Under the pieces are notes generated by a model, which made no database searches, was not told where the DNA came from, and saw only the letters and a list, made by a program, of their open reading frames with translations. The position numbers were made by a program, and so were the translations under genes. Shown piece after piece: positions 1 to 64,000 of a DNA stretch of 64,000 nt (position 1 is the stretch's first letter; every line of letters begins with the position of its first letter). Source of the stretch: Magnetovibrio blakemorei (lineage in GTDB: Bacteria > Pseudomonadota > Alphaproteobacteria > Rhodospirillales > Magnetovibrionaceae); NCBI RefSeq assembly GCF_001746755.1, contig NZ_MCGG01000042.1, forward strand, positions 1 to 64,000, written 5' to 3'.

Positions 1-455
1 AGGGCGAACAAAATAACCACCACCATCATGAACATCAACAACGTGTAACGATGCGCATTGCCTTCGCGGCGCGATTTTGACTGGCTGATTTTGGTGTAGA
101 GGGTCGAAAAATGCTGCTCGATCTGTTTGATTCGGCTGATTTCGTTAAACTGCCAGAATTGATACATGAGCAGAACAAAAACCACCCCGCACGTCAGCAA
201 AATGGACAATGACGACAAGATGTTTGCGAAGGCCAGATTGGCCTTGGTGATCACGGTGATGGCGATGCACCCGCCGAACACCAACAAGGCCGCCCCGACG
301 GAGCGCCATTGAATGTTCTTGGCAAACAAAATCGCCTCTGAGGCTTCGCGATGCAACAGGCGCAATTCCATATGAGTCATCTCGTCAAGAGACGAAGGGG
401 TGTTTTCAAAGTGTTCGTCTTCGTGAGACGTTTCATCGGTGGTTTTTTTTGCCAT
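1..455 (-). CDS. Membrane protein, N-terminal part (cut by window edge)
   Basis: An open minus-strand frame runs from an ATG at 455 to the left edge of the window without a stop, giving about 151 residues. It begins MAKKTTDETSHEDEHFENTP. After an acidic N-terminal stretch of about 40 residues come two clear membrane segments (roughly residues 51-72 and 77-102), a charged loop of about 30 residues, and the start of a third hydrophobic segment at the edge. I do not recognise the family; the codon use is like its neighbours. The gene continues outside the window, so length and function cannot be judged. Confidence 0.6.
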   Translation of the reverse strand, partial: MAKKTTDETSHEDEHFENTPSSLDEMTHMELRLLHREASEAILFAKNIQWRSVGAALLVFGGCIAITVITKANLAFANILSSLSILLTCGVVFVLLMYQFWQFNEISRIKQIEQHFSTLYTKISQSKSRREGNAHRYTLLMFMMVVVILFA

Positions 456-555
456 GACTATTATCCCAATTCAAGCTGCACAACCACTATGATCCGCAAT
501 GCCTTCACACTGTACTTGTTTATTCAAAAGCCGGAAATCAACCCATTGCGAAAAA

Positions 556-1023
556 TCAGGCTTCCAACACAAAGCCTTGCTTTTTACACACCCGGCGCAT
601 GGCAAAAATAGAGCGAATGCGCGCCACGCCGGGCAAGCGCGACAGGTAGGTTTTGTGCACGCGCTCATAATCTTCTGCCGACGACACCGAAACGCGCACC
701 AAATAATCGGCTTCGCCTGCCATCAAGTAGCATTCCATGACGTCGGGAATTTCGGCGATGGCGGTTTCAAATGCGTCCAGAACCGCCTCGCTTTGGCTCG
801 ACAACGTGATCTCGATAAAAATGTTCGAAGACCGCCCCACGGCGCGCGGGTTGAGCAACGCGACGTACCCATCAATGACACCGTCTTGCTCCAACCGCCG
901 CACCCGGCGCAGACAAGCCGAAGGCGACAGGTGCACCTTATCGGCCAAGTCCTGGTTGGTGATGCGACCATCATTTTGCAGCGTATCGAGAATTTTTACA
1001 TCAGTTGCATCAAGACGGTACAT
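556..1023 (-). CDS. Lrp/AsnC family transcriptional regulator
   Basis: A 155-residue protein of the usual Lrp/AsnC size. Residues 1-60 form the helix-turn-helix domain (YRLDATDVKILDTLQNDGR, then LADKVHLSPSACLRRVRRLE), and the rest is the RAM effector domain with its MAGEADYLVRV motif. The ATG at 1023 is preferred over an in-frame start 24 bases upstream because AGAAAG lies just before it. It is divergent from the alanine dehydrogenase gene. Lrp-type activators next to ald commonly switch that gene on in response to alanine or other amino acids, so it is inferred to be the local ald regulator. A near-perfect 15-bp palindrome lies in the shared intergenic region. Confidence 0.9.
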   Translation of the reverse strand: MYRLDATDVKILDTLQNDGRITNQDLADKVHLSPSACLRRVRRLEQDGVIDGYVALLNPRAVGRSSNIFIEITLSSQSEAVLDAFETAIAEIPDVMECYLMAGEADYLVRVSVSSAEDYERVHKTYLSRLPGVARIRSIFAMRRVCKKQGFVLEA

Positions 1024-1082
1024 TGCATATATCTTTCTAATATTCACACATTATTGTCTACATAACATATTTATTGCATTTA

Positions 1083-1097
1083 CTGCTAAATTATCAG
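1083..1097. promoter_or_regulatory. Candidate Lrp-type operator between lrp and ald
   Basis: CTGCTAAATTATCAG equals its own reverse complement except at one symmetric pair and the centre. Its length and AT-rich core resemble the 15-bp Lrp consensus. It lies 60 bases upstream of the regulator start and 222 bases upstream of the ald start, in an AT-rich intergenic stretch (1024-1318) that holds nothing else I can identify. Binding is inferred. Confidence 0.5.
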
Positions 1098-1318
1098 GAA
1101 AGTAACGCAACTTCGCAAGAACATTTCACATCAAATACGGTACGCTGTTTCTATATAAAACGAACGTTTCAAAGCGAGGCCACAGTTTTTCGCCGTTTTT
1201 CTCTGGGGCCAATTTTCATGCCCCCCAATTATCGAGCCCCCTTTCTCTGGGCTCTGGCCTGAAACGAAGCGACAACGCAAGCATACCCATCCAACCGACC
1301 GTTAGGGAGTTGAGAGCT

Positions 1319-2437
1319 ATGTTGATCGGTGTCCCCAAAGAAATCAAAAACCACGAATACCGCGTCGGTCTGACCCCCGATAGCGTGCGCGAATTCGTCA
1401 ACCATGGCCACGCTGTCATCGTTGAAACCAATGCAGGCATCGGCATCGGCTGTTTGGATGGGCAATATGAAGCCGCTGGAGCCACCATCTTAGGCACCGC
1501 CGCTGAAATCTTTGCCCGCGCCGATATGGTCGTCAAAGTCAAAGAACCCCAGGCGCATGAACGCAAAATGCTCCGCGAAGATCAGATTCTGTTCACCTAT
1601 TTACACTTGGCCCCCGACGCCGCCCAGACCCGCGATTTGGTCGACAGTGGCGCGGTTTGTGTCGCCTACGAAACCGTCACCAGTGCTCAGGGCGGCTTGC
1701 CGCTGCTGGCCCCCATGTCCCAAGTCGCTGGACGCATGGCGATCCAGGCAGGCGCGCATTGCCTTGAAAAAGCCCACGGTGGGGCGGGTATGTTGCTGGG
1801 CGGCGTGCCCGGTGTCGCCCCCGCCAAAGTCACCATCATCGGCGGTGGTGTGGTGGGCGAAAATGCCATTCAGATGGCTTTGGGCATGGGTGCGGACGTC
1901 ACCGTCTTGGACAGGAACGTCGAAGTGCTGAACGCGCTGAACAACCGCTTTGGCGCAGCCCTCAAAACCCTCTATTCATCGGCCAGCGCCTTGGAAAGCG
2001 CCGTGTTCGTTTCCGATTTGGTGGTGGGCGGCGTTCTGGTCACAGGCGCAGCGGCCCCCAAACTGGTCACCCGCGCCATGCTCAAGGGCATGCGCCCCGG
2101 GTCCGTGCTGGTGGACGTCGCCATCGATCAGGGCGGCTGCTTTGAAACCTCACACGCCACCACCCATACTGACCCGACCTTCATCATTGATGACATTGTC
2201 CACTATTGTGTCGCCAACATGCCCGGTGCGGTGCCGCGCACGTCCACCTACGCGCTGAACATCGCTACCCTGCCCTTTGGCCTGCAGTTGGCCGACAAGG
2301 GCTATCGTCAGGCGTTACAGGACAATCCGCACCTTCTCCAAGGTCTCAACGTCTACCACGGCCAGATCACCTACCAAGCCGTGGCCCATGACCAAGGCTA
2401 CGCCTTTGTCGATCCGACCCAGGCGCTGGCGGCTTAG
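1319..2437 (+). CDS. ald: Alanine dehydrogenase
   Basis: A 372-residue protein matching the normal length of Ald, which interconverts L-alanine and pyruvate plus ammonia with NAD. The N-terminus [20 protein letters not shown] is diagnostic of the Ald/transhydrogenase family. The NAD-binding glycine motif ([20 protein letters not shown]) lies near residue 175, and the catalytic region [19 protein letters not shown] precedes it. The ATG at 1319 is chosen because AGGGAG sits 9 bases upstream; an in-frame TTG at 1310 overlaps that ribosome site. It is divergent from an Lrp-family gene and followed by a strong hairpin terminator. Likely role: alanine use as carbon and nitrogen source. Confidence 0.97.
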
Positions 2438-2467
2438 ACGCGGCATAGACGCGGCATAGACGCGGCT
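2435..2467. repeat. Three tandem 11-bp repeats overlapping the ald stop
   Basis: TAGACGCGGCA occurs three times head to tail (the last copy ends in T), and the first copy supplies the ald stop codon TAG. A short local expansion; no function is apparent. Confidence 0.8.
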
Positions 2468-2497
2468 TAGACTGGGACTGAATTATCACGACCCTAC

Positions 2498-2541
2498 AAA
2501 AGAAAGGGAGCCAGCACACGATGTGCAGGCTCCCTTTCTTT
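2498..2541. terminator. Bidirectional terminator between ald and the antiporter gene
   Basis: A 14-bp perfect stem (AAAGAAAGGGAGCC with GGCTCCCTTTCTTT) encloses a 15-base loop. A-rich and T-rich arms let it act for both convergent genes. Confidence 0.85.
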
Positions 2542-2557
2542 ATGTCCTGATAAGCCG

Positions 2558-4258
2558 TTACGTTTTTCCAAGCGGATCGGGCTCATGATAGCGGCGGCGG
2601 AAATCGTCAATCAGCGCCTGGACATCCTGATCTGGCGTGCTCACGTTGGCCAACGCCGCCCGCGCAAGCTCGATGCTGGCCTCCAGCGTTTCCGAGACGG
2701 CGACATCCACCCCAAGCGTCTTCAGCCGTTGACAGCTTTGCTGATTATGGCCTCGGGCAAAAATCGCCAGATGTGGAAAGTTGTGCCGCAACACCGAAAC
2801 CAACTGCTCCGTAACGCCATGGTCATTCATGGCGATTATCGCCAAGGCTGCCTTTTCACCGCCTAACGCTTTTAAGACGCCGGGCCTTTCTGCGTCTCCA
2901 TAAAACACCGCCCGCCCTTTGGCGTATTCACGCGCGACCAAGGTCGGGTCGTTATCAATGGCCACAAACGACACCTTTGCCAATTCGAGCACTTGGCCAA
3001 TCTGTTGACCGACCCGGCCAAAACCGATGATGAGAATGGGTGCCGAGAGCGGCTCTTCTTTAACCGTCTGAATGGGTGAAATGTGCTGATCAGAGCTCTC
3101 AGACTTATGCAACTGCCGCGCCCAAAATGCCAGAAACGGTGTGACCAGCATGCTCAGAATGACCACCAACAAAAGTTGCTGGAACAAAACCTCATCCATA
3201 AGGCCAGAACCCAGCGCAACCGTAAAGATGACCAACGCGAATTCCCCGCCTTGTGCAAGGAACAGAGACACCATAAGGGCCCGTTTCGAAGCAAGCCCAA
3301 ACAAGCGTGCCAGCGGCCAGATAACGACGGCTTTCAGGGCAATCAAGGCCGCAACCAAGCTGACCAGAAGCACGGGGTGGGAGAAAAGCAAATTCAGATC
3401 GAGGGTCATGCCCATCGACATAAAAAACAGCCCCAACAACAGCCCGCGAAAGGGCTGTGTTTCGGCAATGATCTGATGTCGGAAGGATGAATCTGCAATC
3501 AACAGCCCGGCCAAAAATGCCCCCATGGCCATCGAAAGACCGACGTGCTCCATCAAAAGGGCCGCACCCAGTACAAGCAACACGGCCATTGCGGTAAAGA
3601 CTTCTGAGTTGTGTGACTGCGCGACGCGGTGAAAGATCGGCTGGAGAAGATAGCGCCCCGCAAAGATGACAAAAGCAACGATCAACACCGCTTCACCCAA
3701 CGCAATAACGACATCCCCCGCCAAGTTGAACGTGGGCATGGTAAGCAGGGAAACCAAGGCAAGCAACGGCACAACAGCCAAATCTTGCAGCAACAAGATG
3801 GCGATGGAAGCCCGCCCCTGTTCAGAGGTGAGCATCTTATTTTCGCCAAGCAACTGAAGCACAAAAGCCGTCGAGGACAGGGCCAGGGCGGGACCGACAA
3901 GAATGGCGACCCGAAGCGGAACGCCGAACCCATAATGGACAACCGCGGCCAATACGGCACTGGTGCAGAGCACTTGAAGCGTACCCAGACCAAACAACAA
4001 TCTGCGCATCATCAACAAGCGCGTGGGATTGAGTTCGATGCCAATGATAAAAAGCAACAGAACGACGCCGAGTTCCGCCAACTGGCCGATCTCATGCACA
4101 TTCCCGATCAGCGCGAAGCCGTAGGGGCCGACAATCACACCTGCGATGACAAACCCAGGCACGCCCCCCATGCGCATGGATTGAAAAAGCGGAACCACAA
4201 CAACAGCGGCTGTGAGTAAAATGGCGACATCTGAGAGGTAATTGATTGTGCTAACCAA
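2558..4258 (-). CDS. Kef-type CPA2 monovalent cation:proton antiporter
   Basis: A 566-residue inner-membrane protein. Residues 1 to about 385 form the multi-helix Na/H exchanger (CPA2) domain, with GVPGFVIAGVIVGPYG near the start. Residues about 405-530 form a TrkA-N (RCK) nucleotide-binding domain with the Rossmann motif ILIIGFGRVGQQIGQVLE and a downstream acidic AIDND. This architecture is that of KefB/KefC/YbaL proteins, which exchange potassium or sodium for protons under control of NAD(H) or glutathione adducts. No KefF/KefG-type ancillary gene is adjacent. Which ion it moves cannot be read from sequence. Confidence 0.88.
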   Translation of the reverse strand: MVSTINYLSDVAILLTAAVVVVPLFQSMRMGGVPGFVIAGVIVGPYGFALIGNVHEIGQLAELGVVLLLFIIGIELNPTRLLMMRRLLFGLGTLQVLCTSAVLAAVVHYGFGVPLRVAILVGPALALSSTAFVLQLLGENKMLTSEQGRASIAILLLQDLAVVPLLALVSLLTMPTFNLAGDVVIALGEAVLIVAFVIFAGRYLLQPIFHRVAQSHNSEVFTAMAVLLVLGAALLMEHVGLSMAMGAFLAGLLIADSSFRHQIIAETQPFRGLLLGLFFMSMGMTLDLNLLFSHPVLLVSLVAALIALKAVVIWPLARLFGLASKRALMVSLFLAQGGEFALVIFTVALGSGLMDEVLFQQLLLVVILSMLVTPFLAFWARQLHKSESSDQHISPIQTVKEEPLSAPILIIGFGRVGQQIGQVLELAKVSFVAIDNDPTLVAREYAKGRAVFYGDAERPGVLKALGGEKAALAIIAMNDHGVTEQLVSVLRHNFPHLAIFARGHNQQSCQRLKTLGVDVAVSETLEASIELARAALANVSTPDQDVQALIDDFRRRYHEPDPLGKT

Positions 4259-4359
4259 GGTCTGAACTCATGACTCAATTTAATTTTTCACCTTTTACGC
4301 TCCCACCACGGGAGGGCGCGTTCACAATCAACCTACACGAAGCACCGCAATATTTGCCT

Positions 4360-4719
4360 CTAGTTTTTATCGGCAGGCGGATTTTTCTTTGCCGCTGGTT
4401 TACGCGATGGTTTGGGTGACGGTTTGGACGCTGGTTTGGATGCGGACTGAGGCCCCCAATCGCTGATGGGATAAGGCATGTGGTCGCTTTGATAGGTCAA
4501 GAACCACACCACATCTTGCACATACGCGCCCAAATCCCGGCCCAGGGTCTGCAGACGTTGATTTGGCTTTTTGGTAAACAAGACTGAAAAGAACTGCACT
4601 AAGACCGTTATCGCAATCAGCAATTCGGCAATGTTGAAGGCTAACGTAAATAGCGCGATGTACAGCAAGCGCATCCACGTCGATTTATCGGTCAAGTTGT
4701 CGCGGGTCTGGTTTTCCAT
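4360..4719 (-). CDS. DUF4389 family membrane protein
   Basis: A 119-residue protein with a hydrophobic segment at roughly residues 16-47 (MRLLYIALFTLAFNIAELLI and what follows), a conserved-looking middle (FFSVLFTKKPNQRLQTLGRD) and a low-complexity C-terminus with repeated K/P/S units (SKPASKPSPKPSRKP). The middle resembles DUF4389 lipase-associated membrane proteins. The ATG at 4719 follows GGAGCG; the longer frame would need a TTG. It is the last gene of the long minus-strand block, 23 bases after nlpD. No biochemical role is known. Confidence 0.7.
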   Translation of the reverse strand: MENQTRDNLTDKSTWMRLLYIALFTLAFNIAELLIAITVLVQFFSVLFTKKPNQRLQTLGRDLGAYVQDVVWFLTYQSDHMPYPISDWGPQSASKPASKPSPKPSRKPAAKKNPPADKN

Positions 4720-4742
4720 TTCTCGCTCCAATGCAAAAACAT

Positions 4743-5702
4743 TTACATGAGGTATTTTTTGGGATCGACCGCTGTCGCGCCCTTCCTCAATTCAAAATGT
4801 AGTTGCGGCGAGGTCACACTGCCAGTGCTGCCCACCTTAGAAATGCTTTGCCCCCGAGAAACCTTGTCTCCACGTTTGACCAAAAGCTCGTCATTGTGGG
4901 CGTAAGCCGTCACCCAACCGCCGTCATGCTTGATCAACAATAAATTGCCAAATCCGCGAATTTCGTTGCCAGCGTAAGCAACCACGCCGTTTTCCGCCGC
5001 CTTTACGGTGGCGCCCCTGGGTGCGGCAATGTTGATGCCGTCGTTTTGCATGCCTTTGTCTTTGCTGCCATAACTGGACAAAAGCTTGCCTTCAATCGGC
5101 CAACTAAATTTTCCGCCGGAGCGTTTGGGCGGCTCCGGCACGGTGGATATGGCCTGTTGAGTGCTTTGGGGACGGGTTGGCGTAACCGTTTGAGAGGGCG
5201 AAGAGGCCGGTGGAGGCGGCGTGCTGGCAACCGTCGTGCCTGTGCCACCATACGCGGTCCCGTTTCTGGGGATGCGCAGCTTTTGCCCCGGATAGATGGT
5301 GTAAGGGCTGCGAATGCCGTTCACGCGGGCAATCGAAAAGGCGTCGGATTGATAACGCTTGGCGATGAGCGCCAAATATTCGCCTCTTTGCACCGTGTGC
5401 ACCCGACCGCTGGGCAATACCAGACGCTGACCGATATCGAGCTCATAGGGCGGGCGCAAGTTGTTGGCGTCAATGATATCACGCGGCGACAGCTTGTGAA
5501 GCCGGGCGATGGAATAGACCGTATCGCCCTTGCCGACCTTGACAGAGGTGGCGTTGATGTACCCATCACTGCTGCCCGGTCGATTGCTCAGGCGAGGCCC
5601 GTCACCGGGCGGCGGCCATTGCGCCCAGCCGCACGCCGACAGGGTGAGCAATATGCCCACACTGAGGATGGGCCTGAGAATCCGGACGACAGCGTTCATC
5701 AT
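4743..5702 (-). CDS. nlpD: NlpD-like LysM / degenerate LytM lipoprotein (amidase activator)
   Basis: A 319-residue outer-membrane-type lipoprotein. A signal peptide ends in the lipobox LTLSAC. Two LysM peptidoglycan-binding domains follow (KVGKGDTVYSIARLHKLSPR and VHTVQRGEYLALIAKRYQSD), then a Pro/Ser/Thr linker and a C-terminal M23/LytM domain. The zinc ligands of active LytM enzymes are missing: the HxGxD site reads QNDGIN and the HxH site reads QLH. The same loss in E. coli NlpD makes it a non-catalytic activator of cell-wall amidases at division. The surE-pcm-nlpD order is also as in E. coli. The start is one of two adjacent ATGs at 5702 and 5699. Confidence 0.88.
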   Translation of the reverse strand: MMNAVVRILRPILSVGILLTLSACGWAQWPPPGDGPRLSNRPGSSDGYINATSVKVGKGDTVYSIARLHKLSPRDIIDANNLRPPYELDIGQRLVLPSGRVHTVQRGEYLALIAKRYQSDAFSIARVNGIRSPYTIYPGQKLRIPRNGTAYGGTGTTVASTPPPPASSPSQTVTPTRPQSTQQAISTVPEPPKRSGGKFSWPIEGKLLSSYGSKDKGMQNDGINIAAPRGATVKAAENGVVAYAGNEIRGFGNLLLIKHDGGWVTAYAHNDELLVKRGDKVSRGQSISKVGSTGSVTSPQLHFELRKGATAVDPKKYLM

Positions 5703-5750
5703 GGGCGGATTATGACCGGAGCCGCGCCCCACATCAATGGCCTCAAACAC

Positions 5751-6404
5751 TTAAGGCAGAACTTCCCCTTCGACAAAGGGCACAAAGCGCACCCAGCCGA
5801 GATCGCTGATTTCGGTGCCGTCATCGGTGCGCACCACCTTGACCAAACGTTGATCGTGCTGGTCGTCGCCAATGGGCACCACCATAATGCCGCCGATGGC
5901 CAGCTGATCGACCAGAACCGGGGGAATATCAATGGCGGCGGCGGTGACGATGATGCGATCAAACGGGGCCTGTTCCGGCCACCCTTTGGAGCCGTCGCCA
6001 CAGCGCGTGGTGATGTTGTGGATACGCAATTGGGCAAACCGTTTGATGGCTTCGTCTTGCAACATGCGATGGCGTTCGATGGTGTACACTCGTCGACACA
6101 TTGGCGCTAAGATCGCCGCCTGATAGCCCGATCCGGTGCCGATTTCCAACACTTTGCAGCGATCCGTCAGTTCCAACGCCTCGGTCATGATGGCCACCAC
6201 CAAAGGCTGGCTGATGGTTTGATGATGACCGATGGGCAGCGCGGCGTTTTCAAAGGCGCGGTCTTGAAACGCCTGGGGAACAAACAGTTCACGGGGCGTG
6301 CGTTCCATGATGTCTATTACGTCATCCGCAACATTGTTTTTGCGCAACTCAAAAACCAACTGCATCATTCCGGGATTACGGGTTGAGGCTGGTGTCATCA
6401 TCAA
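5751..6404 (-). CDS. pcm: Protein-L-isoaspartate O-methyltransferase
   Basis: A 217-residue SAM-dependent enzyme that methylates isoaspartyl residues in damaged proteins so that they can be repaired. Motif I is intact (VLEIGTGSGYQAAIL), with LPIGHHQTISQPLVVA before it and DRIIVTAAA after it, all typical of Pcm. Its ATG overlaps the surE stop as ATGA, so the two are translationally coupled. A second, divergent family member lies at 33285-33935. Confidence 0.96.
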   Translation of the reverse strand: MMMTPASTRNPGMMQLVFELRKNNVADDVIDIMERTPRELFVPQAFQDRAFENAALPIGHHQTISQPLVVAIMTEALELTDRCKVLEIGTGSGYQAAILAPMCRRVYTIERHRMLQDEAIKRFAQLRIHNITTRCGDGSKGWPEQAPFDRIIVTAAAIDIPPVLVDQLAIGGIMVVPIGDDQHDQRLVKVVRTDDGTEISDLGWVRFVPFVEGEVLP

Positions 6405-7180
6405 AACACCCCCTTCAAGGTCTTCAACATGGTGCGATGGGTCAAGTCCAGGCCCAACGGGGTAATCGACACGGCGTTGCGGCTGGTGGCTTCCAGGTCA
6501 CTGCCTTTGATCGAGCGGTCTTCGTCGCGTTGCGCGCCGATCCAGTAATAGGGTGCGCCCTTGGGGTCCTTGCCTTGGAGCAATTCACAGCCGATTTTAC
6601 GTCTTCCTTGGCGGGTGATTTCGATCCCTGAGACGGCGTCCACCGGGCAATCGGGAATGTTGACGTTCAGCAACACACCGCGGGGAAAGCTGAGACCGCT
6701 GACTTTGGCCATAATCTGTTCGACAAATGCCTCCGCCGTTTTCCAGTGCGCTTTGGCGCTGTCGGGCGCCACCAATGAAATCGCCAGCGACGGAATGCCC
6801 AAAAGGGTGCCTTCCATGGCGGCGGCAACGGTGCCGGAATAGGTGACGTCTTCGCCCAAATTGCCACCCCGGTTGATGCCCGACACGACCAGATCGGGCG
6901 GGTTGTCTTTCATCACTTCATGAACCGCCAGCATCACCGAGTCCGTGGGCGTGCCGGTGACGGCAAATTTGCGCGGCGAAATTTTATGAATGCGCAGCGG
7001 ATTGCGCAAGGTCAGGGAATGGCCGGCAGCACTTTGCTCGGTCAGCGGGGCCACCACCCACACCTCCCCGGCGATGCGTTTCATCACCCGTTCCAGAGCC
7101 TTCAGCCCCGGCGCATGGACGCCATCATCATTGGAAAGAAGCACCCGTGCCTTTGACAGATCGGGGACCCGTTCACGCAT
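6401..7180 (-). CDS. surE: 5'/3'-nucleotidase SurE
   Basis: A 259-residue metal-dependent nucleotide phosphatase. The N-terminal motif LLSNDDGVHAPG carries the paired aspartates that bind the metal, and VVSGINRGGNLGEDVTYSGT completes the site. It follows serS with two bases between and overlaps pcm by four bases, the widespread serS-surE-pcm arrangement. It is thought to scavenge nucleotides under stress. Confidence 0.97.
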   Translation of the reverse strand: MRERVPDLSKARVLLSNDDGVHAPGLKALERVMKRIAGEVWVVAPLTEQSAAGHSLTLRNPLRIHKISPRKFAVTGTPTDSVMLAVHEVMKDNPPDLVVSGINRGGNLGEDVTYSGTVAAAMEGTLLGIPSLAISLVAPDSAKAHWKTAEAFVEQIMAKVSGLSFPRGVLLNVNIPDCPVDAVSGIEITRQGRRKIGCELLQGKDPKGAPYYWIGAQRDEDRSIKGSDLEATSRNAVSITPLGLDLTHRTMLKTLKGVF

Positions 7181-7182
7181 GA

Positions 7183-8460
7183 TCAGCGACCGCCCTCAAT
7201 GACCTCAAGTCCGCCCATATAGGGTCGCAAGGCGTCAGGCACGGTGATGGAGCCGTCCGCATTTTGGTAGTTTTCAAGAACCGCAACCAAGCACCGCCCC
7301 ACCGCCAAGCCCGACCCGTTCAGAGTATGGACGAATTCCGGCTTCTTTTCGCCAGCGCGCTTGAACCGCGCGTTCATACGTCGAGCCTGAAAATCGCGGG
7401 TGTTGGAACAGCTGGAAATTTCCCGGTAGGTGTCTTGGCCGGGCAGCCACACTTCGATGTCGTGCGTTTTCACCGCGCCAAAGCCCATGTCCCCGGTGCA
7501 CAAGGTGATGGTGCGGTACGGCAATTCAAGCGCTTCCAAAATGCCTTCCGCACAGCCCGTCATGCGCGCCAACTCGGCGTCGGACTCTTCCGGTTTGACG
7601 ATGGAGACCATTTCCACCTTGGTGAATTGGTGTTGGCGGATCATGCCGCGCGTGTCCTTGCCCGCCGATCCCGCTTCGGAACGGAAGCACCACGTCATCG
7701 CCGTGACCCGGCGGGGCAAGTCAGTCTCATCCAGCATCGAACCCGACACCATGTTGGTGAGCGGCACTTCGGCGGTGGGGATCAGCCAAAAATCATCTTC
7801 GGTGTGAAACAAATCTTCGGCGAACTTGGGCAATTGCCCGGTGCCGTAAAGGGCCGAGTCTTTGACCAGGGCGGGCGGATTGATTTCCATGTAGCCGTTT
7901 TTGCCGGTTTGCTGGTCCAGCATGAAATTCGCCAAGGCCCGTTCCAGGCGCGCCAGCGCGCCTTTCAGCAACACAAAGCGCGCGCCGGATATTTTGGCGG
8001 CGGTCTCAAAATCCATCAGCCCCAAGCCCTCGCCCAAATCGACGTGGTCTTTGACTTTAAAATCGAAACTTTTGGGGGTGCCCCATTTTTTGACTTCGAC
8101 GTTGTCCGCTTCCGAGGTGCCGTCGGGCACGTCCGCATCGGGCAGGTTGGGAATGGTCGAAAGGGCCGCTTGCAGCTTGTCGGTGGCTTCTTTGGCTTTT
8201 TGTTCCGCTTCGGCTTGGGCGTCCTTGGATTTGGAAACCTCTTCGATCAAATCGGACGCGTCTTCGCCACGGGCCTTGCGGTTGCCCACTTCCTTGGCCA
8301 CGGCGTTGCGCTTGGATTGAATGTCTTGCGCCAACGTGCCCAAGGCTTTGCGCTCGTCATCCAAGGCCAGCAGGCTGGCGCTTACGGGTGCCACGCCGCG
8401 ACGCGCCAAGGCGGCGTCAAAGGCTTCGGGGTTTTCGCGAACTTTGCGGATGTCGTGCAT
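7183..8460 (-). CDS. serS: Seryl-tRNA synthetase
   Basis: A 425-residue class II synthetase. Residues 1-105 are the long antiparallel coiled-coil arm that grips tRNA-Ser ([20 protein letters not shown] and the K/E/A-rich helices). The core holds motif 2 ([22 protein letters not shown]) split by normal family residues and motif 3 ([19 protein letters not shown]). Length is normal. It sits between tatC and surE in the same transcription direction. Confidence 0.97.
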
Positions 8461-8481
8461 GGTGTCTCCCCTTCGCCGCTC

Positions 8482-9408
8482 TTATGGCTCAGGTACTTCG
8501 TCAAATTTGTTTTTATCGCCAAATTCGGACTTTTTTTCCGGCTCAGCGGGACCCGTTTGGTCCTCGTCTTCGTCGAACTCCAAGCCCTTTTCTTTGTCGT
8601 CGTCATCTTCTTCGTCATCGTCTTCTTTAGGGCGATCTTTTTCAATCATGGCGACGGACAAGATGGAGATTTCGTACAGCAACAAAGACGGCACCGCGAG
8701 ACCGATTTGCGTGATCACGTCGGGCGGCGTCAAGATGGCGGCGGCGATGAAGGCAATCACGATTGCGTAGCGGCGCTTTTCGCGCAGCCCCTTGGCCGTC
8801 ACCATGCCCGCACGGCCCAACAGGGTCAGGATCACCGGCAGCTCAAACGCCAGGCCAAAAACAAAGATCAAGCGCATCACCAAAGACAGGTATTCGCTGA
8901 CCTTGGTTTCCATTTCGATGGGGATGCCGGTGTCGCCGGGGCACACCTGGAAGCTGGCGAAAAAGGACCATGCCACGGGAAACACGAAGTAATACGCCAG
9001 CGCCGCACCAAAGAAAAACAGGACCGGCGAAGCCACCAAAAACGGCAGCAAAGCGCGCTTTTCATTTTTATAGAGGCCGGGGGCGACAAACTTCCAAAAC
9101 TGTGCGGAAACAAACGGAAAGCTCAAGAACATCGCCGCGAACAGCGAGACTTTGATGTAGGTGAAAAAGATTTCATGCGGTGCGGTGGAGATCATCCGCT
9201 TGCTGCCGCAGGGCTGATTGCTCAGTACATCGGAAAGCGGTTGGGCCAAGAACGCATAGATATATTCCGACAGTCCATAGCAGGCAAAAAACAGCACCAA
9301 GATGATGCCCAGCGAAACCATCAGGCGCTGGCGCAGCTCCAACAGGTGCGACATCAACGGCGCTTTGTCGTCGTCGTGGTTTTCTGTTGGGGCAGATTTG
9401 CTGGTCAC
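8482..9408 (-). CDS. tatC: Sec-independent protein translocase TatC
   Basis: A 308-residue receptor subunit of the twin-arginine translocase. It has six membrane segments beginning after [16 protein letters not shown], the conserved N-terminal signature. TatC normally ends near residue 250. Here an extra tail of about 50 residues follows the last helix and is extremely acidic (about fifteen D/E in the first twenty). The ATG overlaps the tatB stop by four bases. TatC binds the RR signal peptide and, with TatB, forms the receptor complex. Confidence 0.96.
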
Positions 9409-9845
9409 GATGTCTGCTCCGTTTTTGGGCTGCTTTTGGCGACGGGCATAACGTCATCGTCATCGTCAACGGCACCGTCGGGGATCGGAACTTCGTCGGA
9501 CGGCTCTAAAATTTCGCCAAGATCAACACCTTTAGCGGAACCGGAGGTGATTTTGCGGGTTTCGTCTTCGCTCAGGTCCAAATCCTTGGCGATGTCGGTC
9601 CCCACCGTCTGTTCCAGTTCTTTTTTCAGATCGTCGCTGCCGTCCATGAGGGTTTTTTTCACATCGGCCAAATCGGCTTCACGCACCATGTCGTCGATGC
9701 CCGTCTGAAATTCACGCGCCATCATCCGCGCCTTGCGAATCCAAGACGTGACGAGCTTGATGGTTTTGGGCAGGTCCTTGGGGCCAATCACGATCAACGC
9801 GAGGACCGCAACGACGAACAATTCCTGCCAGCCGATGTCAAACAT
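9405..9845 (-). CDS. tatB: Sec-independent protein translocase TatB
   Basis: A 146-residue protein starting [20 protein letters not shown], a single N-terminal membrane helix followed by the GPKDLPK hinge and an amphipathic helix, which is the TatB pattern. The C-terminus is acidic and disordered-looking. It lies between tatA and tatC and partners TatC in the signal-peptide receptor. Confidence 0.95.
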
Positions 9846-9946
9846 GGCCGATTACCGCCTGAAGAGGTGAACCGAAAAACGCCGCCGCTCGAATGTGAAC
9901 GTCGGCACACAGACCCACAACCGAAGAAAATTGCAAAAACAAGACC

Positions 9947-10183
9947 TTAAGCCTTGTCTTTGTCTTCGGTCTTTGCGTCGACAACCGCAGATTTCTTTTC
10001 TTCGATCGCTTCGCTTTTGGCGACGGGCGCATCTTCTTCTTCGCCGTCTTTCATGCCCTTCTTAAAGGATTTCAGGCCCTTGCCAAAATCACCCATAAGG
10101 CCAGAAATCTTGCCGCGACCGCCAAACAACAGCAACACAATCGCCAAAACGATCACCCACTGCCAAATACCCATTACACCCAT
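9947..10183 (-). CDS. tatA: Sec-independent protein translocase TatA
   Basis: A 78-residue protein: one N-terminal membrane helix ([19 protein letters not shown]), then the hinge and amphipathic helix ([16 protein letters not shown]) and an acidic tail. These are the hallmarks of TatA, which polymerises to form the protein-conducting pathway. ACGGGA lies just upstream of the ATG at 10183. First gene of the tatABC set, about 195 bases downstream of scpB. Confidence 0.95.
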
Positions 10184-10378
10184 GTCGTTTTCCCGTCCTT
10201 ATGGTGAATTGTCACCTTACCTGATCCCCTCAAATGAGGGTTTTTTCTGAGATATCGAAATTTCGTCAACCCAGAGCAATATCAACTGAATGACTTACAT
10301 ACAGAGCCGTTGGTCCGGGATCAAGGGAAACGGTGCGCTGCAGCAAAATGAACTCGAAAAAGGCTGCATTACCCCCTC

Positions 10379-11488
10379 TTAATTGTCCTCAAACGCATCG
10401 TCTTGCTCTTCCGTCTCTTCTTTGTTCTTTTCGGCTTCGCGTTCCAAGGCCTGCACGGCGCTCTTCACCGCGTCGGCAACCGCGCCCATGGCGGCGTCCA
10501 GCTTATCGGCGGTGGCTTTGGTGGTGCCGGAACTGTCCAATTCCTCTTTCGGTTCCGGTTCTGGTTTGGCATGCGACTGCTCGATAGCGTCTTCCAAAGG
10601 CGTGATGTTCGGGTCGGAGACCTTGACGTCGTCGTCTTCGTTATGGTGCTCGGAGCGCACGATTTGGGCTTCGGTCAGCTTGAAGGTTTCTTGGACTTCG
10701 GCGGACGTCTGCATATTGGCGCGGATCGAGTACGCTTCCATAGCCGGGCGCGAATCCAACAAGCCCATGGCGCGCAGTTCTTTCAGCCCCGGCAATTGGC
10801 TGACGCTTTCCAAGCCAAAGTGATCCAGGAAATTATCGGTGGTGCCCCACTGCATCGGGCGGCCCGGCGTATCGCGCCGTCCGCGCGGTTTGATCCAGCC
10901 TTCTTCAAACAACAAATCCAACGTCCCTTTGGACAGGGACACACCGCGAATTTCTTCGATTTCGGCGCGGGTAACGGGCTGATGATAGGCAATAATGGCC
11001 AGCGTTTCGATGGCCGCACGGGACAATTTGCGCGACACTTCGACTTCCAGGTTCAGCCGTGCCCCCAAATCCGGTGCGGTGCGAAAGGCCCAGGACCCGC
11101 CCCGGCGCACCAAGGTCACGCCGCGGCCTTCATAAAAGCCCTTGAGATTGAACAGCAGCGCCTTGACGTTTACGCCTTCGGGCAAGCGATGGGCCAACGC
11201 ACGTTCGGATACCGGTTCGGCGGACGCAAACATCACGGCTTCCAACAACCGCACCATATCGGGATCGATTTCGCTGTCATCGACGCCGTCCAAATCGTCC
11301 AGGTCGTCGTTTTCCAGCTCATCAAACGCAGAATTGGCGGCTTTGATGGCCGCTTCACGGGCCAGCGCCGGGTTTAACGGCGATGAGGACGCTTCATCCT
11401 CAGACTCGTCAGAGTCCGTTGACTCCGGGTCATCGATCTCGACCTCGTCAATCTGTGGATCTTCGTATTCGTCTTCCATATGCGTCAT
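10379..11488 (-). CDS. scpB: Segregation and condensation protein ScpB
   Basis: A 369-residue protein. An acidic N-terminus (DEDE-rich, residues 1-65) precedes the two winged-helix domains of ScpB: MVRLLEAVMFASAEPVSERA, then ETLAIIAYHQPVTRAEIEEI and GRRDTPGRPMQWGTTDNFLD. The C-terminal 120 residues are again acidic and low-complexity, making it longer than the usual 180-250 residues. The start overlaps the scpA stop as ATGA. Together with ScpA and SMC it forms the bacterial condensin that organises replicated origins. Confidence 0.95.
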   Translation of the reverse strand: MTHMEDEYEDPQIDEVEIDDPESTDSDESEDEASSSPLNPALAREAAIKAANSAFDELENDDLDDLDGVDDSEIDPDMVRLLEAVMFASAEPVSERALAHRLPEGVNVKALLFNLKGFYEGRGVTLVRRGGSWAFRTAPDLGARLNLEVEVSRKLSRAAIETLAIIAYHQPVTRAEIEEIRGVSLSKGTLDLLFEEGWIKPRGRRDTPGRPMQWGTTDNFLDHFGLESVSQLPGLKELRAMGLLDSRPAMEAYSIRANMQTSAEVQETFKLTEAQIVRSEHHNEDDDVKVSDPNITPLEDAIEQSHAKPEPEPKEELDSSGTTKATADKLDAAMGAVADAVKSAVQALEREAEKNKEETEEQDDAFEDN

Positions 11489-12342
11489 TCTTCGCTACCG
11501 GGCTCTTCAGGATCAGGTTTTGCATCGTGGACGAACGGCTTGGTCCAATCCTCGGTGGTTTGAAAATAGATATCGCCAAAGGTGCCGTCTTGGCGAACTT
11601 TTAAGCGGCCTTCCTTGACCAACTGTAACACGGCGCCAAACGTACCCGCCATGGCGGAACGACGGGTGAGCGGGCTTGTCAGATTGTCGGGCAAAAAGCT
11701 GGTGAGCATCTGCCAATCGGGCACGTGACCGACCAGCGCGCGCAACCGCACCAGCGCATCTTCGATGGCGTGCAGTTCCCACGATTTTTCGATGTTCAAG
11801 GTAAGGCCCTTGGTGCCGCGGCTTTTGTGCTGAGCATAGGCGCGGATCAAATCGCTTAAAGACGCCTCAAAAATCGTGCGCTGGGTGGTGCGGAAGCGTT
11901 CCTTGGCCCCGCGGGAATAAAAATCTTGGCCCAACTTGGCCAGCGCCATCAGCTTCGCCCCGGCGTTTTGCATGGCTTCCAGGCGTTGCAGCTGAAATTG
12001 CAGCGCGGCGGCCAGTTCTTCACCCGTGGGCTCGTCTTCCTTGGTCATATTGGGGATCAGCAAGCGCGATTTCAAATACGCCAGCCACGCCGCCATGACC
12101 AGATAATCGGCCGCAAGTTCCAGGTTTTTGCTGCGCGCTTCCGCCACGAATTTGAGATACTGATCGGCCAACTGGACGATGGAAATGTGAATCAAGTCGA
12201 CTTTTTGTTCGCGCGCCAACGACAACAGCACGTCAATCGGCCCCGCATAGCCATCCACCTCAACCTCAAAAGGCGAGATCGACGGCATTTGTGGCAAGGC
12301 CTCTTCATCGTAATCAGACAGGTATAATCCGTCGTCCGACAT
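11485..12342 (-). CDS. scpA: Segregation and condensation protein ScpA
   Basis: A 285-residue kleisin subunit of the SMC-ScpAB condensin. The N-terminal signature FEVEVDGYAGPIDVLLSLAR followed by VDLIHISIVQLADQYL is diagnostic. The ATG at 12342 (MSDDGLYLSDYDEEALP) follows AAAGG and leaves 29 bases after the M50 gene; a longer in-frame start would overlap that gene and lacks a ribosome site. It is coupled to scpB by a four-base overlap. Confidence 0.95.
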   Translation of the reverse strand: MSDDGLYLSDYDEEALPQMPSISPFEVEVDGYAGPIDVLLSLAREQKVDLIHISIVQLADQYLKFVAEARSKNLELAADYLVMAAWLAYLKSRLLIPNMTKEDEPTGEELAAALQFQLQRLEAMQNAGAKLMALAKLGQDFYSRGAKERFRTTQRTIFEASLSDLIRAYAQHKSRGTKGLTLNIEKSWELHAIEDALVRLRALVGHVPDWQMLTSFLPDNLTSPLTRRSAMAGTFGAVLQLVKEGRLKVRQDGTFGDIYFQTTEDWTKPFVHDAKPDPEEPGSEE

Positions 12343-12371
12343 TACCTTTTGTTCTCCAACATCGTCTTGCG

Positions 12372-13070
12372 CTAACGAATTCCCGTTATCGTAATAATCA
12401 GTTCCATGACCGCTTGCGACGGAACCAAAACCAAGGTGGTAAAAACATTCAAATCTAGGCCGATCTTGCCACCGATCCACGGCAGGATAAACAGCGCGAA
12501 AATCAAGATCGCGAAACCGACCCGTTCCAACCGTGCCACTTGGGACGAAAACGGTTCGGGCAACAGCCCCACGGCAATGCGTCCGCCATCCAAAGGCGGC
12601 AGCGGCAACAAATTGAACATCGCCAATATGACGTTTACTTTTAAAGCATTAAGAAGGTTTTGAAAGACCCAATCAACCAATTCCACGGGCAGGTACTGAA
12701 GCCCATGCATCAACGACGTGGCGACGATGGCGATCAAAATGTTGGCCCCGGGCCCGGCGGCGGCGACCAAGATCATATCCAGGCGCGGGCGACGCAAACG
12801 ACCAAAATTCACCGGAACGGGCTTGGCGAATCCAAACATGAATTGCCCCCCGCTCAACAGCAACAGGGCCGCAGGCATGATGATGGTGCCATACAGATCA
12901 ATGTGTTTGATCGGATTGAAGGTCACCCGCCCCATGCGCAAGGCGGTGTCGTCGCCCAGTTTGGACGCCATCCAACCGTGCGCGGCTTCATGCAGCGTCA
13001 CGGCCAAAACGATGGGAATGACCCAAACGGAGGCCACCGCCAAAAAATGGTACAGATCAAAATCGCCCAT
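12372..13070 (-). CDS. Site-2 protease family (M50) membrane metalloprotease
   Basis: A 232-residue integral membrane protein of the short M50 class. The zinc site HEAAH lies in the first long helix (VTLHEAAHGWMASKLGDD), and the second ligand region NLLPLPPLDGGRIAV carries the conserved aspartate. AAGPGANI lies between them. The ATG at 13070 is preferred; the longer frame begins with TTG. It sits between nagZ and scpA, the usual alphaproteobacterial place for this protein. The substrate is unknown. Confidence 0.9.
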   Translation of the reverse strand: MGDFDLYHFLAVASVWVIPIVLAVTLHEAAHGWMASKLGDDTALRMGRVTFNPIKHIDLYGTIIMPAALLLLSGGQFMFGFAKPVPVNFGRLRRPRLDMILVAAAGPGANILIAIVATSLMHGLQYLPVELVDWVFQNLLNALKVNVILAMFNLLPLPPLDGGRIAVGLLPEPFSSQVARLERVGFAILIFALFILPWIGGKIGLDLNVFTTLVLVPSQAVMELIITITGIR

Positions 13071-13080
13071 AAGTCCGGAA

Positions 13081-14136
13081 TTATCCCAATAAGGTGTCGA
13101 AACGGTGGCGCGCTTTGGCGTGTTCTTTTTTCGATGCAAACGGCTTTGTGGCGCTGGCGGTCAGAAGCTTGCTGATTTTATAGCGCGCCCAGCCCCCCCG
13201 CGTCATCTCAGAACCATCCACAGCCACACCTTCGGCCACTTGGACCATTTCGTCCATGTCACCGTTGCAGTGCAGCGCCACGTCGCAGCCCGCCTTCAGG
13301 CACGCGGAGGTACGTTCGACAAAGCTGCCAGACAGCGCCTTCATGGACAAATCATCAGACACCAGCACGCCCTGAAAACCGAGCTGCCTGCGAATCACAT
13401 TTTCAATGATGCCCGGCGACAAGGTGGCGGGCAGGTCTGGATCAAGGGCCGCATAGACCACATGCGCGGTCATCGCCCATCCCGCCATATGAAGGCTTCG
13501 AAATGGCGCAAAATCGACAGTTTGCAAATCCTCTAGCGCCGCATCAACCTTCGGCAAATCTTTATGGCTGTCCACCAGGGCGCGGCCGTGACCGGGAATG
13601 TGCTTGATGACAGGGGTGATACCGCCCTTCATCAAACCATCCATAAACGCCTTGGCCAGTTGCACGATGGTGTCGACATCCGGGCCAAAGGCGCGGTCGC
13701 CGATGATGGGGTCTGCCCCCGGTTGGGGCACGTCGAGTACCGGCGCGCAATCAATGGAAATGCCCAAGTCCGCCAGCTCGTGACCAATCAGGCGACCGCC
13801 CAGCTTGGCGGCTTCAAGCCCCTGGTCGGGGTCTTTGGCAAACAGAGTGGCATAGGCTTTGGCAGCGGGAAATTCAGGCCAGTGAGGCGGCCTCAATCGC
13901 GCCACCCGTCCACCTTCTTGGTCGATCAAGACCGGTGCATCATCGCGGCCCACACAGACGCGAAACGCCTCAACCAGGGCACGGACCTGTTTGGGACTGT
14001 CGCAGTTGCGCTGAAACAAGATCAAGCCAAGCGGGTTGGTCGCGCGAAAAAAGGCGTGCTCCTCAGACGTCAGCTCACACCCCGAACAGCCAAAGACGAC
14101 CGCCGAGGGCTTCGAAATCGGCTTATGGCTTGGCAA
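13081..14136 (-). CDS. nagZ: Beta-N-acetylhexosaminidase NagZ (peptidoglycan recycling)
   Basis: A 351-residue glycoside hydrolase family 3 enzyme that removes GlcNAc from anhydro-muropeptides in the cytoplasm. The motif KHIPGHGRALVDSHKDLP carries the catalytic histidine-aspartate dyad loop typical of NagZ, and VSDDLSMKAL holds the nucleophile aspartate. The start overlaps the end of the SPOR gene by 14 bases. The chain is slightly longer than E. coli NagZ (341). Confidence 0.94.
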   Translation of the reverse strand: MPSHKPISKPSAVVFGCSGCELTSEEHAFFRATNPLGLILFQRNCDSPKQVRALVEAFRVCVGRDDAPVLIDQEGGRVARLRPPHWPEFPAAKAYATLFAKDPDQGLEAAKLGGRLIGHELADLGISIDCAPVLDVPQPGADPIIGDRAFGPDVDTIVQLAKAFMDGLMKGGITPVIKHIPGHGRALVDSHKDLPKVDAALEDLQTVDFAPFRSLHMAGWAMTAHVVYAALDPDLPATLSPGIIENVIRRQLGFQGVLVSDDLSMKALSGSFVERTSACLKAGCDVALHCNGDMDEMVQVAEGVAVDGSEMTRGGWARYKISKLLTASATKPFASKKEHAKARHRFDTLLG

Positions 14137-15067
14137 GCAAGCACCCCACGTTGCGCTTTTTCAGCTCATCACAAATGGCTTTGGCTTCATTGCGATCCGC
14201 AAACCAGCCGCCGCGCACACGGTAAAAAATGCCCTTGGCACCCAAATCGGCGCGTTGAATCACCAGTTCAAGTCCGCCCAAAACATCCGGGTGGGCCTTT
14301 GACAAGCGCGCCCATTCGGACTTTGCATCCGATTCATTGCGCACCGCAGAAAGCTGAATCATGTAGCCTTGCCCTGCCGTTCCGGAGGCTTTCGCCGTTG
14401 CCGGAGCAGGTGCTGGAGCAGGTGCCGGAGCGGGCGTTGCAACAGGCGCAGGTGCCGAGGCGGGGACGGGCGCAGGTTTCACCACAGGAGCCGCCTTGGC
14501 TTCCGTCTTCACATCGGCCTTGGGGGCAATAATATTCACCGGGCCTTTGGCCGCAGCTTTTTCAGGTTCCGGCACAGGTGCAGCAGACACCACATCCGGT
14601 TCGCCAGCATCTATTTCAGAGGGCATCGCGTCCGGAGACAGGGGCGCAGTCATTGACGGAGGCATAGATTTTGGCGGCTCAATCGGGGTTTCCGGGGGCG
14701 GCAGCAAACGCTCCACCTGCCCTGCGCCACCACTACCTGTATCTTGCTCACCCGCCATGCGGTCATAAACCAACTTGTCGCGGTCCGGCACTTTCATGCC
14801 GCCCGGATCGGTGGGTTTTTCCTTCAAGGCAAATTTCGGCGCCAAGATCATCGGCACATTGTTTGAAGCGGCCGCCATATCTTCGGCATTTTGGCTTTGC
14901 AGATATAGCCATGCCGCCCAGCCGCCGCCGGCCACGATCAGCACCAACACCACCCACAGCCACAGGCCCTGGCCCTTATCAGGCTGGCTTTTGGCGATCA
15001 ATTCAAAGTCCAGAAGCTCGGAAGCGTCGGGAACATTGTCTTCATAAGAATCGGGATCTGTATTCAT
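14123..15067 (-). CDS. SPOR domain-containing membrane protein
   Basis: A 314-residue bitopic protein. A membrane helix lies near residues 37-57 (LWLWVVLVLIVAGGGWAAWL). A long periplasmic linker rich in Pro/Ala follows, including an Ala-Pro repeat run near residue 215. The C-terminal SPOR domain begins GYMIQLSAVRNESDAKSEWA and includes FYRVRGGWFADRNEAKAIC. SPOR domains bind denuded septal glycan, so a role in cell division is likely. It sits between argS and nagZ, its standard alphaproteobacterial position. Confidence 0.93.
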   Translation of the reverse strand: MNTDPDSYEDNVPDASELLDFELIAKSQPDKGQGLWLWVVLVLIVAGGGWAAWLYLQSQNAEDMAAASNNVPMILAPKFALKEKPTDPGGMKVPDRDKLVYDRMAGEQDTGSGGAGQVERLLPPPETPIEPPKSMPPSMTAPLSPDAMPSEIDAGEPDVVSAAPVPEPEKAAAKGPVNIIAPKADVKTEAKAAPVVKPAPVPASAPAPVATPAPAPAPAPAPATAKASGTAGQGYMIQLSAVRNESDAKSEWARLSKAHPDVLGGLELVIQRADLGAKGIFYRVRGGWFADRNEAKAICDELKKRNVGCLLAKP

Positions 15068-15091
15068 GAGCCAAATAATACCGAAAAAGAG

Positions 15092-16846
15092 TTAACGCAT
15101 TTCTTCTACTGGGGTGACGCCGAACACCTTTAAGCCAGAACCGATCACATTCGCCACCGCGCGGATCATCGCCAAGCGCGCCAAGGTCAATTCTACGTCA
15201 TCAGCCATGATAAAGCGCAACGATTTATCGTCCTTGCCTTTGTTCCACAGGCCATGGAAGCTGGCCGCCACCTCGCCCAAGTAGAACGCGATGCGGTGCG
15301 GTTCGTGGGCCAAGGCGGCGCTTTCGACGATGCGCGGCCACTGACACATCAATTTGATCAGCTGCAGTTCATTTTCATCGCTCAAACGCTCCAATTTCGC
15401 ACCATGAATGGCGTCAATCGAAACCGTTTCCGCCCCCAGTTCATCGGCCGCCATACGCATCACCGAATTCACCCGCGCGTGGGCGTACTGGACATAGAAA
15501 ACCGGGTTGTCTTTGGATTGTTCCGTCACCTTGGCAAAATCAAAATCCAGCCCAGCGTCGTTTTTACGGGTCAGCATGATGAAGCGCACCACGTCCTTGC
15601 CGACATTGTCGACAACATCGCGCAAGGTCACGAAAGTCCCTGCCCGCTTGGACATTTTGACCGGCTCACCGTGATCCAACAGCGACACCATCTGACACAG
15701 CTTCACATCCAACTGGCCTTGGCCACCCGTCAACGCCTTAATCGCCGCCTGCATGCGTTTCACGTAACCGCCATGATCGGCACCCCAAACGTCGATCATG
15801 TCGGCATAACCGCGCCGATATTTGTCCAGGTGATAGGCCATATCAGTGGCGAAATAGGTCCAAGAGCCGTCAGATTTGGCCACCGGACGGTCCACGTCAT
15901 CGCCAAACTGGGTGGCTTTGAACAAGGTCTGTTCGCGCTCTTCCCAATCGTCGGGCAATTTGCCTTTGGGGGGCTCCAAAACGCCTTCGTAGATCAAACC
16001 TTGGTCTTTAAGAAACGCCAGCGCTTCGTCCACCTTGCCCGCCTGAACCAAGGCGCGTTCAGAGGTAAAGACGTCGTGTTCAACCCCCATGACCGCCAAA
16101 TCTTCACGGATCATGTCCATCATCGCGTTGATGGAATACTCGCGCATCATGGGCAGCCAGGTGGCCTCGTCGGCGTTTTTCCATTTGTCGCCATCGCGCG
16201 CGGCCAAGGCTTCGGCCGGGGCCACCAAATAATCGCCCGGATACAGGCCTTCGGGGATGGCCCCGATGTCTTCGCCCAAGGCTTCCAAGTAACGCACACG
16301 CATTGAGCGCGCCAACACATCGACCTGCGCGCCCGCATCGTTAACGTAATATTCGCGGGTGACGTCAAATCCGGCCTTGTCCAACAGCAACGCCAAGGCA
16401 TCGCCGAACACGGCACCGCGCGCATGGCCGACATGCATCGGCCCGGTGGGGTTGGCGGACACGTATTCGACGTTGACCTTCGCCCCGTCGCCGGTGGCGC
16501 TATCGCCGTAAGCCACGCCAGAATCTAAAATATCGCGCAGCCGGGCATGCCAGAAATCATCGCTCAAGCGCATGTTCAAAAAGCCCGGTCCGGCAATTTC
16601 CACACCCGTCACGCCGGGCAAGCTTTCGGCCTTGGACGCCAACAAGGCGGCGATATCACGGGGGTTTTTCCCGGCTGGTTTCGCCAGCACCATGGCGGCG
16701 TTGGTGGTGATGTCGCCGTGGGACGTTTCGCGCGGCGGTTCGACCGTAATGCGGCTGAGATCAAGACCTTGGGGGAGATCGCCAGCGGCGACCCGTTCCT
16801 CGATCAAGGCGGCGATTTGGTCACGAAAATGGGTAAACAGGTTCAT
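15092..16846 (-). CDS. argS: Arginyl-tRNA synthetase
   Basis: A 584-residue class Ia synthetase. The HIGH-type motif is [16 protein letters not shown] near residue 140 and the KMSK motif is [13 protein letters not shown] near residue 395. The N-terminal Add1 domain and the C-terminal DALR anticodon-binding domain ([20 protein letters not shown]) are present. It is preceded by dgt with 15 bases between, so the two are probably cotranscribed. Confidence 0.97.
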
Positions 16847-16861
16847 TGTGTATTCTCAGAT

Positions 16862-18061
16862 TCAGCCCAACGAAAATTCGCTGGTGCGGGCCTGCAAATC
16901 AAACAGGCGACGGTGTTCGTCCAGGGCATGGCGGTCGGTCATGCCGGCAATGTAATCGGCGACCACGCGCGCGGTCAGCTCGTCTCCCGCACCGTTGGTG
17001 CCCACTTGCCATTCCGTCGGCATGGTGCCGGGCTCTGACAAAAACAGCTCAAACAAGTCTTTCACCACGCGGCGCGCTTTGGAGGTCATGCGGTTCAGCT
17101 TGTAATGCCGATACATGTTGGGAAACAAGAATTCTTTCAATTCTCGGTCGTTTTTCGCCATTTCATCGGAAAACCCGAACAATGGCTCGCCATAATTTCT
17201 GACGTCATCGACGCTTTGCGGTTTGGCGTCAGCCAAACGGGTGCGCGACTCTGCCAAGATATCTTCGACCATCATGCCGATGGTGCGCCGCACCACTTCA
17301 TGCACGGTGCGCGAAAAATCGAGGTCCGGATAGCGTTTTTCGACCTCAGTAAAGGTCTCGCCGACAAAATCCACCTGACGAATGTCGTCAATGGTGAACA
17401 ATCCGGCGCGCAGACCATCGTCGATATCGTGGTTGTTGTAAGCCACATCGTCGGCGACGGCGGCGATTTGCGCTTCGCCCGATGCATACGTGCTCAAGCC
17501 CAAATCTTGGTCCTTGGCGTATTCAACGATGGCCCACGGCAACGGCTTGGCCTCGGCAAAGCCGGTCAGCGGGCCGTTGTGTTTGACCACCCCTTCCAAG
17601 GTTTCCCAGGTCAAATTCAAGCCGTCAAAGTCCGCATAGCGTTGTTCCAACTTGGTCACCACGCGCAAAGACTGGGCGTTGTGATCGAACCCGCCGTAGG
17701 GCGCCATCAAATCTTCCAGCGCGAATTCGCCCGCGTGACCAAACGGGGTGTGGCCCAAATCGTGGGCCAACGCCAAGGTTTCCGCCAAGTATTGGTTCAG
17801 GTTCAAACACTGGGCAATGGACCGGGCGATTTGCGACACTTCCAGGGAATGGGTCAAGCGGGTGCGGAAAAAATCGCCTTCGTGGTTCACAAAAACCTGG
17901 GTTTTGTACTGCAAACGGCGAAACGCCGCCGCGTGAATGATGCGGTCGCGGTCGCGCTGAAAGCAGCTACGGGTGGCGCTTTCCGGCTCATCGTGCAAGC
18001 GCCCCCGGCTTTCTTCGGGTTTGCAGGCGAAAGTGGCGAAGTTTTCTGACGAAGTGTTCAT
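16862..18061 (-). CDS. dgt: Deoxyguanosinetriphosphate triphosphohydrolase-like protein
   Basis: A 399-residue HD-domain phosphohydrolase. The metal ligands are in LTHSLEVSQIARSIAQ and LALAHDLGHTPFGHAGE, and a further aspartate lies in DDVAYNNHDIDDG. The family hydrolyses dGTP or other dNTPs to the nucleoside and triphosphate, balancing pools for replication. It is the first gene of the long minus-strand block and is divergent from erpA, with about 150 bases of shared upstream sequence. Confidence 0.94.
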   Translation of the reverse strand: MNTSSENFATFACKPEESRGRLHDEPESATRSCFQRDRDRIIHAAAFRRLQYKTQVFVNHEGDFFRTRLTHSLEVSQIARSIAQCLNLNQYLAETLALAHDLGHTPFGHAGEFALEDLMAPYGGFDHNAQSLRVVTKLEQRYADFDGLNLTWETLEGVVKHNGPLTGFAEAKPLPWAIVEYAKDQDLGLSTYASGEAQIAAVADDVAYNNHDIDDGLRAGLFTIDDIRQVDFVGETFTEVEKRYPDLDFSRTVHEVVRRTIGMMVEDILAESRTRLADAKPQSVDDVRNYGEPLFGFSDEMAKNDRELKEFLFPNMYRHYKLNRMTSKARRVVKDLFELFLSEPGTMPTEWQVGTNGAGDELTARVVADYIAGMTDRHALDEHRRLFDLQARTSEFSLG

Positions 18062-18208
18062 GCAGGGAAACTACCCTTCCGCCCCTCACCCTGCAAGCCC
18101 TCAAGGGCCGCATATGCGTTGACTTTTGGACTTTGCACCTTACATCCAAGAGCAAATGATCTATTATTGACCATCCCTGAAAAAGATTAAGCCCCAACAG
18201 AGGTGCCC

Positions 18209-18559
18209 ATGCCCGATACAACTGAAGTTCAAGACGGCCTGAAAATCGGCGACGGTGCGGTGACGCGCATCAAATTGTTGATTGAAAACGAAGGCAATCC
18301 GGAGATGAAGCTGCGCATTGGCGTGACCGGCGGCGGCTGTTCTGGTTTTCAATACAATTTCAGCTTAGACGCCACCGTCAACGATGATGACTTGGTGTTT
18401 GAACGCGATGGCGTCAACGTGGTGGTGGATGAAGTCTCGGTCCCGTTTGTAAACGGTGCCGTGCTGGACTTCAAAGCCGACTTGATGGGCCAGTATTTCA
18501 CCGTCGAAAACCCCAACGCCACGTCCACATGCGGTTGCGGCACCTCATTTTCGGTCTAA
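18209..18559 (+). CDS. erpA: Iron-sulfur cluster insertion protein ErpA
   Basis: A 116-residue A-type Fe-S carrier. The three cluster cysteines are in TGGGCSGFQY and the C-terminal STCGCGTSFSV. The ATG at 18209 follows AGAGG. ErpA passes [4Fe-4S] clusters to targets such as IspH, which is also encoded in this window (55188-56207). Divergent from dgt and followed by a 32-codon miniprotein gene. Confidence 0.95.
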   Translation: MPDTTEVQDGLKIGDGAVTRIKLLIENEGNPEMKLRIGVTGGGCSGFQYNFSLDATVNDDDLVFERDGVNVVVDEVSVPFVNGAVLDFKADLMGQYFTVENPNATSTCGCGTSFSV

Positions 18560-18583
18560 AACCGCATCTTTAGGGAAACAAAC

Positions 18584-18682
18584 ATGCGCACCCGGAAATA
18601 TTATAAAGTCTGGACGTACCTGTTTTTGTTCCTGTTTTTGACCTATATCTTGTATTCGCTCAACACCATTATTGCGCGCTGA
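18584..18682 (+). CDS. 32-residue single-pass membrane miniprotein
   Basis: A short frame starts with ATG at 18584, 9 bases after an AGGGA ribosome site, and ends with TGA at 18682. It encodes MRTRKYYKVWTYLFLFLFL and then TYILYSLNTIIAR. A basic N-terminus leads into a hydrophobic, aromatic-rich helix long enough to cross the membrane, so the predicted orientation is N-terminus in. It lies 25 bases after erpA and 12 before xth, in the same direction. The clean ribosome site and spacing argue that it is real; the function is unknown. Confidence 0.55.
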   Translation: MRTRKYYKVWTYLFLFLFLTYILYSLNTIIAR

Positions 18683-18694
18683 GTTTATGGCCTA

Positions 18695-19498
18695 ATGCCT
18701 TTGAAAATCGCCACCTGGAACGTTAATTCCCTCAAAGCGCGCAAGGAGCACCTGATGCGGTGGCTGGGCGAATTCGACCCGGACGTTGTGTTGCTGCAAG
18801 AGCTTAAAGGCGTGGAAGACATCTTTCCCTGGGAAGACGTCAAAGCGGCGGGCTATTACGCCGAAGTTGTTGGTCAAAAGACCTACAATGGGGTCGCAAT
18901 CTTATCCAAAACGCCCATCGAAGTCACCGCCACCCGCCTGCCCGATATTGAGGCCGGGGACGCGGATGACGAACAAGCCCGTTATGTTGAAGGCACCGTG
19001 TGCAATTCGCATGGTGAACGTGTGCGGGTCGGCTGTATCTATCTGCCCAACGGCAACCCGGCACCGGGCGAAAAATACGATTACAAACTGCGCTGGATGC
19101 GACGTCTTTACGCCCACGCCCGCGCACTTTTACAAACCGAAGAAGCGTTTGTGCTGGGCGGCGATTACAACGTCATCCCCGAACCCCAAGACGTCTATGA
19201 ACCCAAAAACTGGGTCCGCGATGCGCTGTTCTTGCCCGAAAGCCGCAATGCCCTGCGTTGCATTGTGAACTTGGGTCTAACGGATGCCTTTCGCGCTTGC
19301 AATGCCGAAGGCGGACGCTATTCGTGGTGGGATTACCGGGCCGGTTCATGGGACCGGGACGAAGGCTGTCGCATCGACCACTTGCTGCTGAGCCCCCAAG
19401 CCGCCGACAAACTCACCGCCAGCGGCATCGACAAAACGCCCCGCAGTTGGGACAAACCATCCGATCACACCCCGGTGTGGTGTGAGTTGGCACTCTAA
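18695..19498 (+). CDS. xth: Exodeoxyribonuclease III
   Basis: A 267-residue member of the exonuclease III/AP endonuclease family. The family motifs are all visible: ATWNVNSLKAR at the N-terminus, VLLQELKG (metal glutamate), YDYKLRWMRRL, LGGDYNVIPEPQDVY and the terminal RIDHLLLS and KPSDHTPVWCEL (catalytic Asp-His). It cuts DNA 5' of abasic sites and degrades 3' ends in base-excision repair. Length is normal. Confidence 0.95.
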   Translation: MPLKIATWNVNSLKARKEHLMRWLGEFDPDVVLLQELKGVEDIFPWEDVKAAGYYAEVVGQKTYNGVAILSKTPIEVTATRLPDIEAGDADDEQARYVEGTVCNSHGERVRVGCIYLPNGNPAPGEKYDYKLRWMRRLYAHARALLQTEEAFVLGGDYNVIPEPQDVYEPKNWVRDALFLPESRNALRCIVNLGLTDAFRACNAEGGRYSWWDYRAGSWDRDEGCRIDHLLLSPQAADKLTASGIDKTPRSWDKPSDHTPVWCELAL

Positions 19499-19536
19499 TC
19501 ACCGTTTTAATCAGAGAATACTGAGGCGCACCGCGC

Positions 19537-20376
19537 TCAGGGCGTGGGCACCGACATGGCGACACGCGATATGGTTTCCAGCAATTCACGTGCTTTTATC
19601 GGCTTTTCAATATAGTCCGTGACCGCCAAATCCGTGGAGCGTTCTTTGAGCACATCAATCGAATAGCCCGTCAACATCACCACGCGGGTCGGCAGCTTCA
19701 TCTCTTGGACCTTGCGGGCGAATTCTGTGCCGCTCATGTCGTCCATCACCCAATCGCACAGCACCACATCGGCGGGCCGATCGGCTAAGCGGTCCAGGCC
19801 TTCTTCAGGCGTTTCGACCACCTGAATTTGCGTGATACCGACGGCGCGCAAAATGGTGCGGATCAAACGGCGAAAGTTAGGGTTGTCATCCACGACCATG
19901 ATGCGGATGTGTTCCCATTCGTTAAACGTCGAGCCATCACCCAAGAAAGACACTTGCCCGGCGGCCTGCGCCGCTTCCAGATTATACAGGCAGATGTCTT
20001 TGTAAGCAAAATCGGAGCCCATGATGTGATCCACCAGCCACGACTGCAAAAAATCCCGTACATCAATGGGATCGACACTTCCCGGATTGGCTTGGAAGTC
20101 TTCATAGACGTCGCGGACTTTGCCACTGAGCATGCGGTGCGTGGTTTTGTGGGTTGAGAGACCCGTATAGCCGCTCAACTCCATCATCTTTTCTTCGCGC
20201 AAGAAATGATATTCTGTGTATTCGACCAAAGCGTCCAATACACTGCCGAGAACCGTCGTTTCTTCTTTTTGATGAATGCACTCATCAACTTGATTGAGCA
20301 AATTTATCAAAACCTTGTGATCGGCATCCACAAAGGCGACACCAATTTCAAGTTCCTTCGACCATTCAACAAGCAT
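19537..20376 (-). CDS. Hemerythrin-response regulator fusion protein
   Basis: A 279-residue two-domain protein. Residues 1-130 are a bacteriohemerythrin with the complete di-iron set: H20, H57, E61, H76, H80, H117 and D122. Residues about 157-275 are a receiver domain with acidic D163/D164, phospho-acceptor D208 in VVLCDWVMDD, T236 and K258 (YIEKP). There is no output domain after the receiver. Hemerythrins bind O2 (or NO) reversibly, so this could be an oxygen-sensing phosphorelay partner; that is inference. No histidine kinase is adjacent. The gene reads away from ilvD; the sequence 20377-20638 is its upstream region. Confidence 0.88.
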   Translation of the reverse strand: MLVEWSKELEIGVAFVDADHKVLINLLNQVDECIHQKEETTVLGSVLDALVEYTEYHFLREEKMMELSGYTGLSTHKTTHRMLSGKVRDVYEDFQANPGSVDPIDVRDFLQSWLVDHIMGSDFAYKDICLYNLEAAQAAGQVSFLGDGSTFNEWEHIRIMVVDDNPNFRRLIRTILRAVGITQIQVVETPEEGLDRLADRPADVVLCDWVMDDMSGTEFARKVQEMKLPTRVVMLTGYSIDVLKERSTDLAVTDYIEKPIKARELLETISRVAMSVPTP

Positions 20377-20530
20377 AATTCAGCACTTTCCCCAAGAATT
20401 ACCCACATGACTTGAGCCGTTCAGTGCAGATGCGCTCCAGCGCTTGATGCGATGGTCCCCCGCACCTTTTAACAAAATAGGGTTCGTAAACCCTGCGCCC
20501 ACACTGAGGACAAACGCGATCGATTTGCCT

Positions 20531-20544
20531 ACGTAATTTTACGT
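20531..20544. promoter_or_regulatory. Palindrome upstream of the hemerythrin-receiver gene
   Basis: ACGTAATTTTACGT is a perfect inverted repeat (ACGTAA, two-base spacer, TTACGT). It lies about 155 bases upstream of the hemerythrin-receiver start and downstream of ilvD. A possible operator; no known factor is assigned. Confidence 0.3.
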
Positions 20545-20638
20545 GGAAGACACATACACGCGAATTCACACAAATTCAATGGGGTTATTTAACCTGTTAA
20601 GGAAAACCCTCAGTGAAATTCTTAGCGCTCAATCTGGT

Positions 20639-22492
20639 TTAACGCTCTATCTGGCTGACATCGCGCACCGCCCCCCGGTCGGCGCTGGTGGCCATGGCCG
20701 CGTAGGCGCGCAGCGCAGCGCTGACCTTGCGTGGTCGCGCTTTGGTCGGCTTCCAGGCTTTTGTCCCCCGGGCTTCCATTTCGGCACGGCGCTCGGCCAG
20801 CACCTCGTCGCTCACCGCCACATTGATGGTGCGTCCGGGAATGTCGATAACAATGCTATCGCCTTCTTGAACCAAGCCGATGGCACCGCCTTCAGCAGCT
20901 TCGGGCGACACGTGCCCGATCGACAGCCCTGACGAGCCACCGGAAAAACGCCCATCGGTGAGCAGCGCACATTCTTTGCCAATGCCGATGGATTTGAGAT
21001 ATGCGGTCGGATAGAGCATTTCTTGCATGCCGGGGCCACCCTTGGGGCCTTCATAAACCACCAACACAACATCACCGGCCACGATCTCGCCGCCGAGAAT
21101 TTTTTCCACCGCTTCATCCTGGCTTTCGCAAATCCGCGCCCGGCCCGTGAAGGTCAAGATCGATGCATCCACACCCGCCGTTTTCACGATGCAGCCATTC
21201 ACGGCGATGTTGCCAAACAGCACCGCCAGTCCGCCATCGGTGCTGTAGGCATGTTGTTTGTTGCGGATGCAGCCCATTTCACGGTTGTCATCCAAGGACG
21301 GATAGCTCTTGTCCTGGCTAAACGCAACTTGGGTCGGCACACCACCGGGGGCGGCACGGTAAAAGGCTTTCACCAGTTCATCGTCTGTGCCAACGATGTC
21401 CCAACGATCCAAGGCGTCGCCCATGGTCTTGGAATGCACCGTCGAAACGTCCCTATGGATGAGACCCGCACGGTCCAATTCCGCCAAAATGCCCATGATG
21501 CCACCGGCCCGGTGCACGTCTTCCATGTGATAGAGTTGGGTCGAAGGCGCGACCTTGGCCAAATGCGGCACCCGCCGGCTCATGGCGTCGATGTCTTTCA
21601 TGGTGAAATCGATTTCGGCTTCGTTGGCGATGGCCAAAATGTGCAGCACCGTGTTGGTCGATCCGCCCATGGCGATGTCCAAGGCCATGGCGTTTTCAAA
21701 GGCTTTTTTACCGCCCAAATTGCGCGGCAAGACGCTTTCGTCCCCGTCCACGTAATAGCGTTTGGTGATTTCCATCACGATACGCCCGGCTTCTTCGAAC
21801 AAGCCTTTGCGCGCCAAATGAGTCGCCACCAACGAACCGTTGCCCGGCAGCGCCAGCCCCAAACCTTCGGCCAAACAGTTCATGGAGTTGGCCGTGAACA
21901 TGCCCGAGCACGACCCGCAGGTGGGGCAGCTGGCGCGTTCAAAATCCATCACGGTCTCATCGGACACATTGGGATCGGCGGCTTGAATCATGGCATCGAT
22001 CAAATCCACGGCGATTTCTTCACCGTCCACGACAACCTTGCCCGCTTCCATCGGCCCGCCCGAGATAAACACAGCGGGAATGTTCAAGCGCATCGCCGCC
22101 ATCATCATGCCGGGCGTGATTTTGTCGCAGTTGGAAATGCACACCATGGCGTCGGCACAATGAGCATTGACCATGTACTCAACACTGTCGGCGATAATTT
22201 CACGCGACGGCAGCGAATACAGCATACCATCGTGCCCCATAGCGATGCCGTCATCGACCGCGATGGTGTTGAATTCCTTGGCGACGCCGCCGTGGGCTTC
22301 AATTTCGCGGGCGACCAACTGACCCAAATCTTTCAAGTGCACGTGGCCCGGCACGAACTGGGTGAAGGAGTTCACCACCGCAATAATCGGCTTGCCGAAA
22401 TCGCCATCCTTCATGCCCGTGGCGCGCCAAAGTCCGCGCGCGCCAGCCATGTTACGGCCATGGGTGGAAGTTCGTGAGCGAAGTTCGGGCAT
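20639..22492 (-). CDS. ilvD: Dihydroxy-acid dehydratase
   Basis: A 617-residue enzyme of branched-chain amino acid synthesis, converting dihydroxyisovalerate and dihydroxymethylvalerate to keto acids. The [4Fe-4S]-type cysteines lie in [12 protein letters not shown] and [20 protein letters not shown]. The C-terminal motif [20 protein letters not shown] is also present. It matches the long E. coli-like form. AAGGA precedes the ATG at 22492. Confidence 0.97.
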
Positions 22493-22562
22493 GATCGATA
22501 TCCTTCAAAATGATCTTATACTGATGTCTTGAGATATTAAGCACCGCATGGCGCATTACAAT

Positions 22563-22586
22563 AAAAAACCCCGCCGGGCTTGCCGG
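22563..22586 (-). terminator. Weak intrinsic terminator after the SQR-like gene
   Basis: On the minus strand a GC-rich hairpin (CCGGC, AA loop, GCCCGG with one bulged C) is followed by GGGG and a run of six T. It lies directly after the flavoprotein stop. Confidence 0.5.
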
Positions 22587-22588
22587 AA

Positions 22589-23728
22589 TTACCGAAACGC
22601 CTTGAGATAATGATGTTCAAACATGCGTTTCAACCAATGACCAAAAATGAACATGGGATACAATGAACTTTTGTTGAGATCACGATAGACCATGGTTCCC
22701 GAATTCAGCGTATCGACGATACAAATCAGCTCGACGCGGAAGGTTTTGTCGGCAGGTTGTCCATTCATCTCTGCAAGCAGGTTCTGAACAGCCGTTTTCG
22801 CTTGCAAATCCGCCATATGCGCCTGCTTCGGCATCCAATCGGGGCCGCCTTGGTAAGAGCCCGTATCGCCGACGACATAGGTTTTTTCCCATCCTTGGAC
22901 CTTGCAGCTCATATCCGCTTGCACCATGCCCCCCGGCGACAGCGGCAGACCGCTGTCTTGCACCCACGCCGGCCCCGTCAGGCCGGGCATAAACAAAATC
23001 ATATCGGCGGAAAAGTCACCGCCTTCGGTAACGACTTTGTCCGCCTCAAAGGCCTTCATTTTGTGCCCCAGGTGGGTTTGGATATCGCGTTTTTTCATTT
23101 CCCCAAGCAGTTTATCAACGGCTTTTTCGCCCATGCGGATGCCCGGCTTGGGGGCTGGAGAAAAGAACACAAGGTTAAATTTAGCGCGCATTTTGTGTTT
23201 GCGCAGATAGGTGTCGATGCCGAACAAAAACTCGAACATGGGCCCACCGCGCACGCCGCTGGGCTCGTTCGGATTGCCGCCAAAGCCCATGGCGATGGTG
23301 CCACCAGCGCCCTCCATCATGGCGTGAAGGCGATCATGAATATCTTGGGCCTCTTTGATTCCGGAACACGGCACAATGGCGTTTTCAATGCCGGGAAGTT
23401 TGCGGATGAAGCGCCCGCCTGAAGCCATGATCAAGCCGTCATTGGCGACGGGGCCGGTATCGGTGACAACGACCCGCCCGCCTTGTTCCAGCCCCGTCAC
23501 GGTGCCTTGATGAAATTCAATGCGATGTATGCGCAGAAAATGATCCAAGGAAATGATCAAGTCTTCTGCCTTACGCAACTTGGTGGGCACCCAGATGAGG
23601 CTGGGGTAATACACAAACTCACGTTTCGGCGCGATCAAGGTGATGGTCGCATTGGGAGCCTTTTTACGCAACGCGGCAGCGGCCGTCAGGCCACCAAATC
23701 CGGCACCGATAACAACGAACTTCGACAT
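22589..23728 (-). CDS. SQR-like FAD-dependent oxidoreductase
   Basis: A 379-residue flavoprotein of the sulfide:quinone oxidoreductase/NDH-2 superfamily. The FAD Rossmann motif is FVVIGAGFGGLTAAAALRK, and the second FAD site is TYVVGDTGSY near residue 286. The C-terminal region (GHWLKRMFEHHYLKAF) resembles SQR membrane anchors. Canonical SQRs use three cysteines. C121 and C336 are in the expected places, but the middle one is absent: the sequence reads SGVRGGPMFEF where SQRs have a Cys before GP. It may therefore act on another substrate. A secreted protein and a DUF302 protein follow upstream on the same strand. Confidence 0.8.
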   Translation of the reverse strand: MSKFVVIGAGFGGLTAAAALRKKAPNATITLIAPKREFVYYPSLIWVPTKLRKAEDLIISLDHFLRIHRIEFHQGTVTGLEQGGRVVVTDTGPVANDGLIMASGGRFIRKLPGIENAIVPCSGIKEAQDIHDRLHAMMEGAGGTIAMGFGGNPNEPSGVRGGPMFEFLFGIDTYLRKHKMRAKFNLVFFSPAPKPGIRMGEKAVDKLLGEMKKRDIQTHLGHKMKAFEADKVVTEGGDFSADMILFMPGLTGPAWVQDSGLPLSPGGMVQADMSCKVQGWEKTYVVGDTGSYQGGPDWMPKQAHMADLQAKTAVQNLLAEMNGQPADKTFRVELICIVDTLNSGTMVYRDLNKSSLYPMFIFGHWLKRMFEHHYLKAFR

Positions 23729-23805
23729 GAGAATTCCTTTTTCGAGAGATTGTTTTTTTATTTGATATCAGGGAGGCACACATATTTCAAACTTGGTTTC
23801 CGCGG

Positions 23806-24327
23806 TTAGCTCCCCAGCATTGCCCTGATCTGTACGTCGGGGTTGAGCGGATCGTCTTCTTTAGCCTCAGTGCGGCTTTTTTCGTAAGTTTCTGCATTTT
23901 CTTGATAGGCTTCGAGCGTCTCCACGGCGAGCTGAAAGTCAAAAAATGAGGTCGCGATTCCGCCGTTCCAGGTGACCGCTATGGGGCGGCCCGGGTTGGC
24001 TTTCAAAACCGCCAAGATGCCCAAAGCTGTGCCCGCACCGGGGTATTCGTTTTTTAAGATACCCTTGGCGACAATGTCTTGGGCCTGGTTGCGAAACTCT
24101 TCCCACGTCACCAATGAAATGCCTTCCAAGGTGGCGTAGCCCGCCATTTCGTCTCGGGCTTGCTGGGACGTGTCCGTCGCCACGCCTTGATACGTGACAT
24201 ACGCCGACTGGCGCGCATCGATAAACACTTCGATCAAGTCACCGCTGTCCGCCATGGCCGGAAAAGCGCCGCCCAGGGAGACGAGCACGCACAAAATCCA
24301 CATCCGAACACAAACAACAGCTTTCAT
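23806..24327 (-). CDS. Secreted protein of unknown function
   Basis: A 173-residue protein. A signal peptide (MKAVVCVRMWILCVLVSLGG, cleavage likely after AMA near residue 26) leads into a soluble domain with no motif I recognise. The middle contains ATLEGISLVTWEEFRNQ and RPIAVTWNGGIATSF. The C-terminus is charged. It lies between the SQR-like flavoprotein and the DUF302 gene in the same direction, suggesting a shared periplasmic task. No clear ribosome site is seen; ATG at 24303 is an alternative start. Confidence 0.65.
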   Translation of the reverse strand: MKAVVCVRMWILCVLVSLGGAFPAMADSGDLIEVFIDARQSAYVTYQGVATDTSQQARDEMAGYATLEGISLVTWEEFRNQAQDIVAKGILKNEYPGAGTALGILAVLKANPGRPIAVTWNGGIATSFFDFQLAVETLEAYQENAETYEKSRTEAKEDDPLNPDVQIRAMLGS

Positions 24328-24411
24328 AGCGCGGATAGTATCACAGCAAAAACAAAACGGGGCACCGCCATTATGGGAGCACCTCGTTTATTTTTGCCCG
24401 ACTTTGAAGGC

Positions 24412-24810
24412 TTAAGCGGAAGCTTCCAAGTCTCTGGCGACGCCTTTGAGCAAGCTCTGGACTTCCAAGGCAACCTCACCAAGCGCATCATTGTGAATGG
24501 CCGACATTGACGCGACGGGATCAACGATGGAAATCTCAATCTTGCCGTCGTCTTTTTGCTGAACCAAGACGTTACAAGGCAGCATCACGCCGATTTTGTC
24601 TTCCGCCTGGATCGCCTTAAACGCATGAGACGGACTGCACGCGCCGAGAATCATGTAAGGATTGATATCTTCGCCCAACTTTTCCTTCATGGCGTTTTGC
24701 ACGTTGATGGTGGTCAGCACGCCAAGGCCCTTGGCTTTCAGGGCGGCCGTCGCCTTTTCAAGGGCTTCGTCAAAGGGACACGTCAAGGTCACGGTAAAGT
24801 GGTAGCTCAT
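24412..24810 (-). CDS. DUF302 domain protein
   Basis: A 132-residue protein beginning MSYHFTVTLTCPFDEALEKA, with INPYMILGACSPSHAFKAIQ and VMLPCNVLVQQ, the signature of DUF302. These small domains often occur in sulfur- and thiol-related gene groups, and the cysteines in GACSP and LPCN are conserved in them. The ATG at 24810 follows GGAGC. The biochemical role is unknown; the position upstream of the SQR-like flavoprotein and near dsrC hints at sulfur redox chemistry. Confidence 0.82.
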   Translation of the reverse strand: MSYHFTVTLTCPFDEALEKATAALKAKGLGVLTTINVQNAMKEKLGEDINPYMILGACSPSHAFKAIQAEDKIGVMLPCNVLVQQKDDGKIEISIVDPVASMSAIHNDALGEVALEVQSLLKGVARDLEASA

Positions 24811-24985
24811 GGTTGCTCCAGTTTTTATTTTTCTGAACAAGAATCGGGGGTGAATATACACGCCGAATATGGGAATTACGCCTCTCAAGATCAATCCCCT
24901 GATCGCCTTTTATTGTGTTTTGGATTCTGCAGCACCACCAACGGTTTTCATTGAAAAGCCCCTTCCAACACAGTACCGTTGCCCC

Positions 24986-25519
24986 ATGAATGAGAACGTA
25001 AACACCTTGCACGACCTGCAACTGATGGCCCGTTATAACCAGTGGGCCAATGACCGCGTGTTTGACTGTGTCCGGAACTTGTCCGACGCAGACTACCGCC
25101 TGGATCGCAGTGCGTTCTTCGGTTCGATCCATGCCACCCTCAACCACCTTTTGGTCGTTGACCGGGTTTGGACCAGCCGGGTAATGGGCGAATACAGCGC
25201 CATCAAAAGCCTTGATGAAATTTTGCATGACGATTTCGAGAAGCTCGTCACCGCACGCCGCGCGATGGATGAGCACTTTATCCGTCTGGTGGACCGGCGC
25301 TCAGTGGGGCTCGACGGTGGGTTGGATGGTGAAGTGCGCTACCGCTCTGTTTCAGGAGGGGAAAAACATGCCTCCCCTGCACGGCACATCTTCCTCACCT
25401 TACTCAACCACCAGACCCACCACAGAGGTCAGGTCCACGCCATGCTCACCCAAGCGGGCATCCAAAATCCCCCGGTGCTGGATCTCATTTTCATGTTGCG
25501 TGACATGGCCAGCGATTAA
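24986..25519 (+). CDS. DinB family protein
   Basis: A 177-residue protein of the DinB/YfiT four-helix fold. The start MNENVNTLHDLQLMARYNQW and the helix SIHATLNHLLVVDRVW carry the first metal histidine, and LTLLNHQTHHRGQVHAMLTQ carries the other two. Members are metal-dependent thiol transferases or uncharacterised hydrolases. The ATG at 24986 opens the conserved domain. Divergent from the DUF302 gene and upstream of dsrC. Confidence 0.88.
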   Translation: MNENVNTLHDLQLMARYNQWANDRVFDCVRNLSDADYRLDRSAFFGSIHATLNHLLVVDRVWTSRVMGEYSAIKSLDEILHDDFEKLVTARRAMDEHFIRLVDRRSVGLDGGLDGEVRYRSVSGGEKHASPARHIFLTLLNHQTHHRGQVHAMLTQAGIQNPPVLDLIFMLRDMASD

Positions 25520-25649
25520 ATCGCACCCTTTCACTCACATACTTACACATTAGAAAAACTCTCATTTTCATAATAATCCACCAATTACATTCATTTTTTC
25601 TTATATAGCACTTGAAAATCTCCTAAATCCGACTTATTTACTCAGGTAA

Positions 25650-25676
25650 GAACACGGTGCGTATAAGCCCCGTGTG
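25650..25676. promoter_or_regulatory. Stem-loop in the dsrC leader
   Basis: Shortly before the AGGAGG ribosome site of dsrC, ACACGG and CCGTGT can pair across a loop of about 14 bases. This may be a leader hairpin; no regulator is assigned. Confidence 0.3.
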
Positions 25677-25704
25677 CTGATCGCTATTATTTTAGGAGGG
25701 ATAC

Positions 25705-25995
25705 ATGGATATTCAGACAGACGGCGAAGGTTTTTTGCTCAACAGAGACTTGTGGACACCGGAAATTGCGCGGGAAATTGCTTCGCGTGACGGCCGTGAA
25801 ATCACTGATGAGATTATGGGCTACATCATGTCCGCGCGCGAAATGTTTGAGCGCGACAACACGGTACCGGCCATCCGCAATTTCACCAAAGCAATGGGCG
25901 TCGACAAAAAACAGCTGTTCAACGTTTTTGAAACCGGCCCGATGAAACTGATTTGTAAATGGGGCGGCCTGCCGAAACCGACGGGCTGCGTCTGA
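25705..25995 (+). CDS. dsrC: DsrC family sulfur carrier protein
   Basis: A 96-residue protein of the DsrC/TusE/TusE-like family. The C-terminal arm has both functional cysteines of true DsrC, C84 and the penultimate C95, ten residues apart (LICKWGGLPKPTGCV). TusE keeps only the last one. DsrC carries sulfur as persulfide or trisulfide between enzymes. It has a very strong ribosome site (AGGAGG) and its own terminator, so it is probably well expressed as a single gene. No dsrAB genes are in the window. Confidence 0.9.
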   Translation: MDIQTDGEGFLLNRDLWTPEIAREIASRDGREITDEIMGYIMSAREMFERDNTVPAIRNFTKAMGVDKKQLFNVFETGPMKLICKWGGLPKPTGCV

Positions 25996-26082
25996 AGACC
26001 ATTTACAGAAGCCGCATTGCGGCTGACGACACCACGGGCCCAGAGACAGAACCGAGATGGAACTGAACCCGCGGACCTTAAG

Positions 26083-26109
26083 GGGGACGGCAAGCCGTCC
26101 CCTTTTTTT
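26083..26109 (+). terminator. Intrinsic terminator after dsrC
   Basis: A GGGGACGG/CCGTCCCC stem with CAAG loop is followed by seven T. Nearly the same hairpin recurs at 27499-27526. The LysR gene converges on it from the right. Confidence 0.9.
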
Positions 26110-26119
26110 GCGCTTTAAG

Positions 26120-26977
26120 CTATTCTTTAACCCGCAAGGCGGCGATGGTGCGCAAGCCCGACAGGGCGTATTCAAAACGTTCATCGTCGGCACGCTCGTT
26201 GGGATAGACCATGTAAACCGCGCGTAAAAAGGACGGTGCACCTTGCACCCGCATCAAACGTCCCGCATCAACCTGACGCTTTACGAATCGCTGCGGCAAA
26301 TACCCCGAACCGCCACAGTTGAGGATATGCTGCAACCCCAGCATCCCTTGGGACACCGATATGGCGGGATACGGGCTATCTTTGAAAGCCATATCGTGTT
26401 CGCTCTGAAACTCAGGTCCCCAATCGATGAACACATATCCATCATCGCCCGGTCCACCGCCGCTGGGATTTGTCGATACCAACACCAGCTTGTCTTCCAA
26501 AAGCCGTTCGATCACCAACCCGCCACGGGCTTGGGGCATATACATGACGCCAATGTCGAGCAAGCCTTCTTGCAAGTTGCGAATCAGGTCTTGGGGAAAG
26601 CCGACCTCGGCACGCAAGGCCACATCGGACATGTTGGCGCGCATCCAAGGCAGCCAGCTCAGCAGCAATTCATCCCACAAGGTAAACTGCCCGCCGATGG
26701 TCAGTACATCATGCAAGGTTTCGGGAAGCACCAGGTCGTGACGGGCTTGCTGCCAAACCCGCAGCAAATGGGTCGCGTGTCCATAAAAGCGCTGCCCCGC
26801 AACCGTCAGTTCCGTGCCCGCGCGTGAACGTACAAACAATGATCGGCCCAGTTGCTGTTCAAGATTTTGAATGCGGGTGCTCACCGTCGATTGGGTGACG
26901 TTGAGTTTTTCGGCGGCACGGTTGAAGTTACCCGTGTCGTAAACCGCCACAAACGTTTTCGCAAGATCGATATCCAT
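26120..26977 (-). CDS. LysR family transcriptional regulator
   Basis: A 285-residue regulator. The N-terminal helix-turn-helix is clear (FVAVYDTGNFNRAAEKLNVTQSTVSTRIQNLE split over residues 9-40), followed by the LysR substrate-binding domain (from about residue 90). The ATG at 26977 starts MDIDLAKTF. It converges with dsrC and is divergent from a small unknown gene at 27205. The effector cannot be told. Confidence 0.93.
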   Translation of the reverse strand: MDIDLAKTFVAVYDTGNFNRAAEKLNVTQSTVSTRIQNLEQQLGRSLFVRSRAGTELTVAGQRFYGHATHLLRVWQQARHDLVLPETLHDVLTIGGQFTLWDELLLSWLPWMRANMSDVALRAEVGFPQDLIRNLQEGLLDIGVMYMPQARGGLVIERLLEDKLVLVSTNPSGGGPGDDGYVFIDWGPEFQSEHDMAFKDSPYPAISVSQGMLGLQHILNCGGSGYLPQRFVKRQVDAGRLMRVQGAPSFLRAVYMVYPNERADDERFEYALSGLRTIAALRVKE

Positions 26978-27204
26978 CGTTTCAGATCCTCCAGTATTTT
27001 TGAAGTCTAATCGATTTTATCAATTTTAGTAATCATATAATTTCGTTTGAAAGATTAGCGTGTGCAGTGCACATTTATCCCGAAGCACAACCCCTTCAGG
27101 CTGACTTCAAGGGAGAGGTCGCAAGGTCACACTCACAAATGCTGGCGGCGGCCTCTCCACCCCAACCTGTTGCACCTTTTAACACTTTGACAGGGACACC
27201 TGCG

Positions 27205-27459
27205 ATGACAAAGATCACGCCACCCGACAAAATCCTTCAAGAGCATGCCCATATGCTGTCCCTGCAAACCGTTCAGCACAGGCCGGAATCGGCCGAGCGT
27301 TATGGCTACACGACCGTGACGGGCTTCATCGCCACCAGCCACCTGCAAAACCGCAGCGATGTTTTGAGCGGCTTAGACTTGGACCATCTTGATGGCGTGA
27401 ACTCTGTCCGCCCCAAAATCGTCACCCCCATGCTGCGTCACCGCTATCATCACAGCTAG
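27205..27459 (+). CDS. Small protein of unknown function
   Basis: An 84-residue protein, MTKITPPDKILQEHAHMLSL at the start and a basic, His-rich end (MLRHRYHHS). The ATG at 27205 follows AGGGA by 11 bases; a GTG at 27067 would add 46 residues. It is divergent from the LysR gene, as LysR targets often are, and ends just before a pair of hairpins. I do not recognise it. Confidence 0.5.
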   Translation: MTKITPPDKILQEHAHMLSLQTVQHRPESAERYGYTTVTGFIATSHLQNRSDVLSGLDLDHLDGVNSVRPKIVTPMLRHRYHHS

Positions 27460-27467
27460 ACGCCAAA

Positions 27468-27526
27468 TTGGTTCAGGCAAAACTGAACCAAAAACACAAA
27501 GGGGACGGAAAACCGTCCCCTTTTTT
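27468..27526 (+). terminator. Double hairpin terminator
   Basis: A perfect 9-bp hairpin (TTGGTTCAG/CTGAACCAA) is followed by GGGGACGG/CCGTCCCC with AAAA loop and six T. It lies between the small gene and the convergent valS. Confidence 0.88.
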
Positions 27527-27569
27527 GTTTGCTCAACCGTCGCTCTGCAAAGAAAAGCGTGAAGCGGCC

Positions 27570-30227
27570 TTAGAGGTCCGCCAACCGCAGCACCGCTTCG
27601 TTCACTTTGGCGCGTTCGGCTTTTAAGGCTTCCAGGCGTTCGGTTTGTTCTTCGATCACTTCGGCCGGGGCTTTGGCCAGGAAGCCTTGGTTGGAAAGCT
27701 TCTTTTCGTACTTCATGATTTCAGGATCGAGCTTGCTCAGCTCTTTGTCCAAGCGAGCCTTTTCGGCGTCCACATCGATGATGCCGGACATGGGCAAGAT
27801 CATCGTGGCTTCGTCCAAAACCGTTGAGACGGAACCCTTTTCAACGTCGCCTTCCAGCGCCCCGCTGTCTTTGATGCGGGCCATGCGGTGGATCAGGTCT
27901 TGGTGGGTTTGAAGACGCGCCAAAGTCTCGGCGCTGGCGTCTTTCAAACGCAAGACCAGTTGCGCTTTGGGCTCCACGTTCATTTCCGAGCGCACGGCGC
28001 GCACCGCTGAGATTAAGCGCACCACCCAGTCCATCTCGGCCTCGGCTTCGGCACTTTCCAAGCCCTTGAGGTTGGGCCACGGTTGCAGCATCAACTGGCC
28101 GTGACGCGCGGTGATTTGCGCCCACAACTCTTCGGTCACAAACGGCATAATCGGGTGCAGCATCAACAACACTTGGTCGAATGCCCACGCCATGGTGGCG
28201 CGGGTCTCAAGCTTGGCCGCTTCGTCGTCGCCGTTTAAGATCGGCTTGGTGAATTCCAAGTACCAATCGCACAGCTGCCCCCAGGTGAAATGATAGCCCG
28301 CGTCGGCAGCTTCGTTAAAGCGGTAGCTGACGATGGAGGCTTCGATCTTCGCCACCGCTTCCGCCGCTTTGGAAATGATCCAGCGGTTAACGGTGAGTTT
28401 GACGGAAGACGGATCAAAGTCCGCGCCCGGCTTGCATTCGTTCATTTCGGCGTAACGCGCGGCATTCCAGATTTTGGTGACGAAGTTGCGATAGCCTTCA
28501 ATACGGCTGATGGACAGCTTCACATCACGCCCCTGCACGGCTTGCGACGTCATGGTGAAGCGCACCGCGTCGGCGCCGAACTGGTCGATCAGTTCCAAGG
28601 GGTCCAAAACATTACCCTTGGACTTGGACATTTTCTGGCCCTGTTCATCGCGCACCAGGGCGTGGATATAAACGTCCTTAAACGGCACTTCGTCCATGAA
28701 ATGCAAGCCCATCATCATCATTCTGGCGACCCAGAAAAAGATGATGTCGAAACCCGTAACCAAACAATCGGTCGGGTAATAGCGTTTCACTTCCGGGGTG
28801 TCGTCCGGCCAGCCCAAGGTGGAAAACGGCCACAGGGCTGAGCTGAACCACGTGTCCAACACGTCTGGGTCGCGGGTCACGTCAGTGGCCACGCCGTAAT
28901 GCTTTTCAGCAGCCGCGCGGGCTTCTTCTTCGGTGTATTCGACAAACGGATGACCGTCGGGGCCATACCATGCGGGGATTTGGTGGCCCCACCAGATTTG
29001 CCGCGAAACGCACCACGGCTGAATGTTGCGCATCCAGTCGAAATAGATGTTTTCGTACTGCTTGGGATGGAACGTGGTGCGGCCATCTTCAACCGCCTTG
29101 ATGGCATCGACGGCCAGCTTGCCGGCATCGACAAACCACTGATCCAACAGCCACGGCTCGATCACCACCCCCGAACGATCGCCGTAAGGCACCGTCATGG
29201 GGTTTTCTTCGATCTTTTCCAGCAGGCCTAAGCCTTCCATCTCTTTGACGATGACGTCGCGCGCTTCGAACCGATCCAGGCCTTGCAGGTGTGCGGGGCC
29301 GTTTTCGTTGATGGCGGCGTTTAAGTCCAAGACGTTAATGATGTCCAAATTGCACCGCCGCCCAACTTCGAAGTCATTAAAATCGTGGGCTGGGGTAATC
29401 TTCACCGCACCGGTGCCCTTTTCGGGGTCGGCGTAGGCATCGGCAACAATGGGTATCAGACGGTTGGTGATGGGCAGACGCACCATTTGCCCCACCAAAG
29501 CCGCATAACGCTCATCATCGGGGTGCACCGCCACACCTGTATCGCCCAGCATGGTTTCGGGGCGCGTGGTGCCGACGGTGATGAACTTTCCTTCTTGGCC
29601 TTCGATGGGATACTTGAAGTACCACATCTTGCCGACATGCTCTTTGTTTTCGACTTCCAAATCGGAAATCGCGGTGTGCAGCAGCGGGTCCCAGTTGACC
29701 AGGCGCTTGTCGCGATAGATCAGCCCCGCCTTGTGCAGTTCGACAAAAACTTTTTGTACCGCTTTGGACAAACCCTCGTCCATGGTAAAGCGTTCGCGCG
29801 ACCAATCGCACGACGCGCCCAGGCGGCGCAACTGGCGAGTGATGGTGCCGCCACTTTCAGCTTTCCAAGTCCACACCCGTTCAATGAACTTGTCGCGGCC
29901 CAAATCGTGACGGGTCAGGCCTTCCTTTTCCATCTGACGTTCGACCACCATCTGCGTGGCGATCCCCGCATGATCGGTGCCGGGCTGCCACAAGGTGTCC
30001 TTGCCGAGCATACGGTTGTAACGAATCAAGATGTCTTGCAAGGTGTTGTTCAGCGCATGGCCCATATGCAAGCTGCCGGTCACGTTGGGCGGCGGAATGA
30101 CGATGGTGTAGGCGTCTTGCGCCCCGTTTGAGACCTCCCCTTGGCCACAGGCAAAAGCACCGGAGCTTTCCCACTGATCATAAATGCGTTGTTCAACATC
30201 GTGGGGCGTATAGGTCTTGTCCAACAT
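27570..30227 (-). CDS. valS: Valyl-tRNA synthetase
   Basis: An 885-residue class I synthetase. The HIGH motif is PPNVTGSLHMGHALNN near residue 50, the KMSK motif is GQKMSKSKGNVLDP, and the CP1 editing domain (TVGTTRPETMLGDTGVAVHP) lies between. A C-terminal coiled coil (ARLDKELSKLDPEIMKYEKK) binds the tRNA elbow. Length is normal for ValS. It follows popZ in the same direction. Confidence 0.97.
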   Translation of the reverse strand: MLDKTYTPHDVEQRIYDQWESSGAFACGQGEVSNGAQDAYTIVIPPPNVTGSLHMGHALNNTLQDILIRYNRMLGKDTLWQPGTDHAGIATQMVVERQMEKEGLTRHDLGRDKFIERVWTWKAESGGTITRQLRRLGASCDWSRERFTMDEGLSKAVQKVFVELHKAGLIYRDKRLVNWDPLLHTAISDLEVENKEHVGKMWYFKYPIEGQEGKFITVGTTRPETMLGDTGVAVHPDDERYAALVGQMVRLPITNRLIPIVADAYADPEKGTGAVKITPAHDFNDFEVGRRCNLDIINVLDLNAAINENGPAHLQGLDRFEARDVIVKEMEGLGLLEKIEENPMTVPYGDRSGVVIEPWLLDQWFVDAGKLAVDAIKAVEDGRTTFHPKQYENIYFDWMRNIQPWCVSRQIWWGHQIPAWYGPDGHPFVEYTEEEARAAAEKHYGVATDVTRDPDVLDTWFSSALWPFSTLGWPDDTPEVKRYYPTDCLVTGFDIIFFWVARMMMMGLHFMDEVPFKDVYIHALVRDEQGQKMSKSKGNVLDPLELIDQFGADAVRFTMTSQAVQGRDVKLSISRIEGYRNFVTKIWNAARYAEMNECKPGADFDPSSVKLTVNRWIISKAAEAVAKIEASIVSYRFNEAADAGYHFTWGQLCDWYLEFTKPILNGDDEAAKLETRATMAWAFDQVLLMLHPIMPFVTEELWAQITARHGQLMLQPWPNLKGLESAEAEAEMDWVVRLISAVRAVRSEMNVEPKAQLVLRLKDASAETLARLQTHQDLIHRMARIKDSGALEGDVEKGSVSTVLDEATMILPMSGIIDVDAEKARLDKELSKLDPEIMKYEKKLSNQGFLAKAPAEVIEEQTERLEALKAERAKVNEAVLRLADL

Positions 30228-30280
30228 CAGATTTGCCGTCCGTCATGAGGTGTGGGGTGGTTGTAGTGGTTTCTAGAACA

Positions 30281-30313
30281 AAAACGCCGCCCGGGGAAGC
30301 CTGGGCGGCGCTT
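30281..30313 (-). terminator. Intrinsic terminator after popZ
   Basis: On the minus strand CGCCGCCC and GGGCGGCG form a stem followed by a run of five T. It lies 22 bases past the popZ stop, before valS. Confidence 0.82.
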
Positions 30314-30335
30314 TTGAAAACAAATTTAAGCGATC

Positions 30336-31109
30336 TTAGTCTTCGAGACGCTCTGCCCGGTTGATCATACGGTCGATCTCTTTTTTGACCAAACGTTCGA
30401 TCAGGTAGGGCAAGTTTTGGTCCAGCCATTCGCTCAGCAAAGGTTTCATCATTTGCCGAACCATGCCTTCCAAGGTGATGTCGGACCCACCAACCTGCAA
30501 TTCGCGCTGGCTTAAAATCGCCCGCGCCAAATCGGCCAAGACGTCCGTTGAGGCCCGATAGGCACCCGCCGACATGATGGTGTTGCTGAAGTTCGTCCCC
30601 TCCGGCAGCGTGGTGATCATTTCCGCGGTCAAATCGAGGATCGACGAAATATCTGGCTCTCCCCCCGGACGTGGTGGTGGTGGTGGCGGGGGTGGAGGCG
30701 CTTCGTAAACAGGAGGCGGTGGCGGTGGCGGCGGCGCCGTATAAACGGGCGGCGGCGGCGGCGGTGCGACCGGCGCGGGTTCTGGCTCAGGCTCTGGCTC
30801 TGGCTCTGGCTCTGGTTCCGGATCGTCTTCCGCCAATTCAATCATCGGCGCGGGTTCAGGTTTGGGCGCAGGCTCAGCCGCCATCTCTTCCATGAGAGCG
30901 GCCATGTCCATCTCTTCTTCGGGTTCAGCCTCCATCTCAGCCATGGCGGCGGCCATATCCATTTCTTCTTCAGGTTCGGGCGCTGGTGGTGCGGCCTTTT
31001 CAGCAGGCGCAGCCTCTTCGCCGTCCTCAGAAAGGATGCGGCGAATAGAGGCTAAGATATCCTCCATCGAAGGCTCTTCGCCGTTTTGTCCTTGCGCGTC
31101 TTCGCTCAT
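30336..31109 (-). CDS. popZ: Polar organising protein PopZ (DUF2497)
   Basis: A 257-residue protein with the three PopZ parts. An N-terminal helix (EEPSMEDILASIRRILSEDG, residues about 12-31) binds client proteins. A long acidic and Pro-rich spacer follows (E/P repeats and poly-Pro runs, about residues 35-170). The C-terminal oligomerisation region contains VRQMMKPLLSEWLDQNLPYL and LVKKEIDRMI. In alphaproteobacteria PopZ forms a polar hub that tethers ParB/origins. The ATG at 31109 is chosen as it opens the conserved helix. The neighbouring valS and upstream tolC fit its usual place. Confidence 0.93.
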   Translation of the reverse strand: MSEDAQGQNGEEPSMEDILASIRRILSEDGEEAAPAEKAAPPAPEPEEEMDMAAAMAEMEAEPEEEMDMAALMEEMAAEPAPKPEPAPMIELAEDDPEPEPEPEPEPEPEPAPVAPPPPPPVYTAPPPPPPPPVYEAPPPPPPPPPRPGGEPDISSILDLTAEMITTLPEGTNFSNTIMSAGAYRASTDVLADLARAILSQRELQVGGSDITLEGMVRQMMKPLLSEWLDQNLPYLIERLVKKEIDRMINRAERLED

Positions 31110-31224
31110 TGAAAGCTCGCTTATCCCCTGAGATGTTTGGACCCGATTTCCCCAGCCCAAATTATTCGATCAAATACTTAACTTGACGTTTACCCGACCG
31201 GTTTTTCCGGTTGATTTTTCTCAA

Positions 31225-32625
31225 TTATTTTGCGGTGTCGTCGTTAACACTGCCACCAAACCATTTCCCCCGAACCTCTTGATAATGCCCTTGTGAATCA
31301 TATAAATCCACAGCGAGGTTCAAATCCGTCGCGGTCAGATGCCCAATAGAGGACAACAACGTCAGCTCGGCAACGGTCTCATCCCTTTGAGATTTAACAA
31401 GATTTACGCTTGCATCCAACAATTCTTGCTCGGCATCCAAAACGTCAAGAACCGTTCGCGAACCCACACTGGCTTCGCGTTGAACGCCTTCCAGAGCCGT
31501 TTCGGCGGCAATAACCTGAGTTTTAATGGCTTCGATTCGCGCTTTTGTAGAGACCCAGGTCTCCCACGCGCTGCGGACCTGTTCAGTGACATCGCGGCGC
31601 GTTTGAACAAGGTCCATACGCGTTGCCGAAGCCGTTTGACGCGCTTGGCGCAATTTTGAATAGACCGAACCGGATTGATACAACGGCACGCTCAGCGTCA
31701 CCGTCGCCTCATACGTCGTGGCCCAATAGGATTTGGAAGCCGTTTCCAGCGAGCGTGAAGCGCTGCCGTTGAGATCAAGCGAGGGCAGCAACTGCCCGCG
31801 GGTGCTGTCAATATCATCGGCAGCAGCGCGCTCATCAAACTCAGCCGCCAACACGTCAGGATTGGTTTCCTCGGCAAGTTTCAAGGCATCATCCAACCCC
31901 GTGGGCATCGGCAAGGCCAACTTGGGCGCTTCCAACTTTTCGGGCCCATTGCCCATCATATTGGCGTAAGCCGCCCGTGAGGCCTCCAAGGTACCTTGCG
32001 CTTGAATACGGTCAGCGGTGGCCCCTGCGTAGCGCGATTGGGCTTGGTGCACATCGGTGCGGGTGATTTCGCCGACGTTGAAGCGGTCTTGGGTGGCTTC
32101 CAACTGGCTTTTAAGGACGTCTTCGTTCTTGGCGTTCAGTTCGACCACCGCCTGGTCACGCAGCACGTTCAAATAGGCGGTCGCCGCATTCAGCAACACG
32201 GTCTGTTCAGACGCCACCAACCGCGCACGCTGGGCGCGCACGGAATTTTCCGCCGACGAAATGTCCGCCGAGGTCTGACCGCCGGCATAAAGCGACTGGG
32301 TCAAATCGAGCGATGCGGTTTTCGGATTCGTATTCGTGTTATTGGGCACGAGGCTGGTTTTCTGTTTTCGCGCACCCGCCGTGCCGGTCATCGACAAGGA
32401 CGGACGCCAGCCTGCCAGCGCCTGAGAGACACTTTCATCTTTGGCCCGCAAGGTGGCGCGCGCCGACTGCAAGGTCGGGTTTGTCGTATAAGCTTTGGCC
32501 AACGCTTCCGTGAGCGTTTCAGCGTGAAGCGGTGCGGCAAACAGACTTGCGCACACGCCAAAGGCCATACCGGAGAGAGCAATTCGAGAAACTGTGCTGT
32601 TTAAGTTTTTCATCGTTCTTTTCAT
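31225..32625 (-). CDS. tolC: TolC family outer membrane efflux/secretion channel
   Basis: A protein of 466 residues with a signal peptide (cleavage after PLHA), then the duplicated TolC fold: TEALAKAYTTNPTLQSARAT at the start and a second half from about residue 255 (KLAEETNPDVLAAEFDERAA). It forms the outer-membrane trimeric tunnel for RND pumps and type I secretion, and could serve the ABC/HlyD pair at 46001-49846, which has no TolC of its own. Start is ATG 32625 or ATG 32613. A PIMT-like gene and a rhodanese lie upstream in the same direction. Confidence 0.92.
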   Translation of the reverse strand: MKRTMKNLNSTVSRIALSGMAFGVCASLFAAPLHAETLTEALAKAYTTNPTLQSARATLRAKDESVSQALAGWRPSLSMTGTAGARKQKTSLVPNNTNTNPKTASLDLTQSLYAGGQTSADISSAENSVRAQRARLVASEQTVLLNAATAYLNVLRDQAVVELNAKNEDVLKSQLEATQDRFNVGEITRTDVHQAQSRYAGATADRIQAQGTLEASRAAYANMMGNGPEKLEAPKLALPMPTGLDDALKLAEETNPDVLAAEFDERAAADDIDSTRGQLLPSLDLNGSASRSLETASKSYWATTYEATVTLSVPLYQSGSVYSKLRQARQTASATRMDLVQTRRDVTEQVRSAWETWVSTKARIEAIKTQVIAAETALEGVQREASVGSRTVLDVLDAEQELLDASVNLVKSQRDETVAELTLLSSIGHLTATDLNLAVDLYDSQGHYQEVRGKWFGGSVNDDTAK

Positions 32626-32796
32626 ATGAATCGAGCTCACGTCGCCTATTGTCCCGTATAGAGGCCAGATAGACAATTATTTTCCGCTATTTTCCATCTA
32701 TACGAAGTGCGCAAAGACTACACATCGTAAGATGCAAAGACCATAGCTCACAGATATTAACGTTTGATGTGCTCAAAAATGGGATAATTCAGCGCT

Positions 32797-33135
32797 TTAC
32801 GCGGCCATCTCTTGATACCGTCGCCACGAGGCCATGCCCCCCGACAACGATTGCGCCGTTGCGAATCCATTTTGGCGCAACCACTGCGCCGCCATCAAAG
32901 AACGGCTTCCGTGGGCACAAATGATGACCAAATGGTCGACTTTGGGCAATGCACTTAAGTGCTGCGGCAACTGATTGAGCGGAATATTGGGACAAGCCCC
33001 GGTCGGAAACGTGATGGGAGATTGCATGACTTCCCATGGCATCCGCACGTCAATATAAGCGGCGTTTAAGTTTTCCGACCTGATTTTCTGCAGGCCATAG
33101 GCGTCGATTTCGAGGGGCAAAGACACGTTGGTCAT
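32797..33135 (-). CDS. Rhodanese-like domain protein
   Basis: A 112-residue single-domain rhodanese. The active-site loop is CAHGSRS (LVIICAHGSRSLMAAQWL), with the persulfide cysteine present, and the C-terminus has LSGGMASW. The N-terminal AAYIDVRMPWEV is also typical. It moves sulfane sulfur between thiols. The ATG at 33135 follows GGAG; the longer frame starts with TTG. It lies between the PIMT-like gene and tolC. Confidence 0.9.
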   Translation of the reverse strand: MTNVSLPLEIDAYGLQKIRSENLNAAYIDVRMPWEVMQSPITFPTGACPNIPLNQLPQHLSALPKVDHLVIICAHGSRSLMAAQWLRQNGFATAQSLSGGMASWRRYQEMAA

Positions 33136-33284
33136 CGGGGAGCTCCACAAGTATCATCTAACGTCATTGAGACATCGCATTTGGGCTGAGAGGTGTACTT
33201 CACCCTCAGTCAAATATTAGATAAATCTTAAGTGTCGCAATTTCAAGTCTTTGAAACGATATTCAACCATTTTGTGGAGAAAAT

Positions 33285-33935
33285 TTAAAAGCTGAAGTGT
33301 GCCTTGGCGGCGAATTCCGGCAAAACGGGCACGTTGGCGTCGAACAATTCCGTTTGCGACACAACGCCCTGCACCTTGCTCACCAGCATGGCTTTACCCG
33401 TTCCGGCACCCGATTTGATATAAACCAGGCGTCCCCCTTCGGCCAACTGATCGGTCAAGCTGCTGGACAGTTCACCGACGGCACCGTTGATGAAGATAAC
33501 GTCATAAGGCCCGTGGTCGGGGTTGCCCTTGGTCAAATCGCCTTTCACCAAGGTGACGGTGTCCGCCCCTTGTGTCGCCATGTTTTCAGCGGCCAAACGC
33601 TGTAACTCAGGATTCGATTCGACCGCAACAACCGCAGAGGCAATCTTGGAAATCGCCACCGCTTCATATCCTGTCGCCGCCCCAACAACCAGCGCCACGT
33701 CGGTATCTTCAATGGCGGCGAATTGCATCAAACGCGCCATAACCATCGGTTCCATCAAGATGCGCCCCGCCCCGACGATCAAATCTTCGTCGATGTAAGC
33801 GAGTTTTTTCAAAGCTGCGGGGAGAAAGGATTCGCGCTCCAGCACGTCCAAAACCTCAACGACCAAGGGGTCGGTGACTTTATTGGTGCGGATTTGACCT
33901 TCGACCATATTGTGACGGGCGAGCGCGAAGTCCAT
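33285..33935 (-). CDS. PIMT-family methyltransferase-like protein
   Basis: A 216-residue protein of the protein-L-isoaspartate methyltransferase family, annotated this way upstream of tolC in many alphaproteobacteria. The SAM motif I reads LVVGAATGYEAVAISKIA instead of the EIGTGSGYQ of the true Pcm at 5751-6404. The IGHHQTISQP-type substrate loop is replaced by AGRILMEPMVMARLMQF. It keeps the fold but may have another substrate or weak activity. AGGGGG precedes its ATG. Confidence 0.85.
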   Translation of the reverse strand: MDFALARHNMVEGQIRTNKVTDPLVVEVLDVLERESFLPAALKKLAYIDEDLIVGAGRILMEPMVMARLMQFAAIEDTDVALVVGAATGYEAVAISKIASAVVAVESNPELQRLAAENMATQGADTVTLVKGDLTKGNPDHGPYDVIFINGAVGELSSSLTDQLAEGGRLVYIKSGAGTGKAMLVSKVQGVVSQTELFDANVPVLPEFAAKAHFSF

Positions 33936-34341
33936 GGGATAACCCCCTCTATCCAGGGCGCAAATGCGCCGCGTGTGTCTCTTAACATCATCGGTTTTCG
34001 GCCCCCCCAGGTCCCAAAACCACCCTATTGCCCGGCACTATAGCCCGAGCACGGCGCGCTGCACAATGGAGATGATTGCATTCTTGCCCGCCCCCTGCCA
34101 GTTCCCCTTCCCCAATCGCAAGCGCCTGAATCCCCTTGCATTTCGCCAATAATCCGAGGTTCTGCGCCATGTTACAAAAAAATTCAGAAAAGCCCATTGG
34201 GGTGCTTGACCGGGGCGAATGAGCGTTCTATGTTCCAGCGCCTTCGCGAGGAGGGCCAAAGCCTTCATTTGAAGGTGCTGAAGGAGCCCCACGGCTCCCC
34301 TTGCAAACCAAACGAAAGCCATGGTTTGCATTGGGCAGGAT
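33936..34341. other. Intergenic leader before the tRNA pair
   Basis: No convincing gene is seen in these 406 bases. The right part holds a sigma-70 promoter and two hairpins ahead of tRNA-Cys: GGAGCC/GGCTCC at 34283-34298 and GCAAACCA/TGGTTTGC at 34303-34329. They could shape the 5' end of the precursor for processing. Confidence 0.5.
34206..34234 (+). promoter_or_regulatory. Sigma-70 promoter for the tRNA-Cys/tRNA-Asn unit
   Basis: TTGACC (34206-34211) and TATGTT (34229-34234) are separated by exactly 17 bases and point to the tRNA genes. Transcription would begin about 100 bases before tRNA-Cys. Confidence 0.65.
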
Positions 34342-34415
34342 GGCGCGGTGGCGGAGTGGCTACGCAGCGGCCTGCAAAGCCGTGTACACCGGTTCAAATC
34401 CGGTCCGCGCCTCCA
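34342..34415 (+). tRNA. tRNA-Cys (anticodon GCA)
   Basis: The 74-base sequence starts GGCGCGG and ends CCGCGCC-T-CCA, with a perfect 7-bp acceptor stem and encoded CCA. The anticodon loop is CTGCAAA in a CGGC/GCCG-type stem and the T arm is ACCGGTTCAAATCCGGT. Confidence 0.95.
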
Positions 34416-34444
34416 TCCAACCGCCTCGCAAACGGTACGCTTGA

Positions 34445-34519
34445 TCCGGCGTAGCTCAGTGGTAGAGCAATCGACTGTTAATCGATCGGTCGTAAGTTCG
34501 AATCTTACCGCCGGAGCCA
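34445..34519 (+). tRNA. tRNA-Asn (anticodon GTT)
   Basis: The 75-base sequence has acceptor strands TCCGGCG and CGCCGGA, G discriminator and encoded CCA. The anticodon loop is CTGTTAA between ATCGA and TCGAT, and the T loop TTCGAAT is standard. It follows tRNA-Cys by 29 bases and is followed by a terminator. Confidence 0.95.
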
Positions 34520-34522
34520 ATA

Positions 34523-34560
34523 AAACCCCTGATTTCTTAGATGAAATCAGGGGTTTTCTT
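34523..34560 (+). terminator. Intrinsic terminator after the tRNA unit
   Basis: AAACCCCTGATTTC and GAAATCAGGGGTTT form a 14-bp stem with a 6-base loop, followed by TTCTTTT. It ends the tRNA-Cys/tRNA-Asn transcript. Confidence 0.92.
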
Positions 34561-34600
34561 TTGACGAATCGCGGGCTTATTTTTTGAGGTAGCACCGAGG

Positions 34601-34634
34601 GAGCAAAATAAAAACGCCACCCGGTGAGGGTGGC
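34601..34634 (-). terminator. Intrinsic terminator for the RelA/SpoT-domain gene
   Basis: On the minus strand GCCACCC and GGGTGGC enclose TCACC and are followed by GTTTTTATTTT. It lies about 230 bases past the stop of the RelA/SpoT-type gene; the rest of 34635-34866 holds nothing I can identify. Confidence 0.7.
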
Positions 34635-34866
34635 AATGGTGGTTTAGAGTATACCGCTATAAAAAAGATTTTTCTCTCCAGCCCTGCTCCCTTAATTCAT
34701 CAAGTTTCCTCCCAAAAATGTCATGCGGAACTTTCAACTCATCACTCATAGACAGGATGCCCAGACGCAAAATGATTGTATGTTTCTTAGCCTTGCGAAG
34801 CCCGTCTACCTAATAGGCAATCATGGCAAGAAATCCGGATAGAACTAAAAATTGCATTTTATCCAT

Positions 34867-35934
34867 TTATGTCCCTTCAACCATCTGTGTGTTTAAAACC
34901 TTGATTGCCAATTTCTCCATTCCCTTATTGATGTATCTGGAAAACTCTTTTGTATCTGAAAAGTAGTTTTTGAATGCTTCACGCATGCTCTCTCTGTTCG
35001 CGGCCTGCACCAAAACTACATCCACATACTCATCAGCTTTAGCTTCAAGTTCTGCATATCGCTTCAGTGCCACAACGACCGAATCATAACTTTCAACATC
35101 CAAGCTGCGCTTAGAAGTTTTCGGATTAATAGCGAATTGCAATATAGTGTTTTTCTTAAAACGCTTGGGTGCTTGAACCGTTGCTAGATGTTTAAACTTA
35201 TCCATCAATCCAAGTCGATGGTTCACCCATCTGAACTTAACCATCAATTCACGATCCGACATTTCAGGAAAACATGACGTTTTACCTTCAAATCCACGTG
35301 CAATGATCTCGCTTGCCAGTTTAAAAAAGTCACGATACTCCGACTGCGCATCATCGAATTTGATGCGATTAGAAGTAGTCAAATCAGCAACTTCAACAGC
35401 GGTCGCCCATGCATGCTGATACCTTGTCCGGTATTGAAGTTCAATGAGCAGGCCGTTCCAATGCGTGCCAGTCTCTGAGTTCACGTCATACTCGTAAACA
35501 TCATGAATGCCACGATAGCCGCTTGCTTTTGGTCTTTTGATGTAATCGTATTTATCGCCTTTAGGGCCGTTATGCAGCGTGTGCTTCATCCGAGCCTCAT
35601 GAAGGCTGTTGCGAAAAGCGTGCAATTCACTTTCAGTACGAAAAATAAGGCGGCACCCCGCAATATCATGCATCCGTGCGAGTTTCATCCCCTCTTGGCG
35701 CTGTAACTTATCCAAGATCGTCGGCATACGCTTGAGGCGTTGTCCGAAGGTGATCTGCTTACCTCTAGCACGGTTGCGGAGGGTCGATTGGAAGGTATTT
35801 AAGACATATGAATGAGATGCGCGATGGTTTTCGATCACGCTTATATCTTGGTCGGTGTGCTCACCTTTACGTACTCGCTTCCCAGACTCATTGACCTGGT
35901 TTTTCGTATGCTCGCGTTTGATCCAGTTGACCAT
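34867..35934 (-). CDS. Stand-alone RelA/SpoT synthetase-domain protein
   Basis: A 355-residue protein with one alarmone-synthetase-type nucleotidyl(pyrophospho)transferase domain (residues about 40-185) and a C-terminal part of about 170 residues that I do not recognise. Expected catalytic residues are present: D90 in ARMHDIAGCRLIF (metal), Y140 and H144 in ASGYRGIH (stacking and ribose contacts), E165 and R169 in LIELQYRTRYQHAW. There is no HD hydrolase and no TGS/ACT part, so it is not a housekeeping Rel. It sits alone, AT-richer than its surroundings, next to tRNA-Asn. Small synthetases of this kind include toxic and phage-defence members (toxSAS, CapRel); membership there is inference. 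Confidence 0.8.
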   Translation of the reverse strand: MVNWIKREHTKNQVNESGKRVRKGEHTDQDISVIENHRASHSYVLNTFQSTLRNRARGKQITFGQRLKRMPTILDKLQRQEGMKLARMHDIAGCRLIFRTESELHAFRNSLHEARMKHTLHNGPKGDKYDYIKRPKASGYRGIHDVYEYDVNSETGTHWNGLLIELQYRTRYQHAWATAVEVADLTTSNRIKFDDAQSEYRDFFKLASEIIARGFEGKTSCFPEMSDRELMVKFRWVNHRLGLMDKFKHLATVQAPKRFKKNTILQFAINPKTSKRSLDVESYDSVVVALKRYAELEAKADEYVDVVLVQAANRESMREAFKNYFSDTKEFSRYINKGMEKLAIKVLNTQMVEGT

Positions 35935-36084
35935 AAGTGATTGCTGCCCCCGGCATCGTTTGTTGCTGCATGGGAATAACCTACATCTATGGGTGTATTA
36001 AAGAAAGAGCTATCAATCCTGTTCACTATCCATACCCCCCTCTTTCTCCAACAAATCAGCCAACAGAAAGGTGCCCCTTCGACA

Positions 36085-36118
36085 TGGATTGCGTCGTCAC
36101 GGCGCTTCTCGCAATGAC
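36085..36118. repeat. Dispersed-repeat-like palindromic element
   Basis: Read on the minus strand this is GTCATTGCGAGAAGCGCCGT followed by GACGACGCAATCCA. It has the ATTGCG...CGCAAT inverted ends and layout of the intergenic GTCATTGCGAG-n-CGCAATCC repeats found in many proteobacterial genomes. It lies between the RelA/SpoT-type gene and a small membrane protein gene. Confidence 0.6.
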
Positions 36119-36137
36119 ACCGAGGCCCTCCCCCTCT

Positions 36138-36476
36138 TCACAGCAGCTTTACGGCCACCAGTGCGAGGGCAACGATGATGAGCAAGAAAGAGATCCCCCA
36201 GCTTTTCAATACGGCCGACTTGTGGCGCTGTGAGCCGTCTGAGGTGGATTTCTTGGAACCCGGAATCGCTGCCGATTCCCGACGATCGACTTCTGCTTCG
36301 GCCAGATCGCGCTTCCAGGCCCGGGCAATGACGTTATCGTCGAGGCGCTTGAGGATGACTTCGGTCGATGTGTGGGACAAAACCTTTTTGAAAGCCGCAA
36401 CCTCTTCCCGACTGGCCCCTTGAGGAGATGACAGGGAATTTTGAATCTCGGACATCTCGTCGGGGTCAACACCCAT
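36138..36476 (-). CDS. Small tail-anchored membrane protein
   Basis: A 112-residue protein from ATG 36476 (GGGGAC lies about 10 bases upstream). The soluble part is polar and charged (VAAFKKVLSHTSTEVILKRL, then ARAWKRDLAEAEVDRRES). The last 20 residues form a hydrophobic helix (SWGISFLLIIVALALVAVKL), so it is likely anchored by its C-terminus. I do not recognise the family. Confidence 0.55.
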   Translation of the reverse strand: MGVDPDEMSEIQNSLSSPQGASREEVAAFKKVLSHTSTEVILKRLDDNVIARAWKRDLAEAEVDRRESAAIPGSKKSTSDGSQRHKSAVLKSWGISFLLIIVALALVAVKLL

Positions 36477-36748
36477 GATTACGGTCCCCAATATAGACTT
36501 TCACGCTTCGTTCCCCTCCTGATGACCTACAGCCCCAAATAAGGCCAGGTGCTCCGTCAATGGTATAGAACTAAAGCATTGCCGTCATGACAAAAGAATG
36601 GAGACGGCGAGGTCTGCCGGAAGGCATACCGATCCCGGTTCCAGCGGTCGCTTGACCTCATCGCGTCACGGAAACTTCACAAAACCTTCCTTTGTCTTAT
36701 AGCCAACCTTTCCTCTAGCGTGCAGTCGTCAAATGGTCACCGCGTTCT

Positions 36749-38434
36749 GTGAGTAGACAAATGCGCATTATGTCGAGAATCCCCAATCCTTTTGCATCGC
36801 GTTGGAGCTATATCTCCATCGCGGCGGCGGTGCTGATTCTCACAACGTCAGCGGGCGCATTGTACATCGGCTCGAGTGCCATGGGTTTGTTTGGAGACAT
36901 GCGCAAGACCTGGCAGAACTTCGATCAAGTGTCTGAAATTAAAATCACATATCTAACGCAGATGCACCGCTATTTGGGCTACTCGGGAATGGCGCAGCAC
37001 TTGAATGACTATTTGCTGCATGGCAAAGAACACCTTTTGGATATACTTGATATCGATCTCGATCAGGCCAAAAACGCCGTCGACAGTTACGGGTTGCTTG
37101 ATGTCAATGAGGACGAAAAGGCCGCTTTGCATATTTTGCGTACGTTGATCCAAAAGAGCCGCGTGCAAATCCAGGACATCCCCAAGCTGCGTGAAAGAGG
37201 CCTAAGCCCGTCGGAAATCGACAAAAAAATTGACCTCTTTCCCCAAGCCGCGACCGCCGCGCTGGATCAATTGCGTATGTCTTGGCGTCAGCAGGCGCAG
37301 ATCACCAAGCAAACCATGGACGACAACGCCATGGCCGCAGAAAAACTTGTGCATATGAGTTGGGCGTTTATTCCCGTAATGGTCCTGTTTGGCATAACGA
37401 TCTTTTGGCTGGTCAACAAATTGTGTCGTCAAGTCAGCGCCTATGAAAACGAAAAGGTCGCGCTGGAAAAATCGGAACGTAAATTTCGCGATATGGCGGC
37501 CAACGTTCCGGGGGTTATTTTTCAGTGGTATGAACGCAGCGGCGGAGAGCGCGGCTATCTTTACGTCAGCCCCCGCTGCCAAGAGCTTTATGGGGTCAGC
37601 CCCGCTGAATTGCAGCGCAACTGGAACGCCCTGTCGATCCATCCGGATGATAAAAAACGCTATATGAAAACGGTCGACGAGGCCTTTAAAAAACGCGCTG
37701 AATGGTCTTTTGAAGGACGTTTTCTAACCCCCGGCGGGGAAGAAAAGTGGTGGCGCGGCATTTCAAAGCCGATGCCTGGCAACGATGAAATCACCGTCCA
37801 TAACGGCGTTATCATCGACATTTCCCTACAAAAAAAGATGGAAGAAGAGCTGCGCTCCTTGGCCACATTGGATGGCTTGACGGGTGCCTACAACCGCCGT
37901 CACTTCTTGTACAAAGCCGCGACCGAGGTGCCCAGGTCACAGCGCTACGAACATCCTCTCACTGTGCTGATGATCGATTTGGACCTGTTCAAGCAGGTCA
38001 ACGACACCTATGGCCACGGCGGGGGGGATGAGGTGTTGCGGCGTTTTGTGGAAATTGTGCGCAAAAGCTTGCGCGGACCCGACGTGCTGGGACGGATCGG
38101 CGGAGAAGAATTCGCCTTGATGTTACCGGAAACCAACATTGCGGGGGCCATCACGTTGGCCGAACGCATGCGCACTGACCTGCAAAATACGGCCATTCCG
38201 TGGGACAAACGCACCATCAAAGTCACCGCATCCATTGGTATCGCCATGCTGAACAAGGCCGACAAGGACATTCATGACATCTTGGCGCGGGCGGATCGGG
38301 CGCTGTATAACGCCAAGGCTGCGGGGCGCAACTGCGTCATGTACTGTGAAGAGCCCATCGAATTACAGGCCCAAGCCACCACAGAACGCTTAGAGTTCGC
38401 CTCCCCAACGCCGCGACCGCTTGATGTCAATTAG
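36749..38434 (+). CDS. Membrane-bound PAS-GGDEF diguanylate cyclase
   Basis: A 561-residue inner-membrane protein. Membrane helix one is near residues 22-42, a periplasmic sensor of about 160 residues follows, and helix two is near 205-227. A PAS/PAC domain (about 245-365, with YLYVSPRCQELYGVSPAEL) leads to a GGDEF domain (about 375-535). The active-site motif is GGEEF near residue 450, and RGPD lies five residues before it, the RxxD inhibitory site for product feedback. It should make c-di-GMP. The first start is GTG 36749; ATG 36761 is an alternative. It is followed by the coiled-coil protein and a cyclase. Confidence 0.9.
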   Translation: MSRQMRIMSRIPNPFASRWSYISIAAAVLILTTSAGALYIGSSAMGLFGDMRKTWQNFDQVSEIKITYLTQMHRYLGYSGMAQHLNDYLLHGKEHLLDILDIDLDQAKNAVDSYGLLDVNEDEKAALHILRTLIQKSRVQIQDIPKLRERGLSPSEIDKKIDLFPQAATAALDQLRMSWRQQAQITKQTMDDNAMAAEKLVHMSWAFIPVMVLFGITIFWLVNKLCRQVSAYENEKVALEKSERKFRDMAANVPGVIFQWYERSGGERGYLYVSPRCQELYGVSPAELQRNWNALSIHPDDKKRYMKTVDEAFKKRAEWSFEGRFLTPGGEEKWWRGISKPMPGNDEITVHNGVIIDISLQKKMEEELRSLATLDGLTGAYNRRHFLYKAATEVPRSQRYEHPLTVLMIDLDLFKQVNDTYGHGGGDEVLRRFVEIVRKSLRGPDVLGRIGGEEFALMLPETNIAGAITLAERMRTDLQNTAIPWDKRTIKVTASIGIAMLNKADKDIHDILARADRALYNAKAAGRNCVMYCEEPIELQAQATTERLEFASPTPRPLDVN

Positions 38435-38565
38435 ATATCGCAATTTGTCGCACATACAAGCACATGACAATTTGAATGGCTAACCTTGCGTAATATAAGG
38501 ATTTGTCGTTAAATCAGAGAAATTGGTTCGCGGGCGCGGGCTGCAAAAGTCATGACGGATCACTT

Positions 38566-39012
38566 ATGGGCGTAACACTTGAAGAAACGGACGAGTTGCT
38601 CGTCGCGCAAACGGAAATCCGCCACCTGAAAAACACCATTCAGGCATTGCGCGATGAGATGGAACGCGTGCGCTTTGAAAAGGACGAGGCCGTCTCTGCC
38701 GCCGTGTCCGAAGCCAATCAAGAAATCCAGCAATTGCGCGCCACCGCTGGGGCGCTGCGCGATGAGTTGGAAAGCCTGCGCTTTGACAAAGATGAAGCCG
38801 TTCACGGCGCCATCAAAGACGGCAAAGACGAAAGCGGCCAATTGCACAAAACCATTCAAGCCATCCGCGACGAAACGGATGCTGTCAAATTCAAATACGA
38901 AGATCAAATTGAACAATTAACCCGCGAGGCTCGTGACGAGGCCAAACAACTGCACACCACCATTCAAGCGCTTCGCGATGAACTGGAAGTGCTGAAAAAA
39001 CAAAACGCTTAA
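38566..39012 (+). CDS. Coiled-coil protein of four tandem repeats
   Basis: A 148-residue all-helical protein made of about four copies of a unit of 35-37 residues. Core elements in the copies are HLKNTIQALRDEMERVRFEK, QLRATAGALRDELESLRFDK, QLHKTIQAIRDETDAVKFKY and QLHTTIQALRDELEVLKK. Heptad leucine/isoleucine spacing suggests a long coiled coil. No membrane segment or enzyme motif is seen. It lies nine bases before the class III cyclase gene, so the two are likely cotranscribed and it may act as a scaffold. A longer frame from TTG 38503 exists. Confidence 0.75.
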   Translation: MGVTLEETDELLVAQTEIRHLKNTIQALRDEMERVRFEKDEAVSAAVSEANQEIQQLRATAGALRDELESLRFDKDEAVHGAIKDGKDESGQLHKTIQAIRDETDAVKFKYEDQIEQLTREARDEAKQLHTTIQALRDELEVLKKQNA

Positions 39013-39021
39013 AACTGGGGA

Positions 39022-41433
39022 ATGACCACCATGGCCGACACCACGTCGCCGCAACGCCAACCCAAAACGTCCCGCGCCAGCGTGACCAAAACGCCGCCGA
39101 AAAAGAAGCCGGTCAACGGCAAAGCGGCGGCAAAGCCCAAAGCGCGCCCCAAAGCGCGCAACGTCATGCAGTTGAGCGATGCGGAAATTCATCGTCTGCA
39201 ACGCGCGGACCTGTTGCTGGGCATCTCACGCCACATGGCAGGCATCGAAACACTTGACGAAGTGCTGCGTGAATTGGTCGATATCGTCAGCCGCGAAACC
39301 CATGCGGAACGCTCCTCCCTATTCCTCAACGACATGGAAACCGGCGAGCTGTATACCCGCGTCGCACAAGGTTCAAACATCCGCGAAATCCGCATCCTCA
39401 ACGACAGCGGCATTGCAGGCTGGGTCTTTTCATCGGGCAAAGGCACATTGATTGATGATGCCCATGCCGATGCGCGGTTCAACAAATCCATTGATGAACA
39501 AACCGGGTTTCGCACCCGCTCGATCTTGTGCGCGCCCATCAAAACCGTCAAGGGCGACATCATCGGCGTGGTCCAGGCGCTGAACAAAAAGGATGGCCGT
39601 CACCACGCCCTTTTCAACAAGGACGATTTGGAATTTTTGCAAGACATTGCCACCCAAGCGGCCGTCGCATTGCAAAGCACGGAATTCGTCGAACGCATGC
39701 AAAAGAAGCGCAGCCAGGAAATGGAGTTCCTGGATGTGGTGTCCGATGTAACGTCCGAAATCAACTTGAACGCCTTGCTGGCCAAGGTCATGGGCGAAGC
39801 GACGCGGATGTTGAACGCGGAACGCTCCACATTGTTTCTCAATGACGAAAAAACCAACGAACTGTGGTCCATGGTGGGCGCCGGACTGAACGCGCTGGAA
39901 ATTCGTTTGCCCAATCATTTGGGCATTGCCGGCACCGTGTTCACATCGGCCAAGACCATCAACATCCCCTACGCTTACGCCGATCTGCGCTTTAACCCGG
40001 CGTTCGACAAAAAGACCGGGTTTTTCACCCGCTCCATCTTGTGCACGCCGGTGGTCAACAAAGAAGGCAAGTGCATCGGCGTCACCCAGGTGCTGAACAA
40101 AAAGGGCGGGCCGTTTTCCGATGAAGACGAGCAACGCCTCAAAGCGTTCACCGCGCAAATTTCCATCGGCCTGGAAAACGCCAAGTTGTTCTCAGACGTT
40201 CAGAACATGAAAAACTACAACGAAAGCATGCTGGAAAGTATGTCCAACGCTGTGGTCACCACCGACGAAGACGGCAAGATCGTCACCTGCAACAGGGCCG
40301 GTTATCGGATCATGAAGCTGGAAGGCGAAAAGGATGTGATCGGCAAGACCGCAGATGAGTTTTTTGCCGGAGAAAACGACTGGGTTTTGCAAACCATCAA
40401 GAAGGTGGGCGAGACAGAGGTTCCCGACATTTTGATGGATGCCGAGTTGACCTTCGGCGAAGAGAAGACCTCTGCCAACGTCACAACGCTACCGTTGATT
40501 TCATCCGAAGGCAAAAAGCTGGGCTCGATGATCATGATCGAAGACATCTCGTCTGAAAAACGTATGAAGTCAACCATGAGCCGCTATATGGACCCAGGCT
40601 TGGCCGATCAGTTGATGGCGGGTGGCGATGAGTTTTTGGGCGGTCGCAGCGCCGATGCCACGGTGCTGTTTTCCGATATCCGTTCGTTCACCACACTCAC
40701 CGAAGCCCTGGGGCCGCAAGGCACCGTCGCGCTGCTCAACGAATACTTCACCATCATGGTCGACTGCATCACCGAAGAAGGCGGCATGCTCGACAAATTC
40801 ATCGGGGATGCCATCATGGCAGCGTTCGGCATTCCGGTTGGTCACGGCGATGATGAAGACCGCGCCATGCGCGCCAGCATTAAAATGCTCACCAGCCTGG
40901 CCGACTGGAACAAGGTCCGTGCGGCGCGGGGCGAGATGACCATCGATCACGGTCTAGGGCTGAACACCGGCAACATCGTATCAGGCAACATCGGTTCGCC
41001 CAAACGCATGGATTACACCATGATCGGCGACGGCGTGAACTTGGCCGCGCGTTTGGAAAGTGCCTGCAAGCAATACCATGCGCACCTGCTCATTTCTGAA
41101 TTCACCTACAAAAAGCTCAAAGGCACGTACCGCATCCGCGACATTGACGACGTCATCGTCAAGGGCAAGACCGAACCGGTGGGCGTTTATGAAGTGCTCG
41201 ACTATCACACCGATGAAACCTTCCCCAACTTGATGGACGGCGTGAACTATTTTTCCGAAGGGCGCAAACATTACCGTGCCGGCAATTGGGACAAGGCCAT
41301 CATATCGTTCAATGACGTGTTGAAAGCCAACCCCCGAGATGAACTGTCCAACACCTATATCGAACGCTGCACGCACTTGAAGACAGAAAATCCCAAGGAC
41401 TGGAACGGCGTATGGGTGATGAAGTCTAAGTAA
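39022..41433 (+). CDS. GAF-GAF-PAS class III adenylate/guanylate cyclase
   Basis: An 803-residue soluble protein. A Lys/Pro/Ala-rich N-terminus (1-45) precedes two GAF domains (about 70-220 and 240-395) with matching HAERSSLFLNDMETGELYTR and NAERSTLFLNDEKTNELW, then a PAS domain (about 405-515) and the cyclase domain (about 535-715). Catalytic features are present: VLFSDIRSFTT and MLDKFIGDAIMAAFG (metal aspartates, base-recognition lysine), MDYTMIGDGVNLAARLES (aspartate favouring adenine, then Asn and Arg). A TPR-like C-terminus follows (AGNWDKAIISFNDVLKANPR). Probable product cAMP. ATG 39031 has better ribosome-site spacing and may be the true start. Confidence 0.9.
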   Translation: MTTMADTTSPQRQPKTSRASVTKTPPKKKPVNGKAAAKPKARPKARNVMQLSDAEIHRLQRADLLLGISRHMAGIETLDEVLRELVDIVSRETHAERSSLFLNDMETGELYTRVAQGSNIREIRILNDSGIAGWVFSSGKGTLIDDAHADARFNKSIDEQTGFRTRSILCAPIKTVKGDIIGVVQALNKKDGRHHALFNKDDLEFLQDIATQAAVALQSTEFVERMQKKRSQEMEFLDVVSDVTSEINLNALLAKVMGEATRMLNAERSTLFLNDEKTNELWSMVGAGLNALEIRLPNHLGIAGTVFTSAKTINIPYAYADLRFNPAFDKKTGFFTRSILCTPVVNKEGKCIGVTQVLNKKGGPFSDEDEQRLKAFTAQISIGLENAKLFSDVQNMKNYNESMLESMSNAVVTTDEDGKIVTCNRAGYRIMKLEGEKDVIGKTADEFFAGENDWVLQTIKKVGETEVPDILMDAELTFGEEKTSANVTTLPLISSEGKKLGSMIMIEDISSEKRMKSTMSRYMDPGLADQLMAGGDEFLGGRSADATVLFSDIRSFTTLTEALGPQGTVALLNEYFTIMVDCITEEGGMLDKFIGDAIMAAFGIPVGHGDDEDRAMRASIKMLTSLADWNKVRAARGEMTIDHGLGLNTGNIVSGNIGSPKRMDYTMIGDGVNLAARLESACKQYHAHLLISEFTYKKLKGTYRIRDIDDVIVKGKTEPVGVYEVLDYHTDETFPNLMDGVNYFSEGRKHYRAGNWDKAIISFNDVLKANPRDELSNTYIERCTHLKTENPKDWNGVWVMKSK

Positions 41434-41464
41434 TCAAAACAGGGACAGGGTGAAGGACAAGCAC

Positions 41465-41833
41465 ATGCAAATCGTACTCGTTGATGATGACCCCGATGTG
41501 ATCGACCTCATGTCCCTGGCTCTTGAACAAGCGGGACACACGGTCATCACGTCTCCCGCCGGCGCCCCCATTGTTTCGACCTTAAAAGCCGATCCGCCTG
41601 ACGTCTTGATCACCGATTTGATGATGGCGGAATTGACGGGCCTGGAACTGTGCGAACTTGTGAACACCACTGCCCGCTTGTCGAAGATGAAAATCATCGT
41701 CATCTCGGCGCGCACCGACGACCTCTGGAAAGACAAAGCCAAAGACTGCGGCGCGGCGGGCTTCATCGAAAAGCCCATCGACGTCATGACCTTTGCGGCG
41801 ACCGTCGAAGGTATCGTTTCGGCGAGTACCTAA
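41465..41833 (+). CDS. Single-domain response regulator
   Basis: A 122-residue receiver domain without output part. MQIVLVDDDPDVIDLM carries the acidic pocket, VLITDLMMAELTG the phospho-acceptor aspartate and FIEKPID the conserved lysine. The ATG at 41465 follows AAGGAC. It is 31 bases after the cyclase gene in the same direction, so it may relay or receive a signal for that cyclase. No histidine kinase is adjacent. Confidence 0.92.
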   Translation: MQIVLVDDDPDVIDLMSLALEQAGHTVITSPAGAPIVSTLKADPPDVLITDLMMAELTGLELCELVNTTARLSKMKIIVISARTDDLWKDKAKDCGAAGFIEKPIDVMTFAATVEGIVSAST

Positions 41834-41844
41834 TTCAACCCCAC

Positions 41845-41873
41845 CCTACTTGCTCGTCGCCGTGAACACGCCA
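41845..41873 (-). pseudogene. Remnant of a CHASE2-cyclase 3' end
   Basis: Read on the minus strand, 41846-41872 encodes GVFTATSK and a TAG stop, exactly the last eight residues and stop of the CHASE2 cyclase at 43296-45581. The 29-base stretch matches 43295-43323 at 25 positions, in the same orientation. The serine codon is AGC here and TCG there, so the sequences parted while still coding. Nothing upstream of these codons resembles the cyclase. The nuclease gene lies between the two copies. Confidence 0.65.
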
Positions 41874-42005
41874 CGCAAGTCTCACGCTGAGCCACTCTTT
41901 TGCTACCCGCTCATCATTCAGGACGGGATAGAGGGTCTTTGCTGACGCCCGTATTGAGCCGGATCTTTACTTTTCTGAAAGTGCTCCGACTAACTCAATT
42001 TTACC

Positions 42006-42035
42006 TTGCGTGCAACTTAACGTTGCCATTATAAG
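42006..42035 (+). promoter_or_regulatory. Candidate promoter and operator of the nuclease gene
   Basis: TTGCGT (42006-42011) and TATAAG (42030-42035) are 18 bases apart. The spacer contains an inverted repeat, GCAAC-TTAAC-GTTGC (42012-42026), placed where a repressor would block RNA polymerase. The nuclease start is 36 bases downstream. Confidence 0.5.
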
Positions 42036-42070
42036 ACATACAACAAGCGCAGTGACTTAGGGGAATAAAT

Positions 42071-43285
42071 ATGCCGCTAATTGAGTTGTGGAAAAACAAC
42101 CGAGAGCAAATTGAGCAGTACGCAATTGACCAAATTGTTGCCTTTGCAGGGGGAAAAGAACCTCTCAAGGATGGTAACTCTTGTGCTGCAGAGCTACGAG
42201 AGTACTTGTCCAAGATTCCAACCCAAACGTTGGGCATACATGTAGAAAAATGTCTTACGGACTCGTTCAAAGATAGTGGGCTCGTCCTACAGGATATTGT
42301 CAACGAGTTGGGGCGACGTCTTGATTATAAAGTGGAAAATGGTCTTTATCAGGGACGGAAAGGGGCTATAGGGTTTGATGGTCTTTGGAAATTGTCCAAC
42401 GGCCATTCCCTTGTTGTGGAGGTCAAAACGACAGATGCATACCGCATCAATCTTGATACCTTGGCTAATTACAGGATGGGCTTGCTCAATCGGGATCAAA
42501 TTAGCACAAACTCATCTATTCTCATTGTGGTTGGTCGACAAGACACAGGCGACATTGAAGCTCAGGTGCGAGGTTCACGGCACGCATGGGATATCCGCTT
42601 AATAAGTGCGGATGCTTTACTCAGACTGGTTGATCTGAAAGAGAAGACCGATGAGGACGAAACCCTCTCAAAAATTCAAAGCCTATTAGTACCGTTTGAG
42701 TACACAAGACTGGATAACATCATTGATGTGGTCTTTGCGACTGCCAAGGATGTTGAGGCTGCGGTGGATAATGAACTGCAAGACGTTGAAGACGTGACCT
42801 CAACAAACTGCAGTACTGCGAAAGTCAGCTATGTTCATCAACACACCCCTCAAGCCATAATGACAGATATTAGAAATAAAATTGTTAAAAGCATTTCTGA
42901 GCGTGAAGGCGTAAATTTTCTTGCCCACAAACGCTCTTTGTTCTGGTCGCCTGACCATAAAACTCGGGCAATCATTTCCCTTTCCAAGCTTTATGATGGT
43001 GGAAACGGATATTACTGGTATGGGTTTCACCCCCAATGGAAAGCCTTTTTAGAATCTGGAGATGTCGGATTTCATGTATTGGGATGTGTAGGTAAGAACT
43101 ATGCCCTGGCCTTGCCCAGAGAGCTTATCATTGGTGTGCTTGATAGGCTCAATACTTCTGAAAAGGATGGAGCACTTCGCCACTGGCACATCCATATCGA
43201 GCATGATGATAATGGAGAACCGTCAATTGTCGTTCATAAGACGGGAGAGAGATTGCCAGTATCCGAGTTTAAATTACCGTTATAA
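42071..43285 (+). CDS. PD-(D/E)XK nuclease-like protein
   Basis: A 404-residue protein, AT-richer than its neighbours. The region 95-125 reads as a restriction-type nuclease core: AIGFDGLWKLSN with D103, then HSLVVEVKTTDAY with E117 and K119. An upstream helix (LQDIVNELGRRLDYKVENGL) carries the usual N-terminal acidic helix of the fold. The C-terminal part (about 270-404) is a second domain I do not recognise (YYWYGFHPQWKAFLESGDVG, VLGCVGKNYALALPRELI). The start ATG follows AGGGGAA. No methyltransferase or partner is adjacent. A solitary defence or restriction nuclease is likely; the target is unknown. Confidence 0.7.
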   Translation: MPLIELWKNNREQIEQYAIDQIVAFAGGKEPLKDGNSCAAELREYLSKIPTQTLGIHVEKCLTDSFKDSGLVLQDIVNELGRRLDYKVENGLYQGRKGAIGFDGLWKLSNGHSLVVEVKTTDAYRINLDTLANYRMGLLNRDQISTNSSILIVVGRQDTGDIEAQVRGSRHAWDIRLISADALLRLVDLKEKTDEDETLSKIQSLLVPFEYTRLDNIIDVVFATAKDVEAAVDNELQDVEDVTSTNCSTAKVSYVHQHTPQAIMTDIRNKIVKSISEREGVNFLAHKRSLFWSPDHKTRAIISLSKLYDGGNGYYWYGFHPQWKAFLESGDVGFHVLGCVGKNYALALPRELIIGVLDRLNTSEKDGALRHWHIHIEHDDNGEPSIVVHKTGERLPVSEFKLPL

Positions 43286-43294
43286 CAAGCAAAT

Positions 43295-43323
43295 CCTACT
43301 TCGACGTCGCGGTGAACACGCCA
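43295..43323. repeat. Right copy of the 29-base repeat flanking the nuclease gene
   Basis: This stretch includes the stop and last codons of the CHASE2 cyclase and matches 41845-41873 at 25 of 29 positions in direct orientation. The nuclease stop lies ten bases to its left. Confidence 0.75.
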
Positions 43324-45581
43324 TCCCAGCCTTCGCCCGGCGGGTTGGCTTCACCGGCGTCAATGCGCTCGTCATAGAGGTCGAAGAACGCATCGTCGAT
43401 GTCGAAGGGTTCGTGCATGGCACGGCCTTCGGCTGAGGCTAGACGCGCACCGGCCCAATCTTGCGCCCGGTACTTGGCCAGCAGTTCGTCAATCTTGGCT
43501 TTGAAAGCCTTGAACTCCGGCGTTACTTCCAGCTCTTCATCGCCCAGCAAACAGAAAATGCGCACGGCTTCGGTCTTGCCCTTCACCTTGATCAAATCAA
43601 GTTCGATACACGCCATGCCTTCAACCAGATCGTGGGTTTTGTCACCGATGACGATGCGCACGCCATAAGTTTTCGACTGACCTTCCAAGCGCGAGGCCAG
43701 GTTCACGGTGTCACCCAAAACCGAATAGTCGAAGCGCTGGTCTGACCCCATGTTGCCGACGACGCACTCACCGGAGTTGAGGCCGATACCGACTTTCAAA
43801 GGAATGTGTTTGCGCCCCTCTTCAATGGCTTCTTGTTCCAGGCGCGCATTCAGCGGGTCCATCTCTTCGAGCATCTTCAATGCGGAACGGCAGCCGTTGC
43901 GGGCGTGCTCAGCATCGTCCAGGGGCGCGTTCCAAAAGGCCATGATGCAATCACCCATGTATTTATCGACGGTGCCCTTACGCGCCAAAATCACGTTGGT
44001 GAGCGGCGTCAGCAATTTGTTGATGAGCTTGGTCAAGCCTTCGGCATCAAACTGTTCAGAAATGGTCGTAAAGCCACGCACGTCGCAAAACAGCAACGTC
44101 ATGTCGCGCTTTTGTCCGCCCAGTTTCAACTGGTCTGGGTTTTCGGCAACCACTTTGACCATGTCCGGCGACAGGTACTTGGAAAAGGCCGTGCGGGTTT
44201 GGCGCTTGGCGGCTTCTTCTTGGGTGAAGTTGATGTAGGTCAACGTTGAATACAGCAAGAAGGTCGACACCACCGCAAACGTGGCATCCAGCAAAATGCG
44301 TTCCTGGGCGAACAAATACCAAGACCCGCCCATGGCGCCGCCCGCCAACACCAAAAAGACCACCAACGAACGGGTCGCACCCAGCAGAGGCGTGAGGATG
44401 ATCATCAGCAAACCGCCCATCGCAATGAGGATCATCTCCCCACCCTTAATCAGTTGCGGGCGTTGCAGAAATTGATCGGCCGCGACCACGGCACCCATTT
44501 TCCGGTCAATCGCCAGGGCATTTTCCACCACCTGGGCGTGAACCTCAACCCCGGGAATCAAGGGGTCGATCGGTGTGGACCGAATATCAAGCAGCCCCAC
44601 CGCAGAGGTGCCGACAAAAGCAATTTTCCCTGCGACTTTAGAAGGGTCGGCGGTCCCGTTTAAAACATCGGCCGCCGAGACATAAAGGCTCTGGTCGTGT
44701 TTGGCGAAATAAGGCCGCACCAGTCCCTTTTCGTTGGTTTCAATTTTCAAGCCCTTGGGTTTGACCTTGCTTTTGGGCGCAACGCCAATGGCGCTGATGC
44801 CAAAAGGGTCCACTTCCGCCATCAAGGTGGAGACATGAAAACCGACGCGAATGGCTTCGACCGACAAGGCCGGATACAAAAAGCCTTCGTGCTTCATCAC
44901 CAACGGCACTTCGCGGATGATGCCGTCCAACGACGGATTCAACGAAAACATGCCGACACCCTGAGCACCTTTTTCAAGCACCGGCAGATTTCGGATCAAA
45001 GTCGGAATGTTGGTGAGATAATCCGTTGGCTCCGCCGCCTCTTTGCTTGATTTACGGATCGCCACCGATTTTCTGAACGGCTCACCGGCATTGTTGGGCA
45101 GCTGGTCCCAATAGCCTGCTTGCCCCAACACCACATTGGACTTCTTCACAACGGCGCCGAAAAGATCGTCGTTGCTGTCGAGTTGTAAAATCTTATCCCG
45201 AACGTCTTGATCAAGCCCCGGCAAGGAGGCCACGACGCCGGCCGGATTCATCCGGTCGGGCTCGGAAAACACAATATCGAAGGCGGTCACGCCGACGCCC
45301 ATTTTCTGCAGGCTGGCGACCAGCTCCGATACGGTCTTGCGCGACCAGGGCCACTGGCCAATTTCGCGCAGACTGCGTTCATCGATATCAATGATGGTGA
45401 CAAGGCGGTCTTCAGGCTTCGGAACCACCCGAGGCTTGATTTGTTGATAAATGTCAAAGCTTTTTTCCCGCAAGAACTGAACGGGATACGGATCAAAACG
45501 CGAAAGCGCCAGCAATGCCAAGAGCATGCCCAAGCCGACCATGCGGTCGAGGCTAAACGCTTTTTTGAAAAACTTTTTCAT
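43296..45581 (-). CDS. CHASE2-domain class III adenylate cyclase
   Basis: A 761-residue membrane cyclase. A membrane anchor near residues 13-28 is followed by a large extracytoplasmic CHASE2 sensor (about 40-340, with VTIIDIDERSLREIGQWPWS), membrane helices (about 355-430) and the cyclase domain (about 470-650). Catalytic elements: LLFCDVRGFTTISEQF, VDKYMGDCIMAFWNAP and FDYSVLGDTVNLASRLEG, giving both metal aspartates, the lysine, the adenine-type aspartate, Asn and Arg. It should make cAMP in response to an external cue. It converges on the nuclease gene and is divergent from the type I secretion operon across 419 bases. Confidence 0.92.
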   Translation of the reverse strand: MKKFFKKAFSLDRMVGLGMLLALLALSRFDPYPVQFLREKSFDIYQQIKPRVVPKPEDRLVTIIDIDERSLREIGQWPWSRKTVSELVASLQKMGVGVTAFDIVFSEPDRMNPAGVVASLPGLDQDVRDKILQLDSNDDLFGAVVKKSNVVLGQAGYWDQLPNNAGEPFRKSVAIRKSSKEAAEPTDYLTNIPTLIRNLPVLEKGAQGVGMFSLNPSLDGIIREVPLVMKHEGFLYPALSVEAIRVGFHVSTLMAEVDPFGISAIGVAPKSKVKPKGLKIETNEKGLVRPYFAKHDQSLYVSAADVLNGTADPSKVAGKIAFVGTSAVGLLDIRSTPIDPLIPGVEVHAQVVENALAIDRKMGAVVAADQFLQRPQLIKGGEMILIAMGGLLMIILTPLLGATRSLVVFLVLAGGAMGGSWYLFAQERILLDATFAVVSTFLLYSTLTYINFTQEEAAKRQTRTAFSKYLSPDMVKVVAENPDQLKLGGQKRDMTLLFCDVRGFTTISEQFDAEGLTKLINKLLTPLTNVILARKGTVDKYMGDCIMAFWNAPLDDAEHARNGCRSALKMLEEMDPLNARLEQEAIEEGRKHIPLKVGIGLNSGECVVGNMGSDQRFDYSVLGDTVNLASRLEGQSKTYGVRIVIGDKTHDLVEGMACIELDLIKVKGKTEAVRIFCLLGDEELEVTPEFKAFKAKIDELLAKYRAQDWAGARLASAEGRAMHEPFDIDDAFFDLYDERIDAGEANPPGEGWDGVFTATSK

Positions 45582-46000
45582 TCATATCCGCCCATTTTGC
45601 CCCGCAAAAGACCGTCAACGCCCGCAAACAGACGAAAACAACGCAATCAGGAGCAATCTTACGCTTAATTGCCTTCCACTAGAGCGTTTGTACCCGCATC
45701 AGGTCAAGACAAAATGACGCAAAAACGCACATCCCGCACTTTATAATAGTTCTTGACATGGAATAAAAATATAAAAACACAAAACCAACCCGTTTTTCTA
45801 CAAACCCATATGTTAGCTTTGCTACAGAAGCCTTTGTAATCTAAAAATTTATCAGGCGAATTTTACAGTTTTCCTTTACCTCTTGTTAACCCGATTCTAT
45901 GATGATGCTTGTGGATAAGTGCCCTAGCCCAACACGTCCATTTGCGTAAAGAACCTCAGAATGAGGCGTTTAACATCAAGCACTTGAGCGGAGAAACCGA
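45582..46000. other. Divergent intergenic region, CHASE2 cyclase / secretion operon
   Basis: AT-rich in its right part and without a convincing gene. It must hold the promoters of the cyclase (left) and the ABC transporter operon (right). I could not assign a well-spaced -35/-10 pair. Confidence 0.5.
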
Positions 46001-48532
46001 TTGGAACCGACGACAGAAGAGTCGCCCAGAAGCTGGCTAAAACCCTTCTTAAAGCCTCTTACGCCCGTCTTCAAAGAAGTCGTGGCCATGTCGTTCTTTG
46101 TCAACTTGCTGGCCATGGCCGTGCCAATTTTCACCATGCAGGTGTACAACCGGGTTGTGGGCAACAACGGTATCAGCACGTTGCAAGGCTTGGTCGTGGG
46201 CATGATCTTGGTCATTATTTTCGACTATATCTTGCGCCAATCTCGCGCCCGCATTCTGCAAACCGTAGCACTGCGCGTTGACGTGGATTTGGGCCGTCGC
46301 CTGTTTCGCAAAGTTATGCGCGTTCCCTTGCAAACCTTGGAAATTCAGCCATCTGCGTATTGGTCGTCCTTATTTCGCGACGTGGACATGGTTCGCAACA
46401 CGCTGTCGGGTTCAACCGCGTTGTTGGTCGCCGATTTGCCTTTCGCGCTCTTGTTCCTGGTGGTGATTTTTGTCATCGCCGCTCCGGTTGCTTGGGTATT
46501 GCTGGTGATGTTGCCGGTGTTCATGTTCGTCGCCTGGCGGTCGTCCAACGTCATGTCCGAAGCCAGCAGTCAGGAACGCAAATCCACCCAGTCTCGGGAT
46601 TCACTGGTGGCGGAGATGATTGCCGGTCGCACCACCATCAAAGCCCTGGCGCTGGACCGTTCCATGGAACCGGTGTGGGAAGAAGCGCACGCAGAAAATA
46701 TCGAAAGCGCTATCACCCGCGGCTCCAAGACCGACGGCTTCTCTAACATTGGCTCTTCATTGGGTCTGTTGACATCTTTGTTGCTGACCACCGTCGGTGC
46801 ATTGGCCATCATTGACCAACAGCTCACCATGGGCGCGCTGATTGCGACCAACATGCTGTCGGGTCGGATCATGGGTCCGCTCAACCAGTTGGTCGGCACG
46901 TGGCGTTTGTATTCCGGCTTTCTGCAAGCGACCGAGCGTCTGGGCAAAGTGTTTACGGGCCCATCAGAACGCGAAGCCAGCGAAATTAAACTGAAGAAGC
47001 CCCGCGGTGCGCTGTCCATTGAAAATGTAATCTTTTCCTACAGCCCAGACTTGGCGCCCGTGGTATCAGGCATCACCGTGGACATCGCGCCCGGCGGTGT
47101 ACATGCCCTGGTGGGACGCAATGGGTCGGGCAAAACCACTTTGCTCAAGCTGATCCAAGGTCTTTATCAGCCGCAAAAAGGCCGCGTCACCATGGACGGC
47201 GCAGATATCGCGCAGTTTACCCGCTCCGAGTTGGCTGACTGGCTGGGATATGTACCGCAAGAAAGCGTGTTGTTTGCGGGCACCGTGCGCGACAACATCA
47301 TCTCGCGCATGCCAAATGCCACCGACGAAGAAGTCATCCAGGCTTCAACCGAAGCGGGTGTGCACCAATTCATCATCGATCTACCGGACGGTTACGCGAC
47401 CGAAATTGGCGAAGCCGGTGGACGTCTTTCGGGCGGTCAACGCCAACGCATCGCCATCGCCCGCGCCTTGGTCGGCAACCCGCCGGTGGTGTTGCTGGAT
47501 GAACCATCCTCGAGTTTGGACCGTCATGCGGAAACCGAGCTCAAAAACACCTTGGTCGAAATCGCCAAGACCCGGACCGTGATCATGGTCAGCCATAGCC
47601 CGACCTTGCTGTCGGCTTGTGATTTCTTGTACGCGCTTGACCGCGGCAAGCTGGCCCTGTCCGGACCGGCCCGCGAAGTGTTGCCGCGCCTGTTTGGCGG
47701 CAAAGCCCCTCCCCCCAAAGGTGACGGCCCCAAAGCGCCGCCCAAAGGCCCCAATGGCGGCCCAGGCGGTGGAAAGCCGAACACGGGATACGAAGCCATC
47801 ATGGCGAAAGCCGGGGTAAAGTCTGCCGACGCGTCCAGCGCCGCGGCAGCATCGGCATCTCCAGCACCAATGCACACGGCCACCCCGCAAAAGCCCGCCG
47901 CGAAGCTCAAAGCCCCGGCTAAATTGACACCGATTGAAAAGGCCGCGCTGGCCCAAGCTTCCGCGACACAAACTCACGCTGCTCAGGCACCCAAGACTGC
48001 GGCCGCAGCCAAACCCAAGGTCAAAGCTGCCGCTATGGCGCGCGGGAAAGCCCCCCGCATGGCCAAACCGAAGACCGCAGCGAATTCAACAGGTCCCATT
48101 TCATCAAACGCGTCGCAGCCGATTTTGCGCTCTGCCGAGAAAACCGCAAACGCCACCCCTGGCGGTGTTCAAGCAGGGGCCCAATTGCGTTCTGTTACCC
48201 CCATTCATAGGACGGTTGGCAAACCCGTTTCCGCGCCGTCTTCGCTTGCCACGCCAGCCTTGCGTGGTGCACGGAGCATCCGCGCACGGGCCAACCTGGA
48301 CCTGCAACCAACGCAGAAATCCGCGGTCTCCCAAAACAGCGCAGAGCACGTCAAAGCCAAGATCAAAGCCGGAGCCGCCCTGCGCCCCACGACCAAATCG
48401 ATTCTCAACACTTGGGCAGAGGGTGGTATTCCCGCCCCGTCCACCCCACGTAAAGGGACAACGAACCGGGGAACAGGTGCACGGACACGCTCGACCCCAA
48501 CCCTGCGTCTCAAGGGTCCGGTGGGAGAATAA
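46001..48532 (+). CDS. Type I secretion ABC transporter with long C-terminal tail
   Basis: An 843-residue ABC exporter of the PrtD/LapB type. The transmembrane domain spans about 25-300 (VAMSFFVNLLAMAVPIFTMQ) and the ATPase about 330-560: Walker A GRNGSGKTTLLK, signature LSGGQRQRIAIARA, Walker B VVLLDEPSS. There is no N-terminal peptidase domain. The usual protein would end near residue 570. Here about 275 further residues are almost wholly Ala/Pro/Lys/Thr and look disordered. The start is TTG at 46001, preceded by GGAG; no suitable ATG lies nearby. Next gene is the HlyD partner, three bases on. No RTX-type substrate is in the window. Confidence 0.9.
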   Translation: MEPTTEESPRSWLKPFLKPLTPVFKEVVAMSFFVNLLAMAVPIFTMQVYNRVVGNNGISTLQGLVVGMILVIIFDYILRQSRARILQTVALRVDVDLGRRLFRKVMRVPLQTLEIQPSAYWSSLFRDVDMVRNTLSGSTALLVADLPFALLFLVVIFVIAAPVAWVLLVMLPVFMFVAWRSSNVMSEASSQERKSTQSRDSLVAEMIAGRTTIKALALDRSMEPVWEEAHAENIESAITRGSKTDGFSNIGSSLGLLTSLLLTTVGALAIIDQQLTMGALIATNMLSGRIMGPLNQLVGTWRLYSGFLQATERLGKVFTGPSEREASEIKLKKPRGALSIENVIFSYSPDLAPVVSGITVDIAPGGVHALVGRNGSGKTTLLKLIQGLYQPQKGRVTMDGADIAQFTRSELADWLGYVPQESVLFAGTVRDNIISRMPNATDEEVIQASTEAGVHQFIIDLPDGYATEIGEAGGRLSGGQRQRIAIARALVGNPPVVLLDEPSSSLDRHAETELKNTLVEIAKTRTVIMVSHSPTLLSACDFLYALDRGKLALSGPAREVLPRLFGGKAPPPKGDGPKAPPKGPNGGPGGGKPNTGYEAIMAKAGVKSADASSAAAASASPAPMHTATPQKPAAKLKAPAKLTPIEKAALAQASATQTHAAQAPKTAAAAKPKVKAAAMARGKAPRMAKPKTAANSTGPISSNASQPILRSAEKTANATPGGVQAGAQLRSVTPIHRTVGKPVSAPSSLATPALRGARSIRARANLDLQPTQKSAVSQNSAEHVKAKIKAGAALRPTTKSILNTWAEGGIPAPSTPRKGTTNRGTGARTRSTPTLRLKGPVGE

Positions 48533-48535
48533 ACT

Positions 48536-49846
48536 GTGGAGAGCACGGTTAAAACCAATCCACTTGAAAAAATGTTGATGCAGCATCCCGTGCCGACATG
48601 GCGCAACGCGGCTTGGCCAGTGATGGCGCTGATTATTTTTAGCATCATTTGGGCCAGTTTCTCCAAGCTTGACGAAGTCGCCGTCGCACCGGGCGAAGTC
48701 ATTCCTTTGGGCAAATCCAAAGTCATTCAGCATTTGGAAGGTGGCATCGTTCAAAAGCTGTTCATCCGTGAAGGTGAAGTGGTTACGGCCGGACAAACGT
48801 TGATGCAGCTGGATCTGGGTTCAGGGGGCACGAACCTTCAAGAACTTCAAGTCCGTCTTGATAGTGAATTGCTGACCCGTGCCCGTCTGGATGCCGAAGC
48901 CACAGGCAAAGACACCCCCGAATTTCCGCCTGAGGTGGTTGCGCGCGTCCCCGATCAAGTTGCGGCACAACGCCAAGCCTTTGATGCCCGCAAGCGTCAA
49001 TTGGCGGCGGGTCTTGCGGTGTTGAACGAATTGGTGAAGCAGCGCAAACTGGAAGTGCAAGAACTGGAAGCGCGTTTGCGGGCGGCGACAAACAATTTGG
49101 AAAGTGCCCGCGAACGCTACAAAATTTCTACCGATTTGTTGAAAGACGGACTGACATCCAGGGTCGATCACCTGCAATTGCGCGCCGAAGTCGAAACCTT
49201 GCAGGGCGAGATGCAGTCCATCCAAGCCGGCATCCCCCGCGCCCGCGCCGCCGTTTCAGAAGCGGAGCGCCGCAATTTGGAAGACGAAACCCGCTTTCGC
49301 CGCGAAGCCCAGGATGAGCTGAACAAAACAGAACAGTCCATCGGGCGCATTGCCGAACTTTTGAAACGCGCCGAAGAGCAAGGCGTTCGCGCAGAAATCA
49401 AAAGCCCCATCGACGGTGTGGTCATCAACTTGATGTTCACCGGCGAAGGTAACGTCGTCAAAGCCGGCGAACCGATCATGGAAATTGTACCCACGGGGGA
49501 AAACCTGGTGGTCGAAAGCCGCCTCAATCCGACCGATCGTGGTTATGTCGCCGAGGGTCAACATGCGCTGGTGAAGGTTTCCACCTATGATTTCGCCCGC
49601 TATGGCGGCCTGGACGGCAAGGTCATTTTGGTCGCAGCGGACACCAGCCTCGACGAAAAAGGCATGCCCTATTTCCGCGTTGTGGTTCAGCCGGACAAAT
49701 CGTATTTGGGGGACAAAAAGGGCCAATGGCCTATAATGCCCGGTATGGAAACGACCGTGGATATCCGCACGGGGCAAAAAACCGTCATGGATTTCTTGGT
49801 CAAACCGGTCTTGAAATTAAAGCACGAAGCCTTCCGAGAACGCTGA
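48536..49846 (+). CDS. HlyD family type I secretion membrane fusion protein
   Basis: A 436-residue periplasmic adaptor. One membrane helix near residues 23-42 (AWPVMALIIFSIIWASFSKL), the lipoyl half VAPGEVIPLGKSKVIQHLEG, a long coiled-coil hairpin (about 95-285) and the second lipoyl half and beta-barrel (EIKSPIDGVVINLMFTGEGN). It bridges the ABC protein and an outer-membrane TolC. It starts with GTG at 48536 after GGGAG, three bases after the transporter stop, so both are coupled. Confidence 0.94.
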   Translation: MESTVKTNPLEKMLMQHPVPTWRNAAWPVMALIIFSIIWASFSKLDEVAVAPGEVIPLGKSKVIQHLEGGIVQKLFIREGEVVTAGQTLMQLDLGSGGTNLQELQVRLDSELLTRARLDAEATGKDTPEFPPEVVARVPDQVAAQRQAFDARKRQLAAGLAVLNELVKQRKLEVQELEARLRAATNNLESARERYKISTDLLKDGLTSRVDHLQLRAEVETLQGEMQSIQAGIPRARAAVSEAERRNLEDETRFRREAQDELNKTEQSIGRIAELLKRAEEQGVRAEIKSPIDGVVINLMFTGEGNVVKAGEPIMEIVPTGENLVVESRLNPTDRGYVAEGQHALVKVSTYDFARYGGLDGKVILVAADTSLDEKGMPYFRVVVQPDKSYLGDKKGQWPIMPGMETTVDIRTGQKTVMDFLVKPVLKLKHEAFRER

Positions 49847-50005
49847 TATCAGACACCCCTTCCCCTTGTGCCTCAATTTTGGATATGATTGACCACAAGC
49901 GAAGGATTCGCAGAACAGAATGTTATCGAATTATCCCGTTTCGATCTACCAGAATTGGTTCGGGGATCCGGCAGAATAGCCTGGATATTAGGGGGATGAG
50001 ACCCA

Positions 50006-50815
50006 ATGGGCGTGTCACTAACTACATTATTTTCTTTGGTCGGAGCCTTTGGCTTATTCCTAGGCGCAATTCTTTGGGAAACCGACAACCCCATCATCTT
50101 TTTCAGCCTTTCAAGTTTCATCATCGTTTTCGGTGGCACGATGGCGTCAGCGTTTGTGTCGTATGAGCCACGCTACGTTTTGCTGTCGTTAAAGCTGATC
50201 GGCCGCATCATGTTTACGCCCAAAGTCGGTCGCGACATTTTGAAGGCCGAAGTCGGTCGCATGATCCGCTGGGCCTACATCGTGCAAAAAGGTGGGCCGC
50301 CCGCGCTGGAAGTTGAAGCCTCGAAAGCCGTCAAGGGGGACAAGTTCCTCAAATTCGGCGTTGAGATGGTGACCAGCGGTTATTCCGGTGATGAAGTGCG
50401 CGACATCATGACCAACCTCACCGAAACGACCTTTGGGCGCAACACGGTGCAGGTCAACATCCTCAAATTCATGGCATCCTCCGCACCGGCCTTTGGCATG
50501 GTCGGGACCTTGATCGGTTTGGTGATCATGCTCGACAAAATGGGCGGCGATCCCAGTGCCCTTGGTGGCGGTCTTGCCGTTGCGATGATCACAACCCTCT
50601 ACGGTGTGCTGCTGGCGCGCATGCTCTTTATTCCCGCATCGAATAAAATTATGCAGCGTGAACAGATCGTGCGGTTTCGTAACTATTTGGTTGCTGAAGG
50701 CCTGATCTTGATGGCGGACCGCAAAAGCCCGCGCTACATCCAAGACAAGATGAACAGCTACTTGGACCCGGCCATCCATTTTAACATCGACAAAGCGAAA
50801 CGCAGTGAATCGTAA
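50006..50815 (+). CDS. motA: MotA-like proton/sodium channel subunit
   Basis: A 269-residue protein with four membrane segments. The channel region MASSAPAFGMVGTLIGLVIM is the PomA/MotA signature, and the cytoplasmic loop carries charged residues that contact the rotor in flagellar stators. The N-terminus FIIVFGGTMASAFVSYEPRY also fits. AGGGGG lies before the ATG. It forms a pair with the MotB-like gene 46 bases later. No flagellar genes are in the window, and the adjacent secretion operon leaves open a non-flagellar use. Confidence 0.92.
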   Translation: MGVSLTTLFSLVGAFGLFLGAILWETDNPIIFFSLSSFIIVFGGTMASAFVSYEPRYVLLSLKLIGRIMFTPKVGRDILKAEVGRMIRWAYIVQKGGPPALEVEASKAVKGDKFLKFGVEMVTSGYSGDEVRDIMTNLTETTFGRNTVQVNILKFMASSAPAFGMVGTLIGLVIMLDKMGGDPSALGGGLAVAMITTLYGVLLARMLFIPASNKIMQREQIVRFRNYLVAEGLILMADRKSPRYIQDKMNSYLDPAIHFNIDKAKRSES

Positions 50816-50861
50816 TTAAACACCCCCTCTGCAACAAAGCCCAAGACGGAGAGCATGAGAC

Positions 50862-51698
50862 GTGGCACCACCACCCCTCACAGAAGAGCCCGATGAAGAA
50901 GAATGGCTGCTCACCTATGCTGACGCCATCACCCTTCTGATGGCCTTTTTCATCATGCTGGTGTCATTTTCCAAAATCGACATGGCGCTCTTTGATGAAG
51001 TGATGTCCGGCATTCACGAAAAAATCGGTGCGGGTGAGGCCGCAGAAACGACAACTTCAGTCGTCAAAACCAAAATCGAAGACATCGTCTTTCAAGTCGG
51101 CATGGAACAAAAAGTCGAAGTGCAAAAAGACGACCGCGGCGTCACCATCGACATGGACAGCGGCAGTTTCTTTAAGCCCGGCACCGCCCTTCTCATCGAC
51201 GAAGCCGGACCTTTGATCAAATTGTGGGCCGACGTTTTGATTAAGGAAGAATACAAATACTTCCTGATTGACGTTGAAGGCCATACCGACGACGACCCCA
51301 TCCACACCGAACGCTACCCGTCCAACTGGGAACTGTCCGCTGACCGGGCCGCTGCCGTGGTGCGCACATTACAAGAAGATGGCGTGCACGCCTTCCAACT
51401 CAAAGCCACAGGGTTTGGCGATTCACACCCCAAGGTTCCCAACCGTGATGCTGATGGCAATCCCATCAAGCTCAATCAAACCAAAAACCGCCGGGTTGTG
51501 ATCCGCTTAGAACCGATGAACAATCAGACCAAAGACGCCTTCACCGAAGTGCTGCTGGAAGAACGTTTGGCTCGCGAAGAACGCCAACGTCGCGCCGAAG
51601 CCAAAGCTGCCCAGGACGCCGTGCAAGAGCGCCTCAAAGCCGCAGAACAGCAACAAGGCGGTGCTGCGCCCCAGGATCAAGCGCCTGCGCCCCAATAA
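50862..51698 (+). CDS. motB: MotB-like peptidoglycan-anchored stator protein
   Basis: A 278-residue protein. A short cytoplasmic N-terminus and one membrane helix (WLLTYADAITLLMAFFIMLV) with the ion-carrying aspartate at residue 21 are followed by a linker and an OmpA-type glycan-binding domain (LIDVEGHTDDDPIHTERYPS, WELSADRAAAVVRTL, KNRRVVIRLEP). The last 50 residues form an Arg/Glu/Gln/Ala-rich helix not typical of MotB. Start is GTG 50862 after GGAG. Terminator follows. Confidence 0.92.
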   Translation: MAPPPLTEEPDEEEWLLTYADAITLLMAFFIMLVSFSKIDMALFDEVMSGIHEKIGAGEAAETTTSVVKTKIEDIVFQVGMEQKVEVQKDDRGVTIDMDSGSFFKPGTALLIDEAGPLIKLWADVLIKEEYKYFLIDVEGHTDDDPIHTERYPSNWELSADRAAAVVRTLQEDGVHAFQLKATGFGDSHPKVPNRDADGNPIKLNQTKNRRVVIRLEPMNNQTKDAFTEVLLEERLAREERQRRAEAKAAQDAVQERLKAAEQQQGGAAPQDQAPAPQ

Positions 51699-51727
51699 TC
51701 AAGGTTTCATATCAAGCGCCACCCAAA

Positions 51728-51759
51728 CAAAAAAGCCGTCCACTTGGGGCGGCTTTTTT
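51728..51759 (+). terminator. Intrinsic terminator after the MotAB pair
   Basis: AAAAAAGCCGTCC and GGGGCGGCTTTTTT form a stem (one G-T pair) around ACTT with a T run. It also faces the convergent MBL-fold gene. Confidence 0.88.
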
Positions 51760-51788
51760 ATGCGTAGATTGCCTCGGGGACGGAATGC

Positions 51789-52619
51789 TTAGTCGTCGCC
51801 GTAGCTAAGTTCCATGCCTTCGCGGGCTACAAATGCGGCGTCCCATTCAGCCTTGGCTTTTTCACCCAATTTGGTCATGAAATCATCATCATGTTCCGGA
51901 TCATGGTGGAAGATCGCCAGGGATTTTGCACCGGCTTCGCGGCACAGTTTGACGCCTTCGTTCCAGGTCGAATGTCCCCAACCAATTTTAGAGGGGAATT
52001 CTTCTTCGGTGTAGGTGCTGTCATAAATGACCAAATCCGCGCCTTCGATAAGGCCTAAGATATTTTGATCCATCTTGCCCGGCACATGTTCGGTGTCCGT
52101 CACATAGCAGATGGAATGACCGGCGTGCTCAATGCGGTATCCGGTCGAGCCGTTGGGATGGTTCAAGGGCGCGGTGCGCACATGGACATCGTGATAGATA
52201 TCAAAGCCCATGCCGGCCTCAAAGTCTTCAAACCGCATCTTCGCTTGCATGGCCGACAGCGGCACGGGGAACATGGGGTTATCCATTTGTGCCGCGAGAA
52301 CATTTTGAATGCCCTCACCGCCGCGCAGGTGCCCCGCCATGATGTGCACCGAACGGCGCGGATCATAGGCTGGCACAAAAAAAGGAAAGCCGTTGATGTG
52401 ATCCCAATGGGTGTGGGTCAACAAAATATGAATTTGGCTGATATCGTCTTTCAAGAACGTCTGACCAAGGCCGCGAATGCCCGTTCCGGCATCCAAAACC
52501 AATCGGCGATCACCGACTTTGATTTCGAGGCAGCTGGTATTGCCGCCATATCCGATATGCTTGGCGGACGGGCAAGCTATGCTGCCTCTCACGCCCCAGA
52601 ATTTGACTTTCAAAGCCAT
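51789..52619 (-). CDS. MBL-fold metal-dependent hydrolase
   Basis: A 276-residue protein. The N-terminus MALKVKFWGVRGSIACPS and YGGNTSCLEIKVGDRRLVLD identify a phosphodiesterase-like branch of the metallo-beta-lactamase fold. The metal site is LTHTHWDHINGFPFF, with later ligands in PLNHPNGSTGYRI, CYVTDTEHVPG and FHHDPEH. The ATG at 52619 follows GGGGAAA. Substrate unknown; cyclic-nucleotide hydrolysis is possible given the cyclases nearby, but that is inference. Confidence 0.85.
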   Translation of the reverse strand: MALKVKFWGVRGSIACPSAKHIGYGGNTSCLEIKVGDRRLVLDAGTGIRGLGQTFLKDDISQIHILLTHTHWDHINGFPFFVPAYDPRRSVHIMAGHLRGGEGIQNVLAAQMDNPMFPVPLSAMQAKMRFEDFEAGMGFDIYHDVHVRTAPLNHPNGSTGYRIEHAGHSICYVTDTEHVPGKMDQNILGLIEGADLVIYDSTYTEEEFPSKIGWGHSTWNEGVKLCREAGAKSLAIFHHDPEHDDDFMTKLGEKAKAEWDAAFVAREGMELSYGDD

Positions 52620-52738
52620 TTGTTTCCCCGTAGCACCAACTTGTTTGTGTCGCCCACTTGCTTCCGATAGGTCTTCACCCGTTAGGCCAGCCAAATGGAT
52701 AGTAACGCAGTTTCATCGTGAAATGAAAGTGATCGCCG

Positions 52739-53515
52739 TCACACTTTAATGATTTTTACGTGTGTTCCGACACTTATGCCTAAACTTTTTTGCGCATTTC
52801 CCAAATTGGCGGAGATTTCCGCCAATCCGACCGCATTTTCATAAACAAACAGCGCCCCCGATTCAACGTCGGAGAACGTCCGCGCACGCGGTAAAATGCG
52901 GCCTTCAACTTCAATCATATCACCGTCTTGCAGCGACTCCCAGCGGATCCCGGTCATCAGGTTGCCAAAGCCGTCTGCGTAAATCACTTGGCTTAAGTCA
53001 TCAGTATAATCCGGACGGCGGATCTCTTCAGCCTTGAGCGGAACCAAGCCTTCGATCCCTTGATTGCCCGCCAGCGCCAGGCCCGCTGCCACCGGGGCGA
53101 ACAAGTCTCGTCCATGAAAGGTCGCAGACAACCGGGTGGGCCGCCACACGATTTCATAAGCTTGAGCCTCACCGTCTTGGTCCCAGCGGCGCAGAACGTG
53201 TTCAAACAGCCCGTTCAAGGGACCGACGAACCATCTTCCACCCGCATACACCACGCCGGGCTTGCGAGCTTTTGACCCCACACCGGGATCGACAACACAG
53301 ATAAAGACGCTGCCCAGCGGAAAGTCGTCGGCATGAGCCGCCAGCAGCACCGATCCGGCACGAATGTCGAAAGAAGGTGCGTCGTGGCACAAATCGATGA
53401 TCAGATGCTCAGCCGCATGAGAGCCCAGTTCTTCAACCAGACGCCCCTTCATTTGCCCCGTATAGGGCAAGCCGAAATCGCAAAACAGTACAATGGGTGC
53501 AGCGGGTGTCGTCAT
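52739..53515 (-). CDS. SAM hydrolase / SAM-dependent halogenase family protein (DUF62)
   Basis: A 258-residue protein. The N-terminus IVLFCDFGLPYTGQMKGRL and VFICVVDPGVGSKARKP match the SAM hydroxide adenosyltransferase family, and the C-terminal ALFVYENAVGLAEISANLGN is the family's second domain. Most bacterial members split S-adenosylmethionine to adenosine and methionine using water; halogenation is restricted to a few. ATG at 53515 starts the conserved part. Confidence 0.88.
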   Translation of the reverse strand: MTTPAAPIVLFCDFGLPYTGQMKGRLVEELGSHAAEHLIIDLCHDAPSFDIRAGSVLLAAHADDFPLGSVFICVVDPGVGSKARKPGVVYAGGRWFVGPLNGLFEHVLRRWDQDGEAQAYEIVWRPTRLSATFHGRDLFAPVAAGLALAGNQGIEGLVPLKAEEIRRPDYTDDLSQVIYADGFGNLMTGIRWESLQDGDMIEVEGRILPRARTFSDVESGALFVYENAVGLAEISANLGNAQKSLGISVGTHVKIIKV

Positions 53516-53579
53516 GGCGGAATTATCATGGCTTAACCGCGATAATCCAATAAGCAAATTCGCCTACAGAACGAAAACC

Positions 53580-54503
53580 TTAGCTCAAAAACGGAGCATC
53601 CGCGGCGACGGCCTCTTCAGCCGCCTGTTCCCGGTCCGCCATTTCGCCAGTCATGGCCTTTTGCACCTTATCAAAGGCGCGAGCCTCCAACTGGCGCACC
53701 CGTTCACGGGAAATGCCGTAGTGCTGGCCCAATTCTTCCAACGTCACGGGATCGTCTTTCAAGCGCCGCTCCATAAAAATGTGGCGTTCGCGAACATCCA
53801 GCATATCCAAGACGGAGCGCAACATGTCGTGACGCAAGCCCCGTTCTTCACCATCGGCAAGCGACTCTTCTGGCGATGCGCCTTCGTATTGCAGCTGATC
53901 TTGAAACTCGACCGTGCTGCCTTCGTCTTGTCCAACCGGTGCATTGAGACTCAAATCCTTGGTCGCCAAACGCCTGTTCATGGAGATGATTTCATCTGCC
54001 TTCACATCCAGTTGTTCGGACAAAAGATTGGCTTGATCGGGGTTCAATTCACCCGAATCTTGAATGCCTAGGCGCTGCTTGTGACGGCGCAGGCTGAAAA
54101 ACAGTTTTTTCTGCGCCGCAACGGTGCCCATTTTCACCATCGACCAAGTGCGCAAAACGTATTCCGTGATCGCCGCCTTGATCCACCACATGGCGTACGT
54201 GGACAAGCGAAAGCCGCGTTCGGGCTCAAATTTCTTAACCGCCTTCATCAGGCCGATGTTGCCTTCCGACACCAAATCCGCCACCGGCAGGCCGTAGCCG
54301 CGATACCCCATGGCGATCTTCACCACCAAGCGCAAATGAGACGTCACCAGCGTGTGGGCCGCGTCGACATCACCTTCATCACGCCATTTTTCGGCGAGGA
54401 GGCGCTCTTCTTTGGCACCCAAAACAGGATACTTCCACGCTTCTTTGAAATAGCGCGCGAGTCCGCTTTCGGTAACGGCAGTGGGTAAGTTCAATGCGGT
54501 CAT
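53580..54503 (-). CDS. rpoH: RNA polymerase sigma-32 factor RpoH
   Basis: A 307-residue heat-shock sigma factor. Region 2 is LADLVSEGNIGLMKAVKKF-like (VADLVSEGNIGLMKAVKKFE) with FRLSTYAMWWIKAAITEYVL. The RpoH box follows (TVAAQKKLFFSLRRHKQRLG), and region 4 has VTLEELGQHYGISRERVRQLE at the -35 reader helix. The ATG at 54503 opens the conserved part; GGGAG lies about 12 bases upstream. A 56-codon membrane miniprotein gene lies just upstream on the same strand. Confidence 0.95.
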   Translation of the reverse strand: MTALNLPTAVTESGLARYFKEAWKYPVLGAKEERLLAEKWRDEGDVDAAHTLVTSHLRLVVKIAMGYRGYGLPVADLVSEGNIGLMKAVKKFEPERGFRLSTYAMWWIKAAITEYVLRTWSMVKMGTVAAQKKLFFSLRRHKQRLGIQDSGELNPDQANLLSEQLDVKADEIISMNRRLATKDLSLNAPVGQDEGSTVEFQDQLQYEGASPEESLADGEERGLRHDMLRSVLDMLDVRERHIFMERRLKDDPVTLEELGQHYGISRERVRQLEARAFDKVQKAMTGEMADREQAAEEAVAADAPFLS

Positions 54504-54556
54504 GGCGAGAAATACTCCCAAATCATCATCAATACATTATGACAAGACGTCTGAAA

Positions 54557-54727
54557 TCAACGGCGGTGATCAAAATGTGCAGTGCGCGGCACACGAACCC
54601 CGGTTACACGAACGGGAACGTGAACCCGTTTCCGCTTCATTTCAGTCTGCAATGACAGGAGATACGCCAACAAAAGGGGCGTGGCCGCTAAAGCGACAAG
54701 TGCAAAAAGCACGGTAGACGTCAACAT
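54557..54727 (-). CDS. 56-residue membrane miniprotein upstream of rpoH
   Basis: A minus-strand frame with ATG at 54727 and TGA at 54557 is preceded by a perfect AGGAGG six bases away. It encodes an N-terminal membrane helix (MLTSTVLFALVALAATPLLL) followed by a basic tail (MKRKRVHVPVRVTGVRVPRT). The tail should lie in the cytoplasm only if the N-terminus is outside; orientation is uncertain. It is 53 bases before rpoH. The unusually strong ribosome site is the main evidence. The family is not recognised. Confidence 0.65.
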   Translation of the reverse strand: MLTSTVLFALVALAATPLLLAYLLSLQTEMKRKRVHVPVRVTGVRVPRTAHFDHRR

Positions 54728-54729
54728 AG

Positions 54730-54996
54730 CTATCCTCCTATCGAAGCAATAGTCTTTAAAAACTCATCCAATCTAGCCCCCATAACATGGCGACAAAGTG
54801 GCAATTGGATGGCAATGCGTTCACAGGCAACCAACTTAAACAAGCCCGATGGCTCTTCGTTCAGTCGGCCCCTCCGATTGCCACAAAAGCCCGGATAAGC
54901 CCGATCCACTTTGGCCGCTTTGACGAGCCCAGTTAGACAGGGTGTCATTTTGGCCGGATCGACGTCAAGGGCAACCCCATGCCACCCATAACGCAA
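54730..54996 (-). CDS. Possible small Cys-containing protein
   Basis: An 88-codon frame from TTG 54996 ends two bases before the miniprotein start codon, so the AGGAGG of that gene overlaps its end. It contains VACERIAIQLPLCRHVMGAR and LDEFLKTIASIGG at the end, which look protein-like, but there is no good start or ribosome site. It may be real, be read from further inside, or be chance. Confidence 0.3.
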   Translation of the reverse strand: MRYGWHGVALDVDPAKMTPCLTGLVKAAKVDRAYPGFCGNRRGRLNEEPSGLFKLVACERIAIQLPLCRHVMGARLDEFLKTIASIGG

Positions 54997-55101
54997 TCAA
55001 CCCCATACGGGCGTTAATCCCCTAGAATATCCCATAATGGCACACCAGAGTCAATGGTTTTCACCAATGCACAGCCCTATAAAATAAATAAAATCTATAT
55101 A

Positions 55102-55138
55102 TTACATTGCATTGTGACGTATATTGATATCAATGTAA
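55102..55138. promoter_or_regulatory. Inverted repeat upstream of ispH
   Basis: TTACATTG (55102-55109) and CAATGTAA (55131-55138) are exact inverted copies 21 bases apart. A perfect TTGATATCAA palindrome (55124-55133) overlaps the right arm. They lie 50-86 bases before the ispH start in a strongly AT-rich stretch and may mark promoter control. Confidence 0.4.
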
Positions 55139-55187
55139 ATTATCGAAAGAACCCTGCTTCCTCTTTCAACTTGTTTCAAAGGGGGCT

Positions 55188-56207
55188 ATGGTCGCCATAA
55201 CGCCTGTCCCTTCCCCCACTTGGAGACGTCCTTTGAGCGCCGCCCCCGCCCCCCATTCCCCGACACTCCCTCCCTTGCGGGTCATTTTGGCTCAACCGCG
55301 TGGATTTTGTGCCGGGGTGGATCGCGCCATCGCCATCGTAAAAAGAGCTCTCGAACTGTATGGGGCTCCGGTCTATGTGCGCCACGAAATCGTCCACAAC
55401 ACCTTCGTTGTAAACGAGCTCAAAAACCTGGGGGCCGTGTTCGTTCAAGAATTGGATGAAATTCCCGACGGTGGCCACACCATTTTCAGCGCCCACGGCG
55501 TATCCGACGCGGTCGAGCAAGAGGCCCAACGCCGCGGCCTGCCGTACATCGACGCTGCCTGCCCGCTGGTCACCAAAGTCCACCGCCAGGGCCAAGGCTT
55601 TGCCGACAGTGGGGAAGAAGTCATCTTGATTGGTCACCAAGGCCACCCCGAAGTCGAAGGCACCTTGGGCCGTATCCACGGCAAAACCCATCTGGTGGCC
55701 ACCGTACAAGACGTCGAAAAGCTGGCCATAGCCCCAGGCACACGACTGGCTTACGTGACCCAAACGACACTGAGCGTTGACGACACCCGCGACATCATTG
55801 GAGCCCTGACCAAGCGCTTCCCCGACATTGAAGGCCCCAACCTCAAAGACATTTGTTATGCCACACAAAACCGCCAGCAAGCGGTGCGCGAGATGGCTTG
55901 CCATCAAACCGACACCGATTTGGTGCTGGTGATCGGCGGCAAAAACAGCTCAAATTCCAATCGCCTGCGCGAGATTGGCGAGGCCTGCGACGTCCCCAGC
56001 TATCTGATCAACGATGCCGACGACCTAGACCCCGCGTGGCTTGAGGGGGTCAAAACCATTGGCGTGACGGCGGGCGCATCAGCCCCCGAAGTGCTGGTCC
56101 AAGGCGTGCTTGAACGCTTGGCCGAGCTGCGCGACACTCGCGTCGAGCTGCTCACCGGCATCGAAGAAAACATGCATTTTAAGCTGCCTGTTGAACTGCT
56201 CGATTAA
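55188..56207 (+). CDS. ispH: 4-hydroxy-3-methylbut-2-enyl diphosphate reductase IspH
   Basis: A 339-residue Fe-S enzyme, last step of the MEP pathway, making IPP and DMAPP. Its three cluster cysteines lie in [22 protein letters not shown] and [11 protein letters not shown]. The proton-relay ENR-like site and SNSNRLREI motif are present. A Pro-rich N-terminal extension of about 25 residues precedes the domain, so a later start is possible. Its stop codon overlaps the convergent hpnE stop. It supplies precursors for the hopanoid genes to its right. Confidence 0.97.
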
Positions 56208-57466
56208 GCAAGAATGGTCTCTGCGGCCAAGCGCCCGGACTTAACGGCGCTTTCCAGTGTTGCCGGGAGCCCTGTATCCGTCCAATCCCCGGCCAAAACC
56301 AAATTGGCGAGTTTGGTGCGTGTGGGCAGACGTTTGAGCTGTGCCTCAGGGCTGGCGCAAAACGTCGCGCGGCGCTCCTTGATGACCCGGTAACGGCTTG
56401 GCATCTCGCCCAAATCCAGGGCTTGGGCGACATCGGGCCACAAAGCATGGGCGATGGCATCGGTGTCTTTGTCCATCCATGCCTGGGCGTCACTGACGGT
56501 CACGGACACAATGGGACCACGCTGCAAGAGCCACTGCGCCTTGGCCTCCACCAATCCCATCAGGCGCGGCGCGACAATGGCCGCCTCATCCGATGCAACC
56601 CGGTAATGCACATTCAAAATCGATTGCGCGCCCATCTCCACGTGGACGTCTTCCAAGACGTCCGCCACCTTATGATGCGGAACGGCCAAAACAACCCCAT
56701 CATCTTGGCCCAAGACTTCCGCCGCATGGGCAAACTGAATGGCGCTGACACGCCCATCTTGACACTCCAAACCCGAAATTCGACGTCCAAAGTGCACGTC
56801 AGCGCCGTGCCTGGCCAACATCGCCAACGCCGGGTCCACCAGCGCCGCCCCCAGTCCTTGTGGGGCAAAAACCGGATTGGCAAAGGCACTGCCCTTCAAC
56901 ACCGTATCGCGCAACACCGCCCACAACAATTGGGCCGAACCGACCTGAGGCTCAACATTGAGCACCGCCAATGTCATGGGCCGCCAAAAGGTGCGGTAAA
57001 GCTCCGACGTTGTGTCCAAGCACGCCGCGACCCGACAACCGCGCCCGCGACTCAGCGCCAAAAGATCGCGCCAAAAGCCCCACGGCGTGAACCCCGGAGG
57101 TTGGCGACGTTTATCCCACAACCAACTCAGCAACGCCGCGCGCCCATGGCCTTGGCCCAAATCAACACACCAGCTTGTGCGCGTTGAAAGGTCTTGAAAC
57201 GCAAACTGGGCGCCCGCGCCTCCCTCCAGCGCCGCTTGTCCGCCTATGAGAGCCACATAGTCCAACACGTCGTGATTGCCGCTAAGCACCAGATGCGAGC
57301 CGTTGTCGATGATTGCCTCAAGCGCATCATCATAAAAGCTTCGGCACCGTCCACCCGCATGCTTGGCGGTTTCGTGCACGGTGATGGACACCCCTGCCGC
57401 ACACAAACGTACCGCTGCCGACAACCCGGCCAGCCCCGCGCCAATGATGTGAACACGCCGTGTCAT
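56204..57466 (-). CDS. hpnE: Hydroxysqualene dehydroxylase HpnE
   Basis: A 420-residue FAD-dependent amine-oxidase-fold protein. The FAD motif is [20 protein letters not shown] at the N-terminus, with [15 protein letters not shown] following, and [20 protein letters not shown] closes the FAD site near the C-terminus. Its position directly after the HpnC-HpnD gene (four-base overlap) identifies it as HpnE, which reduces hydroxysqualene to squalene. Confidence 0.93.
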
Positions 57467-59133
57467 TCAAAAAGCCCATAACGCAAAACCAAGCCGATTT
57501 TCTCAAAACGCCCCAACGACACTTTGACATCCGCGCGGGCAAGGCCGCGTCGTTGCAAATGCCGCAACATGCGTTCATAGACGCCCAACATGATCCGGGC
57601 CGGGCGTGTTTTCGATCTGTCCAAGTGTAACAGGGCAACGCGGGCTTGGTCGTAGTGGTCTTGTGCTTGGGCGGCCAACGGGTTCAACACGTCTGGCAGC
57701 CGTTCATGCGCCAAAACGGCGTCAGGCTGGTCTGGATAAATGCCCTGCGCGCGCAAGACGCTCAGCGGCAGATACAAGCGATTGCGCTCTGCATCCTCAT
57801 ATAAGTCGCGCAGAATGTTGGTGATCTGCAACGCCCGACCCAGGTGATGCGCCAAGCTTTCCGCCGCTGGACCGTTGATGGTAAACACTTTGTTCGACAG
57901 CCGCCCAACGGCCGACGCCACCCGGTCCAGATAGACATCGAAGGCCGCCTCATCAGCGATGCGCACGCTGTCATGAGCATCCGATTGCATCCCGTCAATC
58001 ACGTCCAGAAAATCGGCTTTGTCCAAATGATAGGTCTCGACGACGGCTTTCAGCCCCAAAACGCACTCATCGGGTTCTTGGGCGTTGTAAAGACTTTCAA
58101 CACCACTGCGCCATTGATCCAAGCGCACCCGCTTGATGGCCACGTCAAGCGGGCCGTCGGCAATGTCGTCCACCTCGCGGCAAAAGGCATAGATGCGAAA
58201 CATAGCCTCGCGACGTTCTGAGGGCATCAGACGCAATGCCCAATAAAAGGAACTGCCCGTGGCCTTATGCGGCGCCCCCGCAAACACCCCTGCAACAGCC
58301 CCAAGCACAAAACGCATCGCCATGTGAGGTTTGCTGAGTTGCACCCGCCCAGCCAGAGGATCTTGGCGACGCAAGGCCGACGATAAACTTTGGGCGATGG
58401 ACAAGATACCCGCCGCTTCCAATGCCAAGGCTCTGGAATGTATGGAATGCACCATCGGCCGCGCTTGGACCAGCAAGGTATCCACGCCGTCGAGCATCCG
58501 GTCAATCACCCGGCGCAACGCAGGCGAACACGTTTCCCCGTGCAGATCCTCATCACGGACCCGCTCGGCCAGCAGCCAGTCTTGGGGCAAATAGACCCGC
58601 TCCAAATTCAGAAAGTCTTCTTTGATGTCTTGCACGTGATTGAGCACTTGTAACGCGGCGCACAAAGCATCTGAGGGCTGATAATCCTCCCCATCGATAC
58701 CGCCCATCAAATCAATCAGATAACGCCCCACCGGAGCCGCCGACAACGCGCAGTACGCCATCAGTGCCGTCCACGTAGGGGTGCGAGGATGGTCCACGTC
58801 CCAGGCAAAGGCTGCCAGCAAATCCTCGGCATGGCGCGGCGTCACCCGGGTGGCCTCCAGACTTTGCCAAAGCGCAAAAGCTTGAGAGTAAGGATCAGCG
58901 GCACCGGTCTTCAGTTGCAGGGCCATGGCGTCAAGCTGGCTGTGTTTAAGGTCCGGCTTACGATGCGGCGCATCCGCAATCTCGTCCGCCGCACGGGCAA
59001 AGGCATAAAACGCCATCACATGCGGGCGCACTTTTGCGGGCAAAAGGAGGGACGCGACTGGAAAGTTTTCGCGGTCCGCGCCTTTAAAACGACGTGATGT
59101 GCGGTGAGCTTCGATCAGACCCTCAATCGGCAC
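57463..59133 (-). CDS. hpnCD: Fused HpnC-HpnD squalene-synthesis protein
   Basis: A 556-residue protein with two squalene/phytoene synthase domains in one chain; these are normally two genes. Domain one (about 1-285, HpnC-like) has Asp motifs DEIAD at 50-54 and DIKED at 169-173. Domain two (about 288-556, HpnD-like) has DDIAD at 322-326 and DLYED at 443-447, with ALQITNILRDLYEDAERNRL typical of HpnD. HpnD makes presqualene diphosphate from farnesyl diphosphate; HpnC turns it into hydroxysqualene. All four acidic motifs are intact, so both activities are plausible in one polypeptide. The join is near 58270. Order hpnM-hpnCD-hpnE, all minus. Confidence 0.9.
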   Translation of the reverse strand: MPIEGLIEAHRTSRRFKGADRENFPVASLLLPAKVRPHVMAFYAFARAADEIADAPHRKPDLKHSQLDAMALQLKTGAADPYSQAFALWQSLEATRVTPRHAEDLLAAFAWDVDHPRTPTWTALMAYCALSAAPVGRYLIDLMGGIDGEDYQPSDALCAALQVLNHVQDIKEDFLNLERVYLPQDWLLAERVRDEDLHGETCSPALRRVIDRMLDGVDTLLVQARPMVHSIHSRALALEAAGILSIAQSLSSALRRQDPLAGRVQLSKPHMAMRFVLGAVAGVFAGAPHKATGSSFYWALRLMPSERREAMFRIYAFCREVDDIADGPLDVAIKRVRLDQWRSGVESLYNAQEPDECVLGLKAVVETYHLDKADFLDVIDGMQSDAHDSVRIADEAAFDVYLDRVASAVGRLSNKVFTINGPAAESLAHHLGRALQITNILRDLYEDAERNRLYLPLSVLRAQGIYPDQPDAVLAHERLPDVLNPLAAQAQDHYDQARVALLHLDRSKTRPARIMLGVYERMLRHLQRRGLARADVKVSLGRFEKIGLVLRYGLFE

Positions 59134-59137
59134 GCCC

Positions 59138-59767
59138 TCAATGGGAGAGGCTTTCGACTTTCGTGCGCAAAACGTCCAGAAGACCGCCGACCTTGCCGCC
59201 TTGCGTGCGAATGACGGAGGTAAACTCTTTGCGCTGCGATTGGCTCATGGAAATGCCTTCCACATAGACGTCGATGATCTTGTAGATATCGGCATCATTG
59301 CGGACCCGCCAATCGACGCGGATCGGCTCGCCGCCCGAAGGACGATGAATTTCGGAATAAACCACCGCATCATTCCCCGGTTCGGGAACAGATTTTACAA
59401 CCTTGATCTGTTCGCCGGAATATTGATCGAAGCGTTCGACATAGGTGATCACCACGTATTCTTCGAACAAACGAAGGTATTCTTCTTTTTCCGCATCCGT
59501 GGCCGTGCGCCAGTACCGTCCCAACACCCATTTGCCAATCAGCGGCACATCAAAATTGCGCTGCAACAATTCGCGAAAACGGTTGACGCGGTCGGTGCGT
59601 GAGACGCCATCGGCGGTCAGAGCTTGCACAGCTTCCTGGGCCAAGCCTTCAATGAAAACTTGTGCCGTGGCGTCACCGGCTTGTGCTGTGTTTGCAAAAA
59701 CAGATGTGCCCCAAAATGTGAAAGCAGAAAAGAGTACCAAAGCCAGTGCGGTGCGACGGGTCTTCAT
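59138..59767 (-). CDS. hpnM: MlaC/HpnM-like periplasmic phospholipid/hopanoid-binding protein
   Basis: A 209-residue secreted protein. Signal peptide MKTRRTALALVLFSAFTFWG, cleavage near VFA, then the MlaC (Ttg2D) fold with RNFDVPLIGKWVLGRYWRTA and EYLRLFEEYVVITYVERFDQ. Such proteins carry lipids across the periplasm, and those linked to hopanoid genes are called HpnM. It lies four bases upstream of hpnCD. ATG 59767 follows AGGGA; the longer frame would lack the signal peptide start. Confidence 0.86.
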   Translation of the reverse strand: MKTRRTALALVLFSAFTFWGTSVFANTAQAGDATAQVFIEGLAQEAVQALTADGVSRTDRVNRFRELLQRNFDVPLIGKWVLGRYWRTATDAEKEEYLRLFEEYVVITYVERFDQYSGEQIKVVKSVPEPGNDAVVYSEIHRPSGGEPIRVDWRVRNDADIYKIIDVYVEGISMSQSQRKEFTSVIRTQGGKVGGLLDVLRTKVESLSH

Positions 59768-59934
59768 GTAATAGCGTCCCTCAAAAAAATTCTTCTCCAA
59801 CAGACCACGCCCACAAACCTCAAACGAAGGTTTTCCCATTTGGTCTCAGTAGGTGCGGATCATAAGGTTTTAGGACCCGCTTGGCAATTGCGCGCACAGA
59901 CGACACCCGTAAAAAAAAGCCCCCTCTAATTGGA

Positions 59935-60294
59935 CTATATTTTGCCGTGCTTTGCCGCGATGGATTGACGCACTTCATCCGTAAAGCCTTGTAAAAACAA
60001 GTCTTCCCCTTCAAACACGGGGCGTTTGATCAGTGTGGGATTGGCCACCATCAGTTTCTTGGCGCGCGCACCATCAAGGCCCCGCTTGTCCGCATCGCTC
60101 AATTGCCCCCACGTTGCAGAGCGTTTATTGAGTACCGATTCCCATCCCTTGGCGTCAATCCAACGTTGCACCGTGGTAGCCTCAAGGCCATCTGCCCGAA
60201 AATCGTGAAAGGTGTGTGCGATGCCCTTATCCGTCAACCATTTCAGGGCTTTGCGAACGGTGTCGCAGGTTTTGATGCCGTACACGGTGATCAT
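59935..60294 (-). CDS. ArsC/Spx-family reductase-like protein
   Basis: A 119-residue protein of the ArsC-related YffB/Spx family. MITVYGIKTCDTVRKALKWL carries the single N-terminal cysteine of the thioredoxin-like fold, and RPVFEGEDLFLQGF is the usual C-terminal strand. It lacks other arsenate reductase cysteines, so a role in glutathione-dependent thiol chemistry is more likely than arsenate reduction. Start ATG 60294. Confidence 0.88.
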   Translation of the reverse strand: MITVYGIKTCDTVRKALKWLTDKGIAHTFHDFRADGLEATTVQRWIDAKGWESVLNKRSATWGQLSDADKRGLDGARAKKLMVANPTLIKRPVFEGEDLFLQGFTDEVRQSIAAKHGKI

Positions 60295-60387
60295 CTGAGC
60301 GGTTTCCTTACATCTCATTTTGACGGGGACATCCTTCTGGCCTACCGTGCATTTATCTTTGGAACAAGTCTAAATGAGAAATTCATC

Positions 60388-61254
60388 ATGCTTTGTATCA
60401 TCTCCCCCGCCAAGCGTCTGAACCTCAAAGAATGGGACAGAAACACGCAGGGCTTGAGCACGCCGGATTATCCCGACGACGCCACGAAGCTGGCCAAACT
60501 CGCCGGCAAGCTGGCGACGGCTGAGATGGAAAAGCTGATGCACATCAGTGAAAACCAAGCGGCGTTGGTGAAAGACTATTACAAAGTTTTTTCCTTTCCC
60601 CACACGCCCGACAACGCCAAGCCGGCGTGCTGGATGTTTGCCGGTGACACCTATGTTGGCCTGGATGCGGAAACGTTAAGCGCGGATGATCTTGAATACG
60701 CCCAAGACCATCTGATCATTCTCAACGGTCTTTACGGCAAACTGAGACCTCTGGACTTGATCCGCCCGCACCGTTTGGACATGGGCACGCGCCTCAAAAA
60801 CCCGAAAGGCAAAAATCTTTACGACTATTGGGAAAGCCGCTTGTCACAAGCAATTTTGGACCAAGCCAAAGCGTGTAAAACCAAAACCGTCGTGTGTTTG
60901 GCCAGCGTTGAATATTTCAAGGCCGCCCGCGGGGACGAACTGAGCGCGGCGGGCCTGCGCGTCATCACGCCGAATTTTAAAGAAATCCGCGACAACGGCG
61001 AAATCAAAACCATGAGCCTGTTCGTCAAGCGGGCACGCGGGCGTATGGCGCGCTGGATTGTGCAAAACAAAATCACCGATGCTGAGCAGATAAAAACGTT
61101 CAACCTGGACGGCTACACGTTCCAGCCGGGAGCGTCGGACGAACACGAATGGGTGTTCGCCCGCCCGCAACCCAACAAAAAGACGCATCCCAAAGCACCG
61201 CCAGCCGAAACTCCGTCAGCAAAGCTGCGCAGACATCGCGTTGACGCCTTATAA
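60388..61254 (+). CDS. yaaA: Peroxide stress protein YaaA (DUF328)
   Basis: A 288-residue protein. The start MLCIISPAKRLNLKEWDRNT and the core ILNGLYGKLRPLDLIRPHRL and VVCLASVEYFKAA identify YaaA, a DNA-binding protein that limits free iron and DNA damage during peroxide stress. It is about 30 residues longer than E. coli YaaA, with a Lys/Pro/Ala C-terminal tail. ATG 60388 is the only start matching the family N-terminus. Divergent from the ArsC-like gene. Confidence 0.93.
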   Translation: MLCIISPAKRLNLKEWDRNTQGLSTPDYPDDATKLAKLAGKLATAEMEKLMHISENQAALVKDYYKVFSFPHTPDNAKPACWMFAGDTYVGLDAETLSADDLEYAQDHLIILNGLYGKLRPLDLIRPHRLDMGTRLKNPKGKNLYDYWESRLSQAILDQAKACKTKTVVCLASVEYFKAARGDELSAAGLRVITPNFKEIRDNGEIKTMSLFVKRARGRMARWIVQNKITDAEQIKTFNLDGYTFQPGASDEHEWVFARPQPNKKTHPKAPPAETPSAKLRRHRVDAL

Positions 61255-61266
61255 AGTTATTTGCCC

Positions 61267-61704
61267 CTATTGATAGCCCGTTCCGGTGATGTATTCACGC
61301 AGCTGCCCGGTGTCGATCTGACATTCCGCCAAGCTGTGCTTGATCACATCGCCGATGCTCACGACCCCGACCACAAGTCCCTCGTCTTTGACCAAAACAT
61401 GGCGGGTGCGTCGTGCCGTCATGATATCGCGCACCGTTTCTATGGTCTCTTCGGGGCCAACGCTGACAACGTTTTGCGTCATCACGTCTTTGGCGATCAT
61501 GCCTTCAATGTTTCCACCATCGGCAATGGCTTGCACAATATCGCGCTCTGAAATCGTCCCGACGTGGTTATTTGCACTGTCATCAACAAGGGCGAAGCCA
61601 ATGCGTTCCGCCTTAAACACTTGGGCGACCATACGCACGCTATCGGTTTGTTTTACCTTGATAAGCTCAGGACCTTTTTCATCCAAGATGGTCTTAACAA
61701 TCAT
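61267..61704 (-). CDS. CBS-pair domain protein
   Basis: A 145-residue protein consisting of two CBS motifs (about residues 10-60 and 75-130), with VGTISERDIVQAIADGG and VVGVVSIGDVIKHSL ending them. CBS pairs bind adenosine nucleotides and serve as energy sensors. GGAGGG precedes the ATG at 61704. It converges with yaaA. The partner is unknown. Confidence 0.92.
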   Translation of the reverse strand: MIVKTILDEKGPELIKVKQTDSVRMVAQVFKAERIGFALVDDSANNHVGTISERDIVQAIADGGNIEGMIAKDVMTQNVVSVGPEETIETVRDIMTARRTRHVLVKDEGLVVGVVSIGDVIKHSLAECQIDTGQLREYITGTGYQ

Positions 61705-61894
61705 TTGTCGTCCCTCCGTTTTAATCTCCAAAAGGAAACTTCCCAAACATCGTAATTTTATATTTGGTGCCGAACGGTCCTATTCCAAGAATATTTTGGG
61801 ACCACAGCTCTCCGGAAATAGAAAGACTTCATGAGAATTCTTGCTAATATGGTGATCTAAACGGGTTTATTTTAAACAACCGAAGTCAAAATAA

Positions 61895-62239
61895 ATGCAC
61901 AACACCGACCCCCAATCCATACGCAAACGCCTGGAAGCAGAACGCCAAGAGCTTTTGCACGACGCCAAAACCACCGCCGAAGAACGTGGCGTGGTGGTCT
62001 TGGACCAGACCGCTGTCGGCCGTCTCTCGCGCATGGATGCCCTGCAAAACCAAGCCATGCAGGTGGAAACAGAACGCCGTCGGGAGATTGAGCTGAAACG
62101 CATAGAAGCGGCATTGAAACGCCTGGATTCAAATGACTACGGCTTTTGCGTCTCGTGTGGCGAAGCCATTCAGGCGAAGCGCTTAGACATGGACCCCGCC
62201 ACCCCAGTGTGCATCGACTGCGCCCACAAAGCCGAATAA
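61895..62239 (+). CDS. DksA/TraR-family zinc finger protein
   Basis: A 114-residue protein. A helical N-terminal half (RKRLEAERQELLHDAKTTAE) is followed by the four-cysteine zinc finger FCVSCGEAIQAKRL with VCIDCAHKAE. It is shorter than DksA (about 150) and resembles stand-alone TraR/DksA proteins that bind RNA polymerase through the secondary channel. It precedes the MFS gene by five bases, so both may be cotranscribed. Confidence 0.9.
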   Translation: MHNTDPQSIRKRLEAERQELLHDAKTTAEERGVVVLDQTAVGRLSRMDALQNQAMQVETERRREIELKRIEAALKRLDSNDYGFCVSCGEAIQAKRLDMDPATPVCIDCAHKAE

Positions 62240-62244
62240 CCCCT

Positions 62245-63489
62245 ATGAACGCCTTCGCATTTTTGGTGCAAAATCTGCGTTTTTTAGGCTTCGGGTTGGC
62301 CTGCACATTGGCCAGCAATTTTGGCCAAACCTTTTTCATTTCGTTGTTCGGCGCCTACATTCGCGACGACTTCGGGCTCAGTCACGGTGAATTTGGCAGC
62401 CTCTATGGTGGGGCCACCTTCATCAGCGCGGGGATTATCTTATGGGCCGGGCGCCAAATCGACCGGGTAGATTTGCGCGCCTTCGCTGCTGTTGTGCTGG
62501 TCGGCCTGGCCCTGTCTTGCGCTTTGATGGCGGTGGCCTACAGCCCCTGGATTGTCGCAATTTCTTTTGTCGGTCTGCGGCTGTTTGGGCAAGGGCTGTT
62601 GCGCCACACCGCCGTCATCAGCATGGCGCGGTACTTCGACACCGCCCGCGGACGCGCCATGAGCGTCGTGGGTTTGGGCTTTCCCTTTGCCGAGGCGACG
62701 TTTCCTTGGCTTTTGGTGTTAATCCTCTCACCCCTCACGTGGCGCGAAGCGTGGGGCGGGTTTGCGCTTTATATCATCGCTTTACATCTGCCGTTGGCAC
62801 TGTGGCTGCTCAAAGGCCACGGTGTGCGTCACGCCAAGCTGGAAGAACGCCTCAAGGCCGAAGACCAAGCGGACACGTCCTTGAGCCAGCGCCAATTGGT
62901 CGGCGATTGGCGCTTTCAAATGATCGTGCCCGCCGCCTTGATGGGACCGTTCATCATGACCGGATTGTTTTTTCACCAAGTCGCCATCGCCACCTCTAAA
63001 GGCTGGGACCTGAGCTTGCTGGCAGCCAGCTTCCCGGCCTTTGCCGGGGCGTCGGTGCTGTCCAGCCTGTTGACCGGGTCGCTGGTGGACAAACACGGGC
63101 CTGGCCAGGTGTTGCCGCTGTTTGTGTTGCCGCTCACGTTATCGCTCTTGGTCGTGGCACTGCTGGACCAGCCGTGGTCGGCCCCGTTGTATCTTGGCCT
63201 GGGCGGTTTGACCGTTGGGGCCAGTTCGATGTTAATCAGCGCCGCATGGGCAGAAACCTATGGCGTGCGCCATCTGGGAGCCATTCGATCGCTCACCTCA
63301 TCGCTGGCGGTGATTTCCACCGCCTTAGCCCCCATGCTGGTGGGATGGCTTTTGGATGCGGGTTTGCAAATCTCGTCCATTGCCTTAGGGGCGGCGTGTT
63401 TAACGTTCACAACGGGGCTTCTGGCGATGGCACCAGCTCGGGCCTTGCGAGAAAAAAAACAAAACCCTGCGCATAAACAAAATCTTTAA
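62245..63489 (+). CDS. Major facilitator superfamily transporter
   Basis: A 414-residue protein with about twelve membrane segments in two halves separated by a charged cytoplasmic loop (AKLEERLKAEDQADTSLSQR). The N-terminal half ends with GRAMSVVGLGFPFAEATF. ATG 62245 follows the DksA-like stop by five bases. The family includes many drug and metabolite carriers; the substrate cannot be told. Confidence 0.9.
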   Translation: MNAFAFLVQNLRFLGFGLACTLASNFGQTFFISLFGAYIRDDFGLSHGEFGSLYGGATFISAGIILWAGRQIDRVDLRAFAAVVLVGLALSCALMAVAYSPWIVAISFVGLRLFGQGLLRHTAVISMARYFDTARGRAMSVVGLGFPFAEATFPWLLVLILSPLTWREAWGGFALYIIALHLPLALWLLKGHGVRHAKLEERLKAEDQADTSLSQRQLVGDWRFQMIVPAALMGPFIMTGLFFHQVAIATSKGWDLSLLAASFPAFAGASVLSSLLTGSLVDKHGPGQVLPLFVLPLTLSLLVVALLDQPWSAPLYLGLGGLTVGASSMLISAAWAETYGVRHLGAIRSLTSSLAVISTALAPMLVGWLLDAGLQISSIALGAACLTFTTGLLAMAPARALREKKQNPAHKQNL

Positions 63490-63728
63490 CACATCATTTG
63501 GTAAAATGATTGCATCGGTCGATTCGCGAGGAGAGACAACCACGATGCTAAACACAAACGAATTTGGATTAGGGTTAGGGTTTCGCCACGAAACCAGTCC
63601 CCCTCCACTTGCAGCCTCTGCATTTGGGTCTCCGGGTTCCGGCGCGTTGGCATCACTCGCGGATCACATTATTTCCCGAGCCTTCCTTGTTTCACGAACC
63701 ATCCACTTCCTCCTTTGCACAAATTTCC

Positions 63729-63757
63729 AACGCCTCCGTTTCGGGGGCGTTTGTTGT
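63729..63757 (+). promoter_or_regulatory. Hairpin upstream of the PhoH-like gene
   Basis: AACGCCTCCG and CGGGGGCGTT form a 10-bp stem (one G-T pair) with a TTT loop, followed by TGTTGTT. It resembles a weak terminator or attenuator 37 bases before the PhoH-like start. Confidence 0.45.
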
Positions 63758-63788
63758 TTGGGCTCAACACCAACTTTTGGAGTGCATC

Positions 63789-64000
63789 ATGGGTAAAAGA
63801 TATCGCCGTCAATCTTCCGCCGAAACAGCCGACGTTCACGCCTTGTATCCAGACGAGCGCAGTAGCAACGGACACTGGCATCCCTTGAAAGATGGCCCAG
63901 ACGCCCTGGATGCGCAACGCGAACAGCGCTACGTCAAAAACGTCAGCCCCCGCAGCGAGGGGCAAAAAACCTTGATGCAAGCCATCGACACTCACAATCT
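63789..64000 (+). CDS. PhoH-like ATPase, N-terminal part (cut by window edge)
   Basis: An ATG at 63789 preceded by GGAG opens a frame running to the right edge without a stop (about 70 residues). After a polar N-terminus (MGKRYRRQSSAETADVHALY) it reads VSPRSEGQKTLMQAIDTHNL, the segment that precedes the Walker A motif in PhoH-family ATPases. The Walker A itself would lie just outside the window, so the call rests on this short segment. Confidence 0.55.
   Translation, partial: MGKRYRRQSSAETADVHALYPDERSSNGHWHPLKDGPDALDAQREQRYVKNVSPRSEGQKTLMQAIDTHN

Follow-up and report, generated by a model that had tools for sequence, protein, structure and literature searches.

A single nuclease gene bracketed by two copies of the 3′ end of a CHASE2 cyclase gene in Magnetovibrio blakemorei

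Results and discussion

A stand-alone PD-(D/E)XK-like nuclease gene of Magnetovibrio blakemorei lies between two direct copies of the 3′ end of a CHASE2-adenylate/guanylate cyclase gene, and two genomes of the same genus (G003 and G004) carry the same junction without the nuclease. The copy on the far side of the nuclease lies where the cyclase gene ended ancestrally. The insertion is most likely an ordinary class of event, of which it is a clear example, and probably reflects one-sided recombination rather than a new mobile element. A new mechanism is not required. The locus preserves a readable natural scar of a single foreign gene entering a chromosome without a mobile element and leaving its neighbor unbroken.

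The window, i.e. the whole stretch of 64,000 nucleotides that was analysed (genome G000), shows the gene order GAF cyclase, response regulator, left copy, nuclease, right copy, and CHASE2 cyclase (Table 1). The CHASE2 cyclase is 83% identical to its G004 homologue.

Table 1. Features of the nuclease locus, in positions of the window
Feature	Position	Strand	Evidence or remark
GAF-domain cyclase gene, convergently paired with the CHASE2 cyclase gene throughout the order	39022..41433	+	
Response-regulator receiver gene, left neighbor	41450..41833	+	PF00072, E 7e-21; synteny in L113 (G003) and L114 (G004)
Native spacer from response regulator to old cyclase end: TTCAACCCCAC, then CCTACTT	41834..41844	.	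resembles the G003 and G004 junctions
Left repeat copy, the CHASE2 cyclase gene's original 3′ end, now displaced (GVFTATSK and stop)	41845..41873	-	25/29 with 43295-43323
AT-richer leader of the nuclease gene, putative promoter/operator	41874..42070	+	GC 0.46
Stand-alone PD-(D/E)XK-like nuclease gene, 404 aa, with a separate C-terminal domain	42071..43285	+	D103, E117, K119
Right repeat copy, the present CHASE2 cyclase gene's functional 3′ end	43295..43323	-	sequence match
CHASE2-adenylate/guanylate cyclase gene, intact, 761 aa	43296..45581	-	PF05226, E 1e-48; PF00211, E 2e-22

The two copies of the cyclase gene end

The left copy (CCTACTTGCTCGTCGCCGTGAACACGCCA) and the right copy (CCTACTTCGACGTCGCGGTGAACACGCCA) run in the same orientation and agree at 25 of their 29 bases. 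A repeat search returned the pair as the top direct-repeat family of the window (47 nt at 74%, spacing 1450), with weak similarity beyond the 29 bases (35/47 overall). When the fixed 29-mer from position 43296 was scanned along both strands of the 64 kb, the left copy matched at 24/29 and the next best sites at 20 and 18. The binomial expectation for 25/29 matches on both strands of the window is ∼6e-6, and the left 27-mer occurs only once in the genome at ≤3 mismatches. A chance repeat is ruled out by these match scores, the uniqueness in the genome, the binomial expectation, and the survey of relatives. An assembly misjoin is unlikely, because the longest exact identity between the copies is 12 bases and the left flank fits the native junction.

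Both copies encode GVFTATSK followed by a stop. Their four differences fall in a threonine codon (ACG/ACC) and in the serine codon (AGC/TCG), which is unlike at all three bases. Just upstream of the peptide, the residues change from GWD in the right copy to DLR in the left copy, where the frame is preceded by a stop and contains nothing cyclase-like. No terminator-like site was found at the left copy when a hairpin or terminator role was looked for. An earlier reading made from the letters alone (the sequence-only reading) had described the bracketing 29-base repeat, the right copy as the end of the cyclase gene, the left copy as still encoding its last eight residues and stop, and the fully different serine codons; the alignment and the window scan bear out all of these points.

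Empty sites in the same genus

Both G003 (L113) and G004 (L114) represent empty sites: the convergent cyclase end comes directly after the response-regulator gene, and the nuclease is absent. In G004, the response-regulator stop is followed by TCCAACC and then by the convergent cyclase stop (CTACTTCG); G003 has a longer spacer that ends in CCACCC ahead of CTACTTCG. The corresponding stretch of the window, between the response-regulator stop and the left copy, reads TTCAACCCCACC. The left flank (CCACCCTACTT) is similar to the native junctions of G003 (CCACCCCTACTT) and G004 (CCAACCCTACTT), whereas the right flank (AAATCCTACTT) is unlike either of them, the right copy being preceded by CAAGCAAATC. 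Because only the left flank fits these junctions, the left copy is the displaced original gene end. The insertion thus sits inside the last codons of the old cyclase gene, and the present cyclase gene is complete, using the right copy next to the cargo. The sequence-only reading had proposed a cargo that inserted at a gene end and brought its own gene end, and it had pointed to close relatives as the place to look for an empty site. The two empty sites and the ancestral position of the left copy support this proposal; the interpretation given in that reading is, as a whole, borne out in part.

Divergence of the two copies

Random four-substitution changes to the present Ser-type tail keep GVFTATSK and the stop in 0.25% of trials. 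Starting from a tail with Thr ACG, as found in G002–G005, three random changes reproduce the peptide in 0.3% of trials, a share that rises to 1.6% when either Ser or Thr is accepted. Retention of peptide and stop under random change thus has a p of about 0.002 to 0.016, a value to be read in light of the fact that the repeat was noticed because the copies read alike and that the upstream residues are not kept. Since four substitutions spared all eight residues and the stop, two functional source alleles are favored over a decayed target duplication. The claim that the copies parted while coding is therefore favored statistically (0.0025; 0.003 to 0.016) but falls short of proof: the same-genus genomes G002–G005 carry Thr ACG at the position of the serine codon. 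The AGC serine codon of the left copy occurs in none of the aligned family cyclases.

The cargo and its nuclease

The cargo comprises ∼1.4 kb of AT-rich DNA without a recombinase gene. As the sequence-only reading had noted, it is AT-richer than its surroundings (GC 0.45 for the nuclease and 0.46 for the leader versus 0.55 for the neighbors) and lacks an integrase; the nuclease is the sole open reading frame in 41874-43294, with no integrase remnant. The further claim of an own promoter with an operator-like repeat fared less evenly. By eye, a small palindrome (GCAAC-TTAAC-GTTGC) ahead of TATAAG makes it plausible, but a simple sigma-70 scan did not list this putative promoter and gave no clear excess of promoter-like sites. 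The leader DNA has no match in 20 relatives.

The nuclease (P0001) found no meaningful match in Pfam, NCBIfam, PADLOC, PHROGs, or solved structures; its family is small and has no name in current libraries. Asp-103, Glu-117, and Lys-119 are invariant in four sequences of the family. A single-sequence structure model is of low confidence (pLDDT 35), with an order of strands and helices compatible with the α-β core fold of the superfamily. With PD-(D/E)XK restriction-type nucleases the protein shares the D...E-x-K motif pattern, invariant in the four relatives; unlike them, it has no curated family match, no adjacent partner gene, and a C-terminal domain of uncertain kind. Perhaps it is an orphan restriction-type enzyme.

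Relatives of the nuclease were found in 3 of 317 genomes of the order: G104 (∼49% identity), G031 (42%), and G130 (56%, confined to the N-terminal region). Among 399 genomes sampled across the phylum, the sole match was to the C-terminal domain, in G387, and the nuclease was absent from the phage, plasmid, and viral-contig collections searched. The G104 relative lies alone between pcm and a DUF2461-like gene, at a junction that is empty in G036; the G031 relative also lies alone, after valS; and the G130 relative (L138 7123-7968), which lacks the C-terminal domain and has an AT-rich leader, stands alone between a pair of Hsp20-like genes. None of these three sites shows bracketing copies of an adjacent gene end. 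The nuclease gene hence moves singly, and because its relatives sit singly without gene-end repeats, the repeat is particular to the present event and not to the nuclease family. In the G387 protein, the C-terminal domain (residues ∼264-395 of the nuclease) stands behind pentapeptide-like repeats (L139 6226-6921), indicating that it is a separate module. In G031, the nuclease relative and a lipoprotein-like gene are followed downstream by four tandem copies of a 21–23-nt unit (TTAAAGCGAGAGACTCGCGGG; L136 10987-11077).

Origin of the insertion

The best explanation for the locus is homology-facilitated illegitimate recombination (HFIR), which would combine a homologous crossover within the cyclase gene with illegitimate joining at its tail and needs no integrase; we give it about an even chance of being correct. 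In the ancestor, the response-regulator gene would have stood directly before the convergent CHASE2 cyclase end, as in G003 and G004. An incoming DNA fragment may have carried the nuclease gene adjoining the 3′ portion of a related cyclase gene. One end of this fragment would have recombined by homology within the cyclase gene, and the other would have undergone illegitimate joining in the final codons of the resident cyclase gene. The resident gene end would have been stranded on the far side as a scar (the left copy), and the incoming end would have completed the cyclase gene (the right copy). The cyclase would thereby have remained intact, with the nuclease occupying a tolerant gap between two convergent genes.

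This reading is supported by the empty sites, the fit of the left flank, the peptide-keeping differences, and the size, composition, and lack of a recombinase of the cargo. A ComEC-type competence protein encoded by the genome also speaks for it, although most bacteria have one. The G003 and G004 junctions provide the empty site that HFIR presupposes, and compared with them the cargo interrupts one side of the homologous gene. Against HFIR, no donor was found among the genomes searched, no mosaic is visible along the cyclase gene (relatives are only about 75–80% identical), the AGC codon of the left copy is unmatched among the aligned cyclases, and little recipient DNA was lost here. HFIR is rare and usually accompanied by deletion. 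The last 300 bases of the cyclase gene are closest to G004, like most of the gene.

HFIR joins one end by homology and the other illegitimately, and its insertions average ∼1 kb (PMC3240628); it has been proposed in Vibrio where new modules displace older 3′ material (PMC5361080). Like the HFIR products of Acinetobacter, Streptococcus pneumoniae, and Pseudomonas stutzeri, and those proposed in Vibrio T6SS clusters, the locus shows a single foreign gene on a homologous anchor gene, with old 3′ material left behind and no recombinase gene. It departs from them in that the event is old, the donor, the crossover point, and the microhomology of 3–10 bases expected at the illegitimate join are not visible, and recipient DNA is largely retained. 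In the bacterial genomes covered by PMC2884548, direct repeats flank some 10–18% of the small variable segments, so a repeat-flanked small insert is not unusual.

The main rival to HFIR is an insertion into the cyclase end with a long target duplication (∼30–47 bases), after which the left copy decayed and the cyclase-side copy stayed coding. We consider this possible, if rather unlikely. A direct repeat of the target does flank the insert and its similarity reaches weakly to 47 bases at 74%; the weak similarity past the 29 bases is equally compatible with HFIR and with such a longer duplication. Against it, the left copy keeps its peptide through four changes (random change does so in 0.25 to 1.6% of trials), the right side shows no clear repeat of the native spacer, and the sites of the other nuclease family members show no duplication. 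Long, variable target duplications are described for inserting restriction-modification genes in a passage of PMC3031569 that cites Nobusato et al. 2000. The insertions of this type studied by the Kobayashi group in Helicobacter pylori resemble the present one in their nuclease-type cargo and a target direct repeat of tens of bases, whereas the present cargo has no methyltransferase, its copies are diverged, apparently as alleles, rather than identical, and other members of its family lack repeats.

A lost integrase, a self-homing nuclease, and a lost paralogue are less likely. Elements that target gene ends usually place the substituted end next to the gene and displace the old end to the opposite side, and integrative elements at the 3′ ends of protein genes share this layout with our locus. 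That the locus is the remnant of such an element, which attached at the cyclase 3′ end, carried a replacement gene end, and has since lost its integrase, is nevertheless improbable given a one-gene cargo with no integrase remnant, copies with at most 12 exact bases in common, and no relative with a repeat-bearing element at the same cyclase end. PD-(D/E)XK homing enzymes exist, and a free-standing homing-like nuclease could have cut the empty junction, its gene being copied in as the break was repaired and the adjacent cyclase end converted. The single-gene cargo, the solitary relatives at other gene junctions, and the G104 junction that is empty in G036 speak for homing; the sites share no common target, the nuclease is of very low abundance, and phage or plasmid carriers are lacking, which makes it distinctly improbable. 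It would be far-fetched to regard the nuclease as a member of a small family of single genes that insert themselves into gene junctions without an integrase, through cleavage by their own product, with the replaced gene end as the mark of this mode of entry. The sequence-only reading had also considered two tandem CHASE2 cyclase paralogues, one of them mostly replaced by the nuclease. The left copy does read as a cyclase end in the right orientation, but this origin is very improbable, as the window's own genome and those of its genus each contain one full-length close CHASE2 cyclase and the empty sites likewise hold a single one.

Variability of the convergent cyclase junction

The convergent pair of GAF cyclase and CHASE2 cyclase genes is kept across the order, with gaps ranging from 13 bases to 4.5 kb and contents that differ among genomes (e.g. 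a response regulator in some). Other gaps hold radical-SAM-like, Hpt-like, CoA-ligase-like, and TolC-like proteins, the names of gap genes being assigned by eye from sequence. The junction is tolerant and variable. The sequence-only reading had suggested looking for the same flanked arrangement with other cargo; none of ∼90 relatives' junctions carries other cargo bracketed by a copy of the cyclase end, and none of the nuclease relatives elsewhere is flanked by a gene-end repeat, so the arrangement does not recur. In L112, a 21/29 match that has no stop is no more than chance would give across ∼90 loci.

The gaps of G002 (L112 4940-8998) and G005 (L115 5109-9527) contain a histidine kinase, MsrA, and an agmatine-deiminase-like gene in differing orders and with other additions. 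At the same junction of G010, a short GIY-YIG-like gene block occurs twice (L118 2122-2431 and 3240-3680; 95–97% identical), bounded by REP-like palindromes (ATTCCCGCCTGCGCGGGAATGACG). Copies of this palindrome are scattered through 12 of the 21 genomes searched but absent from the genome of the window. In G005, the convergent cyclase gene ends form an imperfect 34-nt inverted repeat (L115 4990-5023 and 9526-9559; 74%), because both cyclase proteins have similar C-terminal tails of the form W(D/N)GV...K.
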